A DNA stretch of 43,824 nucleotides from positions 1-43,824 of the forward strand of contig JAUIFX010000009.1 in NCBI GenBank assembly GCA_030429865.1, given 5' to 3'. The position numbers were made by a program, and so were the translations under genes. The notes below the pieces were generated by a model. It was given only the letters and a program-made list of their open reading frames with translations, searched no databases and was not told where the DNA came from. Below, piece after piece: positions 1 through 43,824 of the stretch (positions within the stretch are counted from its first letter, which is position 1; every line of letters starts with the position of its first letter). Origin of the DNA: Gammaproteobacteria bacterium (GTDB taxonomy: Bacteria; Pseudomonadota; Gammaproteobacteria; Ga0077536).

Positions 1-591
1 CGGCCAGTGGTCCCAGCGCCCGGGCGTGTCGGTGTAACCGTACTCGGTCAGGATGCACGCGGGCGGCGGCCCGGTGAGCTGCGCGAGTTCATAGGTGACG
101 TCGGTGCCGGCGGCGTTGGTGAAGCGCAGCGTGCGGGCCGCGGCGAGACGGCGCTCGGCGGCTTCGACGCGCGCGCGCAGCGCGCGGCTCGGCATCAGGC
201 GGCGCAGGACCTCGAACGGTTCGACGACCATCAGCATGCGCGTGCCGGCCTGCTGGATCGCGATCTGCTCGTGCGAAAAAAGCAGCAGCATGAGATCGAT
301 GACGAGGTCGGCCTCCTTGAGCGTTGCCATCGCCGTGGCGTCGCTGGCGAGCGCCGAGGCGCTGAGGTTGGCGATGCGCGCCTCGGCGCCGGCATGGTCG
401 CCCGGCGCGACCCTGACGCGCGTGGTCTCGGCACCGAGCGCCGACGCGGCGCGCAGGAATGCCTCGGCGTAGTCGGCGAGCAGATCGCCTTCGCACAGCA
501 CGGCGACTTTCTCGTCCGGCGTGACCGCGCACAGGGCGAGCACCTCGGCGAAGGTCGCCTGCATCTCTTCGGGGGAAACGGTCTCGGTCAT
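1..591 (-). CDS. 2,5-dihydroxypyridine 5,6-dioxygenase-like (NicX/M29-fold) protein, partial
   Basis: The reading frame runs leftward from ATG at 591 to the window edge, giving the first 197 residues. The segment TEYGYTDTPGRWDHWP at its end, and the preceding LEVLRRLMPS-like and AGTDV regions, match what I recall of NicX, the Fe(II) dioxygenase that opens 2,5-dihydroxypyridine in nicotinate breakdown. NicX shares its fold with M29 aminopeptidases. The iron-binding His/Asp residues of NicX lie in the C-terminal part, which is outside the window, so catalytic competence cannot be judged. A GGAGGA ribosome site precedes the start. It sits 62 bases behind a molybdenum hydroxylase large subunit on the same strand, which fits an N-heteroaromatic hydroxylase feeding a ring-cleaving enzyme. 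Substrate is inferred only; other M29-like proteins remain possible. Confidence 0.72.
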   Translation of the reverse strand, partial: MTETVSPEEMQATFAEVLALCAVTPDEKVAVLCEGDLLADYAEAFLRAASALGAETTRVRVAPGDHAGAEARIANLSASALASDATAMATLKEADLVIDLMLLLFSHEQIAIQQAGTRMLMVVEPFEVLRRLMPSRALRARVEAAERRLAAARTLRFTNAAGTDVTYELAQLTGPPPACILTEYGYTDTPGRWDHWP

Positions 592-653
592 GGGGGAGTC
601 CTCCGCGTGGGGTGTGCGCCGGGGGATGGCCGCCTGGTATGAACGACGTCCGC

Positions 654-2891
654 TCAGGCGCCCGTGCGCAGCGCGAGTTCGTGGTCCATCACCGGCAGCG
701 CGCGGATCCGCGGTCCGCCGGCGGCGTGGATGGCGTCGACCAGTGCGCCGATGACGACCGGCACGGCGCCTTCGCCGATCCCCGTGGGCGGCGCATCCGA
801 GGGCATGACGTGCACCGCGATGGCGGGCGTTTCGGCCAGGCGCATCAACCGGTAGTCGTGAAAATTGGATTGCTCGACGCGGCCATCGCGCAGCGTGATC
901 TTGCCGTAGAGCGCGTTCGACAGGCCGAACAGGATGCCGCCCTGGATCTGCTGCTCGACGAGCTGCGGGTTGACAACGGTACCGCAGTCGACGGTCGCGG
1001 TGACGTCGTCGACGCGCAGCCCGCCGTGGCCGTCCAGCGTGACGTCGAGCGCTATCGCGATGCACGAATTGCGGTAGCCGGGGACGTAGCTCATGTCGTA
1101 GACCGCGTGGCCGCGTCCGCGCCCGATACCTTCGGGTCGCGCGCCCGCCCGCGCAGCCACGGCTTCGAGCAGGCGGCGGTAGCGGCGCACGCGCGCGACG
1201 GCGTCACCATGATCGGCGCGCGCCGGATCGATGCGGCTCTCGTCGAGCAGTGTGAGCTGGAAATCGAGCGTGTCGACCCCCGAGGCGTGCGCGATCTCGC
1301 TCAGGAAACCATGGTTCATCCAGGCCATCTGGGTATGGCCGACACCGCGCATCCAGGCGAAGCCGGGCGGCGTGTCGATTTGTCCGTAGCGCATTTCGAC
1401 ATGCGGCACGGGGTAGGCGAGACGCGTGAAACCGTAGGGCTGCTCGACCGCGGTGCCCTGCACCACGTGGGACTGCCAGGCAGTCAGCGCGCCGTCGCCA
1501 TCGAGCCCGGCGCGCAGGCGCGCGGCGAGCGGCGGCGGGTAGTAGCTGCGCCGCAGCGATTCTTCGCGCGAGACGATGAGCTTGACCGGCACGCCCGGCA
1601 GCTGGCGCGCGATCTGCACCGCCTGGCTGACGTAGTCGTTGTGCAGACGGCGGCCGAAGCCGCCGCCGGCGAGCGTCAGGTGGAAGCGCGCGTCCTTGAG
1701 CGCGACGCCGGCGGCGTAGGCCGCGATGCGCAGGGCCTCGTCGCCGTACTGGGTCGGTGCCCAGGCCTCGACGCGGCGGCCGTCGACGAGCGCGGTGCAG
1801 TTCATCGGCTCCATCGGCGCGTGTTCGAGGAACGGGTAGTGGTACTCGGCCTCGATGACCCGTGCCGCAGCGGCGAGCGCGGCGGCGGCATCGCCTTCGC
1901 TGCGCACGACCCCGCCCGGCGCCTCGAGCGCCGCGGCGAGTTCGCGCGCGATGCCGGCACTGTCCACCCCGGCATGGGGACCGTCGTCCCATTCGATCGG
2001 CAGGGCCTCGATGGCGCGTTCGGCCTGCCACCAGCTATCGGCGACGACCGCGACGGCGTCGTCCATCCGCCAGTCGATGACGTCCCACAGGGTCGGCGGC
2101 ACGGTGTAGCCGCTGGGGCCGGCGTCGATGCGCACGACCGCGCGTACGCCGGGCAGCTCGCGCACCGCGGCGGCATCGAAGCCGCGCAGGCGGCCGCCGA
2201 ACACCGGCGACTGGCGCACCGCGGCGTACTTCATGCCGGGCAGCTGCACGTCGATGCCGTAGCGTGCCGTGCCGGTGACCTTGGCGGGAACGTCGTTGCG
2301 GTCGAGCGCGCGGCCGATGTAGCGCCACGCCTGCGGAGACTTCAGGCTGATGCTCGCGGCATCGGGCAGCGGCGCGGCGGCGGCGCGCGCGGCGAGCGCG
2401 CCGAAACCGATGCCGTGGCCGGCGCGAGGATCGCGTACCCGGTGCGCCTCGATGACGAGATCGCCGGCCGCTGCATCGAGTTGCTCCGCCGCGCTCGCCA
2501 GCAGCAGCGCGCGGATCCGCGCACCGGCGAGGCGCATGGGTTCGAACAGCATCTTCACGCCCCAGCTCGCGAGCGTCGAGGTGTGCACGTAGACATTGCC
2601 CTGGCTGACGTTCGTTTGCGGGTCGTAGAAGGCCCAGTCGGTCAGGGCGAGGTCGAGGTCGAGCTCCTCGGCGACGATCTGCATCAGCGCGGTCGTCGCG
2701 CCCTGGCCGATCTCGCTCTGCGGGATGCGCACGGTGACGCGGTCGTCGGGGTGGATCACGACCCAGTGGTGTACGTCGAGCGCGGCTGCGTCCTCGCCTG
2801 CGTGGAGCGGGATCGTGAGATCGAAGGCCAGCGCGCCGCCCGCCGCCAGCGTGCCACGGAGAAAGCCGCGCCGGTCGAAGCGTGCGCTCAT
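654..2891 (-). CDS. Xanthine dehydrogenase-family molybdopterin-binding subunit (IorB-like)
   Basis: A 745-residue large subunit of a two-component molybdenum hydroxylase of the isoquinoline 1-oxidoreductase (IorB) type. It starts [13 protein letters not shown], a twin-arginine signal, so the enzyme is probably exported or membrane-attached. The body has the aldehyde-oxidase/xanthine-dehydrogenase layout: [16 protein letters not shown] near residue 215, a glycine-rich [12 protein letters not shown] cofactor loop, and GIGEGAVPV near the C-terminus, which holds the expected catalytic Glu. There is no CxxCH haem motif, unlike the NicB nicotinate dehydrogenase subunit. The start ATG overlaps the stop of the upstream [2Fe-2S] subunit by four bases (ATGA), indicating translational coupling. 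The family hydroxylates a carbon next to ring nitrogen, or oxidises aldehydes, using water; the substrate here is not known. Confidence 0.9.
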
Positions 2892-3349
2892 GCCGCTGGC
2901 GCGGCCAGCGCGGCGGCGGCGTGGATCGCGGCGCGCACGCGCGGGTAGGTGCCGCAACGGCACAGGTTGCCGATGGCGGCGTCGATGTCGGCATCGCTGG
3001 GTGCCGGGTTGCGCGCGAGCAGTGCGGCGGTCGCCATGATCATGCCCGGCTGGCAGTAACCACATTGCGGCACGTTGGCATGGATCCATGCCTGCTGCAC
3101 CGGGTGCAGCGCCGTCTTGCCGAGACCCTCGATGGTGGTGATCTCGGCATCCGCGACGCGCGCCACCGGCAACTGGCAGGACGGCATCGCCCTGCCATCG
3201 ACGTGTACCGTGCAGGCGCGGCATTGCGCAATTCCGCAGCCGTACTTGGTGCCGGTCAGCGCGAGGTCGTCGCGCAGCGCCCACAGCAGGGGCTTGTCCG
3301 GAGCGCAGTCGAGTTCGACGGCCTCGCCGTTGACGGTCAGTCGGATCAT
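2888..3349 (-). CDS. (2Fe-2S)-binding small subunit of molybdenum hydroxylase (IorA-like)
   Basis: A 153-residue electron-transfer subunit with two [2Fe-2S] clusters. The plant-type N-terminal cluster uses Cys38, Cys43, Cys46 and Cys58 ([10 protein letters not shown]). The helical C-terminal cluster uses Cys96, Cys99, Cys130 and Cys132 (CGYC and LCRC). Length and motif order are those of IorA and other xanthine-dehydrogenase small subunits. It is the first gene of the leftward operon and overlaps the large subunit by four bases. A GGGGGAGA ribosome site precedes the ATG. It has no signal peptide of its own, so it would be carried across the membrane with the Tat-tagged large subunit if the enzyme is exported. 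Partner assignment is firm; the substrate is not. Confidence 0.92.
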
Positions 3350-3582
3350 CGTCGCGTTCTCCCCCGCATGGCGCTACGCCGTGCACGTGTCCCGATGGCG
3401 CGATTGTGGACCAAAACGCTGCGGGCGCGAATCCCGCGGCGCTTGAGCCCGGTCAAAGCGTGCCTGCCGCGGGCTTTCTATGCTTTTTCCTACTGCCCGG
3501 GCGGGTCCGTACCCGGGTCCACGCGGTGGCGGTCCAGGGCAGGTGCCGCCGCGCCGCGCCCGTGAACCAAGGGGAACACACG
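3350..3582. other. Divergent control region between Mo-hydroxylase operon and flavoprotein
   Basis: These 233 bases separate two divergent transcription units. I see a possible -10 element TATGCT at 3479-3484 reading rightward, without a good -35 at normal spacing. There is also a GC-rich inverted repeat, CGGGT at 3502-3506 against ACCCG at 3511-3515, flanked by CCCGGG on both sides. No gene and no clear regulator motif were recognised. Confidence 0.35.
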
Positions 3583-5181
3583 ATGAATCTTGCCGCCGCG
3601 ATCAGCGACTGGCGCACCGTGCTCGGCGCGGAGCGGGTGCTCGAGGAGACCGCCGCACAGGACAGCTACGGGCGTTGCACGAGCGGCGCCAGGCGGCGCA
3701 TCGCCGGCGCGGTGCGCGCACGTGCCGCGGACGATGTCGCCGAAGTAGTGGCAATCGCCGCGCGCCACGGCGTGCCGATCTATCCCGTCAGCACCGGTCA
3801 CAACTGGGGCTATGGCACGTCGTTGCCGGCGCGCGACGACTGCGTGGTGCTCGACCTCTCGGCGCTCGACCGCATCGTTGCCTTCGACCCCGGCACCGGC
3901 ATCGTCACCGTCGAGCCGGGCGTGACCCAGCAGCAGCTCGCCGATTTCCTCGACGCCGGCGATCACCCGTTCCTCGTGCCGGTGTCGGGCGCCGGGCCGA
4001 GCTGCTCGATCCTCGGCAACGCCGTCGAGCGCGGCTATGGCATCACGCCACACGCCGATCATTTCGGCGCGGTGATGGCGATCGAGGCGGTGCTGGCCGA
4101 TGGCCGCATCTATCGCTCGGCGCTCGCCGAGGCCGACGGTGCGGATGTCGACGATGCCTTCAAGTGGGGCATAGGCCCGTACCTGGACGGCCTGTTCACG
4201 CAGAGCGCGATGGGCGTGGTGACGCGCATGAGCATTGCCCTGGCGCGGCGGCCGCAAGCCGTTCGCGCTTTCTTCTTCGGCCTTCCGGACGCGGCCGACC
4301 TGGGGCACCTGGTCGAGCGCGTCCGCGAGGTGATCGCGCGTTACCCGGGGGTCGTCGGTGGCGTCAACCTCATGAACGCGCGGCGCGTGCTGTCGATGTC
4401 GATTCCCTATCCGCGCGACCGGCTGGGCGCGGACGGCCTGATCCCCGATGCCCTGATCGACGAACTCGGCCGCGCCAACCAGGTCATGGCCTGGACCGGC
4501 TTCGGCACGCTGTACGGCTCGCGCGGCGTGGTGCGCGCGGCACAGCGCGAGATCCGCGCCGTACTCAGACCCTATGCCAAGCGGCTGGTCTACATCAGCC
4601 CCTTCAGCGCGCGCTGGCTGGCACGGCTGGGGCGGCTGCTGCCGGGCTTTCTCAAGGCGCGCGTCGGGCGCAGCCTCGAAGTCCTGGAAACCTCCATCGA
4701 ACTCGTCGCCGGGCGCCCCAACGAGACGGCCATGCCGTTGTGTTACTGGATCGGCAACCAGGCGGCGCGCGCGCCGGGTCCGCTCGATCCGGCACGCGAC
4801 GGCTGCGGCGTTGCCTGGTACGCACCGCTCATCCCGATGCGTGCCGAGCGCGTGCAGGCCTACGTCGCGATGGTCGACAAGGTCATGCGCGAGCACGGCC
4901 TGGAACCGCTGATCACGCTGACCAGCCTGTCGGAGCGTTGTTTCGACAGCACCATTCCGCTGCTGTTCGATCTCGACGACGCCGGCAGCACGGCCAACGC
5001 CCAGGCCTGCCGCCGGGCGCTGCTCGAGGCCGGGCGCGCGCAGGGCTTCCTGCCGTATCGCGTCGGCATCGATACCATGGACTGGCTGGTACGCGACGAC
5101 GCGACCTGCTGGCAGATGGTGCGCGACATCAAGCAGGCCCTGGACCCCGGGCACATCATCGCACCCGGACGCTACGTGTGA
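3583..5181 (+). CDS. FAD-binding oxidoreductase, vanillyl-alcohol oxidase / 4-cresol dehydrogenase type
   Basis: A 532-residue cytoplasmic flavoprotein. The N-terminal half is a PCMH-type FAD domain (FAD_binding_4) with the segment STGHNWGYGTS around residues 69-79 and VEPGVTQQQLADFLD about 40 residues later. The C-terminal half is a cap domain ending DPGHIIAPGRYV, as in 4-cresol dehydrogenase (PchF), eugenol hydroxylase and vanillyl-alcohol oxidase. Family members oxidise para-alkyl phenols or related alcohols through a quinone methide. I cannot tell which residue, if any, binds FAD covalently. The ATG at 3583 follows an AAGGGGA ribosome site. It is divergent from the molybdenum hydroxylase operon and 53 bases ahead of an Nramp-like permease, suggesting a shared aromatic substrate pathway. 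No cytochrome subunit lies next to it, so its electron acceptor is unknown. Confidence 0.85.
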   Translation: MNLAAAISDWRTVLGAERVLEETAAQDSYGRCTSGARRRIAGAVRARAADDVAEVVAIAARHGVPIYPVSTGHNWGYGTSLPARDDCVVLDLSALDRIVAFDPGTGIVTVEPGVTQQQLADFLDAGDHPFLVPVSGAGPSCSILGNAVERGYGITPHADHFGAVMAIEAVLADGRIYRSALAEADGADVDDAFKWGIGPYLDGLFTQSAMGVVTRMSIALARRPQAVRAFFFGLPDAADLGHLVERVREVIARYPGVVGGVNLMNARRVLSMSIPYPRDRLGADGLIPDALIDELGRANQVMAWTGFGTLYGSRGVVRAAQREIRAVLRPYAKRLVYISPFSARWLARLGRLLPGFLKARVGRSLEVLETSIELVAGRPNETAMPLCYWIGNQAARAPGPLDPARDGCGVAWYAPLIPMRAERVQAYVAMVDKVMREHGLEPLITLTSLSERCFDSTIPLLFDLDDAGSTANAQACRRALLEAGRAQGFLPYRVGIDTMDWLVRDDATCWQMVRDIKQALDPGHIIAPGRYV

Positions 5182-5234
5182 GTTGGCGCCGGGCCGATTG
5201 CGCTCGGCGCGGTCAGCGGGAAGAATCGGCGCCC

Positions 5235-6536
5235 ATGAACGCATCCTCCCGCTGGCAGACATTACGCCTCGCGCTCGGTCCGGGCCTGCTCTGGGCCGGC
5301 GCCGCGGTCGGCGTGTCGCACCTGGTGCAGAGCACGCGGGCGGGCGCGACCTTCGGCCTCGGGCTCATCGGCCTGGTGGTCTTCGCCAACCTCTACAAGT
5401 ACCCGACGTTCAGCTTCGGGCCGCGGTACGCGGCGGCGACCGGTACCAGCCTGCTCGAAGGGTATCGGCGTGAAGGGCGCTGGGCGCTGGCGCTCTACGC
5501 CACCGTGACGCTGGCGACGATGTTCACCGTGCAGGCGGCGGTGACGTTCGTCACCGCGGCGCTGTGCACCACCCTGCTCGGTATCGACGGCGTGGTCTTC
5601 GGCCAGCCCGCGGTCGTCGTGCTCTCGGGCCTGCTGATGGCGTTGTGCGCGGGCCTGCTCGTGTTCGGCCATTACAAGTGGCTCGACAAGATCATCAAGG
5701 TCGTGGTGGTCGTGCTGACCGTGACCACGTTGCTCGCGACGCTCGCCGTGATACCCAAGCTGCCATGGGATTCGCTACGTATCCTGCCGGCCGGCGACTG
5801 GATCACGACGACGACGACGGCGGTCATGCTGTGCGCGCTGGTCGGCTGGATGCCGAGCGCTTTCGACATCTCCGTGTGGCATTCGCTGTGGACGCTGGCG
5901 CGGCGGCGCGAAACCGGCCGGGCGCCGAGCGTCGCTGCCGCATTGACGGACTTCAACATCGGCTACCTCGGGACCGTGTTCCTGGCGCTGTGCTTCATGA
6001 TGATGGGCGCCGGCACCATGTTCCAATCGGGCGAGAGTTTCGCTGCTGCGCCGGCGGCCTTCGCAGCGCAGATCGTGCGCCTGTACACCGAGAACCTCGG
6101 CGCATGGACCGCCCCGATCGTCACGCTGGCCGCGTTCGCCGTGATGTTCTCGACCACGCTCACGGTGATCGACGGCCTGCCGCGCGCGCTCGCCACGCTG
6201 TTGGCGCGTTTCCGCGGCGCCGAGACCCCGGGCGAGCCCGATGCGATCAGTCGCCACGTCTACTGGGCGGCGCTGGGCGTGCTGTTCGTCGGCTCGATGA
6301 TCGTCATCGAGTTCTTCATCCGCTCCTTGACGGCGATGGTCGACGTGGCGACGGTGCTCTCGCTGCTGACCGCGCCCGCGCTCGCCTGGCTCAATCACCG
6401 CGCGATCACCTCCGACGTCGTTCCGGTCGCCGCGCGCCCGGGCGCCGCGATGCGCGCCTGGAGCTGGTGCGGCATCGCCATCTCGCTGCTGCTCGCGAGC
6501 TACTTCGTCGTCATGCGCTGGGTGGTCGGCGCCTGA
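5235..6536 (+). CDS. Nramp-like membrane transporter lacking the DPGN metal motif
   Basis: A 433-residue inner-membrane protein with about 11 hydrophobic spans and the overall Nramp outline: GPGLLWAGAAVGVSHLVQST in the first span, a conserved KYPTF after the second, and a broken helix GWMPSAFD where Nramp has its sixth-span MPH motif. The DPGN metal-binding motif of true Mn/Fe transporters is replaced by GVSH, and the sixth-span histidine by serine. It is therefore unlikely to move divalent metal in the classical way. It lies 53 bases behind the vanillyl-alcohol-oxidase-type flavoprotein in a probable operon, so import of the substrate of this locus is one possible role (inference). The ATG at 5235 has only a weak GGGAAG upstream. 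Confidence 0.72.
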   Translation: MNASSRWQTLRLALGPGLLWAGAAVGVSHLVQSTRAGATFGLGLIGLVVFANLYKYPTFSFGPRYAAATGTSLLEGYRREGRWALALYATVTLATMFTVQAAVTFVTAALCTTLLGIDGVVFGQPAVVVLSGLLMALCAGLLVFGHYKWLDKIIKVVVVVLTVTTLLATLAVIPKLPWDSLRILPAGDWITTTTTAVMLCALVGWMPSAFDISVWHSLWTLARRRETGRAPSVAAALTDFNIGYLGTVFLALCFMMMGAGTMFQSGESFAAAPAAFAAQIVRLYTENLGAWTAPIVTLAAFAVMFSTTLTVIDGLPRALATLLARFRGAETPGEPDAISRHVYWAALGVLFVGSMIVIEFFIRSLTAMVDVATVLSLLTAPALAWLNHRAITSDVVPVAARPGAAMRAWSWCGIAISLLLASYFVVMRWVVGA

Positions 6537-6631
6537 GCCGGGACGCACGGCCGGCGTTGCTGCTCGCTTCCGCGCACGGCGCGGAGTAGAGTCGGGCGGC
6601 GAGGTCCACTCACAACCTGGGGAGGAACATG

Positions 6632-7045
6632 ATGGACGCACAGACCAGACTGCGCTGGCTTGCCATTGCGCTGCGGGTGTTCGGGGTATTCCTGGTCATC
6701 GGGGTGTACCCGCTGATGAACTGGCTGTGGCCGGACGGCTGGGCCTGGGAGCCGCGCCAGAGCGAGTACGAGCAGATGATCGCCGGCGTCTACGCCACGC
6801 TCGGCGTGTTCCTGTTCCTCGCCGCACGCGACCCGCTCGCCAACCTGAGCCTGATCCGCTTCACCATCTGGTCGAGCATCGTGCATGCCGGCATCATGGC
6901 GGTGCAGGCCGGGCACGATCACAGCGAGCACGCCAACCTGTTCGGCGACGTCCCCGCGCTGTTCGCAATGGCGTTCATCCTGTGGTGGCTGCTGCCGAAG
7001 GAGGGTGATCAGCGCGGCAGCGGGGCGCCGCGGCCGGTGACCTGA
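6632..7045 (+). CDS. Small four-span membrane protein (DUF6632-like)
   Basis: A 137-residue protein with four predicted hydrophobic spans, at about residues 9-28, 45-65, 75-95 and 105-122. The sequence RFTIWSSIVHAGIMAVQAG followed by GDVPALFAMAF resembles the uncharacterised DUF6632 family as I recall it. Two ATG codons lie in tandem at 6629 and 6632. The GGAGG ribosome site at 6621-6625 is better spaced for the second, so I chose 6632. The charged linker with several His residues (AGHDHSEH) is a family-like feature of unknown meaning. It lies 95 bases behind the Nramp-like gene and may be co-transcribed. Function unknown. Confidence 0.75.
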   Translation: MDAQTRLRWLAIALRVFGVFLVIGVYPLMNWLWPDGWAWEPRQSEYEQMIAGVYATLGVFLFLAARDPLANLSLIRFTIWSSIVHAGIMAVQAGHDHSEHANLFGDVPALFAMAFILWWLLPKEGDQRGSGAPRPVT

Positions 7046-7054
7046 TCCGGGCCC

Positions 7055-8002
<948 letters not shown>

Positions 8003-8216
8003 GATGACGCTCCAGCAAACGTGAGAGGGTTGTCCGACGCGGCCGGCAAGCGGCTTGCGGGACCGCCGCCGGGCTGCGCGCCGCTGACGGCAGCGGACGG
8101 ACGGGCGCGGTGTGCGATCGCGCTCGGCCCGGCAGTGTACCCGAGGCGGTCACGACGATGGTGAACGTACAATGGCGCGAGATCCACGTCCCTGCCGCCT
8201 GCGACGAATCGCCACC

Positions 8217-8639
8217 ATGACGGACCACCTGTTGCGCATGCTCGAAGCCGCCTTGCCGTGGCTCGCGCTCGTCTCGCTGGCGTCCCTCGTTCTCGTCGTG
8301 ATCGCGGTACCGGTGATCGTCGTCGAACTGCCCGCCGGCTACTTCGCGCGTCCCGAGCGCGGCAAGTTCCCGTGGTGGGCGCGCCACCCGCTGGTCCGGC
8401 TGCCGTTCCGGGTGATCAAGAACGCGCTCGCCGTCGTGCTTCTCGCGATTGGTATCGCGCTGCTGGTGCTGCCGGGGCAGGGGCTGTTGACGATCGCGGT
8501 AGGCGTGCTGCTGCTCGACTTTCCCGGCAAGTATCACCTCGAGCGCTGGCTGATCTGCCGGCCGCGCGTGCTCGGCCTGTTCAATCGCATCCGCGTACGC
8601 GCCGGCAAGCCGCCGTTCGACATCGTCGAGGACCCTTGA
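8217..8639 (+). CDS. PGPGW-family transmembrane protein
   Basis: A 140-residue membrane protein with two main spans, residues about 15-38 and 70-105. The second holds the family motif: ALLVLPGQGLLTIAVG, corresponding to the PGPGW signature, then LLLLDFPGK. The tail is basic. Function of the family is unknown; a role in envelope maintenance is often guessed. The start chosen is ATG at 8217 because everything upstream in frame is Arg-rich and unlike the family. A TACAAT hexamer at 8168-8173 may be its -10 element. The gene converges on the next leftward gene. Confidence 0.82.
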   Translation: MTDHLLRMLEAALPWLALVSLASLVLVVIAVPVIVVELPAGYFARPERGKFPWWARHPLVRLPFRVIKNALAVVLLAIGIALLVLPGQGLLTIAVGVLLLDFPGKYHLERWLICRPRVLGLFNRIRVRAGKPPFDIVEDP

Positions 8640-8661
8640 GCGCGGTGTGCCGCGGGCGGCG

Positions 8662-9165
8662 CTAGCGCGCGGGGGGCTGTGCGGGGCTCATGCGGCTGCT
8701 GAAGTCCCAGCTCGTCATGCGCCGCGGTTCGAACTCGAGCACCACTTCGCTGTCGATGCGCGCGAGCAGCCAGCGGCGCAGCCCCGGATCGCGGTCGCCG
8801 AGATAGCGGTCGGCCAGCGCCTCGAGCACGCCGCCGGGATCGCGATCCGCGATGCGCCCGAGGGCGCGGCCGCTGAGGCCGCGGTAGGGCGGGGTGTTCA
8901 CCGCGAGTTCGAAGCCCGCACGCGGATCGCGCCCGAGGTTGCGCGCGACGACGGCACTGCGCTGGGTGCAGCACAGGAAGCGGCCGGCTTCGAGCAGGAA
9001 CCACAGCGAGGTGATGTGCGGAAAGCCTTGTGCGTCTAGCGTCGAGACGCGCAACGGGATCACCGCGCGCTCGGCGAAGGCGAGCGCGGCGGTGGCGCCG
9101 GGGCGGCTGCGCGCGCCGAGCGCGCGTTGGAAAACGGTCAGGGTCGGGTCGCTTGTGTCGGGCAT
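8662..9165 (-). CDS. Pyridoxamine 5'-phosphate oxidase-family flavin-binding protein
   Basis: A 167-residue split-barrel protein. VIPLRVSTLDAQGFPHITSLWFLLEAGRFLCCTQ followed by ARNLGRDPRAGFEL is the usual pattern of FMN-binding PPOX-like proteins, where the first strands bind the flavin phosphate. The C-terminal part ends with strands and a Trp-Asp-Phe segment typical of the family. The reaction cannot be read from sequence; members reduce or oxidise a range of small molecules, or bind F420 or haem. F420 use is unlikely if the host is a gammaproteobacterium. It is divergent from the flavin oxidoreductase at 9304. Confidence 0.82.
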   Translation of the reverse strand: MPDTSDPTLTVFQRALGARSRPGATAALAFAERAVIPLRVSTLDAQGFPHITSLWFLLEAGRFLCCTQRSAVVARNLGRDPRAGFELAVNTPPYRGLSGRALGRIADRDPGGVLEALADRYLGDRDPGLRRWLLARIDSEVVLEFEPRRMTSWDFSSRMSPAQPPAR

Positions 9166-9303
9166 GGGGCCGGGTCACCGTGATGCACGTGCTCTCGGAG
9201 CGCAAGCATAGATCGGCGCGCGCCGCGCGTGGCGGTTCGCCACGGTGGTCCGCGGGCGCCTGCGAGCCGTATCAGGTTCGTGGACAGCAACTCGCCCCTC
9301 GCC

Positions 9304-10338
9304 ATGCGGCTCGTGCGCCGCGCCCCATCCGCGCCGGCAGTCGCCGTGGTCGGCGCGGGCATCGCCGGGCTGAGTGCCGCGCGTGCGCTCACCGCGCACG
9401 GTTTCGCGGTCCAGGTGTATGACCGCGGACGGCGTCCCGGTGGCCGCTGCAGCACGCGCCGTACGAGTCACGGCACGTTCGATCACGGTGCGCAGTATTT
9501 CACGGCCCGGGACCCGCGCTTCGCTGCCGAGATGGCGCGCCTGCAGCAGGCCGGACATGTCGCGGCCTGGCCTGGCCGCATCGTCGCGCTCGAGGGCGGC
9601 GCCGCCACCGGCACCGCGCCCTGTGCGCGCTACGTCGGGCTGCCGACGATGGATGCCCTGGTCACGCAGCTCGCCGCCGGGCAGACCATACGCCAGCAGG
9701 TCAACGTCGCGGCGGCGCATGCAGACGAGCGCGGCTGGTCGCTGGTCGCCGCGAGCGGCGCCGCGCTCGGGCGCTTCGACGGGCTCGTGCTCGCGCTGCC
9801 GCCGGAGCAGGCGCTGCCCCTGGTGCCGCGGCGGCTCGCGCTGCGGGCGACGCTGCGTACGCAGGCTTCGGCGCCGTGCTGGGCGCTGCTGCTGGCCTTC
9901 GACGCGCCGCTGCCGCTCGATTTCGACGGTGCGTTCGTCACCGATGCGGCACTCGGCTGGATGGCGCGCGACTCGGCCAAACCCGCGCGCGGCGACGGCG
10001 AGCGCTGGGTGGCGCATGCGAGCCCCGCCTGGTCGGCGGCGCGACTCCATCTCGACGCGGAGGTGGTCGCCGCGGAGCTGGTCGATGCTTTCTGGCGCGC
10101 GACGGGGCTGGCGCCGCGCCGCCCGTGCTACCGCGCCGCGCACCGCTGGGCCCTGGCGCGGCCCGATGCCGAGGCGCCGGGTACGCCTTGCGAAGCGGAG
10201 CTGGCAATCGCCGCGTGCGGTGACTGGTGTCACGGTGGCCGCATCGAAGGCGCCTGGCTGAGCGGCATCGAGGCCGGCGAAGCGGTCGCGCGGGCGCTGC
10301 GTGGCGCCGCACCGGGCCGCGCGGGCGCGGGCGCTTGA
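9304..10338 (+). CDS. NAD(P)/FAD-dependent oxidoreductase, renalase/amine-oxidase-like
   Basis: A 344-residue flavoprotein. The N-terminal dinucleotide fold is VAVVGAGIAGLSAARAL, followed by VYDRGRRPGGRCSTRR, the FAD-binding pattern of renalase-like proteins, and FDHGAQYFTARDP. The C-terminal GDWCHGGRIEGAWLSGIEAG closes the FAD site. Such proteins oxidise amines or reduced nicotinamide isomers; the substrate here is unknown. I prefer ATG at 9304 because the fold begins 12 residues later. An in-frame GTG at 9280 is an alternative. The stop overlaps the TTG start of the next gene (TTGA), so the two are translationally coupled. Confidence 0.87.
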   Translation: MRLVRRAPSAPAVAVVGAGIAGLSAARALTAHGFAVQVYDRGRRPGGRCSTRRTSHGTFDHGAQYFTARDPRFAAEMARLQQAGHVAAWPGRIVALEGGAATGTAPCARYVGLPTMDALVTQLAAGQTIRQQVNVAAAHADERGWSLVAASGAALGRFDGLVLALPPEQALPLVPRRLALRATLRTQASAPCWALLLAFDAPLPLDFDGAFVTDAALGWMARDSAKPARGDGERWVAHASPAWSAARLHLDAEVVAAELVDAFWRATGLAPRRPCYRAAHRWALARPDAEAPGTPCEAELAIAACGDWCHGGRIEGAWLSGIEAGEAVARALRGAAPGRAGAGA

Positions 10339-11081
10339 GCGCCGCGCTCGTCGTCGGTGCGAGCGGCGGCATCGGCAGTGCAATCGTCGCCGGGCTGCTG
10401 GCGCGGGATGCGCATGAGGTGGTCGTCGCGGCTTGCCGCGAACCGGCCGCGTCGGAAGCCTTGACGAAACTCGCGAACGCGCATCCGCAGCGCCTGCTGA
10501 CGCTGGCGCTCGACGTCACGGACCCCGCGTCGCTGGCCGATGCCGCGGCGCGCCTCGCGGGGCGGGTGAACACGCTGACGATGATCATCAACTGTGCCGG
10601 CGTACTCCAGGCCGGCGCGCTGCAACCGGAGCGACGCCTGTCCGAGGTCGATGCCGCGGCGCTCGTCGAATCGTTCCGCGTCAACGCACTCGGCGCGTTG
10701 CTGGTCGCGCAGGCGTTTGCCCCGCTGCTCGATCGCGAAGCGCGTAGCGTTCTCGCCAACTTGTCGGCACGGGTGGGATCGATCGGCGACAACCGCCTCG
10801 GCGGGTGGTACGCCTACCGCGCATCGAAGGCGGCGCAGAACATGTTCACGCGCAATCTCGCCATCGAGTTGGCACGCCGCCATCGCGGGCTGATCTGCGT
10901 CGCGCTGCATCCCGGTACGGTCGACACCGGCCTGTCGCGCCCGTTCCAGGCGCGGGTGCCGCCGGAGCGGCTGTTCACGCCGGCACGCGCGGCGCGCCAG
11001 CTGCTCGGCGTCATCGACGCGCTCGGGCCCGGTGACAACGGCGGCTTCTTCGCCTGGGACGGCAGTCCCGTGCCGTGGTGA
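10335..11081 (+). CDS. Short-chain dehydrogenase/reductase (C-factor-like)
   Basis: A 248-residue classical SDR. The cofactor motif GASGGIG lies at residues 8-14, DVTDP near 60, NCAG near 80 and the active-site pair YRASK near 156. The segment HPGTVDTGLSRPF and ending GPGDNGGFFAWDGSPVPW resemble the C-factor (CsgA) subgroup. No ATG or GTG fits: the fold begins right after TTG at 10335, whose last two bases form part of the upstream stop codon. A TTG start with coupled translation is therefore the best model. Function is probably reduction of a small carbonyl compound together with the upstream flavoprotein; the substrate is unknown. Confidence 0.87.
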   Translation: MSAALVVGASGGIGSAIVAGLLARDAHEVVVAACREPAASEALTKLANAHPQRLLTLALDVTDPASLADAAARLAGRVNTLTMIINCAGVLQAGALQPERRLSEVDAAALVESFRVNALGALLVAQAFAPLLDREARSVLANLSARVGSIGDNRLGGWYAYRASKAAQNMFTRNLAIELARRHRGLICVALHPGTVDTGLSRPFQARVPPERLFTPARAARQLLGVIDALGPGDNGGFFAWDGSPVPW

Positions 11082-11200
11082 ATGCGCCCGTGCCCACGCG
11101 GGCTGCGTGAGCGCACGGCCGGGCGCGCGCGTCTGGCACAATGCGTGGCAGCGCCCCGCCGCTGCGGGTGCGCATTCACGACCGGGGAGGCGAGAAGTCC

Positions 11201-12091
11201 ATGAGCGAGCAACGGGCGCGGCGCGCGCCGTTCGACAGACAGGCGCTGTGGTTCGACAGCGAGGGCGTCGCGCTGTGCGGCTGGCTGGCCCGTCCGCATG
11301 CCGCCGATGCCCCTGTACCGTTGATCATCCTCACTCACGGCTTGTCCGGCATCATCGATCTCGACCTCGCCGAGTACGCCGAGCGTTTCGTCGCCGCGGG
11401 CTTTGCCTGTTTCGCCTACGACCACCGCAACTGGGGCCGCAGCGCCGGCTGGCCGCGCGGCGAGAGCGATCCGTGGCGCCAGGTCGGCGACCTGCGCGAG
11501 GCGATCAGCTTCGCACGCACCCTGCCCGGCATCGATCCGGACCGCATCGGCCTGTGGGGGACGAGCTATGCCGGCGGTCATGTCCTCACCGTCAGCGCGC
11601 TCGACCGCCGCGTGCGTTGTGCCGTTTCGCAGGTGCCCTTGACGAGCGGCTCGCGTACCTTCGAGAGCTGGGTGCCGGCCGACAAGCGCGCCGCGTTCCG
11701 CGCGCGCCTCGACGCCGATCGCGACGCGCGCCGACGCGGCGAGCCGCCAGCGGTGACGGCCGCCGCGACGCGCGGTTCGGAGACCGCCGAATGGGTCGCA
11801 CGCAAGGATGTCGACGGCCGCTACGACAATGCGCTGACCCTGCGCAGTTTCGACTTGCTGCGTACCTACGAGCCGGCGTCGTTCTGCGCGGCCATCGCGC
11901 CGACGCCGCTGCTGATGATCGTCGCCCGGCACGACACCACCACGCCGACGGCCTGGCAGCACGAGGCGTTTGCCGCGATCGGCGAGCCCAAGCAGCTGCT
12001 CGAGCTCGACTGCCGGCATTACGACGTCTACATGGACCATCTCGACGCCGCCGCGGATGCGGCGCTCGCCTGGTACCGGGCCCACTTGTGA
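11201..12091 (+). CDS. Alpha/beta hydrolase
   Basis: A 296-residue serine hydrolase. The oxyanion segment LTHGLSG is near residue 40, the nucleophile elbow GTSYAGG near 125, and later IVARHDTTTP likely carries the catalytic Asp and the C-terminal YMDHLD the His. The overall order matches dienelactone-hydrolase/CocE-like esterases. ATG at 11201 follows a good GGGGAGG site at 11184-11190; a CACAAT hexamer at 11137-11142 could be its -10. It is 25 bases ahead of the exporter gene and likely co-transcribed. The substrate is not readable from sequence. Confidence 0.87.
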   Translation: MSEQRARRAPFDRQALWFDSEGVALCGWLARPHAADAPVPLIILTHGLSGIIDLDLAEYAERFVAAGFACFAYDHRNWGRSAGWPRGESDPWRQVGDLREAISFARTLPGIDPDRIGLWGTSYAGGHVLTVSALDRRVRCAVSQVPLTSGSRTFESWVPADKRAAFRARLDADRDARRRGEPPAVTAAATRGSETAEWVARKDVDGRYDNALTLRSFDLLRTYEPASFCAAIAPTPLLMIVARHDTTTPTAWQHEAFAAIGEPKQLLELDCRHYDVYMDHLDAAADAALAWYRAHL

Positions 12092-12116
12092 TGGCGCGGT
12101 CGCGGCGGCTGCCGGG

Positions 12117-13394
12117 GTGAGTCGCGCGCATCCGGCCGGGGATGCCGCGTTCGCGACCCCCTGGCGCGTGCTGCTGCTCGCGCTGGTATTCGCGATCGTC
12201 GCCATCGGTACGGACATGTACCTGCCGGCGTTTCCCGCCATCCGCGGCGCGTTCGGCGTCACCCCGCAGCAGGTGCAGTTGTCGCTGTCGGTGTTTCTCT
12301 ACGGCAACGCGCTCGGCCAGCTGGTCTACGGCCCGCTGTCCGATCGCCACGGCCGGCGTCCCGTGCTGCTCGGCGGCCTCGCCGCTTACGCGGTTGCCAG
12401 TTTCGGCTGCGCCGCCGCCACCGACATCGACGCGTTCCTGTTCTGCCGCGCGCTGCAGGGCGCGGCCGCAGCCGGCGGCCCGGTGCTCGTGCGTGCGCTC
12501 ATCAACGACCGCCTCGACCGCGTGCGTGCCGCGCACATGCTCGCCTTGCTGACCGCGGTCATGGCGTTCACCGCGATGCTCACGCCCATCGCCGGCGGCT
12601 GGCTGGTCGGCCTCGGCTCGTGGCAGATCCTGTTCGTGTGCATGGGTGTGCTCGGGCTGGCACTGCTCGCGTGCACGGCGCTCGCGGTCGGGGAATCGCT
12701 GCCGCCGGTGCGGCGGCTTGCCACGCTGGGTGCCGCCGAGGTCCTGCACGGCTATCTCGAAATTGCGCGGCGACCGGCCTTCTGGTGCTACGTCGTGCCC
12801 CCGGCAATGATGTTCGCGACCGTGTTCGCCTACGTCGGCGCCAACAGCTTCCTCATCATCGAACAACTCGGCGTGGCCGAGCGCCATCACGGCGGCATCT
12901 ACGCACTGTCCGCGGGTGCGTTCGTCGCCGGCTCGCTGACCAGCACGCGCCTGGTGCTGCACGCCGGTATCGAGCGCGCCATCGTTACCGGGCTCGCCCT
13001 CGGCTGCACGGCGGCGGCGCTGGCCTGCGGCGCGAGCTGGCTGCTGCCCTTGTCCCTGCCGCTGGTCGTGTTGCCGGCGATCGCAACATTTTTTGCCACG
13101 GCGCTGGTGATGCCCGTCGCGGCGGCGAGCGCGGTCAGCCTGTTCCCGCACCGGGCCGGCAGCGCGAGCGCCGTGGCGGGGTTCGCCCAGGTCAGCATCG
13201 CCGGCCTGGGTACTGCTGCCGCGGCATGGCTGGTCGATGATGACACGCGGCCCCTGCACGCGTTCACGCTGGCCTGTTGTGTCGCCGCAGCCACGGTCTG
13301 GCGGGCCGGCGCCCGCATCCGCGCACGGGAATCCGTCGCGGCGGATGCACTGGCGGTGACCGCGCCGTCACGCCCGCCGGCGCCCGGGCGGTGA
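12117..13394 (+). CDS. Multidrug efflux MFS transporter, Bcr/CflA type
   Basis: A 425-residue inner-membrane exporter with 12 spans. IGTDMYLPAFPAI in span 1 is the Bcr/CflA hallmark; GQLVYGPLSDRHGRRPVLL between spans 2 and 3 is the major-facilitator signature; FCRALQGAAAAGGPVLVRALINDR follows in span 4. Family members are proton-driven exporters of bicyclomycin, chloramphenicol, sulfonamides or small peptides; the substrate here is unknown. No ATG lies near the first span. GTG at 12117 gives a 16-residue N-terminal tail before span 1 and is the best start, though its ribosome site is weak. Confidence 0.88.
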   Translation: MSRAHPAGDAAFATPWRVLLLALVFAIVAIGTDMYLPAFPAIRGAFGVTPQQVQLSLSVFLYGNALGQLVYGPLSDRHGRRPVLLGGLAAYAVASFGCAAATDIDAFLFCRALQGAAAAGGPVLVRALINDRLDRVRAAHMLALLTAVMAFTAMLTPIAGGWLVGLGSWQILFVCMGVLGLALLACTALAVGESLPPVRRLATLGAAEVLHGYLEIARRPAFWCYVVPPAMMFATVFAYVGANSFLIIEQLGVAERHHGGIYALSAGAFVAGSLTSTRLVLHAGIERAIVTGLALGCTAAALACGASWLLPLSLPLVVLPAIATFFATALVMPVAAASAVSLFPHRAGSASAVAGFAQVSIAGLGTAAAAWLVDDDTRPLHAFTLACCVAAATVWRAGARIRARESVAADALAVTAPSRPPAPGR

Positions 13395-13437
13395 ACGCAC
13401 GGCGCCGGCCGGGGCCATGACGACACGGGCGGCCGTC

Positions 13438-13462
13438 TCACGTTCCACTGCGCCGAACGTGA
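13438..13462. repeat. Inverted repeat between exporter and M48 protease genes
   Basis: TCACGTT at 13438-13444 is the exact reverse complement of AACGTGA at 13456-13462, with 11 bases between. It lies 44 bases behind the exporter stop and about 35 bases ahead of a CACAAT hexamer that could be the -10 of the protease gene. It could be an operator or a weak terminator; there is no T-run. Confidence 0.35.
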
Positions 13463-13535
13463 CGCGGGTGGTCCCCGCCGCGCGCGGAGTGCGGCACAAT
13501 GATCGCGGCAGCCCGTACCCAGGAGAGCCAGACCC

Positions 13536-14324
13536 TTGAACGTCCATTCCAAGATCGCCGCCGGCGCACTCGGCCTGGCGCTCGTCGCGGCTTGCGCCAC
13601 CAGTCCTACCGGCCGCACGCAACTGCTGGTGTTCCCCGAATCGAGCGCGATCGCTGCCTCCAAGCAGGCCTACAGCGAGATGCTCACCCCGCTCGCCAAG
13701 GAGCACAAGCTCGATACGGACCCGGCCCTCAAGCGGCGCGTGGACGCGATCGTCGAACGCATCAAGGTACAGGCCATCGCGATGCGCCCGGATACGCAGG
13801 GCTGGAACTGGGAAATGACCATCATCGAAGATGACGAGACGGTCAACGCCTGGGCCATGGCGGGCGGCAAGATGGCGCTGTACACCGGGCTGGTCGAGCA
13901 GCTCGAGCCGAGTGACGACGAACTCGCGCAGGTCCTCGCCCACGAACTCGCGCATGCGCTCGCCAAGCACTCGGTGGAGAAGATGTCGGTTGCCGCGGCG
14001 ACCAACGTCGGCGTGCAGACGGTCGGTATCGCGACCGGTTCGGGTCTCGCCATGCAGGGCAGCGCGCTGCTCGCCGCGCTCGCCCTGTCGCTGCCGAACA
14101 GCCGCTCGATGGAGACCGAGGCCGATCGCATCGGCATCGAGCTCGCGGCGAAGGCCGGCTACGACCCGCGCGCGGCCGTGACCCTGTGGGAGAAGATGGG
14201 TGCACTCGGCAACGGCGGCCAGCCGCAGTTCCTCAGTACCCACCCGCATCCGGCGACGCGCCAGGCCGCGCTGGCCGCGCTGGTGCCGCAGATGCTGCCG
14301 TTCTACGAGCAGGCCGGGCGCTGA
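13536..14324 (+). CDS. M48-family zinc metalloprotease lipoprotein
   Basis: A 262-residue predicted lipoprotein protease. The signal peptide ends in the lipobox LVAAC with Cys20 as the lipidated residue; the following Ala suggests outer-membrane sorting. The zinc site is HELAH at residues 136-140, with Glu195 in METEADRIG as the third ligand. This is the arrangement of BepA/LoiP-like M48C proteases, which degrade or help assemble misfolded outer-membrane proteins in the periplasm. No TPR domain follows, so it resembles LoiP more than BepA. The start is TTG at 13536, supported by AGGAG at 13521-13525 and by the signal peptide beginning at once. Confidence 0.9.
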   Translation: MNVHSKIAAGALGLALVAACATSPTGRTQLLVFPESSAIAASKQAYSEMLTPLAKEHKLDTDPALKRRVDAIVERIKVQAIAMRPDTQGWNWEMTIIEDDETVNAWAMAGGKMALYTGLVEQLEPSDDELAQVLAHELAHALAKHSVEKMSVAAATNVGVQTVGIATGSGLAMQGSALLAALALSLPNSRSMETEADRIGIELAAKAGYDPRAAVTLWEKMGALGNGGQPQFLSTHPHPATRQAALAALVPQMLPFYEQAGR

Positions 14325-14413
14325 GGGGCCGCCGCGGCGGTCGTCCGCCCTCGACGCGGCCGGCGACGGGGCGTAGTCTGGGTTGTCCGTTCCTGGCCGA
14401 AGAGGGAGCCGCC

Positions 14414-15637
14414 ATGCCCGACCCGACTTCCCCCGCGCGCCGCCGCTTTCTGCGCCTCGGCGCCGCTACCGGCGCCGCCGCCGGGCTCGCGCCCGGCCTG
14501 CTGCCGGCACGCACCGCGGCCGCTCCGCGCGTGCAGTCCTACCGCCGGCTCGGCCGCACCGGGCTCGAGATCTCCGACATCTCGTTCGGTTCGAGCCGCC
14601 TGCGCGAAGGCCAGGAAGCGCTCGTTCATCACGCGCTCGATCGCGGCATCAACTACTTCGACTCCGCTTACGGCTATACGGGTGGCGACGCCGAGCGCGT
14701 ACTCGGGCGCGCCTTGCGCGGGAAGCGTGGGGAAGTGGTCCTGGTGTCCAAGGTGGAGGGCGAAGCGGACTGGCCGGCGGCGCGCATGATGGCCGAGCTC
14801 GACGAATCGCTGCAACGCCTGCAGACCGACTACATCGACATCTACATGGCACACGCGGTCAACGACGTCGAGCGCCTGCGCAGCCCCGAGTGGCATGCCT
14901 TCGTCGAGCGCGCGAAACAGCAGGGCAAGATCCGCTTCGCCGGCATGTCGGGGCACGCGGGGCATCTCATCGAGTGCCTCGATTACGCCATCGACGAGGA
15001 CATGGTCGACGTTATCCTGTGTGCCTACAACTTCGGCCAGGACCCGGCGTTCTACGAGCGTTTCACGCGCTCGTTCAACTACGTCGCGATGCAGCCGGAC
15101 CTGCCGCGCGTGCTTGCCAAGGCCAGGTCCAAGGACATCGGTACGGTCGTGATGAAGACGCTGATGGGCGCCCGGCTCAATGACCTGCGCGAGTTCGAGC
15201 GCGACGGTGGGACCTTCGCCCAGGCCGCGTTTCGCTGGGTGCTCTCGAATGCCGACATCGATGCGCTGGTCGTGACCATGAAGTCGACCGCGGACATCGA
15301 CGAGTATCTCGGTGCCTCGGGCGCGAGCAGCCTCGCCGCGGGCGACCTCGAACTGCTGTTCCGCTACGCGCAGGCGAACGGCATGACCTACTGCCGCCAT
15401 GCCTGCAACGACTGCGCGGGTGCCTGTCCTTACGGTGTCGACATCCCGAACGTGCTGCGCACGCGCATGTACGCGACCGACTACCAGGATGTCGCTTTCG
15501 CGCGCGACGAGTACGCGCGCGTCACGCCCAATGCCGCAGCGTGCGCCAGCTGTTCCGGGCAGCCCTGTCGCGACGCGTGCAGCCATGGTCTGCCGATCGC
15601 CGAGATGTGCGCGCCCACGCATCGCTGGCTGGCCTGA
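14414..15637 (+). CDS. Tat-exported aldo/keto reductase with C-terminal Fe-S cysteine clusters
   Basis: A 407-residue protein. ARRRFLRLG near residue 8 is a twin-arginine signal ending around TAAA at 37. The aldo/keto reductase barrel follows, with likely catalytic Asp83, Tyr88, Lys113 and His147. Beyond residue 320 are two cysteine sets: Cys327, 331, 334, 338 (CxxxCxxCxxxC followed by Pro) and Cys377, 380, 385, 389. The first looks like a [4Fe-4S] ferredoxin motif and the second may hold another cluster. AKR proteins with ferredoxin-like tails are known, but the exported form with two sets is less usual. ATG at 14414 follows GAGGGAGCC. Substrate and redox partner are unknown. Confidence 0.88.
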   Translation: MPDPTSPARRRFLRLGAATGAAAGLAPGLLPARTAAAPRVQSYRRLGRTGLEISDISFGSSRLREGQEALVHHALDRGINYFDSAYGYTGGDAERVLGRALRGKRGEVVLVSKVEGEADWPAARMMAELDESLQRLQTDYIDIYMAHAVNDVERLRSPEWHAFVERAKQQGKIRFAGMSGHAGHLIECLDYAIDEDMVDVILCAYNFGQDPAFYERFTRSFNYVAMQPDLPRVLAKARSKDIGTVVMKTLMGARLNDLREFERDGGTFAQAAFRWVLSNADIDALVVTMKSTADIDEYLGASGASSLAAGDLELLFRYAQANGMTYCRHACNDCAGACPYGVDIPNVLRTRMYATDYQDVAFARDEYARVTPNAAACASCSGQPCRDACSHGLPIAEMCAPTHRWLA

Positions 15638-15709
15638 CCGGCGGCCCGTGCGCGGGCTGCCCGGCGCTTCCTCAACCACGCCTTGCTCCGCGTGCTATCG
15701 TCACCCGGC

Positions 15710-16744
15710 ATGCAGGACCCAGAACCCCAGGCAGGCGGCGATACGCCGGGCGCCGAGAGCGGCCGGCACGCGGGCCTGCGCGCCGGCTTCGGACGGCTCC
15801 TGACCTGGCTGCTGGCGGCCGCCTGCTTCTGGCTGGTCTTCCGCAAGATCGATCTCGCGGCGGCGCGCGAGGGGCTCGACGCGTTCGCCTACCTCGCGCG
15901 CTTCTTCGGCGACGCGGACTGGCTGGCCTGGCTCGCGCTGATGGTGCCCTACTCGTGCTTCTTCTTCCTCGTCGACGCGCACGTCACCTGGCGCGTGGTG
16001 CGCTGGTTCAACGCGCCGGCGTTCCGCTTCCGGCAGATGCTGCCGATCCGGGCGAGCGCCTACATCCTCTCGCTGGTCAACGAGCAGGTCGGCAAGGGCG
16101 CCATCACGCTCTACCTGTGGCGGCGCCACGCGGTGCCCGGATGGCAGGCCCTGTCCAGCATGATCCTGCTCGGCATGATGGAGGTCTACCAGCTGCTGTT
16201 GTTCTCCGCGGTGGGTACCGCGCTCTACTACGAACTCGTCGTCGCCGCCTCCACGCAGCTGCCGCTGGCGCGCATTCTGCCTGCGGTGTTCGTCGTCGCG
16301 GCAATCTATTTTCCGTTGCACGTGGCCTATTTCCGTGGCCACCTGCTGCCGCGTTCGGGACTGCGCGAGCGCCACCTCGCGCGCGCCTTCCGGCTCGCCC
16401 GGCTGCGCCATTACGCGCTGATCGTCCTGCTCAAGGCGCCCAACCTGCTCGGTGCCGTGCTCGTCTACACGCTCGCGCTCGACCTGTTCAACGTCGACGT
16501 CGCGTTCGGCCAGATGCTGGCCTTCCTGCCGGTGATTTTCCTCGCCGCGGCGCTGCCGCTGCCGTTCCATGCCGGCGCGCTGCTGTTGTGGACGGTATTG
16601 TTTCCCGACTACCCGGAGGTCGGCGCGTTCAGCCTCGTCATGCACACGTTCTTCGTGCTCTTCAACGCGCTCATCGGCCTGCTTTTCCTGCCGCTCGCCA
16701 ATCGCGAACTGTTCGGGAACACGGCGGCGCAGGCGGACGCGTGA
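15710..16744 (+). CDS. Integral membrane protein, lysylphosphatidylglycerol synthase/flippase-like
   Basis: A 344-residue protein with about seven or eight hydrophobic spans after a polar 30-residue N-terminus. Spans alternate with short basic loops, and VNEQVGKGAITLYLWRR in the first third resembles the polar segment seen in UPF0104/LPG-synthase transmembrane-type proteins. I do not recognise it firmly. The stop is eight bases from the convergent stop of a CDP-alcohol phosphatidyltransferase, so a link to lipid metabolism is suggestive only. ATG at 15710 was preferred over an upstream TTG at 15683 because the added residues are not conserved-looking. Confidence 0.65.
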   Translation: MQDPEPQAGGDTPGAESGRHAGLRAGFGRLLTWLLAAACFWLVFRKIDLAAAREGLDAFAYLARFFGDADWLAWLALMVPYSCFFFLVDAHVTWRVVRWFNAPAFRFRQMLPIRASAYILSLVNEQVGKGAITLYLWRRHAVPGWQALSSMILLGMMEVYQLLLFSAVGTALYYELVVAASTQLPLARILPAVFVVAAIYFPLHVAYFRGHLLPRSGLRERHLARAFRLARLRHYALIVLLKAPNLLGAVLVYTLALDLFNVDVAFGQMLAFLPVIFLAAALPLPFHAGALLLWTVLFPDYPEVGAFSLVMHTFFVLFNALIGLLFLPLANRELFGNTAAQADA

Positions 16745-16752
16745 AGCGCGCC

Positions 16753-17274
16753 TCAGGAGGTTTCGCGCAGGCGCTGGAGCATCGACACCAGCGTGCTCGC
16801 CATGAGCAGCACGCCGCAGCCGTGGAGTACCTCGATCAGCCATGGCGCGTTGTCGAGCTGGCGCACGCCGAGCGCGGCGCCGGCGATGACGTAGTAGGCG
16901 ATGCCGTTGTAGCGCCCCAGGCGCGAGCGCCGCAGGGCCGCGCCGGCGAGCACGCGGGAGTCGAGCAGGTACTGCACGAACGCGATCACGATCAGCGGCG
17001 GCAGCAGGGCGGGCAGGAGTCCGAGCACCGCTGCCGCGCTCGTCACGGCGGTGACGAAACTCGCATCGGCGCCATGATCGAGCAGGGTGCCGAGACGTGT
17101 CGCCTGGCCGCGCGCGCGTGCGAGGCGGCCGTCGAGGACGTCGCTCAATACGGCCAGCGCGAACAGCGTCACGCCGATCGAAGCGCGGTCGGCGAGCAGG
17201 GCCCAGGCGACGCCGGCGGCCATCGGCAGGCGCGACAGGCTGAGTACATTCGGCACGGTGAGCGGGATGCTCAC
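16753..17274 (-). CDS. CDP-alcohol phosphatidyltransferase family protein
   Basis: A 173-residue membrane enzyme. DVLDGRLARARGQATRLGTLLDHGAD at about residues 45-70 carries the full family motif (Asp, Asp-Gly, Ala-Arg, Gly, Asp, Asp) that binds two metal ions and the CDP-alcohol. Five or so hydrophobic spans surround it. Members join a CDP-linked diacylglycerol or alcohol to an acceptor in phospholipid synthesis, for example PgsA or Pcs; the short length and sequence do not decide which. It is divergent from the NAD-binding gene at 17307, with 32 bases between starts. Confidence 0.88.
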   Translation of the reverse strand: MSIPLTVPNVLSLSRLPMAAGVAWALLADRASIGVTLFALAVLSDVLDGRLARARGQATRLGTLLDHGADASFVTAVTSAAAVLGLLPALLPPLIVIAFVQYLLDSRVLAGAALRRSRLGRYNGIAYYVIAGAALGVRQLDNAPWLIEVLHGCGVLLMASTLVSMLQRLRETS

Positions 17275-17306
17275 GGTGCACGTCCCCGGCGGGCGCCGCC
17301 AGGCAA

Positions 17307-18212
17307 GTGAAAGGTATTCTCGTCACCGGCGCCAACGGCCATCTCGGCCGGCGCCTGATCGCGCGCCTGCCGGACGACACGCCGATCGAGGCGCTGGTGC
17401 GCAGCGAGCGCGCGCGGCGGCGTCTCGAGCGTGACTGCGGCGGTAAACGCGGGCTGCAGATCACCGTCGCCGCGCCGGCCGATGCCGACGCGGTGGCGAT
17501 GCTGGCGGCCCGCTGCGACCGTGCCGTCCATCTCATCGGCACCATCAAGGAATCGCGCGACAACCGCTACGTCGATTCCCACCAGCGGCCGGCGGCCGCG
17601 CTGGTCGAGGCCGCCGCACGCAGTGGCCTCGAGCGTGTCGTCTACCTGAGCATCCTCGGTGCCGACGAGGCCAGCGCGAGTGCGTGCCTGCGCGCGCGCG
17701 CCGCGGTCGAAGCCATGCTGCTCGACGCCGCTCCCGCGGCGTGCGTGATCCGCGTGCCGATGGTGCTCGGCGAGGGCGACCGCGCCAGCGCCGCGCTCGC
17801 GCGCCGCGCACGTGCCCGCCGCGTGTTCCTGTTCCGCGCGTCCAGCCTCGAGCAGCCCATCTACGCCGGTGACGTGATCGCCGCGCTCGAGCACGCGCTG
17901 GGTGTCGAGCCCGCCGCCAACGGGGTCCTCGAACTGGCCGGACCGGAGTCGCTGACGCGCGCCGCACTGACCGCGCGCGCGGCGCGGGTCTGCGGCACGC
18001 GGCCGGCCATTCACTCCCTGCCGCTTGGCCTCGGCCTCGCCGTCGCCGGCGTGATGGAGGCGCTGCGCGCGCGTCCCCCGGTGACCCGCGACATGCTGCG
18101 CGTGCTCGATCACGACGACGACATCGATGCGCAAGCGGCGGCGGCCACGCTCGGCATCAGCCTGACCAGTCTCGACGTGATGCTGGAACGATGCGTGGGT
18201 CAGCGTCGCTGA
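17307..18212 (+). CDS. NAD(P)-binding atypical SDR (NmrA/complex I NDUFA9-like)
   Basis: A 301-residue protein with the extended-SDR cofactor motif TGANGHLG at residues 7-14, an ALVRSERARRRL segment typical of NADP-preferring atypical SDRs, HLIGTIKES near 75 and VVYLSILGAD near 112. The usual catalytic Tyr-Lys pair is not evident, as in NmrA and NDUFA9-like proteins, so it may be a sensor or carry out an unusual reaction. The start is GTG at 17307, preceded by AGGCAA. It shares a short divergent region with the phosphatidyltransferase gene. Confidence 0.82.
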   Translation: MKGILVTGANGHLGRRLIARLPDDTPIEALVRSERARRRLERDCGGKRGLQITVAAPADADAVAMLAARCDRAVHLIGTIKESRDNRYVDSHQRPAAALVEAAARSGLERVVYLSILGADEASASACLRARAAVEAMLLDAAPAACVIRVPMVLGEGDRASAALARRARARRVFLFRASSLEQPIYAGDVIAALEHALGVEPAANGVLELAGPESLTRAALTARAARVCGTRPAIHSLPLGLGLAVAGVMEALRARPPVTRDMLRVLDHDDDIDAQAAAATLGISLTSLDVMLERCVGQRR

Positions 18213-18369
18213 GCCGCCGCCGTGGACCGGCGCTCGCGCGGAACTCCCGGCGGCGTGGCCGCCCACGGCCGGTCGCGTGGGCGCTTCCACGGGGCGGGCA
18301 GCACCCTCGGCGCGTCGTGCGCCGGACTGCTGCGCGGGCATCGCGGGTGGGCACGCTGTGCCGACCGGA

Positions 18370-18882
18370 CTAATCCTGGCCGTGGTAGTCGTAGCGCAGC
18401 AGCACGCGCGAGCCGTCGGCGAGGCCGTCGCGGAAACGCGGCCCCCAGCGGTCCCACTCGTCGGCATATTTGCGCCCGAAGACGGGTAGTACGGCGGCAT
18501 GCACGGCCGGGTCGTCGACCTGGCGGCCGGCGGCTTCGAGGTAGGGCGCCGACAGGTAGCGTTCGTCGGCGCGCGTCCATACACCGAATTCGCCGATCCA
18601 CAGCCGTGCGCGCGTGAAGCCGCGGCGCAACGCCTCGGCCCGCCAGGCCGAAGCCTGGGTACAGACGAACACCGCGCCGTCGTGGTGTACGAACCACACT
18701 TCGGCATGGCAGCGGCTGTCGCGACCGCCGGAGACGATCGGGGACAGATAGACGAGCTGGGACTTGTCGAGGGCGGCGATAGCGGCGGGCGCTGCGGCCG
18801 CGCGCGCACGCCCGGCGGGCGTCGCGGCGCTGACGAACAGGGCCATGCCACCGGTCAGGACACTGCGGCGGGTGAGCGGCAT
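18370..18882 (-). CDS. Exported hypothetical protein, flavin split-barrel-like
   Basis: A 170-residue protein starting MPLTRRSVLTGGMALF, a twin-arginine-like signal cut near ARA at about residue 28. The mature part has CHAEVWFVHHDGAVFVCT and an ending LADGSRVLLRYDYHGQD, a strand pattern like the PPOX/F420 flavin split barrel. That resemblance is by eye and moderate. ATG at 18882 has GGATCC-rich DNA upstream and only a weak ribosome site. Function unknown. The 157-base stretch between it and the convergent gene ending at 18212 holds nothing I recognise. Confidence 0.68.
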   Translation of the reverse strand: MPLTRRSVLTGGMALFVSAATPAGRARAAAAPAAIAALDKSQLVYLSPIVSGGRDSRCHAEVWFVHHDGAVFVCTQASAWRAEALRRGFTRARLWIGEFGVWTRADERYLSAPYLEAAGRQVDDPAVHAAVLPVFGRKYADEWDRWGPRFRDGLADGSRVLLRYDYHGQD

Positions 18883-19024
18883 GAGCGGATCCTCCGTGGG
18901 ACGGGAGCACCAAGAGTAAAGGAAACGCGGGCAAAGCTCAGCGGCCGCCCGCGCCCGTGCCCGGCGCCTGGCATGCTGCCGGGCAAAGACCCACAATGGC
19001 CAACCCGCGTACCAGGAAGCCGTG

Positions 19025-19459
19025 ATGTCCGCGATTGCCGCCGTGCGAACCGACTGGGCTCGACGCCCGTGGTGGATGAACCTCATGTTCTGGTTCTGCC
19101 TCTACATGAGCTTCGTCTACATGCCGTTCGACCTGTTCATCAAGCCGGTCGCGGTCGATCACGAGATCTGGTTCGGGTTCGCCCTGACCGGTTGGTGGGC
19201 CAAGGCGACCGAGCCGTTGCACTGGCTGATCTACGGTCTCGGCGCCTGGGGGTTCTGGCGCATGAAGCGCTGGATGTGGCCGTGGGCGGCGGTCTACGCG
19301 ACGCAGGTGGTGATCGCGATGCTGGTGTGGAACGTGGTCAACGAGAACGGGCGCGGCTGGGTCGGCGGGCTCGTCGCCGCGGCGCTGTTCGCGGTGCCCG
19401 CGGTGGCGCTGTGGCGCGCCCGTCCGGCCTTCGCCGAGCGGCCGGCGGTGGCGCGCTGA
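19025..19459 (+). CDS. Four-span membrane protein of unknown function
   Basis: A 144-residue protein rich in Trp, with hydrophobic spans at about residues 18-36, 48-70, 78-100 and 112-130. RRPWWMNLMFWFCLYMSF and KRWMWPWAAVYATQ are notable. I recognise no family with certainty. ATG at 19025 is chosen; a GTG three bases earlier is possible. It is divergent from the exported split-barrel-like gene across 142 bases and followed after 90 bases by the 2OG oxygenase. Confidence 0.68.
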   Translation: MSAIAAVRTDWARRPWWMNLMFWFCLYMSFVYMPFDLFIKPVAVDHEIWFGFALTGWWAKATEPLHWLIYGLGAWGFWRMKRWMWPWAAVYATQVVIAMLVWNVVNENGRGWVGGLVAAALFAVPAVALWRARPAFAERPAVAR

Positions 19460-19549
19460 TCGGTATCGGCGGCGCGGCATGCACGCCGCGCGTGACGCTG
19501 CCGCCGTGGTGGGGTATATAGCCGCCTCGCTTTGCGTCAGCCGTGCCCC

Positions 19550-20218
19550 ATGCCGCTTTCTCCACTCACCCATGGCCGCCTGCCACCGGCCGACGACGCG
19601 CTGTTCGAGCGCATCGCCTGCGCGCTCGAGGCGCGCGGCCTGGCCGTGCTACCGGCCGCTCTGCCCGAGGCCATCGCGCAGGCGCTGCTCGACGACCTCG
19701 CGGCGCGCGGCGAGAACGCGTTCGAGGACGCCGGGGTCGGCCGCGGCATCGACACTACGACGAATCCGTTCGTACGCCGCAACCGGATTGCCTGGATCGA
19801 CGAGCACGACGGTGCGACGCATGCCTGGACCGAGTGGACCACGCGCCTGCGCGGCTACCTCAACCGGCGCCTGTTCCTCGGCCTGTTCTCGTTCGAGAGT
19901 CATTACTCGCTCTACGAGCCGGGCGATTTCTACAAGCGCCACGTCGATGCCTTTCGCGGCCAGTCGAACCGGGTGCTGTCCCTCGTCACCTATCTCAACG
20001 CGGGTTGGCAACCCGACCAGGGCGGTGAGCTCGTCATCTACGAGCCGGAACCCGGGACGCCGTCGCTGCGCATCTCGCCGACCTTTGGCACGCTGGTCGT
20101 GTTCCTGAGCGAAGTCTTCGCGCACGAAGTGCTGCCGGCGGCACGCACGCGCTACGGCGTGGCCGGCTGGTTCCGCGTCAATGCCTCCATCAACGGCCAT
20201 CTCGATCCGCCGCGCTGA
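19550..20218 (+). CDS. 2-oxoglutarate/Fe(II)-dependent oxygenase, prolyl-hydroxylase-like
   Basis: A 222-residue enzyme of the SM-20/prolyl 4-hydroxylase-like group. Iron ligands are His131 and Asp133 (KRHVDAF) and His192 (FAHEVLPA); Arg201 or Arg202 in RYGVAGWFRV should bind 2-oxoglutarate. The strand QGGELVIYEPEP lies between them as in the family. Bacterial members hydroxylate prolines in translation factors such as EF-Tu, or other proteins; the substrate is not evident. ATG at 19550 is used. A TATATA at 19515-19520 lies 30 bases ahead and may be a -10 element. Confidence 0.9.
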   Translation: MPLSPLTHGRLPPADDALFERIACALEARGLAVLPAALPEAIAQALLDDLAARGENAFEDAGVGRGIDTTTNPFVRRNRIAWIDEHDGATHAWTEWTTRLRGYLNRRLFLGLFSFESHYSLYEPGDFYKRHVDAFRGQSNRVLSLVTYLNAGWQPDQGGELVIYEPEPGTPSLRISPTFGTLVVFLSEVFAHEVLPAARTRYGVAGWFRVNASINGHLDPPR

Positions 20219-20240
20219 AGCGCGGCGCCGCGAGCTCGCA

Positions 20241-20246
20241 TACACT
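20241..20246 (+). promoter_or_regulatory. Possible -10 element (TACACT) close to the histidine phosphatase start
   Basis: TACACT matches the sigma-70 -10 consensus at four of six positions including the key T1, A2 and T6. Transcription would begin near 20253, two bases before the ATG at 20255, which would give an almost leaderless mRNA. No clear -35 is visible. Confidence 0.3.
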
Positions 20247-20254
20247 ATGCGCCC

Positions 20255-20863
20255 ATGGCCCTTCTACTGATCCGCCACGGCGAGACCGATCTCAACACCG
20301 GCCGCGTCGTGCAGTTTCCCGATACGCCGCTCGGCGAAGTCGGCCTCGCGCAGGCCGAGGCGCTCGGCGCAAGCCTGCGCTCGCGCGCTCTGCGGCTGGT
20401 GGTGGCGAGCGATTACCTGCGTGCCCGCATGACCGCCGAGCGCATCGTGGCGCACACGCAGGCACCGCTGGTCGAGAGTCCGCACTGGCGCGAGCGCAAC
20501 TTCGGTGACCTGCGCGGACGTCCGTACAGCGAATTCGGTGACCTCGACATCTTCGCGCGCGATTTCCTGCCACCGGGTGGCGAGAGCTGGGCCGATTTCG
20601 ACAGCCGCGTCGATCGCGCCTGGAGCGAACTCCTCGCGCACGGCGACGACGGTGAAGGCGACATCGCCGTCGTCACGCATGGCCTCGTACTGCGCTCGTT
20701 GCTCGAACGCGTCCTCGACCTCGGCGGGCATGTCATCGAGCCGGGGATCACGGTCGCCAACACCTCGGTCACGATTGTCGACCACCTGCCCCCCTGGCGC
20801 GTGCTCGAACTGGCCGCGGTGAGCCACCTGGCGGACGGCGCGCGCGACGGCGCGGCGGTCTAG
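20255..20863 (+). CDS. Histidine phosphatase family protein (phosphoglycerate mutase-like)
   Basis: A 202-residue enzyme. RHGETDLN at residues 7-14 is the phosphohistidine motif with nucleophile His8; His142 in VVTHGLVLRSLL is the second active-site His and Glu80 or Glu110 the likely acid. Such proteins remove phosphate from small metabolites, for example alpha-ribazole phosphate, phosphoglycolate-like esters or 3-phosphoglycerate. The spacing FGDLRGRPYSEF and GGESWADFDSRV are like cobalamin or broad-specificity phosphatases, but I cannot name the substrate. It ends in a stem-loop shared with the convergent VPLPA-CTERM gene. Confidence 0.88.
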   Translation: MALLLIRHGETDLNTGRVVQFPDTPLGEVGLAQAEALGASLRSRALRLVVASDYLRARMTAERIVAHTQAPLVESPHWRERNFGDLRGRPYSEFGDLDIFARDFLPPGGESWADFDSRVDRAWSELLAHGDDGEGDIAVVTHGLVLRSLLERVLDLGGHVIEPGITVANTSVTIVDHLPPWRVLELAAVSHLADGARDGAAV

Positions 20864-20873
20864 GGAGCGGTGC

Positions 20874-20900
20874 CGCCGCGGGAGCCGGGCCCCCGCGGCG
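20874..20900. terminator. Stem-loop between convergent genes
   Basis: CGCCGCGGG at 20874-20882 pairs exactly with CCCGCGGCG at 20892-20900 across a nine-base loop. It lies 10 bases behind the phosphatase stop and 24 bases behind the convergent stop at 20924. It could end transcription from both sides; no T-run follows. Confidence 0.5.
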
Positions 20901-20923
20901 ACAGGTCTGGCGCGGTCTACTCT

Positions 20924-21535
20924 TCAGTCCGCGCGCCGGCGCAGCGCGAGCATGCCGGCGAACGCCGAGCCGAACAGCATCACGGCCGGCGGCAGCGGCA
21001 CGGCGGACACGTCGAGACTCGCTTCGCCGATCTTCAGGCCGGCCGGCAGGGCGGTGCCGAACAGGGCGTTCAGCGCGCCCGAAGCCGTCGCGGTCAGGAA
21101 CACGTTCAGGTCGGCGTCGAGGCTGAACAGGTCGACGTCGTTCAGCGCGCTGGCCGACAGCGTGCCCGCGACGTCGTCGACGACGACGACGTCACCGAAG
21201 ATGGTCGCCGCCGCCGAGTCGATGAGGAAGTTCAGCAGCAGGATGTTGTCGGTGCCGACGCCGAGGCTGAGGCCGCTGCCGTCGTGCTCGACGAGAAGGT
21301 CGCCGGTGACGTCGTCGATGCTGCCGCCCGTGATCGGAAACACCGCGGTGGGGCCGAGCGCCTCGAGGCTCGCGGTCCCGACCGGCTGCACGGCGACGCC
21401 GAGGCTGGCGAGGGCGCCGGCCGCGGTCAGTTCGACGCTCGTGGTGTTGCCGATGATCGCCGCGGCGGAAGCGCCGAGCGGCAGGGTAAGCAGTACGGAA
21501 AGCGCGCAGGCGCGCACGAATCTCGCGATTTTCAT
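20924..21535 (-). CDS. Secreted protein with VPLPA-type PEP-CTERM sorting signal
   Basis: A 203-residue exported protein. A signal peptide (MKIARFVRACALSVLLTLPL, cut after ASA near residue 24) is followed by about 150 residues of Ala, Val, Leu and Asp-rich repeats without cysteine. The last 25 residues begin VPLPPAVMLFGSAF and end RRRAD: motif, hydrophobic helix and basic tail. This is the VPLPA variant of the PEP-CTERM signal, which exosortase cleaves to place proteins on the surface or in the biofilm matrix. No exosortase gene is in the window. A GGAAGGAG ribosome site precedes the ATG. The central part is not recognised. Confidence 0.8.
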   Translation of the reverse strand: MKIARFVRACALSVLLTLPLGASAAAIIGNTTSVELTAAGALASLGVAVQPVGTASLEALGPTAVFPITGGSIDDVTGDLLVEHDGSGLSLGVGTDNILLLNFLIDSAAATIFGDVVVVDDVAGTLSASALNDVDLFSLDADLNVFLTATASGALNALFGTALPAGLKIGEASLDVSAVPLPPAVMLFGSAFAGMLALRRRAD

Positions 21536-21675
21536 ACAGTTATCTCCTTCCTGGTCACAGATTGTTGTCTTGGTTCAACGCGGCTGCGCCCCGGCGGGGG
21601 CGGAGAGCCGTCGTCAACCCGATACGTTGCAGTGCAAAACGGCGATCTGAGCGCTACGTCGGTGGTCGGTAAAAA

Positions 21676-21691
21676 TGTGATGCGGTTCACA
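21676..21691. promoter_or_regulatory. Consensus CRP-type binding site
   Basis: TGTGA-TGCGGT-TCACA is an exact match to the CRP half-sites with the right six-base spacer, and the flanking A and T extend the symmetry. The centre lies 76 bases ahead of the luciferase-like gene start at 21760 and 148 bases ahead of the VPLPA-CTERM gene start at 21535, in a 224-base divergent region. A CRP or Vfr homologue could control either or both genes. Confidence 0.6.
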
Positions 21692-21759
21692 TCCATGGCG
21701 GAAAAGGCCACGGAGCGCACGCCGATCCGTGCGCCGGGTCGCGGCGTAGACGCGCCGTC

Positions 21760-22632
21760 ATGGACGCCACTTCGAATTCCGTGACGGCGCATGACGCAGC
21801 TGTGCCACGAGCAGCCCGCGCAACGGTCGCCGTCTGCCTGACCCACCACGGTGACGCCTTGCCGCCGCCGCAGGTGGCGCGCGAGGCCGAGCGCCGTGGT
21901 ATCGACGCTTTCTACCTGCCCGAGAACAGCCACGTGCCCGTGTCGCGGCCCGGTACGCGGCGCGCCTTCGAAGGCATCGAACGCCTCGCCCGCTTCTACG
22001 ATCCGTTCGTCACGCTCGCGGCCTGCGCCGCCATGACGACGCATATCCGCCTCGGCACCGGCGTGTGCCTGCTGACCCAGCGCGAGCCGCGCGCGACCGC
22101 ACGCGTCATCGCCTCGCTGCGCGCGATGGCCGGTGAGCGCCTCGTGCTCGGGGTTGCCGGCGGGTTCATCCGCGAGGCGATGGAAAACCACGGCAGCCCG
22201 TTTCCGGCACGCTGGCGCGTGGTGCGCGAGCGAGTCGCGGCCATGCGCGAGCTGTGGGCCGAGGAAGCCGCGACGGCACCCGCACAGCGCCCGCCGGGCC
22301 GGCCCGGACCACCCATCTGGATCGGATCGAACTCGCGACAGGTGCCGGGCCGGGTCGCGGCCTATGCGGACGGCTGGATGACCCGTGAAGCGCTTTACCC
22401 GGGTGACGCGATTGCCGACCTGCGTGTGGCCTGTGCGAAGCAGGAGCGCGATATCGGCGAGATCACCGTCGCGCTGATGGCCGCGCCGCTCGAGGCCGCG
22501 GCGGCCTGCCGCGCGCTCGATGCCGGTTACCGCGAACTCGTCTACGTCGTTGGCGAGACGGACGCGGATGCCCTGCTGCGCCGCCTCGACGCCGTGGCCG
22601 TGATCGCGCGGGCCGTGCGCGAAGCACGCTGA
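21760..22632 (+). CDS. LLM-class flavin-dependent oxidoreductase
   Basis: A 290-residue bacterial-luciferase-like enzyme. After a polar leader of about 20 residues come PQVAREAERRGIDAFYLPENSH, TTHIRLGTGVCLLTQREP and ERLVLGVAGGFIREAMENHG, the strands and helices that form the flavin barrel. PGPPIWIGSN near residue 185 and AAYADGWM follow as in the family. Members use FMNH2 or F420 to oxidise a small molecule. F420 is not expected in a gammaproteobacterium, so an FMN-dependent monooxygenase is more likely, needing a reductase not present nearby. It lies beside the CRP-type site. Confidence 0.85.
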   Translation: MDATSNSVTAHDAAVPRAARATVAVCLTHHGDALPPPQVAREAERRGIDAFYLPENSHVPVSRPGTRRAFEGIERLARFYDPFVTLAACAAMTTHIRLGTGVCLLTQREPRATARVIASLRAMAGERLVLGVAGGFIREAMENHGSPFPARWRVVRERVAAMRELWAEEAATAPAQRPPGRPGPPIWIGSNSRQVPGRVAAYADGWMTREALYPGDAIADLRVACAKQERDIGEITVALMAAPLEAAAACRALDAGYRELVYVVGETDADALLRRLDAVAVIARAVREAR

Positions 22633-22642
22633 CGCCGCGGCG

Positions 22643-23803
22643 TCAGGCGAGGGCGACCGGCATTGCCAGCGGGCCGCGAAAGGCCCAGCCGCCGAACGGT
22701 ACCGGGCCTGCCAGGCGCAGGCCGGGCCAGCGCGCGAACAGCAGCGGCAGCGCGATCTCGGCGATGAGGCAGCGTGCCGCCGCGGCGCCGGCGCAGAAGT
22801 GCGGCCCGGCGCCGAACGCGATCGCCTTGGCCGTGCTCCGCGTGAGGTCGTACGCGTGCGCGCGCTCGAACACCGTCTCGTCGCGGTTGGCCGAGCTGAA
22901 CATCAGGAACACGCGGGTCTCCGGTTCAAGGTCGATCCCGGCCCAGGTATGCGGCGCGGCGATGCGGCGCGGCGACATGCCGATGGGTGAAATCCAGCGC
23001 GCGTACTCTTCGAACGCCTGCTGCCAGCTCGCCTCGCCCGCACGGACGCGTTCGAGTTGCGCGGGATGCGTGAGCAGTGCCCAGGCGGTACCGGCGATGG
23101 CATCCCGTGGCTCGTTCTGACCGCCGCTGATGGCGAGCTTGATGTTCGCGCGCACGCTCGCGAGCGGCTGCCCGGCACGCGTGAGGATGCTGAGCAGGCT
23201 GTGGTCGGGATGCTTCGCCACCGCTTCGAGGCGCGCGTCGATGGCGGCATCGATCTGCGCCGTCGCCGCATGGCAGCGCGCCTCTACCGCCGGATCGCCG
23301 GCATAATTCGCGCAGCCGTCGATCATGGCCTGCGAAACCGTGTTCATCTGCTGCGGCGTGAGGTTGACCAGTCCGGTGATCTCGCGCAGCGCGTTGGCCG
23401 ACACCGGCATCGCGTAATCGGCGACGAGATCGATCTCGCCGGCGCCATCGAGCGCGTCCAGCGTCGCGCGGGCATGCTGCTCGAAACGTGCGCGCCACGC
23501 GTCGCGTACCGTGGTCGGCGACAAGCTCGGGAACATCTGGCGGCGTTCCGCCTGGTGCGCGGCGCCGTCCTTGCGCATCATGTTCTCGCCCATCAGCACG
23601 GTCATCAGGCCGCCCGGCTGGGCGGAGGAGAAGACGGCGATGTTCTTCTCGCACACGAAGATGTCGTCGCGGCGGGTCAGGAGTACGGCGCCGAGTTCGG
23701 GCACGAACGCGATCGGCGCCTGCGCACGCATCGCGGCGAGGGCCGGGTAGGGATCGTGCCAGAAAGCCTGCGGGTCGATGGGGAACGCGGGTGGGGCGGC
23801 CAT
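22643..23803 (-). CDS. Cytochrome P450
   Basis: A 386-residue soluble P450. The haem-binding motif FGAGPHFCAG places the thiolate Cys near residue 337. The I-helix reads LAISGGQNEPRDAIAG, with GGQNEP in place of the common AGxDT oxygen-activation motif. EYAR near residue 266 may be the K-helix ExxR pair. The protein lacks a membrane anchor, as usual for bacteria; ferredoxin and reductase partners are not nearby. It begins nine bases behind the aldo/keto reductase stop, so the two form an operon. The absence of the normal acid-alcohol pair is shared by some P450 subfamilies, so it does not rule out monooxygenase activity. Substrate unknown. Confidence 0.93.
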   Translation of the reverse strand: MAAPPAFPIDPQAFWHDPYPALAAMRAQAPIAFVPELGAVLLTRRDDIFVCEKNIAVFSSAQPGGLMTVLMGENMMRKDGAAHQAERRQMFPSLSPTTVRDAWRARFEQHARATLDALDGAGEIDLVADYAMPVSANALREITGLVNLTPQQMNTVSQAMIDGCANYAGDPAVEARCHAATAQIDAAIDARLEAVAKHPDHSLLSILTRAGQPLASVRANIKLAISGGQNEPRDAIAGTAWALLTHPAQLERVRAGEASWQQAFEEYARWISPIGMSPRRIAAPHTWAGIDLEPETRVFLMFSSANRDETVFERAHAYDLTRSTAKAIAFGAGPHFCAGAAAARCLIAEIALPLLFARWPGLRLAGPVPFGGWAFRGPLAMPVALA

Positions 23804-23812
23804 GGCGCCGGC

Positions 23813-24799
23813 TCAGGCCTCGTCGCGATCGATCGACTTCATCAGCGCCGGCGGGTAGCGCTCGCCGGCGATCTTCTCCGGTGCGAACAGCGCGTCGAGG
23901 AAGGCGAGATCCCCATCGCTCAAGGTGAGCGCGGCGGCGCCGAGATTCTCGGCCAGCCAGGCGCTGTGCTTGGTGCCCGGGATCGGCGCAATCCCCGGCC
24001 CCTTGGCCAGCAGCCAGGCCAGGGCGACCTGCGCTGCTGTCGCGTCGCGTTCGGCCGCGAACGCTTCCAGGCGGCGTACGAGGGCGAGGTTGGCGCGGAA
24101 GTTCGCGCCGCGGAAGCGCGGCATGGTCGCGCGCAGGTCGCTGTCCGGCAGCGCGTCGCCGTCCGCCAGGCGCCCGGTCAGCATGGCGCGGCCGAGCGGA
24201 CTGAACGGTACGAAACCGATGCCGAGTTCGCGGCAGGCCGGCAGCACGTGGCGCTCCGGGTCGCGCGTCCACAGCGAGTATTCCGACTGAACCGCGGTGA
24301 TCGGATGCACCGCGTGGGCGCGGCGCAGGGTGGCCGCCGATATCTCCGACAGTCCCAGGCAGCGCACCTTGCCGGCCTCGACGAGGCGCGCCATCGCGCC
24401 GACCGTGTCCTCGATCGGCACCTGCGGGTCGCGCCGGTGCAGGTAGTAGAGATCGATGTGATCCGTGCCCAGGCGCGCGAGGCTTTCCTCGCAGCGCGCG
24501 GCAACACGGTCGGGGTGGCCGTCGACGCCGCGCGTGCCGTCGGCGTGGCGCACGATGCCGAACTTGGTTGCCAGAACGAACGCCTCGCGGCGAGCGGCCA
24601 GCACGCGTCCGAGCAGGTTCTCGTTGTGGCCGTTACCGTAGGCATTGGCGGTGTCGAGGAACGTCACACCGGCGTCGAGCGCGGCGTACAGGGTGCGTTC
24701 CGATTCTACCGGGTCGGCCTCGCCGTAGGACTGCGACATGCTCATGCAGCCGAGTCCGAGCACCGAGACTTCGAGCTCGCCGAGCCGCGTCCTGCGCAT
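23813..24799 (-). CDS. Aldo/keto reductase (YajO/Tas-like, AKR13-type)
   Basis: A 328-residue barrel enzyme with likely catalytic Asp49, Tyr54, Lys79 and His121 (DTANAY, TKFG, LHRRDP). [13 protein letters not shown] at the start and [14 protein letters not shown] near the C-terminus, which binds the NADPH phosphate, are typical of the AKR13/auxin-induced-protein-like group. The ATG at 24799 was chosen because the upstream in-frame stretch belongs to the DUF427 gene read in the wrong phase. A TATAGT hexamer 28 bases ahead is a likely -10. The P450 gene follows nine bases later. Members reduce aldehydes or quinones; specificity is not evident. Confidence 0.93.
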
Positions 24800-24827
24800 G
24801 TGTACGTCCCCGCGATGACCGGCCCGC

Positions 24828-24833
24828 ACTATA
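24828..24833 (-). promoter_or_regulatory. Possible -10 element for the aldo/keto reductase-P450 operon
   Basis: Read leftward the hexamer is TATAGT, five of six matches to the sigma-70 -10 consensus, with the start codon 28 bases further on. No recognisable -35 lies at 16-18 bases, so this is a partial match only. Confidence 0.35.
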
Positions 24834-24852
24834 GCACCGCGCGCCCGGACGC

Positions 24853-25362
24853 CTACCAGTGCGTGGTGCCGGGTTCGCCCTTGAACGGGCCGACGAGGTC
24901 GCCCGTGATCCAGCCGCCGTAGAAACCGCCCGGCTGCGGCCGCACGGGTTCGCCATCGACACGGCACGCGACACGCGCGGGATAGAACGCGACATGCCCG
25001 GCAATGGCGGCGAACGGTGCGCTCGGCGCGTGGTAGGTCCAGGCCACCGGGATGGCCGGGTCGCCGGTCAGCGCGAGGTAGCTCGCCGCGCCCTTCCATT
25101 CGCAGTACGAGCTGCCGTCCACCGCGACGAGGGCAGCGAGGTCGACGTCCTCCGGCGGCAGGTAGACCGTCGGCGGGGAAGCGGTCTCGCATACGCGCCA
25201 GGCACGCGTCGTGGCCGCGAGCAGGCGGCTGCCGGCGTGTACCTCGATGCGCCGCGGCCAGCGCTCGAGGCGCGGCGGGCGCGGGTAGTCCCAGACCGAC
25301 TCCTGGTCCGCCGACGGTTGCTGTGCCCAGGGCGGGCGTTCCTGGCCCTTGTAGCGCCACAT
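24853..25362 (-). CDS. DUF427 domain protein
   Basis: A 169-residue protein of the DUF427 family. Key parts are [19 protein letters not shown], then [13 protein letters not shown] and [15 protein letters not shown], and a short C-terminal extension [20 protein letters not shown] after the core. The family is described as nucleotidyltransferase-like in fold, but its activity is unknown. ATG at 25362 is chosen because residues before it in frame are Arg/Pro-rich and unlike the family. It is divergent from the DoxX gene with 175 bases between, and it precedes the aldo/keto reductase on the same strand. Confidence 0.87.
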
Positions 25363-25537
25363 CGGTGCACTGTAGCAGCCTGGCGGCCCCGGGGCATCGT
25401 CGCGAGGCGCATGCGCGCGGGGCAGCCAGGTTGGCCGCAGGGCGCGAAAACGCGTTGTAAGGTTCGCCGCGCGCGGACGACCAAGGGGCACGGTCGCGCG
25501 GCGGCCGCCATCCAACCACTCAGGAGATACTCTCGAG

Positions 25538-26185
25538 ATGCAGTCGTTGATTCGATTCGTTCACGGGCTCGATCGCGGGCTCAAGGCGTTCACGTTCGCC
25601 GACGGGCTCGCGCCGTTGCTGCTGCGCCTGATCCTGGCGCCGGTGATGATGCAGGCGGGCTGGAACAAGCTTGCCCATTTCGAAGCGACGGCGAGCTGGT
25701 TCGGTGACAGCCTCGGCTTGCCCGCGCCGGCGCTGATGGTAACGCTCGCAGCCGGTGCCGAACTCGGCGGCGGCCTGCTGTTGCTGTTCGGTCTCGCCAC
25801 GCGCGCGGTCGCCGTGCCCCTGATGATCACCATGCTGGTTGCCATCACGACCGTGCATTGGGAGCACGGCTGGCTGGCCATCTCGGACGCCTCGAGCTGG
25901 CTCGCCAACATGCGCGTCGAAGAAGCCGCCGTGCGCAAGGCGCGCGCGATCGCGATCCTGCGCGAACACGGCGACTACGCGTGGCTGACCGAGCATGGCC
26001 CGGTCACCATTCTCAACAACGGCTTCGAGTTCGCGGCGATCTACTTCGCGATGCTGCTGGCCCTGTTCTTCTCCGGCGGCGGGCGCTACACCAGTGTCGA
26101 TTACTGGCTCGCGCGCCGCTGGCCGCCGCCGCGCGCGGGCGCAGCTGCCGCGGTAGACGCGCCCTGGTCGCGGACCGCGGCCTGA
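25538..26185 (+). CDS. DoxX family membrane protein
   Basis: A 215-residue inner-membrane protein. LLLRLILAPVMMQAGWNKLAHF at residues 28-49 and LAAGAELGGGLLLLFGLATR near 71-90 are the DoxX/SURF4-like core. Two more spans follow, with a longer than usual loop (about residues 108-160) that contains KARAIAILREHGDYAWLTEHGPVTILNNGFE. DoxX proteins belong to respiratory or stress-related membrane complexes; the exact role is unclear. A CAGGAGA ribosome site precedes the ATG at 25538. It converges on the helicase gene. Confidence 0.88.
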   Translation: MQSLIRFVHGLDRGLKAFTFADGLAPLLLRLILAPVMMQAGWNKLAHFEATASWFGDSLGLPAPALMVTLAAGAELGGGLLLLFGLATRAVAVPLMITMLVAITTVHWEHGWLAISDASSWLANMRVEEAAVRKARAIAILREHGDYAWLTEHGPVTILNNGFEFAAIYFAMLLALFFSGGGRYTSVDYWLARRWPPPRAGAAAAVDAPWSRTAA

Positions 26186-26198
26186 CCGGCAGCGCCGG

Positions 26199-26221
26199 CG
26201 GCCGCGATGCCCGCGCGGCCG
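26199..26221. terminator. Stem-loop between convergent DoxX and helicase genes
   Basis: CGGCCGC at 26199-26205 pairs exactly with GCGGCCG at 26215-26221 over a nine-base loop. It lies 13 bases behind the DoxX stop and touches the helicase stop at 26222. No T-run is present, so activity as a terminator is not assured. Confidence 0.4.
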
Positions 26222-28249
26222 TCAGTCGCGCTTGTGCTTGCGCGGTGCGCCCTTGTTCTTGCGCGCGCGGTGACGGTCCTTGGGCCGCACGCGAGGCGGC
26301 GGATGGGCGCCGTGGTGCTTGCGCGGGCCGGCCGCGTCGCGTCCTTCGCCGAGACGCGAGATGCGCAGTTGCTGGCCCGCGACCCAGGTTTTCTTGAGTG
26401 CTCCGAAGATTTCCCTGGGCATGCCCTCGGGCAGATCGACGATGCTGTGGTCGTCGCGAATATCGATACGCCCGATGGCGCGCCCGTCGAGGCCGGTTTC
26501 GCCGGCGATGGCACCGACGATGTTGCCGGGCTGCACCCCGTGCTGGTGGCCGACCTCGATGCGGAAGCGCTCCATGCCGGGGTCGAGCCGGCGCGGGCGT
26601 TCCGCGCGCGGCGCGTCGTCGCCGCGCTGAAAGCGTGGCGGGCGGTCGTCGCGAGAGGGACGCTCGGCGCGCTCGGCACGCACGTGCAGGGTGCGCTCGC
26701 GCGGCGCGTGCGCGTCCGCCTCGCGCGCCGCGTGCGGCGCCGGGCGTGGGCGCGGCGGCGGCCGTTCGCCGGCGACGAAGGCGTGCTCTTCGTGGTGTCG
26801 CGCGGGACGCGCGGCCTCGCGCGGCGCGCGCCCGGCACGCGGTTCCGGGCCGCGTGCGCCGCGTCCCTCGCTCGCCGGGCCGCGTTCGCGCCAGGCACGC
26901 TCACCGCGCGGCGCTTCGCGCGGGGGTTCGAGCAGCAGCGGCTCCTCGCCCTGCACGAGCCGGGCAAGGGCCGCGGCGATGCGCTGCGGATCGACGTCGT
27001 GCTCGCGCTGGTAGCGTTCCACGAGTTCGAGGTAGTCGTCGAGGTCGGCCGCGGCGAGCGTGTCGGAGATGCTCTGCATGAAACGCGCGAGCCGCTTGTC
27101 GTTGATGACTTCGGCCGAGGGCAGTTCCATGCGCTCGATGGGCTGGTTGGTGGCGCGCTCGATGGTGCGCAGCATGCGCGTCTCGCGCGGCGCGACGAGC
27201 AGGATGGCGTCGCCCTGGCGGCCGGCACGGCCGGTACGGCCGATGCGATGCACGTAGGCCTCGGTATCGTAGGGGATGTCGTAGTTGATCACGTGGCTCA
27301 CGCGTTCGACGTCGAGACCGCGCGCCGCGACGTCGGTCGCGACGAGGATGTCGAGCTTGCCCTGGCGCAGTTCGCCGATGGTCTTCTCGCGCTGCTTCTG
27401 CGGCATGTCGCCGTTGATCGCCGCGCAGGCGAAGCCGCGTGCCTGCAGGCGGTCGGCGAGTTCGAGGGTCGCGTGCCGCGTACGCACGAACACCAGCACC
27501 CCCTCGATGCTTTCGCCTTCGAGGATGCGCGTCAGGGCATCGAGCTTGTGCGCACCGCCGACGACGCAGTGACGCTGGCGGATGGTCGCCGCGGTTGTCG
27601 TCTGCATGCGGATGCTGATCGTCGCCGGGTCGTCGAGATGGCGCTCGGCGATCTTGCGGATGGGCGGCGGCATGGTTGCCGAGAAGAGCGCGATCTGGCG
27701 GCCCGGCGGGGTCTCGCCGAGGATCCACTCGATGTCTTCGATGAAGCCCATGCGCAGCATCTCGTCCGCTTCGTCGAGGACCAGGCACTTCAGTTGTTCG
27801 AGGGCGAGCGTGGCGCGGCGCATATGGTCCATCACGCGGCCAGGGGTGCCGACGACGACGTGCACGCCGCGGCGCAGGGCGCGCAGCTGCACGCCGTAAT
27901 CCTGGCCGCCGTAGATGGGCAGGACATGGAAGCCGGGCAGGTTGGCGGCGTAACGCTGGAAAGCCTCGGCGACCTGGATGGCGAGTTCGCGCGTCGGCGC
28001 GAGCACCAGCGCCTGCGGCGCGGCCAGCGCGAGATCGATGTGCTGCAGCACCGGCAGGGCGAATGCCGCGGTCTTGCCGGTACCGGTCTGCGCCTGGCCG
28101 ATGAGGTCGCGGCCGGTGAGCAGCAGCGGAATGGTTTCGCGCTGGATAGCGGTCGGCGTTTCGTAGCCGACCGCGGCGAGGGCGGCGACGAGGGCGTCGC
28201 CAAGCGCCAGGTCGCGGAACGACTGCGGCGTGGGGGAATCTTCGGACAT
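26222..28249 (-). CDS. deaD: DEAD-box ATP-dependent RNA helicase with DbpA-type RNA-binding domain
   Basis: A 675-residue helicase of the DeaD/CsdA type, which unwinds RNA in ribosome assembly and mRNA turnover, often at low temperature. The Q motif and AQTGTGKT (residues 53-60), DEAD (159-162), SAT (190-192) and HRIGRTGRAG (near 330) are all intact. A linker of about 110 residues (about 450-565) is very rich in Arg, Pro, Glu and Ala and is likely disordered. A DbpA-like RNA-binding domain follows (FRIEVGHQHGVQPGNIVGAI to QLRISRLGE), then a Lys/Arg/His tail. ATG at 28249 is preceded by AGGTGG; a GTG nine bases upstream is a less likely start. A perfect TATAAT lies about 54 bases ahead. Confidence 0.95.
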   Translation of the reverse strand: MSEDSPTPQSFRDLALGDALVAALAAVGYETPTAIQRETIPLLLTGRDLIGQAQTGTGKTAAFALPVLQHIDLALAAPQALVLAPTRELAIQVAEAFQRYAANLPGFHVLPIYGGQDYGVQLRALRRGVHVVVGTPGRVMDHMRRATLALEQLKCLVLDEADEMLRMGFIEDIEWILGETPPGRQIALFSATMPPPIRKIAERHLDDPATISIRMQTTTAATIRQRHCVVGGAHKLDALTRILEGESIEGVLVFVRTRHATLELADRLQARGFACAAINGDMPQKQREKTIGELRQGKLDILVATDVAARGLDVERVSHVINYDIPYDTEAYVHRIGRTGRAGRQGDAILLVAPRETRMLRTIERATNQPIERMELPSAEVINDKRLARFMQSISDTLAAADLDDYLELVERYQREHDVDPQRIAAALARLVQGEEPLLLEPPREAPRGERAWRERGPASEGRGARGPEPRAGRAPREAARPARHHEEHAFVAGERPPPRPRPAPHAAREADAHAPRERTLHVRAERAERPSRDDRPPRFQRGDDAPRAERPRRLDPGMERFRIEVGHQHGVQPGNIVGAIAGETGLDGRAIGRIDIRDDHSIVDLPEGMPREIFGALKKTWVAGQQLRISRLGEGRDAAGPRKHHGAHPPPRVRPKDRHRARKNKGAPRKHKRD

Positions 28250-28302
28250 GGGAGCCACCTGGCACGGACGTGGGACGGCGGGGAAGCCGACCGGGGCGGC
28301 GC

Positions 28303-28308
28303 ATTATA
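28303..28308 (-). promoter_or_regulatory. Perfect TATAAT -10 element for the DEAD-box helicase gene
   Basis: Read leftward the hexamer is exactly TATAAT, 53 bases ahead of the start codon. The region 16-18 bases upstream does not resemble TTGACA. It would give a leader of about 45 bases, far shorter than the long leader of E. coli deaD. Confidence 0.5.
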
Positions 28309-28463
28309 GGCGCCTTGGCCGAATACGCCAGCGCCGCGTGCCCGGCGGCGCGGGCCGCGCGGGTCCCCGTATCGCTCGCGAGCACGTAGAATGCCTGCAA
28401 TCCCTGGCAACCAGGCCGCGCTGCACGGCCGGCGACGCGCGGCGAGCGCGAGGAGCACGCGAC

Positions 28464-29963
28464 ATGAATCACTACGACGTCATCATCGTGGGCGCCGGGC
28501 TCTCCGGCATCGGCGCGGCGCGGCGCCTGCAGGACGAATGCCCGGCCAAGCGCTTCGCCATCCTCGAGGGCCGCGACGCGATCGGCGGCACCTGGGACCT
28601 CTTCCGCTACCCGGGGATCCGCTCCGACAGCGACATGTACACCATGGGCTACGACTCCAAGCCGTGGCGCGAGCCCAAGGCGATCGCGGACGGACCGTCG
28701 ATCCTCGCCTACGTGCAGGAGGCCGCGCGCGAGCGCGGTCTCGTCGACAAGATCCACTTCGGGCACTGGGTGAAATCGGCGGACTGGTCGAGCGCCGACG
28801 CGCGCTGGACCATTACGACCGAACACGCCGGCAGGCGCGAGACCTTCACCTGCACTTTCCTCTACATGTGCAGCGGTTACTACAGCTACGAGCAGGGTCA
28901 TGCGCCGTCGTTTCCCGACCGCGAGGCGTTTGCGGGACCGGTCATTCATCCCCAGCACTGGCCGGACGATGTCGACTATGCCGGCAAGCGCGTCGTCATC
29001 ATCGGCAGCGGCGCGACGGCGATGACGCTGGTGCCGGCGATGGCCCGGCGCGCCGCGCGCGTGACCATGCTGCAGCGTTCGCCGACCTACGTCGTCTCGC
29101 TGCCGGCGGAGGATGCGGTGGCCAACCTGCTACGCAAGGTGCTGCCCGAGCAGCTCGCCTACCGCCTCATCCGCTGGAAGAACATCCGCTTCCAGCGCTG
29201 GGTCTACCGGCAGACCCGGGTCAAGCCGGACAAGGTGCGCGCCAAGCTGCTCGGCATGGTGCGCAAGCAGCTCGGCCCCGACTACGACGTCGACAAGCAT
29301 TTCACGCCGAGCTACAAGCCCTGGGACCAGCGCCTGTGCCTGGTGCCGGATGCCGATCTCTTCAAGGCCATACGCAGCGGCAAGGCCGAGGTCGTGACCG
29401 ACGAGGTCGAACGCTTCAGTGCCGAGGGCGTGGTGCTGAAGTCGGGCCAGACGCTTCCCGCCGACATCATCGTCACGGCGACGGGACTGGAACTCGTACT
29501 GCTCGGCGGCGCGAGGTTCAGTATCGACGGCAAACCCGTCGATTTTCCCTCGTGCTGGTCCTATCGCGGCATGATGTTCTCCGACGTGCCGAACCTCGTG
29601 TACACGCTCGGCTACATCAACGCTTCGTGGACGCTGCGCTCGGAACTCGTCGGCGAATACGTCTGCCGGCTGCTCAATCACATGGATGGCAAGGGCATGA
29701 GCGTGTGCACGCCGCGTCTGCGCGAGTCGGACCGTGACATGCCCGAGCGCCACCTGATCGACGACTTCTCTCCCGGCTACATCCGCCGTGGCATGCACCT
29801 GTTCCCGCGCCAGGGCGATCGCGATCCGTGGCAGAACCACCAGAACTACCTCGCCGATCGCGAAGCCATCCGCCACGCGCCGATCGAGGACGGCGTGCTC
29901 GAGTTCACGGGCGCGAACGAAGCCGCGCGCGACGGCGGGAGGTCGGCGCGAAGCGCGGCCTGA
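28464..29963 (+). CDS. Baeyer-Villiger-type flavin-containing monooxygenase (EthA/AlmA-like)
   Basis: A 499-residue class B flavoprotein monooxygenase. Two dinucleotide folds are clear: GAGLSGIG (residues 10-17, FAD) and GSGATA (181-186, NADPH). Between them FAGPVIHPQHWP (156-167) matches the Baeyer-Villiger fingerprint FxGxxxHxxxW(P/D). GGTWDLFRYPGIRSDSDMYTMGY is typical of the ethionamide activator EthA and long-chain ketone or alkane oxidiser AlmA group. Such enzymes insert oxygen beside a ketone or oxidise sulfur. ATG at 28464 follows AGGAG at 28451-28455, and TAGAAT at 28387-28392 could be the -10. The gene is divergent from the helicase and converges on an amidase. Confidence 0.92.
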   Translation: MNHYDVIIVGAGLSGIGAARRLQDECPAKRFAILEGRDAIGGTWDLFRYPGIRSDSDMYTMGYDSKPWREPKAIADGPSILAYVQEAARERGLVDKIHFGHWVKSADWSSADARWTITTEHAGRRETFTCTFLYMCSGYYSYEQGHAPSFPDREAFAGPVIHPQHWPDDVDYAGKRVVIIGSGATAMTLVPAMARRAARVTMLQRSPTYVVSLPAEDAVANLLRKVLPEQLAYRLIRWKNIRFQRWVYRQTRVKPDKVRAKLLGMVRKQLGPDYDVDKHFTPSYKPWDQRLCLVPDADLFKAIRSGKAEVVTDEVERFSAEGVVLKSGQTLPADIIVTATGLELVLLGGARFSIDGKPVDFPSCWSYRGMMFSDVPNLVYTLGYINASWTLRSELVGEYVCRLLNHMDGKGMSVCTPRLRESDRDMPERHLIDDFSPGYIRRGMHLFPRQGDRDPWQNHQNYLADREAIRHAPIEDGVLEFTGANEAARDGGRSARSAA

Positions 29964-29971
29964 GTCCCGCT

Positions 29972-31339
29972 TCAGTCGGCGAAACCCGGCGCGACCGCCG
30001 GCCAGGAGCGTGCCTGTTCGAGCACGTGGCCGGCAGCGAACAGCAGCGCTTCGCCGCCGCGCCGGCCGACCAGCTGGTAGCCCCAGGGCACACCGAGGGC
30101 GTCGCGTCCACCCGGCAGAGACAGCGTCGGGCAGCCGCTCAGGTTGGCCGGCGCGGTGTAGGCGACGAAGCGCCGCAGGCCCGCGCTGTGCACCTGCCGC
30201 GCGGCGTCGGCGCGGTTCGGGGTGTGGCCGTGCAGGACGGGAGAGAGCAGCACGTCGACCGCCTCGAACAAGCCTGCGAAGCGGCGCGCATAGTCGTCGA
30301 CGCGCCCGCGGGCCTGTGCAACCGCTGCGCCGTCCAGCGACGCGCCGTAATCGAGCAGGGCGCTGAGGGCCGGGCCGTAATCGGCCGCGCGCGCGGGATA
30401 GGTCGCGGCGTGGGCGTCACGCGCGGCGCGGGCGGTCAGAATGAGCCAGTCGTCGGCGCGCGCGCCGAGGCGCGGGACCGCGACCGGCACGATCGTCGCG
30501 CCGGCGGCCCGCAGCATCGACGCCGCTTCGCGCAGCGCCGCGGCGAGCGGCGCGGCGACGTCCTCGCCGCACCACGCTTCGTCGTAGCCCACCCGCAGCG
30601 CGAGGCGCCCGCGCGGCGGTTGCCAGGCGGGTGCTTCCGCTGAGGCCGCGCCGGCGACCCGCCACAACAAGGCCGCGTCGCCGACGCTGCGCGCCAACGG
30701 GCCGACGTGGTCGAAACGCGGCGCCAGGGGAAACACGCCGTCGAGCGGGACGGCACCGTGGCTCGGCTTGAGGCCGACCACGCCGCAGCAGTGCGCCGGG
30801 AAGCGGATCGAGCCGCCGGTGTCGGAGCCGAACGAGCCGAACGCGAGCGCCGCGGCGACGGCGACGCCCGAGCCGCTCGAGGACACCCCGCTCCAGGCGT
30901 CGGCGTGCCACGGGTTGCGCGGCGCATCGACTGTCGGGTGATGGGCTCCACAGGCGGCCTCGGTCGTCTGGTGTTTGCCGATCAGCACCGCGCCGGCTTC
31001 GCGCAGCCGCCGTGCCACGGCCGCGTCGCCGCCCGGCCGCCAGTTGCGCAGCGCGCGCGAGCCGACGTGCGTCGGCGCACCGGCCGCACTGATGATGTCC
31101 TTGAGGCCGAGCGGCACGCCGGCGAGTGGGCCGAGCGGACGCCCATGGGCGCGATCGGCGTCGATCGCGGCGGCCTGTTCGAGGGCGAGTTCCGCGGTGA
31201 TCGTGGCGTAGGCGTGCAGCGCGGGTTCGAAGCGCGCAATCCGCGCGAGCAATCGTTCAGTGAGATCGCGCGCGCCGAGCTCACCGCAGCGGATACGCGT
31301 GGCCGTCTGTCCGATCGACGCGCTGAAGATCCCACCCAT
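29972..31339 (-). CDS. Amidase signature family hydrolase
   Basis: A 455-residue amidase. The Ser-cisSer-Lys triad is visible: Lys in PLGLKDIISAAG near residue 80, the cis-Ser region GVSSSGSGVAVAAALAFG near 150 and the nucleophile in GSDTGGSIRFPAHCCGV near 170. The C-terminal LSLPGGRDALGVPWGYQLVG is usual for the family. Members hydrolyse a wide range of amides, ureas and carbamates; the substrate is not evident. It follows the carotenoid oxygenase gene on the same strand after 81 bases that include a stem-loop, so co-regulation by the TetR gene is possible but not certain. Confidence 0.92.
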   Translation of the reverse strand: MGGIFSASIGQTATRIRCGELGARDLTERLLARIARFEPALHAYATITAELALEQAAAIDADRAHGRPLGPLAGVPLGLKDIISAAGAPTHVGSRALRNWRPGGDAAVARRLREAGAVLIGKHQTTEAACGAHHPTVDAPRNPWHADAWSGVSSSGSGVAVAAALAFGSFGSDTGGSIRFPAHCCGVVGLKPSHGAVPLDGVFPLAPRFDHVGPLARSVGDAALLWRVAGAASAEAPAWQPPRGRLALRVGYDEAWCGEDVAAPLAAALREAASMLRAAGATIVPVAVPRLGARADDWLILTARAARDAHAATYPARAADYGPALSALLDYGASLDGAAVAQARGRVDDYARRFAGLFEAVDVLLSPVLHGHTPNRADAARQVHSAGLRRFVAYTAPANLSGCPTLSLPGGRDALGVPWGYQLVGRRGGEALLFAAGHVLEQARSWPAVAPGFAD

Positions 31340-31383
31340 GGCGCATCTTTACATGAAGCTGCCCGGTGCGCGTGCAGCGTATG

Positions 31384-31409
31384 CCGCAGGCGTCCTCGCC
31401 GGCCTGCGG
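31384..31409 (-). terminator. Stem-loop behind the carotenoid oxygenase gene
   Basis: CCGCAGGC at 31384-31391 pairs exactly with GCCTGCGG at 31402-31409 across a 10-base loop. It begins 12 bases past the oxygenase stop, between that gene and the amidase. It may end or weaken read-through into the amidase; no T-run is visible. Confidence 0.4.
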
Positions 31410-31420
31410 TGGCAGCGCCT

Positions 31421-32866
31421 TCAGGCGTTGTCGCCGGCCGCGACCCAGTTGCCGTGGAAGCCGGGCGGGATGCGGTGCGGCAAGGCAACCGTGGCGAGCG
31501 GCGGTGCGCCGAAGTCGGCGGCGTCGAGCACCGTCAGCGCGGTGGTGTCGTCGTTCATGTCGACGACCAGTCCGAGCAGCCAGCCGTCGTCCTCGGCCGC
31601 GTCGGCGCTGCGCGGCACGAACACGAACTCGCCCGGGTGGCGGCCGGGGCCGAAGTCGTGCACGGCACGCTCGCCGCGCTCGAGGTCGTGGCGGAACAGG
31701 CGCGTATCGGTGACCAGCCCGGGGCCGTCGGCAGCCGCCGCCATGCAGTAGGCGTAGCGGTAGGGGCGGCCGGTGCGGCGTTCGTCGTAACGCGGGAACT
31801 CCTGGCCTTCGCTGTCGACGACCTGGCGCGCGACGGCCGCCGCACCGGGGGCCAGCGTCCAGCGCTCGAAGCTCATGTGCGAGCCGTCCGGGCCATCGTA
31901 GTGGTCGTCGAACATGCGATCGTGAGCGACGACATCGACCACGACGCTGCCGTCGGCGCGTTCGAAGGCGTTGGCGGGATGGAACACGAAGCAGGGCTCG
32001 ATGGCGTACCAGCGCATGTCCGCTGCCGTGCCGTGGCGCGGCAGCAGGCCGACGCGTGCCGGGTGCTCGGGATTCCAGCGGTAGGGGAACGGGTGGCCGG
32101 CGAGCAGCAGCGCCATGGAGAACGTGACCGGCAGGTCGAGCACGATCACGTAGCGCGGCGTGATGGCGCAATCGTGGATGCACGGGCCGTCGGCAACCGC
32201 GATCGGCTCCTCGCGGACGACCCGGCCGGCGGCGTCGACCACGGTATGCCAGACGGTGTCCTGCACGTCGCCGCGGTAGCAGATGGCGTGCAGCTCGCCG
32301 TTCGCCGGGTCGCGATGCGGATGCGCGGAGTAGGGACCGGCGAGGCCGCCGGCGAAATCGTCGTAGCACTCGGTACCGAGGGTTTCGTCGAGCCGCACCG
32401 GCGCGGTGCCGGCCTCGACCAGCGCCCAGGTGCGTCCGGCGTGTCCGATGACGTTGGTGTTGACGACGCCGCGCTCGCGCCCGGGCGGTGCCGGGACGGC
32501 GGGTTCGCCGAGGGCTGTGCTGACCGCGTCCGACCGGATCCAGCGGTTGCGGTACCACGCAGCCTTGCCGTCGTGCAGGCGCACGCCGTGCACCATGCCG
32601 TCACCGACGAACCAGTGGTGCGTGGCGGGGTTCGGTGCGACCAGCGGATTGGGTCCGATGCGCAGGTAGCGGCCGTCGAGCGCCGGCGGCAGGGAGCCGG
32701 TGACGGGCAGGTCGGTGAGGGTGTGCTCGACCGTCAGCGGGGCATGGATGCCGCTCAGGTAGGGATGCGCGTCGGCGCGCGTGCGTACCGCGTTCGCGGC
32801 GCGCGCGACGCCGCGGGCGCCGGCGGTGATCGAGGATCGGATGAGCTTCTCGACTTTGCTGGACAT
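31421..32866 (-). CDS. Carotenoid oxygenase family protein (RPE65/CCO)
   Basis: A 481-residue non-haem iron dioxygenase of the carotenoid/stilbene cleavage family. The four iron-binding His are His182 (SAHPHRD), His231 (CIHDCAIT), His296 (CFVFHPANAF) and His471 (GFHGNW), each in the expected blade of the seven-bladed propeller. GRYLRIGPNP near 66 and HHWFVGDGMVHGVRL near 83 are conserved family segments. Bacterial members cleave carotenoids, apocarotenals or lignin-derived stilbenes; the substrate cannot be chosen by eye. A GGGAGG ribosome site precedes the ATG. The gene is divergent from a TetR regulator, and a 15-bp inverted repeat overlaps its likely promoter, so it is probably the regulator's target. 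Confidence 0.93.
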   Translation of the reverse strand: MSSKVEKLIRSSITAGARGVARAANAVRTRADAHPYLSGIHAPLTVEHTLTDLPVTGSLPPALDGRYLRIGPNPLVAPNPATHHWFVGDGMVHGVRLHDGKAAWYRNRWIRSDAVSTALGEPAVPAPPGRERGVVNTNVIGHAGRTWALVEAGTAPVRLDETLGTECYDDFAGGLAGPYSAHPHRDPANGELHAICYRGDVQDTVWHTVVDAAGRVVREEPIAVADGPCIHDCAITPRYVIVLDLPVTFSMALLLAGHPFPYRWNPEHPARVGLLPRHGTAADMRWYAIEPCFVFHPANAFERADGSVVVDVVAHDRMFDDHYDGPDGSHMSFERWTLAPGAAAVARQVVDSEGQEFPRYDERRTGRPYRYAYCMAAAADGPGLVTDTRLFRHDLERGERAVHDFGPGRHPGEFVFVPRSADAAEDDGWLLGLVVDMNDDTTALTVLDAADFGAPPLATVALPHRIPPGFHGNWVAAGDNA

Positions 32867-32885
32867 GAGACCTCCCGGGCACTCG

Positions 32886-32918
32886 CCCGCCTATGTTTAC
32901 GATGTAAACATAGGCGGG
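32886..32918. promoter_or_regulatory. TetR-type operator: 15-bp perfect inverted repeat
   Basis: CCCGCCTATGTTTAC at 32886-32900 is the exact reverse complement of GTAAACATAGGCGGG at 32904-32918, with GAT between. It lies in the 71-base gap between the divergent carotenoid oxygenase and tetR genes, 19 bases from the tetR start and 20 from the oxygenase start. The arms, symmetry and position are those of an autoregulating TetR-family operator. Confidence 0.8.
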
Positions 32919-32936
32919 GCATGGTAACGTTGTCAA
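32907..32936 (-). promoter_or_regulatory. Sigma-70-like promoter of the carotenoid oxygenase gene
   Basis: Read leftward, TTGACA (32936 to 32931) is a perfect -35, followed by an 18-base spacer and TATGTT (32912 to 32907) as -10. The -10 lies inside the right arm of the inverted repeat, so a bound TetR protein would block RNA polymerase. Transcription would start near 32900. Confidence 0.6.
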
Positions 32937-32937
32937 C

Positions 32938-33519
32938 ATGGGAACGCAGCAGCACAAGGCCGCCTATCACCACGGTGACCTGCGCCGCGCCCTGATCGAG
33001 CGTGCCTTGCAGCTGCTCGAAACGCGCGACGACGGCGAAGTCGCCCTGCGCGAGGTCGCCCGCCGCACCGGCGTGAGCGCGACGGCCGTGTATCGGCACT
33101 TCCCGGACAAGGCGGCGCTCTACGCGGCGCTCGCCGCGGAAGGTTTCGAGCGCCTGGCCGACGCCCAGCTTGCGGCCGCCGGCAGGGTGCGCGAGGACCG
33201 CGCGGCGTTCCGTGCGAGCGGCCAGGCCTACGTGCGCTTCGCGCTGGCCAACCCGGCCCTGTTCCGCCTCATGACCAGCCACATGCACCGGGACGGCAGC
33301 GCTGGCGCCCTGCTTGCCGACAACCGCGCCGCGCGCCTGCTGCGCGAGCAGGTCGCCCGGCTGATGCCGGCGGCGAGCGAGGCGGAGCGTGCGGTGACGG
33401 TGGTGCAGGCGTGGGCGCTGGTGCACGGACTGGCCGTGCTGATGCTGGGCGGGCGCGTCCCGCCGGACGCGTCATTGATCGAAGCGGCGGTCAACGAATT
33501 CCGGCCCTGGCGGCACTGA
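32938..33519 (+). CDS. TetR family transcriptional regulator
   Basis: A 193-residue repressor-type regulator. The N-terminal helix-turn-helix is VALREVARRTGVSATAVYRHFPDKAALYAAL at about residues 35-65, with the YxHF recognition-helix pattern of the family. The C-terminal part resembles the TetR_C_33/WHG group: RASGQAYVRFALANPALFRLM then a long helical bundle ending at an effector pocket. It is divergent from the carotenoid oxygenase gene over a 33-base operator. ATG at 32938 has no Shine-Dalgarno site ahead, and the mRNA may be nearly leaderless. The effector is perhaps the oxygenase substrate or product (inference). Confidence 0.92.
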   Translation: MGTQQHKAAYHHGDLRRALIERALQLLETRDDGEVALREVARRTGVSATAVYRHFPDKAALYAALAAEGFERLADAQLAAAGRVREDRAAFRASGQAYVRFALANPALFRLMTSHMHRDGSAGALLADNRAARLLREQVARLMPAASEAERAVTVVQAWALVHGLAVLMLGGRVPPDASLIEAAVNEFRPWRH

Positions 33520-33539
33520 GCGTGCCGCCAGGGCCGCAG

Positions 33540-33562
33540 CCCGGCGCGAGGGCGGCGCCGGG
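33540..33562. terminator. Stem-loop between convergent tetR and fbp
   Basis: CCCGGCGC at 33540-33547 pairs exactly with GCGCCGGG at 33555-33562 across a seven-base loop. It lies 20 bases behind the tetR stop and 10 bases behind the fbp stop on the other strand, so it may serve both. No T-run follows. Confidence 0.5.
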
Positions 33563-33572
33563 ACGCGCCGTA

Positions 33573-34610
33573 TCAGGCGTTGCCGTTACCGTTGCTGTGG
33601 CGGTCGCGCGCGATCTCGGCGCACAAGGCCGCGACGTCCTGCGGGCTGCCGAGGATCACCGGCACACGCTCGTGCAGGGAACCCGGCTCGACGTCCAGGA
33701 TGTCGCCGCTGCCCGTGTCGCCGCGGCCGCCGGCCTGTTCGACCAGCCAGGCCATGGGGTTGGCCTCGTACATCAGCCGCAGCTTGCCGTTCGGCGCCAG
33801 CGCCGTCGGCGGATAGAGGAACACGCCGCCCTTGAGCAGGACACGGTGGACATCGGCGACCATCGCGCCGGCATAGCGGCTGCCGTAGCCCTGGCGGCGG
33901 CAGTTGTCGAGGAAACGCCGGTAGCCCGCCGGGAACCCTTCGACGTTGGCCTCGTTGACCGAGTAGATCTTGCCGCGCCGCGGGATGCGTACCTTCTCCC
34001 CGGCGCGCACGTAGTTGCCGATGGCCGGGTCGAGCACGAACATGTCGACCCCGTCGCCGAGCGTCATGACGAAAATCGTCGACGGGCCGTAGAGCACGTA
34101 GCCCGCGGCGACCTGGCGCCGTCCGGCCTGCAGGTTCGTTTCCTCGCCCGGGGCGACCTCGTAGATCGAGAAGATGGTACCGACGCTGCCGCCCACATCG
34201 AGATTCGATGAGCCATCGAGCGGGTCGAACAGCACCGCGTAGCGGCAACCCTGGGCCGGCGGGCCATCGACGACGATGAGGTCGTCATTCTCTTCGGAGC
34301 CCAGCACGACCACGCCTTCGCGCGCCTGGAGTTCCTGGATGAGCACCTCGTCGGCGATGACGTCGAGCGCCTGCTGGTCCTCGCCCTGCACGTTGACTTC
34401 GCCGACGGCGCCGAGATTGCCGTCGAGGCCGGCCGTGCGCAGGCGTGCGGCGATGACTTTCGAGGCGCTGGAGATGGCCGAGACGATCCAGCTGAGCGAA
34501 CGGCTGCCATCGGTACGGGCAGCGCGCTCGGCAGCGAGCAGGTGGTTCTGCAGCGTCTGCGGGGCGGGACGGTTACGTAGCGGTACGACGACGGAAGCGG
34601 GCTCTGCCAT
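33573..34610 (-). CDS. fbp: Class 1 fructose-1,6-bisphosphatase
   Basis: A 345-residue enzyme that removes the 1-phosphate from fructose-1,6-bisphosphate in gluconeogenesis. GSEENDD (residues 104-110) and DPLDGSSN (129-136) supply the metal-binding acids, and YSVNEANVEGFPAGYRRF and GGVFLYPPTALAPNGKLRLMYEANPMAWLVEQAGG are the conserved C-terminal substrate-binding regions. Length is normal. ATG at 34610 follows GGAGCCCC. It is divergent from the glucosylglycerol module across about 400 bases. Hexose phosphate produced here can be turned into glucose-1-phosphate and ADP-glucose, the donor for glucosylglycerol, so the neighbourhood makes metabolic sense, although fbp occurs in most bacteria regardless. 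Confidence 0.96.
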   Translation of the reverse strand: MAEPASVVVPLRNRPAPQTLQNHLLAAERAARTDGSRSLSWIVSAISSASKVIAARLRTAGLDGNLGAVGEVNVQGEDQQALDVIADEVLIQELQAREGVVVLGSEENDDLIVVDGPPAQGCRYAVLFDPLDGSSNLDVGGSVGTIFSIYEVAPGEETNLQAGRRQVAAGYVLYGPSTIFVMTLGDGVDMFVLDPAIGNYVRAGEKVRIPRRGKIYSVNEANVEGFPAGYRRFLDNCRRQGYGSRYAGAMVADVHRVLLKGGVFLYPPTALAPNGKLRLMYEANPMAWLVEQAGGRGDTGSGDILDVEPGSLHERVPVILGSPQDVAALCAEIARDRHSNGNGNA

Positions 34611-34730
34611 GAGGGGCTCCTTTGGAGTTCGTGCTCGGATTTTCGTTGTCACTATGGGAAGGCATTGTGACCGCACGACGTCAGCGCCGCTGTGAGCACG
34701 TTCTAAGATTACGCAAGTTAACAATCGGAG

Positions 34731-34742
34731 CTTGCATGCAAG
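34731..34742. promoter_or_regulatory. Perfect 12-bp palindrome CTTGCATGCAAG
   Basis: CTTGCATGCAAG is fully self-complementary and lies in the AT-rich part of the divergent region, 121 bases ahead of the fbp start. A third copy of the half-site, GCAAG, is at 34713-34717 in front of GTTAAC. Symmetric sites of this size are typical of LacI- or GntR-type sugar regulators; the protein is unknown. Confidence 0.45.
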
Positions 34743-34805
34743 GCGCGGGCCCGTTCCCGATGGCCCCGCCGCGGCGCCATCGCGGTCCCGCCCGCTTGCC
34801 GAAAC

Positions 34806-34822
34806 TGCACCAAGATGGGGAG
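34806..34822. promoter_or_regulatory. NtrC-like site (imperfect)
   Basis: TGCACCAAGATGGGGAG agrees with the NtrC consensus TGCACCA-N3-TGGTGCA at 11 of 14 fixed positions; the second half-site is degenerate. It lies about 130 bases ahead of the sigma-54-like element, a normal distance for an NtrC enhancer. A single imperfect site can be chance in GC-rich DNA. Confidence 0.3.
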
Positions 34823-34945
34823 GCGCATGCACGATAACGGCCCATCACGGTCCGCGCGCGGCCGCACGCCGCGCTGCGCCGAGGGCCCGAATCGGCCCTG
34901 TTTTCGCCCGTTTCCGCGCGATTCGCGGCGTCGTGCTGCATGCGC

Positions 34946-34961
34946 TGGCACGGTTCTCGCT
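34946..34961 (+). promoter_or_regulatory. Sigma-54-like -24/-12 promoter (one mismatch)
   Basis: TGGCACG-GTTC-TCGCT differs from the sigma-54 consensus TGGCACG-N4-TTGC(A/T) only by C for T in the -12 half. Transcription would start near 34973, 36 bases ahead of the TTG chosen as start of the phosphorylase gene. The C at the first -12 position would weaken it, so this is a candidate only. Confidence 0.35.
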
Positions 34962-35008
34962 TCGATCGCGGTTAATTGCACCAGTGGCGCGCGGCGCGCC
35001 CCGGGACC

Positions 35009-36448
35009 TTGCTGAAGAACACCTGCCAGCTCATCGCCTATCCCAATCGCATCGGCGCCGGTCTCGGCGATCTGCGCTTCGCGCTCGACAACTACTTCCA
35101 TACCGCGGTCGGCGGCGTCCACGTGCTGCCGCCGTTTCCGTCGAATGCCGACGGTGGCTTCTCGCCCATTTCGCATCGCGAAATCGATCCTGCCTACGGT
35201 ACATGGACGGATCTCGAGGCCATCGCCGCCGACTATGATCTCTGTCTCGACATCACGCTGAACCACATTTCCGACGAGTCGCGCGAGTTCCAGGACTTCC
35301 TCGCGCGCGGCCGCAGCTCGGAGTACGCCGGGCTCTTCGTGCGCCTCAGCGAACTGCCCGATATCGGTCCGGACGACCTCGCCAAGATTCACATCCGCAA
35401 GGAGAAGGTGCCGTTCCGCGAGATTCAATTCGGCGACGGGACCGTCGATCGCGTGTGGTGCACGTTCACCGAGAAGCAGATCGATCTCGATTACACGAGC
35501 GAGGACACCTACCGCTTCGTCGGTGGGATCATCGCCTTTCTCGCCGCACGCGGCGTCAAGCTGTTCCGCCTCGACGCATTCGGCTACACGACCAAGCGCG
35601 TCGGCACGAGCTGCTTCCTGGTCGAGCCCGATGTCTACCAGATCCTGGACTGGGCCAACGGCGTGGCGAAGAGCCACGGCGCCGAAATCCTGCCCGAGGT
35701 GCACGATCACCCGAGCTACCAGAGCGCGATCGGTCAGCGCGACATGCGGCCCTATGCCTTCGCGCTGCCGCCGCTGGTGCTCTACTCGCTGCTCGACGCC
35801 AACAGCCGTTACCTGAAGAACTGGTTGCGCACCTGCCCGCGGAACCAGATCACCGTGCTCGATACCCACGACGGCATCTGCATACCCGACGTAGAGGACC
35901 TGCTGCCGGCCGAACGCGTGCAGGACCTGGTCGACAACGTCATCCAGCGCAGTGCCGATCCGATCATGCGCGGCTCGGCCGCGAGCGTGCATTCCGTCGG
36001 CGCGATCTACCAGCTCACCTGCACGTTCTACGATGCGCTCAAGCGCAATGACGACGCCTACGTCTGCGCGCGTGCCATCCAGCTCTTCACGCCGGGCATT
36101 CCGCAGGTCTACTACGTCGGACTCTTGTGCGGTACGAACGACGAATCCCTGTGCGACGAGACCGGTGAGCCGCGTGACATCAACCGTCACTACTTCACGT
36201 TGCCCGAAGTCGAAGAGCGCCTGGCGACGCCGACCGTCAAGCGCCTGCTGCGGCTGATGAGCTTCCGCAATACCTATCCCGCGTTCGACGGCGAGTTCGA
36301 GCTGCACTACTCCAACGACGCCAGCCTGGTCGTCGCGTGGCGCAACGGCGAGGCGTGGTGCGAACTTTTCTGCGATCTCATGTTCAAGCGCGCCACCATC
36401 GACTATTTCGACCTCGACACGCGCAGGCGATTGTCCATGCGCTGCTGA
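35009..36448 (+). CDS. GH13_18 sugar phosphorylase, probably glucosylglycerol phosphorylase
   Basis: A 479-residue glycoside phosphorylase of the sucrose-phosphorylase subfamily GH13_18. The nucleophile is Asp189 (LFRLDAFGY), acid/base Glu230 (ILPEVHDH) and stabiliser Asp288 (LDTHDGI). GVHVLPPFPSNADGGFSPISH and NHISDESREFQDFLA match sucrose and glucosylglycerol phosphorylases rather than the glucosylglycerate type. It would reversibly split glucosylglycerol with phosphate to glucose-1-phosphate and glycerol; the main reason is the GgpPS gene that follows after 87 bases. Sucrose phosphorylase remains possible. No ATG is near the N-terminus: the family start (KNTCQLIAYPNRIG) follows TTG at 35009; TTG at 34976 is an alternative. 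Start confidence is low, family confidence high. Confidence 0.87.
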   Translation: MLKNTCQLIAYPNRIGAGLGDLRFALDNYFHTAVGGVHVLPPFPSNADGGFSPISHREIDPAYGTWTDLEAIAADYDLCLDITLNHISDESREFQDFLARGRSSEYAGLFVRLSELPDIGPDDLAKIHIRKEKVPFREIQFGDGTVDRVWCTFTEKQIDLDYTSEDTYRFVGGIIAFLAARGVKLFRLDAFGYTTKRVGTSCFLVEPDVYQILDWANGVAKSHGAEILPEVHDHPSYQSAIGQRDMRPYAFALPPLVLYSLLDANSRYLKNWLRTCPRNQITVLDTHDGICIPDVEDLLPAERVQDLVDNVIQRSADPIMRGSAASVHSVGAIYQLTCTFYDALKRNDDAYVCARAIQLFTPGIPQVYYVGLLCGTNDESLCDETGEPRDINRHYFTLPEVEERLATPTVKRLLRLMSFRNTYPAFDGEFELHYSNDASLVVAWRNGEAWCELFCDLMFKRATIDYFDLDTRRRLSMRC

Positions 36449-36535
36449 GCGGCCTCGTGCCGCCTCCCTTCACCCGCTCGGAAGTCCTTCCCGCCCCGTT
36501 CAATCCCCTTCAAGTCAAATTCACAGGTGACCCGC

Positions 36536-38827
36536 ATGCTGCTAGCAACCGACCTCGACGGCACGTACCTCGGCGGTTCGCGCGCCGACCGCGACCGTCT
36601 CTACCGCCTCATCGACGAGACGCCGGACATCACGCTCGCCTACGTCACCGGGCGTGGCCTCGAACACGTGCGTCCGCTGCTGTCCGACCCGTCCCTCGCG
36701 CGTCCCGATTACATCGTCTGTGACGTTGGCGCGACCATCGTGGACGGCCGTACGCTCGAACCCGTGCAGCCCCTGCAGGCGGCGATCGACGAACGCTGGC
36801 CGGGTGAGCAGGGTATCGCCGAGGCGATGCGTGCCTATCCCGAAGTGCTGCGACAGGACGTGCCGCAACAGCGTCGCTGCTCGTACTACGCCGACCCGGA
36901 TGCGCTCGCGCGCGTGATGAACGAGGTCAAGCGCATCGCCGAGGACTGCGACTGCGATCTCATCTACTCGGCAAGCTGGTACCTCGATTTCCTGCCGCGC
37001 GGCATCAACAAGGGGTCGGCGGTGCGCGAGCTCGCCGCCCTGTTGGATACGCCGCTAGACGAGGTGCTCGTCGCCGGCGATACGCTCAACGACCTCAGCA
37101 TGTACAAGATCGGGTGCCGCGGTGTCTGTGTCGGGCGTTCCGAACCCGAGCTGCTCTACGAGACGCGCGAGCGCGAGCACATCCTGCACGCGCGCCGCTC
37201 CGGCTGCGGCGGGATTCTCGAAGCCCTGGAACACTTCGGGTTCGTCGATGCACCGCATATCCACGGACACAAGCAGGCCGTCGCGCCCGGCGAAGCGGAG
37301 CTCGTCATGCTCTACCACCGCCTGCCCTACGCGGAAGTGATCGAGGACGGCGTCGTCGAGCGCCGGCCGCATGCTTCGCCGAACGGCATCCTGCCGACCC
37401 TGCTCGGTTTCTTCAAATCCGCGCGATCGGCGGGTTCCTGGGTCGCCTGGTCGGTGCACGAGGACGAGGCGGTCCCGTTCGAGAAGCGCACCGTGGTCGA
37501 CGAGTCGCAGTACCCGAACCTGGTCTGCTCGCGCGTGCCGCTGAGCAAGCACGAGGTCGACGTCTTCTACAAGCGTTTCTCGAAAGAAGCGTTCTGGCCG
37601 CTGCTGCACACGTTCTGGGAACGCTCGGCTTTCAACGAGGACCACTGGCAGATTTATGTCGACATCAACCGCAAGTTCGCGCGGCACGCGGCGGAGGAGG
37701 CGGCCGACGGCGCGCTGGTCTGGATCCATGACTACAACCTGTGGATGGTCCCGGGCTTCCTGCGCGAACTCCGCCCCGACGTCCAGATTGCGTTCTTCCA
37801 TCACACCTATTTCCCTTCGGCAGACGTGTTCAACGTGCTGCCGTGGCGCAACGACATCATCGGCAGCCTGATGCAGTGCGACTACATCGGCTTCCACATT
37901 CCCCGCCAGCTCGAGAACTTCATCGATTGCGTGCGCGGCGTGATGCCGGTCGAGGTGCTCGAACGCACACGCTGCGCACCGCGTTTCCTCACCTACGGCT
38001 GCGCGGTGGGGATCGAGCACATGACGACGGCGATCCGGGTCAACGACCACGCGCTCAGGCTGGGCGCGCATCCGGTCGGCCTCGACATCGCGCGCATCGA
38101 TCACCTCATCGAACAGGACAGCATTGCCGCGCGTGTCGAGGAGCTGCGCGCGATGAACGACGACATGCAGGTGATCCTGTCGGTCGAACGCCTCGATTTC
38201 ACCAAGGGTGTGCTGCAGAAGCTGCAGGCCTACGAGCAGTTGCTCGAAGAGAACCCCGATCTCGTCGGCCGTATCACGCTGATCGACGTCTGCGTGCCGG
38301 CGGCGCGCGAGATGACCATCTACCAAGAGCTCGAGCGCCAGATCGACGAATGCGTCGGGCGCATCAACGGGCGTTTCGGCAAGCTCGGCTACATGCCGGT
38401 GCAGTTCCTGTTCCAGCCGCTGCCGTTCGAGGAGCTCGTCGGCCTGTACGCGATTGCGGACGTGATGTGGATCACGCCGCTGCGCGATGGTCTCAACCTG
38501 GTCGCCAAGGAATACGTGGCGACGCGCTTCAAGACCGCCGGGCACGGCGTGCTGGTGCTCTCGGAGTTCACCGGTGCGGCCGCCGAACTCCATGGCGCGA
38601 TCCTGACCAATCCGCACGATCAGCGGAACCTGGTCGATGCCGTGCTGCGCGCGTTGAAGCTCGACGAGCGCGAGTCGCGCAACCTCATGACCACGCTCTA
38701 CAACATCGTAGAGTACAACGACGTCGACAGCTGGGCGCAGGAGTTCATGGAAGCGGCGCGCGGCGCCTGCCTGCCGCGCCAACCCATGCTGACGCCTGCG
38801 CTGGTGGCGAATCGCGCGGCCGTCTGA
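36536..38827 (+). CDS. ggpPS: Glucosylglycerol-phosphate synthase/phosphatase fusion (GgpPS)
   Basis: A 763-residue bifunctional enzyme. Residues 1-235 are a HAD phosphatase of the sucrose-phosphatase type: DLDGT (6-10), Lys159 and GDTLND (181-186). Residues 255-750 are a GT20 glycosyltransferase. SPNGILPTL, SKEAFWPLLHTF, HDYNLWMVP and AFFHHTYFPS match glucosylglycerol-phosphate synthase GgpS more closely than trehalose-phosphate synthase. It would join ADP-glucose to glycerol-3-phosphate and then remove the phosphate, giving the compatible solute glucosylglycerol. The same fusion is known from Stenotrophomonas rhizophila. ATG at 36536 is supported by AGGTGA at 36525-36530; GTG at 36527 is too close to that site. 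The symporter gene follows after 14 bases. Confidence 0.92.
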   Translation: MLLATDLDGTYLGGSRADRDRLYRLIDETPDITLAYVTGRGLEHVRPLLSDPSLARPDYIVCDVGATIVDGRTLEPVQPLQAAIDERWPGEQGIAEAMRAYPEVLRQDVPQQRRCSYYADPDALARVMNEVKRIAEDCDCDLIYSASWYLDFLPRGINKGSAVRELAALLDTPLDEVLVAGDTLNDLSMYKIGCRGVCVGRSEPELLYETREREHILHARRSGCGGILEALEHFGFVDAPHIHGHKQAVAPGEAELVMLYHRLPYAEVIEDGVVERRPHASPNGILPTLLGFFKSARSAGSWVAWSVHEDEAVPFEKRTVVDESQYPNLVCSRVPLSKHEVDVFYKRFSKEAFWPLLHTFWERSAFNEDHWQIYVDINRKFARHAAEEAADGALVWIHDYNLWMVPGFLRELRPDVQIAFFHHTYFPSADVFNVLPWRNDIIGSLMQCDYIGFHIPRQLENFIDCVRGVMPVEVLERTRCAPRFLTYGCAVGIEHMTTAIRVNDHALRLGAHPVGLDIARIDHLIEQDSIAARVEELRAMNDDMQVILSVERLDFTKGVLQKLQAYEQLLEENPDLVGRITLIDVCVPAAREMTIYQELERQIDECVGRINGRFGKLGYMPVQFLFQPLPFEELVGLYAIADVMWITPLRDGLNLVAKEYVATRFKTAGHGVLVLSEFTGAAAELHGAILTNPHDQRNLVDAVLRALKLDERESRNLMTTLYNIVEYNDVDSWAQEFMEAARGACLPRQPMLTPALVANRAAV

Positions 38828-38841
38828 GCGCGCCGGACGGC

Positions 38842-40389
38842 ATGCCGGCTCTCGCGAGCGCCGACTACCTGGTGCTCGCGGCGTATGCCGCGTTCCTGCT
38901 CGTCGTCTGCGTGCGCGTCTACCAGCGCGCGCCGCGCGACGACGAGCTGTTCCTCGCCGGGCGCAGCCTGGGTGCGGGCGTCGTCGGCTTGTCACTGTTC
39001 GCGTCGAACATTTCCTCGACGACGCTGATTGGCCTGCCGGGCGCAGCCTGGCAGAGCGGCATCGCGGTGGCGAACTACGAGTGGATGGCAGCGCTCGTGC
39101 TGCTCGCGAGCGCCTACCTCGTCGTGCCGCGCCTGCTCGCCGCGCGTGTGACGACCGTGCCCGAGTTTCTCGAGCAGCGCTTCGGTGCCGGCGCGCGGCG
39201 CTATCTCTCCGGCACCTCGCTGTTCCTGAGCATCGTCGTCGACACGGCGGGCTCGCTGTATGCCGGCGCGCTCGTCATCATGCTCTTCGTGCCCGGCCTG
39301 TCGCTGGCGTGGACCTGTGCCGGGCTCGCGCTCGTCGCCGGCCTGTACACTGCCGCCGGCGGACTGCGCGCGGTGGTCTACACCGACGTGCTGCAAACCG
39401 TGGTGCTGCTGATCGGCTCGCTGACCCTTGCCGTCATCGTCTTCGCCGAGTTCGACTTCGAATGGCGCCGATTCGCCGCCGCCGTTCCGCCCGATCATCT
39501 CTCGCTGCTGCGGCCACTCGACGATCCCGCGCTGCCCTGGCTCGGTACCCTGCTCGGGCTGCCGATCATGGGCTTCTACTACTGGACGATGAACCAGTAC
39601 GTCGCCCAGCGCCTGCTCGGCGCGCGCGACGTCGCCGCGGCCGGACGCGGCGCCGTGCTTGCTGCGCTGCTCAAGCTCGCGCCGCTGTTCGTGATGGTGC
39701 TGCCGGGCGCGATGGCCATCGTGCTGCTGCCGGACCTCGCGCGCGGTGACGAAGTGTTCCCGCGGCTCATCGCGACGTACGCACCGGCCGGCCTGGCCGG
39801 GCTCATGATCGCCGGGCTGATCGCCGCCATCATGTCGAGCGTCGACTCGGCTCTGAACTCGGCCTCGACGCTGGTCATCGTCGATTTCGTCAAGCCGCGC
39901 CGGCCGCAGCTGGACGCGCGCGCGAGCGCCCGCCTGGGACGGGCGACCACGATCGCCATGATGCTGCTCGCCGTGGCCTGGGCGCCGGCCATCGCCTCGT
40001 TCGAGGGCTTGTTCGCCTACCTGCAGCAGGCGTTTGCCTACGTCACCGCACCGCTCGTGGCACTGTTCGTGCTGGCCCTTCGCCGGCGCCGGCCCGGTCC
40101 GCGGGCGGCGCTCGCCGGCACCCTGAGTGGGCACGCGCTCAGCGCCGCCTGCTTTGCCGCGGCGCAGGCCGGCTGGCTCGGCGTCCATTTCACGCTGATC
40201 GCGGTGGTCCTCTTCGTTGCCACGCTGTGGGCATGCGCCGTGTGGCAGCGCGTACTGGACGAAGCGGTGCAGGTCGACGACCGGGATGCGGAGCCGCCGG
40301 CTTCCTGGCGCGCGCTGCCGCGCAGCGCGCACGTAGGCACGGCGCTGACGTTGACATTGTGTGCGCTGCTCGTGTGGCAATTCCGCTGA
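38842..40389 (+). CDS. Sodium:solute symporter (SSS family), candidate glucosylglycerol transporter
   Basis: A 515-residue inner-membrane protein with about 13 spans of the SSS/SLC5 family. DDELFLAGRSLGAGVVGLSLFASNISSTTLIGLPGAAW is the N-terminal signature; GGLRAVVYTDVLQTVVLL near residue 175 and MIAGLIAAIMSSVDSALNSASTLVIVDF near 325 carry the sodium-site Ser/Asp region. GLPIMGFYYWTMNQYVAQRLLGARD matches sugar or inositol-type members. It begins 14 bases behind ggpPS, so it is co-transcribed; sodium-driven uptake or recovery of glucosylglycerol, glycerol or a sugar is the natural proposal, but the substrate is inferred from position only. Its stop is three bases from the convergent amidase stop. 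Confidence 0.88.
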   Translation: MPALASADYLVLAAYAAFLLVVCVRVYQRAPRDDELFLAGRSLGAGVVGLSLFASNISSTTLIGLPGAAWQSGIAVANYEWMAALVLLASAYLVVPRLLAARVTTVPEFLEQRFGAGARRYLSGTSLFLSIVVDTAGSLYAGALVIMLFVPGLSLAWTCAGLALVAGLYTAAGGLRAVVYTDVLQTVVLLIGSLTLAVIVFAEFDFEWRRFAAAVPPDHLSLLRPLDDPALPWLGTLLGLPIMGFYYWTMNQYVAQRLLGARDVAAAGRGAVLAALLKLAPLFVMVLPGAMAIVLLPDLARGDEVFPRLIATYAPAGLAGLMIAGLIAAIMSSVDSALNSASTLVIVDFVKPRRPQLDARASARLGRATTIAMMLLAVAWAPAIASFEGLFAYLQQAFAYVTAPLVALFVLALRRRRPGPRAALAGTLSGHALSAACFAAAQAGWLGVHFTLIAVVLFVATLWACAVWQRVLDEAVQVDDRDAEPPASWRALPRSAHVGTALTLTLCALLVWQFR

Positions 40390-40392
40390 CGC

Positions 40393-41847
40393 TCAGCGGG
40401 CGACGAGCGGCGGTGCGGGCAGCGCGAACGGCGCGGCACGCTCGAAGGCGCGCGCCGCGCGCAGCACCGCGCCGTCGGCGTACATCGGGCCCACGAGCTG
40501 CAGTCCGACCGGCAGGCCTGCGGCAGTGAAGCCGCACGGGCAGCTCGCCGCGGGCTGCCCGCCGAGATTGAACGGGTAGCTGTAATGTGCCCAGTCGATC
40601 CACGTCGCGAAAGCGCGCGCGGGGGGCACCTGGCCGCCGGCGGGGAAGGCCGCCAGGGGCAGGCTCGGCGTGGCCAGCAGGTCATGCTCGGCGAGCAGCG
40701 CGGTGAGACGCTCGCCGACCGCGAGGCGCGCGCGCATCAGCTCGGCGAAATCGACGAACGAGTACTGCTCGCCGGCCTCGAGCAGGGCGACCAGGCCGGC
40801 GTCCATCAGCCGGCGTTCGTCGCGCGAACGGTGATGCTGGGCATAAGCCTGGGCGGCCTGCCAGTAGCGCGTGAAGAGCTCACCGAGCGGACCGAGGGGG
40901 TCGGCGATGGGGATGATGTCCGCACCGAGATCGGCGAGCGTCTCGAGCGCCGCCTCGACCCGGGTGCGTACCGCCGTGTCCGCCGAGCCACCGGCGAACT
41001 CGGCAGCATAGGCGATACGCCAGCCGTCGATGCCGCCGTCGAGCTGCCCGCTGCACGGCGCGAGCGAATCGTGCGGCAGCGCCATCCAGTCGCGCCGATC
41101 GGGTGCCGCGATGACGTCGAGCATCAGCGCGGCGTCGGCGACGCTGCGCGTCAGCGGGCCGGCCTGGGTCAGGCGTAGCGGCGAATGCTGCGGGTAGCGC
41201 GGGACGCGCGCGAAGCTCGGCTTGATGCCGAACACGCCGCAGAACGCCGCCGGTATGCGGATGGACCCGCCGCCGTCACCGCCCAGGTGCAGGAGCCCGA
41301 GATCGAGTGCCGCGGCGACTGCCGCGCCGCCGCTGCTGCCTCCCGCGGTGCACGCCGGATCCCAGGGGTTGCGCGTGCTGCCGGTCAGCGGCGACTCGGT
41401 CACCCCCGCCCAGCCGAATTCCGGGGTCGTGGTCTTGCCGAGAAACACCGCGCCGGCGGCACGCAGGCGTGCCACGGGCGAGGCGTCGCTGCGCACCGGC
41501 ATGGACGAGGTGAGCCGGCTGCCGGCGCGGGTCGGCCAGCCGTGCACGTCGTTCATGTCTTTGATGGTCACGGGCACGCCATCGAGCGGGCCGCATGGCG
41601 CGCCGGCCAGCCAGCGCCGTTCGGCGGCGCGCGCCTGTCTGCGGGCAGCCTCGCCGTCGACCAGGACGAAAGGATTGAGGCGCGGGTCGCAGGCCGCGAT
41701 CCGTGCCAGCGCGGCATCGACGACCTCGCACGGCGACAGCTCGCGCGCCCGGTAGGCGCGCTGCAGGGCGGCGGCGTCGCGGCGCGCTTCAGCCACGGCG
41801 CCCACGGCGGCGGGGCCGCTGTCGAAGGGAAGCAGGCACGTCAGCAT
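40393..41847 (-). CDS. Amidase signature family hydrolase
   Basis: A 484-residue amidase, distinct from the one at 29972. The triad regions are PVTIKDMNDV (Lys, near residue 96), TAGGSSGGAAVAAALDLG (cis-Ser, near 165) and GGDGGGSIRIPAAFCGVFG (nucleophile, near 190). The segment AGVTESPLTGSTRNPWDP before the Ser loop is usual in GatA-like and 6-aminohexanoate-type amidases. Members cleave amides of varied size; the substrate is unknown. The ATG at 41847 is strongly supported by AGCAGGAGGT, the best ribosome site in the window. The frame stays open further upstream but that part is Arg-rich. It is divergent from the truncated gamma-glutamyltransferase, 59 bases away. Confidence 0.92.
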   Translation of the reverse strand: MLTCLLPFDSGPAAVGAVAEARRDAAALQRAYRARELSPCEVVDAALARIAACDPRLNPFVLVDGEAARRQARAAERRWLAGAPCGPLDGVPVTIKDMNDVHGWPTRAGSRLTSSMPVRSDASPVARLRAAGAVFLGKTTTPEFGWAGVTESPLTGSTRNPWDPACTAGGSSGGAAVAAALDLGLLHLGGDGGGSIRIPAAFCGVFGIKPSFARVPRYPQHSPLRLTQAGPLTRSVADAALMLDVIAAPDRRDWMALPHDSLAPCSGQLDGGIDGWRIAYAAEFAGGSADTAVRTRVEAALETLADLGADIIPIADPLGPLGELFTRYWQAAQAYAQHHRSRDERRLMDAGLVALLEAGEQYSFVDFAELMRARLAVGERLTALLAEHDLLATPSLPLAAFPAGGQVPPARAFATWIDWAHYSYPFNLGGQPAASCPCGFTAAGLPVGLQLVGPMYADGAVLRAARAFERAAPFALPAPPLVAR

Positions 41848-41906
41848 GTTACCTCCTGCTGCCGGCGCGCGCCGGCATGGCGGGCAGCTCGTGTCACAAT
41901 GCCGGG

Positions 41907-42786
41907 ATGCTCGCGCGCCTGGGACACGCCCGCCGATTGCCCGTCGTGCTGATCGGCCTGCTGGCCTGCCTCGTTGCCTGCGGCGAGGCGCCGCTCGGCG
42001 AGCGTGGCGTGCCACCGCCGCGCCAGGACGCCGCGGCGCGTCACGCCGAGCGGTTCATGGTCGCCGCGGCCAACCCGCACGCGGTCGCGGCCGGGCTCGC
42101 CGTGCTGCGGGCCGGTGGCAACGCGCTCGATGCCGCGATCGCGGCGCAGATGGTGCTCGGCTTCGTCGAGGCGCCGGAGACCGGCATCGGCGGCGGCGGC
42201 TTCCTGCTCTACCGCGAAGGCGCGAGCGGCGCGATGCATGTCTACGACGGCCGCGAGACGGCGCCGGCGGCCGCCGGCGCCGAACGCTTCCGCCTCTTCG
42301 GGGTGACCCTGCCGTGGCCGCTGGCCGTGGTCAGCGGCCGCGCCGTGGGTGTGCCGGGGCTGGTCGCGATGCTCGCGCAGGCGCACGCCGCGCACGGTGC
42401 GCTGCCGTGGCCGGCATTGCTCGAACCGGCGGCGCAGCTGGCCGAGCAGGGGGTGCCGATGCCGCCGCGGCTGGGACGGCAGCTCGAGGAGGCACCGCTG
42501 CTCGGCTGGTTCGGTGACATGCGCGCCTACTTCCTGCACCAGGCGCGTGCCACGCCGCCGCGCGTCGTCAACCCGGCCTACGCCGACACGCTGCGTGAGA
42601 TCGCACGCGACGGCCCCGGGGCGTTCTATGCCGGCCCGCTCGCACGCGACGTCGTCGCGCGGGCCCGGGCGCGGCGCTGGTTGCCGAGCGACCTGACCGA
42701 GGCCGATCTCGCGGCTTACGCGCCGCGCGAACGGAGTGCCTTGTGCCGGCCCTACCGTGCCTACACGGTGTGCTCGGTCGGGCCGC
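41907..42786 (+). pseudogene. ggt: Gamma-glutamyltransferase, N-terminal half only (truncated at a junction)
   Basis: The first 293 residues of a gamma-glutamyltransferase precursor. A lipoprotein signal (LLACLVAC, Cys25) is followed by NPHAVAAGLAVLRAGGNALDAAIAAQMVLGFVEAPETGIGGGGFLLYR and GRETAP, the conserved large-subunit start. Homology runs to the segment YTVCSVGPP, where the family continues SSGG; here it changes to unrelated sequence. The frame stays open to 43199 but that tail (RGSAEIGG onward) is CobA coding DNA in the wrong phase. The autoprocessing Thr and the whole small subunit are missing, so the product could not be active. A CACAAT hexamer at 41895-41900 is just ahead of the ATG. 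Confidence 0.8.
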
Positions 42787-43284
42787 CGCGTGGTTCGGCT
42801 GAAATCGGGGGATCCGTCGGTCTTCGGACGCGCAACCGAGGAGATCGCGGCGGCGCGGGATGCAGGTCTTCCCGTCGAAGTCGTGCCGGGTATCACCGCC
42901 GCCAGCGCAGCAGCGGCATCGGCCCGATGCAGTCTGACCGAACGCGGAGAGACGGATACCGTCGTAATCGTCACTGGCGCCTGCCGACCGGGCGATCCCG
43001 ATCCGGACTGGGGCCATCACGTCCGCCCCGGCACGACGTTGGCGATCTACATGGGCGTCGGCAGTGCCGCGCGGATTACCGCCGGTCTTGTCGCCGCGGG
43101 TGCATCGACCGCGGCAACGGTGGAGATTGCCGTCGCGGTCTCGACGCCCGACGAACGATGGCTCGAAGCCTCGCTGGGTGGCCTGGCCCGCTGCCTTGAG
43201 GAGGCTGCGGTTTTCGGCCAGGCGATCCTGTTCGTCCGGTTTCCGAAATCCGCGCACGTCCCCGTCGCCATTGTGGCGGAGTAG
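42781..43284 (+). pseudogene. cobA: Uroporphyrinogen-III C-methyltransferase (SUMT/CobA), C-terminal part only
   Basis: The last 167 residues of a SUMT, which puts two methyl groups on uroporphyrinogen III using S-adenosylmethionine on the way to sirohaem or cobalamin. GRRVVRLKSGDPSVFGRATEE at the junction, [17 protein letters not shown] and IYMGVGSAARI are conserved family segments. The N-terminal domain with the GxGPGDxxLLT-type motif is missing, replaced by the truncated gamma-glutamyltransferase in another frame. A GTG at 42736 would give a short run-in that is not SUMT-like. GC content drops from about 76% before the junction to about 69% after it. The stop lies inside a perfect stem-loop. 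Confidence 0.8.
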
Positions 43285-43299
43285 CTTCCGCTACTCCGC
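43276..43299. terminator. Perfect 10-bp stem-loop containing both convergent stop codons
   Basis: GCGGAGTAGC at 43276-43285 pairs exactly with GCTACTCCGC at 43290-43299 across a TTCC loop. The TAG stop of the SUMT part (43282-43284) and the TAG stop of the leftward GntR gene (43291-43293) are each in one arm. It is probably a bidirectional terminator. Confidence 0.65.
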
Positions 43300-43824
43300 G
43301 GCCGGTGTCAGGCTCGCCATCAGGTGGTGGAACTTTTCGCCCTGCACGGCGACATGCGCACGGATCGCCGTCGCCGCGGCCTCGCCGTTCTCGTCTCGAA
43401 GCGCCCGGACGATCGCCTCATGCTCCGCCATCGACTGCCGCAGCCGCCCGCGTGCCCGGAGTTGCATCCGGCGGAACGGGCGCAGCCGGCGCTGCAGGCG
43501 CAGGCATTCCTGCTCGAGAAACGCGTTACCGGACTGGCGGTAGCGCATCCGGTGGAACACCTCGTTCTCGGAAAAGTAGCGTTCGTAGTCCCGTGCCTCC
43601 ACGGTGTCGTTGCAGCGAGCGTTGATGGCGTCGAGCTCCCCCAGCGCCGCGTCGGAGATTCGGAGCGCCGCGAGGCGCGCGCAGATTGCCTCCAACTCGG
43701 CCATCACTTCGAACATGTCGATCAGTTCCACGGGTCCGGGCTGGCGCACGAAGACGCCGCGTCGCGGGATCTGCTCGACCAGCCCCGACAGCGCAAGGCG
43801 CTGCAAGGCTTCGCGGATCGGGGT
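43291..43824 (-). CDS. GntR family regulator with FCD domain, partial
   Basis: The visible 177 residues run from the window edge to the TAG at 43293. They begin TPIREALQRLALSGLVEQIPRRGVFVRQP, the end of the GntR winged helix and its wing. The rest is an all-helical FCD domain: FEVMAELEAICARLAALR, then ENEVFHRMRYRQSGN (Asp/Asn-His metal-site region) and AMAEHEAIVRAL-like SMAEHEAIVRALRDENGEAAATAIRAHV with further His residues. FCD regulators sense organic acids or other small ligands through a metal ion and usually repress a nearby catabolic operon, here out of view to the right. The N-terminal DNA-contact helix is missing because of the window end. Confidence 0.92.
   Translation of the reverse strand, partial: TPIREALQRLALSGLVEQIPRRGVFVRQPGPVELIDMFEVMAELEAICARLAALRISDAALGELDAINARCNDTVEARDYERYFSENEVFHRMRYRQSGNAFLEQECLRLQRRLRPFRRMQLRARGRLRQSMAEHEAIVRALRDENGEAAATAIRAHVAVQGEKFHHLMASLTPAAE

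Follow-up and report, generated by a model that had tools for sequence, protein, structure and literature searches.

To our knowledge, all biochemically well-characterised members of the Nramp fold carry metal ions. The NRMT (Mg) and NRAT (Al) branches of this fold keep the aspartate of the first transmembrane span (TM1), with the motifs DxxG-TxxA/T and DxxN-AxxT, respectively, according to the accessible part of the report on them (PMC8806188). Two further members of the NRAMP family, PxpT of C. glutamicum and YcsG of B. subtilis, are needed for the use of 5-oxoproline and their deletion blocks growth on it, as stated in the available portion of PMC13274462. YcsG has also been claimed to be a Mn importer (PMC10448178), and MumT of A. 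baumannii, again of the NRAMP family, was reported to raise cell Mn (PMC5050338), both according to the accessible parts of these papers. Ray, Berry and Gaudet (2026, PMC12873925, in the accessible text) describe the Nramp-related groups as paraphyletic and devoid of DPGN, MPH and the proton residues, and as all uncharacterised except for the NRMT-like group and the MntG group.

The gene described here lies in the window, by which we mean the whole stretch of 43,824 nucleotides that was analysed. Its product agrees with the description of Nramp-related proteins given in the accessible text of PMC12873925, as it shows Nramp homology without DPGN and MPH and without the TM3 proton residues. Since it fits this description, we regard the carrier as a defined, uncharacterised branch of the Nramp-related proteins and not as a new fold or system.

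The carrier gene, its replaced motifs and its predicted fold

The open reading frame of the carrier is intact, runs from ATG to TGA and comprises 433 codons plus the stop codon. The protein scored 30.8 bits with Pfam PF01566, just above the cut-off of 29.8, and 57.5 with NCBIfam NF037982 (cut-off 50). PF01566 was matched at E ≤ 0.001 by 62 of 80 clade members, and the NCBI model "Nramp family divalent metal transporter" gave 53–65 bits against a cut-off of 50 in all five members scanned. A search of the PDB with a profile of 25 homologues returned the S. capitis DMT/MntH structure 7phq (E 4e-6), NRAT (7e-5) and DMT1 (6e-3). The copy in the other genome of the window's genus is 96% identical. 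A second Nramp in the window's own genome was rejected, as the only other PF01566 match there lies below the cut-off and its translation resembles, by eye, a sodium:solute symporter. The positions of the carrier and of the other features are collected in Table 1.

Table 1. Features of the window, in window coordinates.
Feature	Position	Strand	Basis or remark
Molybdenum hydroxylase pair (MoCoBD large subunit and 2Fe-2S subunit)	654..3386	-	Strand opposite to the flavoprotein–carrier pair
Upstream FAD enzyme, p-cresol methylhydroxylase/vanillyl-alcohol oxidase family	3583..5181	+	53 bp ahead of the carrier start
GVSH-type Nramp-related membrane carrier, 433 aa	5235..6536	+	ORF, marginal Pfam/NCBIfam Nramp matches, AlphaFold2 model
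Codons for G26-V27-S28-H29 of TM1, in place of DPGN	5310..5321	+	Profile and direct alignments, conservation
Codons for W205-M-P-S-A-F-D211 at the TM6 break, replacing the MPH region	5847..5867	+	Alignments, model helix break 206–211
Downstream DUF6632 protein, 138 aa	6629..7045	+	Kept only in the same-genus genome
Alpha/beta hydrolase	11141..12091	+	UilS quorum-quenching lactonase model, 136 bits vs cut-off 400

A preliminary description of this DNA had claimed that the DPGN motif of span 1 is replaced by GVSH, that the Met-Pro-His of span 6 is replaced too, and that the overall Nramp outline is kept; all three claims were borne out. Residues 26–29 of the carrier read G-V-S-H and fall, without gaps, on D-P-S-N of the plant NRAT (8ont) and on D-P-G-N of DMT1 (9f6n) in the profile alignments, and the direct alignment with E. 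coli MntH places D-P-G-N in the same columns. The TM6 segment reads G204-W-M-P-S-A-F-D211, with S208-A209-F210-D211 aligned on M-P-H-N; E. coli MntH has MPHV where the carrier has SAFD, both Met and His being replaced. It should be noted that "MP" does occur in the carrier at residues 206–207, two residues ahead of the aligned MPH place, which is itself occupied by SAF. The TDIAE stretch in TM3 of 7phq has its Asp and Glu opposite Q100 and V103 of the carrier, and each of the 172 aligned rows has V, L or I at position 103. Three features of family membership, namely DPGN in TM1, MPH in TM6 and the acidic proton path of TM3, are absent from the carrier, which is, as judged from these alignments, without the canonical Mn/Fe site.

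Structure prediction and comparison with LeuT-fold transporters had been proposed as a check in the preliminary description. AlphaFold2 was run on an alignment of the window protein with 79 of 80 selected relatives (L159 was too short and was omitted). The model of the carrier reached a pLDDT of 93.9 and a pTM of 0.92, with TM1 as a single unbroken helix (residues 16–40) and TM6 broken at 206–211. The top VIA-align match was the outward-open DraNramp structure 6d91 (Z 39.0 over 388 residues, 2.8 Å, 15% identity; TM-score 0.75/0.81), and EleNRMT (Z 33.9) and the integrative model of YcsG, 9a52 (Z 33.5), were also matched. Next after the Nramps came the amino-acid carriers of the APC superfamily, SLC7A10 (Z 31.3) and AdiC (Z 31.2). 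Foldseek ranked EleNRMT first (top matches 7qji and 7qia). The Nramp outline is supported both by PF01566 and by a confident predicted fold, with the Nramps as the best matches and the APC carriers behind them. We conclude that the carrier is predicted to have the Nramp variant of the LeuT fold; a common fold alone is no proof of function. An unbroken TM1 in the model leaves room for a substrate site other than that assumed below.

Extent and conservation of the clade

Relatives were searched for with the window protein as the query, together with L096 in one search and L139 in another. Matches at E ≤ 0.001 were found in 4 of 58 relatives, in 28 of the 369 genomes that represented the class and in 19 of the 299 for the phylum, and further in Neomarinimicrobiota (37 of 100 genomes), Bacteroidota (105 of 345) and Planctomycetota (56 of 294), many of these matches being weak and directed to other Nramp-related groups. 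A motif-guided scan of named genomes yielded at least 582 related stretches, 80 of which were kept. Within the window's own family, the gene was present in 3 of 36 genomes, the window's genome included. A literature search, which covered few subscription papers, returned no paper on the clade described below and no measured substrate for its members.

Site conservation was counted over 172 aligned rows, from which L039, L042 and L077 (loci without a called focal gene) were excluded; 89 of the rows were picked by whole-protein similarity and not by motif. These 89 rows, drawn from strong matches, are all different and not independent of each other, 40 coming from Bacteroidota and 20 from Neomarinimicrobiota. 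Gly26 is present in 172 and His29 in 171 of the 172 rows. Among the 89 rows picked by similarity, the conserved TM1 residues are G26 (89), S28 (88), H29 (88) and T34 (89), and those of the TM6 region are W205 (89), M206 (88), P207 (89), S217 (88) and W219 (89). Position 211 holds an acid in all 89 (D in 67, E in 22), and K55, D313 and R317 are invariant in them. The sole exception at positions 28–29 is L038, which has A and N there. As the replacing residues are nearly invariant across the clade, the canonical site appears to have been swapped for another conserved site and not to have decayed; this near-invariance, together with the at least 582 related stretches, also places the replacement of the motifs beyond chance.

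In a tree of 44 chosen rows, in which E. coli MntH is the one DPGN protein, the 28 GxSH rows stand on one side of a branch with a support of 100/99, separate from the GAGD-type relatives, a pair of pxp-linked proteins and MntH. Of the remaining rows, L076 (Skermanella), which also has GASH, lies just outside as the sister of these 28 rows (100/99 with L076 included). The deep branching order is unsure because of the long branches of L033, L007, L076 and MntH. By alignment and tree, the clade is monophyletic and spans many phyla, with the signature G-x-S-H in TM1 and W-M-P-x-x-x-[DE] in TM6. The window protein pairs with L081 of the Planctomycetota (100/100). Its nesting among planctomycetotal and acidobacteriotal sequences, together with the presence of the gene in 3 of 36 genomes of the family, suggests that the window's copy was probably gained by horizontal transfer.

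Candidate cargo and gene neighbourhoods

The reading that we prefer, and for which we see an even chance, is that the protein is an alternating-access carrier from an uncharacterised Nramp-related branch whose cargo is other than Mn or Fe and likelier a small organic solute. The protein would work as a secondary carrier with the Nramp (LeuT-type) fold, moving its cargo by alternating access. The alignment and the single-state predicted model suggest that the cargo would be held between the broken TM6 (W205, M206, P207, D/E211, S217) and TM1 (G26, S28, H29, T34), and that its main polar contacts would be His29 and the acid at position 211. Mn or Fe is an improbable cargo, since the site has lost its hard (Asp, Asn) as well as its soft (Met) metal ligands. 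By analogy with the 5-oxoproline permease PxpT/YcsG and with the amino-acid carriers of the superfamily, a small polar organic solute would be the likeliest class of cargo.

The neighbourhood survey of homologues that the preliminary description had proposed was carried out on 189 loci, and it named no substrate: the surroundings of the carrier are stable inside a lineage and differ between lineages. In one survey, the focal gene was found in 159 of 174 loci, the other 15 being dropped as they were missed by the simple gene caller. From 101 non-redundant same-strand neighbours, 98 were scanned and three above 700 aa were left out. No operon partner common to the clade was found, and no Pfam family, among the best 25 of 156, occurred in more than 3 of the 98 same-strand neighbours, the most recurrent (3 of 98) being methyltransferases. 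None of the metal-regulator families was matched by more than one of these 98 neighbours, single matches being listed in part, and no Rfam riboswitch reached the gathering threshold in 60 loci of ~4 kb, where one rRNA match was the only hit. The lack of recurring same-strand metal regulators and of riboswitches, together with the loss of the canonical ligands and the precedent of PxpT/YcsG, favours an organic cargo over a metal.

Counting against this preference are the Mn claims for YcsG and MumT, the nickel synteny in Planctomycetota and the locus L105. Moreover, the analogy is drawn from a distant clade with a disputed substrate, as YcsG is claimed for Mn in the accessible part of PMC10448178. 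An organic substrate had been put forward in the preliminary description as new for the fold; this novelty does not hold, as PxpT and YcsG are already implicated in 5-oxoproline uptake (accessible part of PMC13274462). No PxpA match (E ≤ 1e-3) was seen among the called neighbours of the 189 loci, and the pxpA gene of the window's genome lies on another contig (C243). A more specific form of the proposal, which we offer tentatively and hold to be short of an even chance, is that the GxSH clade would comprise distinct Nramp-fold carriers of small organic compounds, possibly containing sulfur or selenium and other than 5-oxoproline, with a His29–Asp/Glu211–Trp205 site and without the Nramp proton path.

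A divalent-metal carrier, in which His29 and Asp/Glu211 would hold Ni, Co, Zn, Mg or Mn without the DPGN/MPH site, is a serious possibility that we place below an even chance. A conserved His plus Asp/Glu could indeed bind a metal as well, metals are what the well-studied members of the fold transport, and the NRAMP-family proteins YcsG (PMC10448178) and MumT (PMC5050338) are reported, in the accessible text, to raise cell Mn. Against a metal, Asp, Asn and Met have each been lost as ligands, and the scans of 98 same-strand neighbours and 60 loci gave neither a recurring metal-regulator family nor a riboswitch. In eight Planctomycetota loci (L101, L342, L344, L345, L347, L348, L353 and L081), nikR lies near the carrier on the convergent side, at position +2 in six and +5 in two. 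Putative Ni/Co uptake genes share this side, in the form of a Pfam DsbD_2 membrane protein (HupE/NiCoT-like by eye) in six loci and of CbiQ together with an ABC ATPase in the other two. On the divergent side, seven of these loci have an iron enzyme resembling haem oxygenase and/or a ferrochelatase. The two alternative putative uptake systems occupy the same place beside nikR.

The position of the NikR operator was examined. It consists of two inverted seven-base half-sites 14 bases apart and lies just upstream of the planctomycetotal nikR. Twelve Planctomycetota loci were scanned with up to three mismatches allowed, shuffles of seven loci giving three matches. Each of the eight nikR loci has one operator, with no mismatch in seven and one in L345, away from the carrier start; it stands in front of nikR in the seven loci where the nikR start was placed by script, and before the carrier gene in none of the eight. 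The other matches were one three-mismatch site in L344 and one site in L343, and in the four further Planctomycetota loci the stretch contained neither nikR nor a site with 0–2 mismatches. As the operator is never ahead of the carrier, the carrier is not behind this operator in the eight nikR loci, and nickel regulation there, suggestive as the synteny is, was rejected. L105 carries a ninth nikR relative (44% identity), two genes upstream of the carrier and on the other strand. A one-mismatch site (spacing 13) lies there between nikR and a divergent 176-aa gene, which itself precedes the carrier by ~135 bp (L105:8615-11284), so that NikR may control the pair formed by the 176-aa gene and the carrier. 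This site makes a metal cargo slightly more likely; the window's own genome has no NikR. A consistent association of homologues with metal regulators, which the preliminary description had named as speaking against an organic substrate, was thus found in part: nikR is near the carrier in eight Planctomycetota loci and in L105, but in the Planctomycetota it is convergent and its box is not before the carrier in 8 of 8.

The flavoprotein next to the carrier suggests another reading, namely a dedicated importer for the aromatic or phenolic substrate of this vanillyl-alcohol-oxidase-type enzyme, which we consider improbable. The p-cresol methylhydroxylase/vanillyl-alcohol oxidase family oxidises 4-substituted phenols. 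The linkage to a catabolic flavoprotein noted in the preliminary description is real in the window, where the two genes share a strand, and the second genome of the genus (L036) retains both the flavoprotein (96% identical) and the DUF6632 neighbour. Elsewhere the linkage does not hold: with called neighbours within 5–6 genes, L036 is the only one of 189 other loci (185 distinct) with a same-strand flavoprotein, and the pairing is missing from the remaining 188. The only other matches are two weak relatives of the flavoprotein on the opposite strand (L093, 29% identity; L112, 24%). Besides, the window's genome has a 56% identical paralogue of the enzyme on a contig without an Nramp match, and phenols often cross into cells without a carrier. 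Being confined to the genus, the link was rejected as a clue to the substrate. The paralogue (G000:C267, L309) adjoins genes for a DUF1302 protein, a MacB-type permease and an ABC ATPase. A relative of the large ORF of the molybdenum hydroxylase pair is also kept in L036.

Ranked after this is the reading that the cargo would be a sulfur or selenium compound, such as cysteine or its selenium analogue, and would feed lipoyl and selenocysteine synthesis; we think it very doubtful. In 19 loci, lipA (NCBIfam assigned the two copies scanned to lipoyl synthase) is the first or second gene after the carrier; it shares the carrier's strand in 18 loci, all of Bacteroidota, and lies on the opposite strand in L133 (Nitrosomonadaceae), where an LplA/LipB-type gene adjoins it. 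In flavobacteria, the gap between the carrier and the same-strand lipA is below 50 bp in 11 of 15 loci with lipA directly next (e.g., L139:8337-12108). A sigma-70 factor gene and a glycosyltransferase gene are often found upstream of these flavobacterial pairs. In one Neomarinimicrobiota lineage, selA lies upstream of the carrier in 14 loci and selB downstream in 13, on the carrier's strand (L096:7777-13152; also L102, L110 and L206–L216, some ended by the contig), which makes the carrier of this lineage a candidate selenium-linked transporter. A TauE/SafE gene (before selA in L096) and, by eye, trmD and rplS also precede the carrier in this arrangement. However, each arrangement is restricted to a single lineage and may reflect inherited synteny, neither occurs in the other loci, including nine further Neomarinimicrobiota loci that lack the selA/selB linkage, and the selenocysteine system is missing from most flavobacteria.

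That the gene is a decayed, non-functional Nramp or a chance ORF, as a Pfam score barely above the cut-off might suggest, is contradicted by the clade-wide conservation, the 96% identity in the sister genome and the confident fold, and can hardly be entertained.

Relation to described systems

As members of the clade pass the NF037982 cut-off yet lack the canonical metal ligands, "divalent metal transporter" annotations across phyla may be wrong. For testing the cargo of Nramp-related proteins, the clade offers a well-defined signature, targets for point mutation and cultured hosts known by name; Salinisphaera japonica, Leeuwenhoekiella parthenopeia and Psychroserpens burtonensis, for instance, turned up in the motif-guided scan.

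The carrier is like canonical Nramp/SLC11/MntH proteins (DraNramp, E. coli MntH, DMT1) in fold, in length and in a PF01566 score above the cut-off, and differs from them in having GVSH instead of DPGN and in the loss of MPH and of the TM3 acids, the identity in structural alignment being 10–15%. With the NRMTs (EleNRMT, CabNRMT) it shares the fold and the position as an Nramp-related branch without the transition-metal site; however, the NRMTs keep the TM1 Asp, where the carrier clade has Gly in 172 of 172 rows. The DxxN-AxxT motif of NRAT is not present in the carrier. The preliminary description had taken the Mg and Al members of the fold as precedents without the motif; as both NRMT and NRAT retain the TM1 Asp (accessible part of PMC8806188), they are no analogues of Gly26 of the carrier.

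Proteins of the YcsG/PxpT/MntG type are alike in being Nramp-related, in possibly having an organic cargo and in structure (YcsG model 9a52, Z 33.5). In our tree, this type was represented by L161 and L163, which lie in pxp clusters of annotated plasmids. Both have Gly for the TM1 Asp, as the carrier does, but within GPGF, and are without the TM6 WMP...D/E; they form a branch of their own (100/100) outside the GxSH clade. Many Nramp-related proteins of PMC12873925 keep, in the accessible text, a TM3 acid that is lost in the carrier. The amino-acid carriers of the APC superfamily (AdiC, ApcT, LAT1, SLC7A10) have the LeuT fold in common with the carrier (Z 28–31), but with ~10% identity they are a different family. 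On the basis of sequence, the large bacterial group behind the carrier is distinct from the NRMT, the NRAT and the pxp-linked (YcsG/PxpT-type) proteins.

Follow-up and report, generated by a model that had tools for sequence, protein, structure and literature searches.

The window, a 43,824-nucleotide stretch of DNA from a draft gammaproteobacterial genome (4.6 Mb in 291 contigs), carries a class 1 fructose-1,6-bisphosphatase (FBPase) gene on the reverse strand, followed by three genes that all run on the forward strand. The FBPase (33573..34610; PF00316/PF18913) is a divergent neighbor of these genes; its reading frame spans 33573-34832, with the start at 34610 (345 aa) being the likelier one. 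The forward genes encode a putative GH13_18 2-O-alpha-glucosylglycerol phosphorylase (GGP; 35009..36448, TTG start, MLKN..., 479 aa), a predicted GgpPS with an N-terminal HAD/S6PP phosphatase and a C-terminal GT20 synthase (36536..38827, 763 aa, with a GTG at 36527 also possible as the start), and an SSS/SLC5-type sodium:solute symporter (38842..40389, 515 aa), which is a candidate importer of glucosylglycerol (GG). A gap of 87 bases separates GGP from GgpPS, a gap of 14 bases separates GgpPS from the symporter, and there are no internal stops in any of the frames; the open reading frames and family profiles confirm the genes, strands and gaps given in an earlier note on this DNA. We infer that the three genes are co-transcribed; a promoter and terminator scan of the locus found nothing exceeding shuffled sequence.

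A sister genome (L004) has the identical four genes in identical order at 92-97% identity, so the arrangement is not an accident of assembly. The GC content of GGP and GgpPS (34976-38827) is 63-65%, against about 67-76% for nearly all other genes in the window and about 68-75% for most of the genes around them, while the symporter, at 71%, is unlike this pair. A sample of 34 genomes from other genera of the family yielded no GgpPS-type gene above E=1e-150; this absence and the low GC of the GGP/GgpPS pair make gain of the module by transfer plausible. The contrast in GC also raises the possibility that the symporter and the two enzyme genes have separate origins. Elsewhere in the window, at 31421-32866, lies a carotenoid cleavage dioxygenase that exceeds the curated cut-off for 8'-apo-carotenoid 13,14-cleaving dioxygenase.

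The phosphorylase matches the glucosylglycerol phosphorylases of Marinobacter (MaGGP, 7xdr/7xdq; MsGGP, 9j1u) with E=1e-225 and 750-753 bits, whereas the best sucrose phosphorylase chain gives E=2e-133 and 449 bits. It contains the loop-A motif VGAIYQ (...VHSVGAIYQLTC...), described by Franceus and Desmet as the mark of GG phosphorylases, where the motif of the sucrose phosphorylase type is N(L/V)D(I/L/V)YQ (PMC7178133). With the active-site residues of MsGGP as a reference (PMC11787520), the residues of the glucose, glycerol and phosphate sites and the catalytic residues are identical in the window enzyme at 14 of 14 positions, offset by one. The protein also scores above the cut-off of the TIGR03852 'sucrose phosphorylase' model; this model does not separate the specificities, and its label is thus too coarse for GGP. 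Judged by its sequence, the GH13_18 enzyme is a glucosylglycerol phosphorylase (EC 2.4.1.359) and not of the sucrose type; the motif, the conserved residues and the bit scores bear out the earlier note, which had read it as a GG-type enzyme.

The fusion protein scores 682 bits with TIGR02398, the curated GgpS model, against a cut-off of 569, and the OtsA (trehalose-6-phosphate synthase) models remain below their own cut-offs. PF05116 covers residues 3-239, the N-terminal HAD/S6PP phosphatase, and PF00982 is the other domain found; the motifs of both activities are intact (DLDGT and GDTLND in the phosphatase, RLDFTKG and DGLNLVAKEY in the transferase). These profile and motif matches identify the HAD-GT20 fusion as GgpPS, and the TIGR02398 score upholds the earlier note on this point. 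In the host genome a full-length homologue of GlgC falls short of the GlgC cut-off, and several other ggpPS genomes have no GlgC above the cut-off, so UDP-glucose rather than ADP-glucose may serve as the donor in the latter. The earlier note had FBPase supplying the pathway by way of ADP-glucose; this role is not borne out. Among 80 ggpPS loci, only those of the host genus (two genomes) have FBPase beside the module, and as a neighbor confined to this genus it was rejected as a member; it is probably not part of the module.

The third protein is an SSS symporter by its profiles (PF00474, 227 bits; TIGR00813, 294 bits against a cut-off of 184), and it matches SGLT1 with E=6e-61. A structural model built from nine sequences is of moderate quality (pLDDT 66, pTM 0.73) and good for the fold only; a single-sequence model was discarded (pLDDT 44). 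The best PDB matches of the predicted structure are SGLT2, SGLT1 and vSGLT, and the model predicts that the symporter has the SGLT fold. Six of the seven SGLT1 residues that we take to form the sugar site are kept: N56, E80, Y247, W248, K278 and Q395 of the symporter correspond to N78, E102, Y290, W291, K321 and Q457 of SGLT1, while H83 of SGLT1 is replaced by Thr. The Na2-site residues are conserved as well, and sodium coupling is predicted by analogy with SGLT and vSGLT (SLC5), from which the symporter differs in an identity of only about 26-31% and in the Thr. The same sugar-site residues are common to homologues of other gene context, so they indicate a pocket of the sugar type without marking it as specific for GG. 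The SGLT2 structure 7ynj, which matches our model, holds the substrate AMG (alpha-methyl-glucoside); this implies that alpha-glucosides fit this type of pocket and that GG would be a chemically sensible cargo.

Consideration of the gene neighborhoods in other genomes gives insight into what the symporter might carry. We mapped the neighbors within 10 kb of 80 ggpPS loci from public genomes, where the counts are minima on account of contig ends. At least 55 of the 80 loci have a YcaD-type MFS gene next to ggpPS, at least 20 have a GGP with identity above 60% near it, and at least 10 have a homologue of the window symporter within 10 kb. The symporter is found about 500 bases or less from ggpPS or ggp in L011 (Pseudoxanthomonas kalamensis), L020 (Algiphilus), L023, L029 (Arenimonas), L031 (a Rhodocyclaceae MAG), L036 (Mangrovimicrobium), L045 (Pseudohaliea), L074 (Panacagrimonas), L091 and the window genus; the carriers include a gammaproteobacterial MAG, and the lineages are Xanthomonadales, Nevskiales-type, Halieaceae and Rhodocyclaceae. 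It is mostly convergent with ggpPS. The order of the three genes is ggp-ggpPS-SSS in the window genus, SSS-ggpPS-ggp in L036 and ggpPS-ggp-SSS in L045, and L091 has a divergent SSS/ggp pair 3.7 kb from an unfused ggpP-ggpS. These differing orders favor a functional reason for the linkage over inheritance of a single ancestral operon. Conservation of the gene order, which the earlier note named as a check, does not hold in the strict sense, as the genes recur together in three further genomes but in different orders; the link that the note drew between the SSS gene and the GG genes extends well beyond the window genome, both in these neighborhoods and in the tree described below.

The linkage has exceptions. 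In two genomes (G404 and G431) the symporter is present but away from ggp and ggpPS, and the symporter homologues on Rhodobacterales plasmids (45-50% identity) have no GG enzyme among their annotated neighbors. One such region, in Dinoroseobacter shibae pDSHI02 (L168, 3359-9491), contains two sodium:solute symporters, a mechanosensitive channel and a cation transporter, and has the look of an osmotic-stress island. Four loci (L020, L029, L031 and L059) hold both an MFS and an SSS gene, and we rejected the idea that the two transporters are mutually exclusive substitutes. In L020, L029 and L031, ggpPS stands between a YcaD-type MFS gene on its upstream side and a convergent SSS gene on its downstream side, the two transporters possibly forming a pair of exporter and importer.

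Of 50 ggpPS genomes, 10 have a close symporter homologue (E<=1e-180); about 765 random draws from the class and the phylum, with some genomes drawn twice, gave none apart from the host genome. The Fisher p of about 3e-13 is a loose figure, as relatedness is uncorrected and presence of ggpPS was itself the basis for choosing the 50 genomes. The tree places the window symporter in a group whose 12 members all come from ggpPS genomes; support at the fork of this group is modest (80/78). The random draws also gave six more distant SSS homologues, and four of these six genomes have a GgpS-type synthase (G054, G060, G462 and G739, with G239 and G297 lacking one); as a raw count, three of the four have ggpP and ggpS as unfused genes, with a GgpS that exceeds the curated cut-off. 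Within the 50 ggpPS genomes, GGP is present in 7 of 10 with the symporter and in 22 of 40 without it (p=0.31), and co-occurrence of GGP with the symporter was dropped as not significant.

We propose that the three genes probably constitute a compatible-solute module for GG (2-O-alpha-D-glucosylglycerol) that includes a Na+/GG importer. GgpPS would join nucleotide-activated glucose to glycerol-3-phosphate and then remove the phosphate to give GG, and on a drop in salt GGP would convert GG and phosphate to alpha-glucose-1-phosphate and glycerol. The symporter would use sodium to take up external GG, derived from the cell's own leakage or from release by other GG makers, and the imported GG would either be accumulated under salt or be passed to GGP. 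Such a physiology would amount to the closed loop envisaged in the earlier note. As the cargo of the symporter, we consider GG the probable substrate.

The main rival cargo, though a rather unlikely one, is glycerol, imported as the aglycone for GG synthesis or in salvage of the glycerol released by GGP. In G054 an SSS-glpK-glpD operon (L090, 8895-13691) opens with a 60% homologue of the symporter, and from this position its cargo should contain glycerol; the host genome itself has glpK-glpD and lacks a MIP channel. However, the G054 genome also carries ggpP-ggpS, so both GG and glycerol are possible there, and the L090 homologue lies outside the tree group of the window symporter. Absence of a MIP channel, seen in 13 of the 16 genomes with the symporter, was rejected as evidence for glycerol; it is uninformative, since 152 of 184 genomes of the class lack the channel too. 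The pyranose-binding residues kept in the pocket argue against glycerol, as do the isolates Pseudoxanthomonas kalamensis (G407) and Arenimonas fontis (G425), where the symporter adjoins ggpPS in genomes with no detectable glycerol kinase. GGP was not found in these two isolates either, and their symporter would thus serve accumulation rather than catabolism.

A little less probable again is import of glucose, sucrose, trehalose or another alpha-glucoside, with the linkage to GG genes reflecting shared osmotic control; the imported sugar would feed glucose-1-phosphate or act as a second osmolyte. Among solved structures, the nearest relatives are symporters of glucose and galactose; the sister group in the tree has TonB receptors or a Gfo/Idh-type oxidoreductase as neighbors; and a picocyanobacterial SSS protein has been guessed to be 'possibly a glucose transporter' (PMC9361551). 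Against this, no enzymes of glucose, sucrose or trehalose were recognized among the neighbors of the closest symporter relatives, whose recurrent partners are the GG genes. That the symporter is a chance neighbor with no functional tie to GG is very improbable: while it lies within 10 kb in only 10 of the 80 ggpPS loci, its adjacency arose independently in several lineages with differing arrangements, and its co-occurrence with ggpPS at the genome level is strong. Finally, we rejected as scarcely credible a sucrose phosphorylase acting in a module for sucrose, which is favored by the TIGR03852 score but contradicted by the loop-A motif, by the 753 bits to GGPs against 449 to sucrose phosphorylase, and by the true GgpPS gene that adjoins.

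Comparison with known systems shows which parts of the proposed GG module have precedents. The pairing of GgpPS with GGP for making and breaking GG is already known, and two thirds of the loop are thus not new. The ggpPS-ggp pair of Marinobacter has been published with enzyme data, structures and a mutant; as in the window, a fused GgpPS and a GH13_18 GGP are adjacent and run in one direction, and GG is made and phosphorolysed, but in Marinobacter ggpPS precedes ggp with 17-76 bp between them, whereas ggp is upstream in the window (PMC10873239, PMC11787520). The Marinobacter loci in our survey have no symporter of the window type within 10 kb. The novelty that the earlier note saw in the three-gene form is therefore reduced to the linked symporter: what is probably new is the recurrence of an SSS symporter beside GG genes in distant bacteria, as a candidate sodium-driven GG importer.

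Transporters associated with GG in other organisms are of different types. In Stenotrophomonas rhizophila a transporter gene, ycaD, also adjoins ggpPS and is coexpressed with it under salt, but YcaD is an MFS protein and a proposed GG exporter, while the window encodes an importer-type SSS protein (PMC3653106, PMC6753628). GgtABCD of Synechocystis imports GG as an osmoprotectant, as predicted for the window symporter, but is an ATP-driven ABC system where the symporter is predicted to be a single-component Na+ carrier. Every marine picocyanobacterial strain has the SSS protein CK_00001517, and of 67 freshwater strains only the two with ggpSP have it; the likeness to our symporter is one of distribution with GG synthesis, and CK_00001517 has been noted only for possible glucose transport (PMC9361551). 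Our literature search found no paper linking GG with a characterized SSS carrier.

GG serves marine cyanobacteria and some heterotrophs as a major osmolyte. The papers we found discuss only two GG transporters, the cyanobacterial ABC importer and the proposed MFS exporter of Stenotrophomonas, and assign no carrier to GG uptake by heterotrophs. We see an even chance that the window symporter represents an SGLT-like subfamily dedicated to GG, the first secondary-active GG importer, assembled repeatedly with GG genes in Beta- and Gammaproteobacteria and perhaps including the picocyanobacterial SSS protein. A GG-linked symporter subfamily would make GG uptake and cross-feeding directly testable, and could serve as a marker gene for GG recycling and as a transporter for GG production strains.

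Several other loci met in this work contain related arrangements. The SSS-glpK-glpD operon of L090 may provide sodium-driven uptake of glycerol or of a glycerol glycoside. L166 (G462, 7347-15311) has a gpsA-ggpP-ggpS operon, in which gpsA encodes the enzyme supplying glycerol-3-phosphate for GG synthesis, followed by genes of an ABC-type importer (a probable binding protein, two permeases and a UgpC-like ATPase) that is probably a GG importer. In L159 (2193-11484), and also in L013, L014, L016, L022, L035 and L041, GGP and/or ggpPS lie near genes of ectoine breakdown (doeA2, doeB2, a transaminase and an aldehyde dehydrogenase), which we read as a compatible-solute island.
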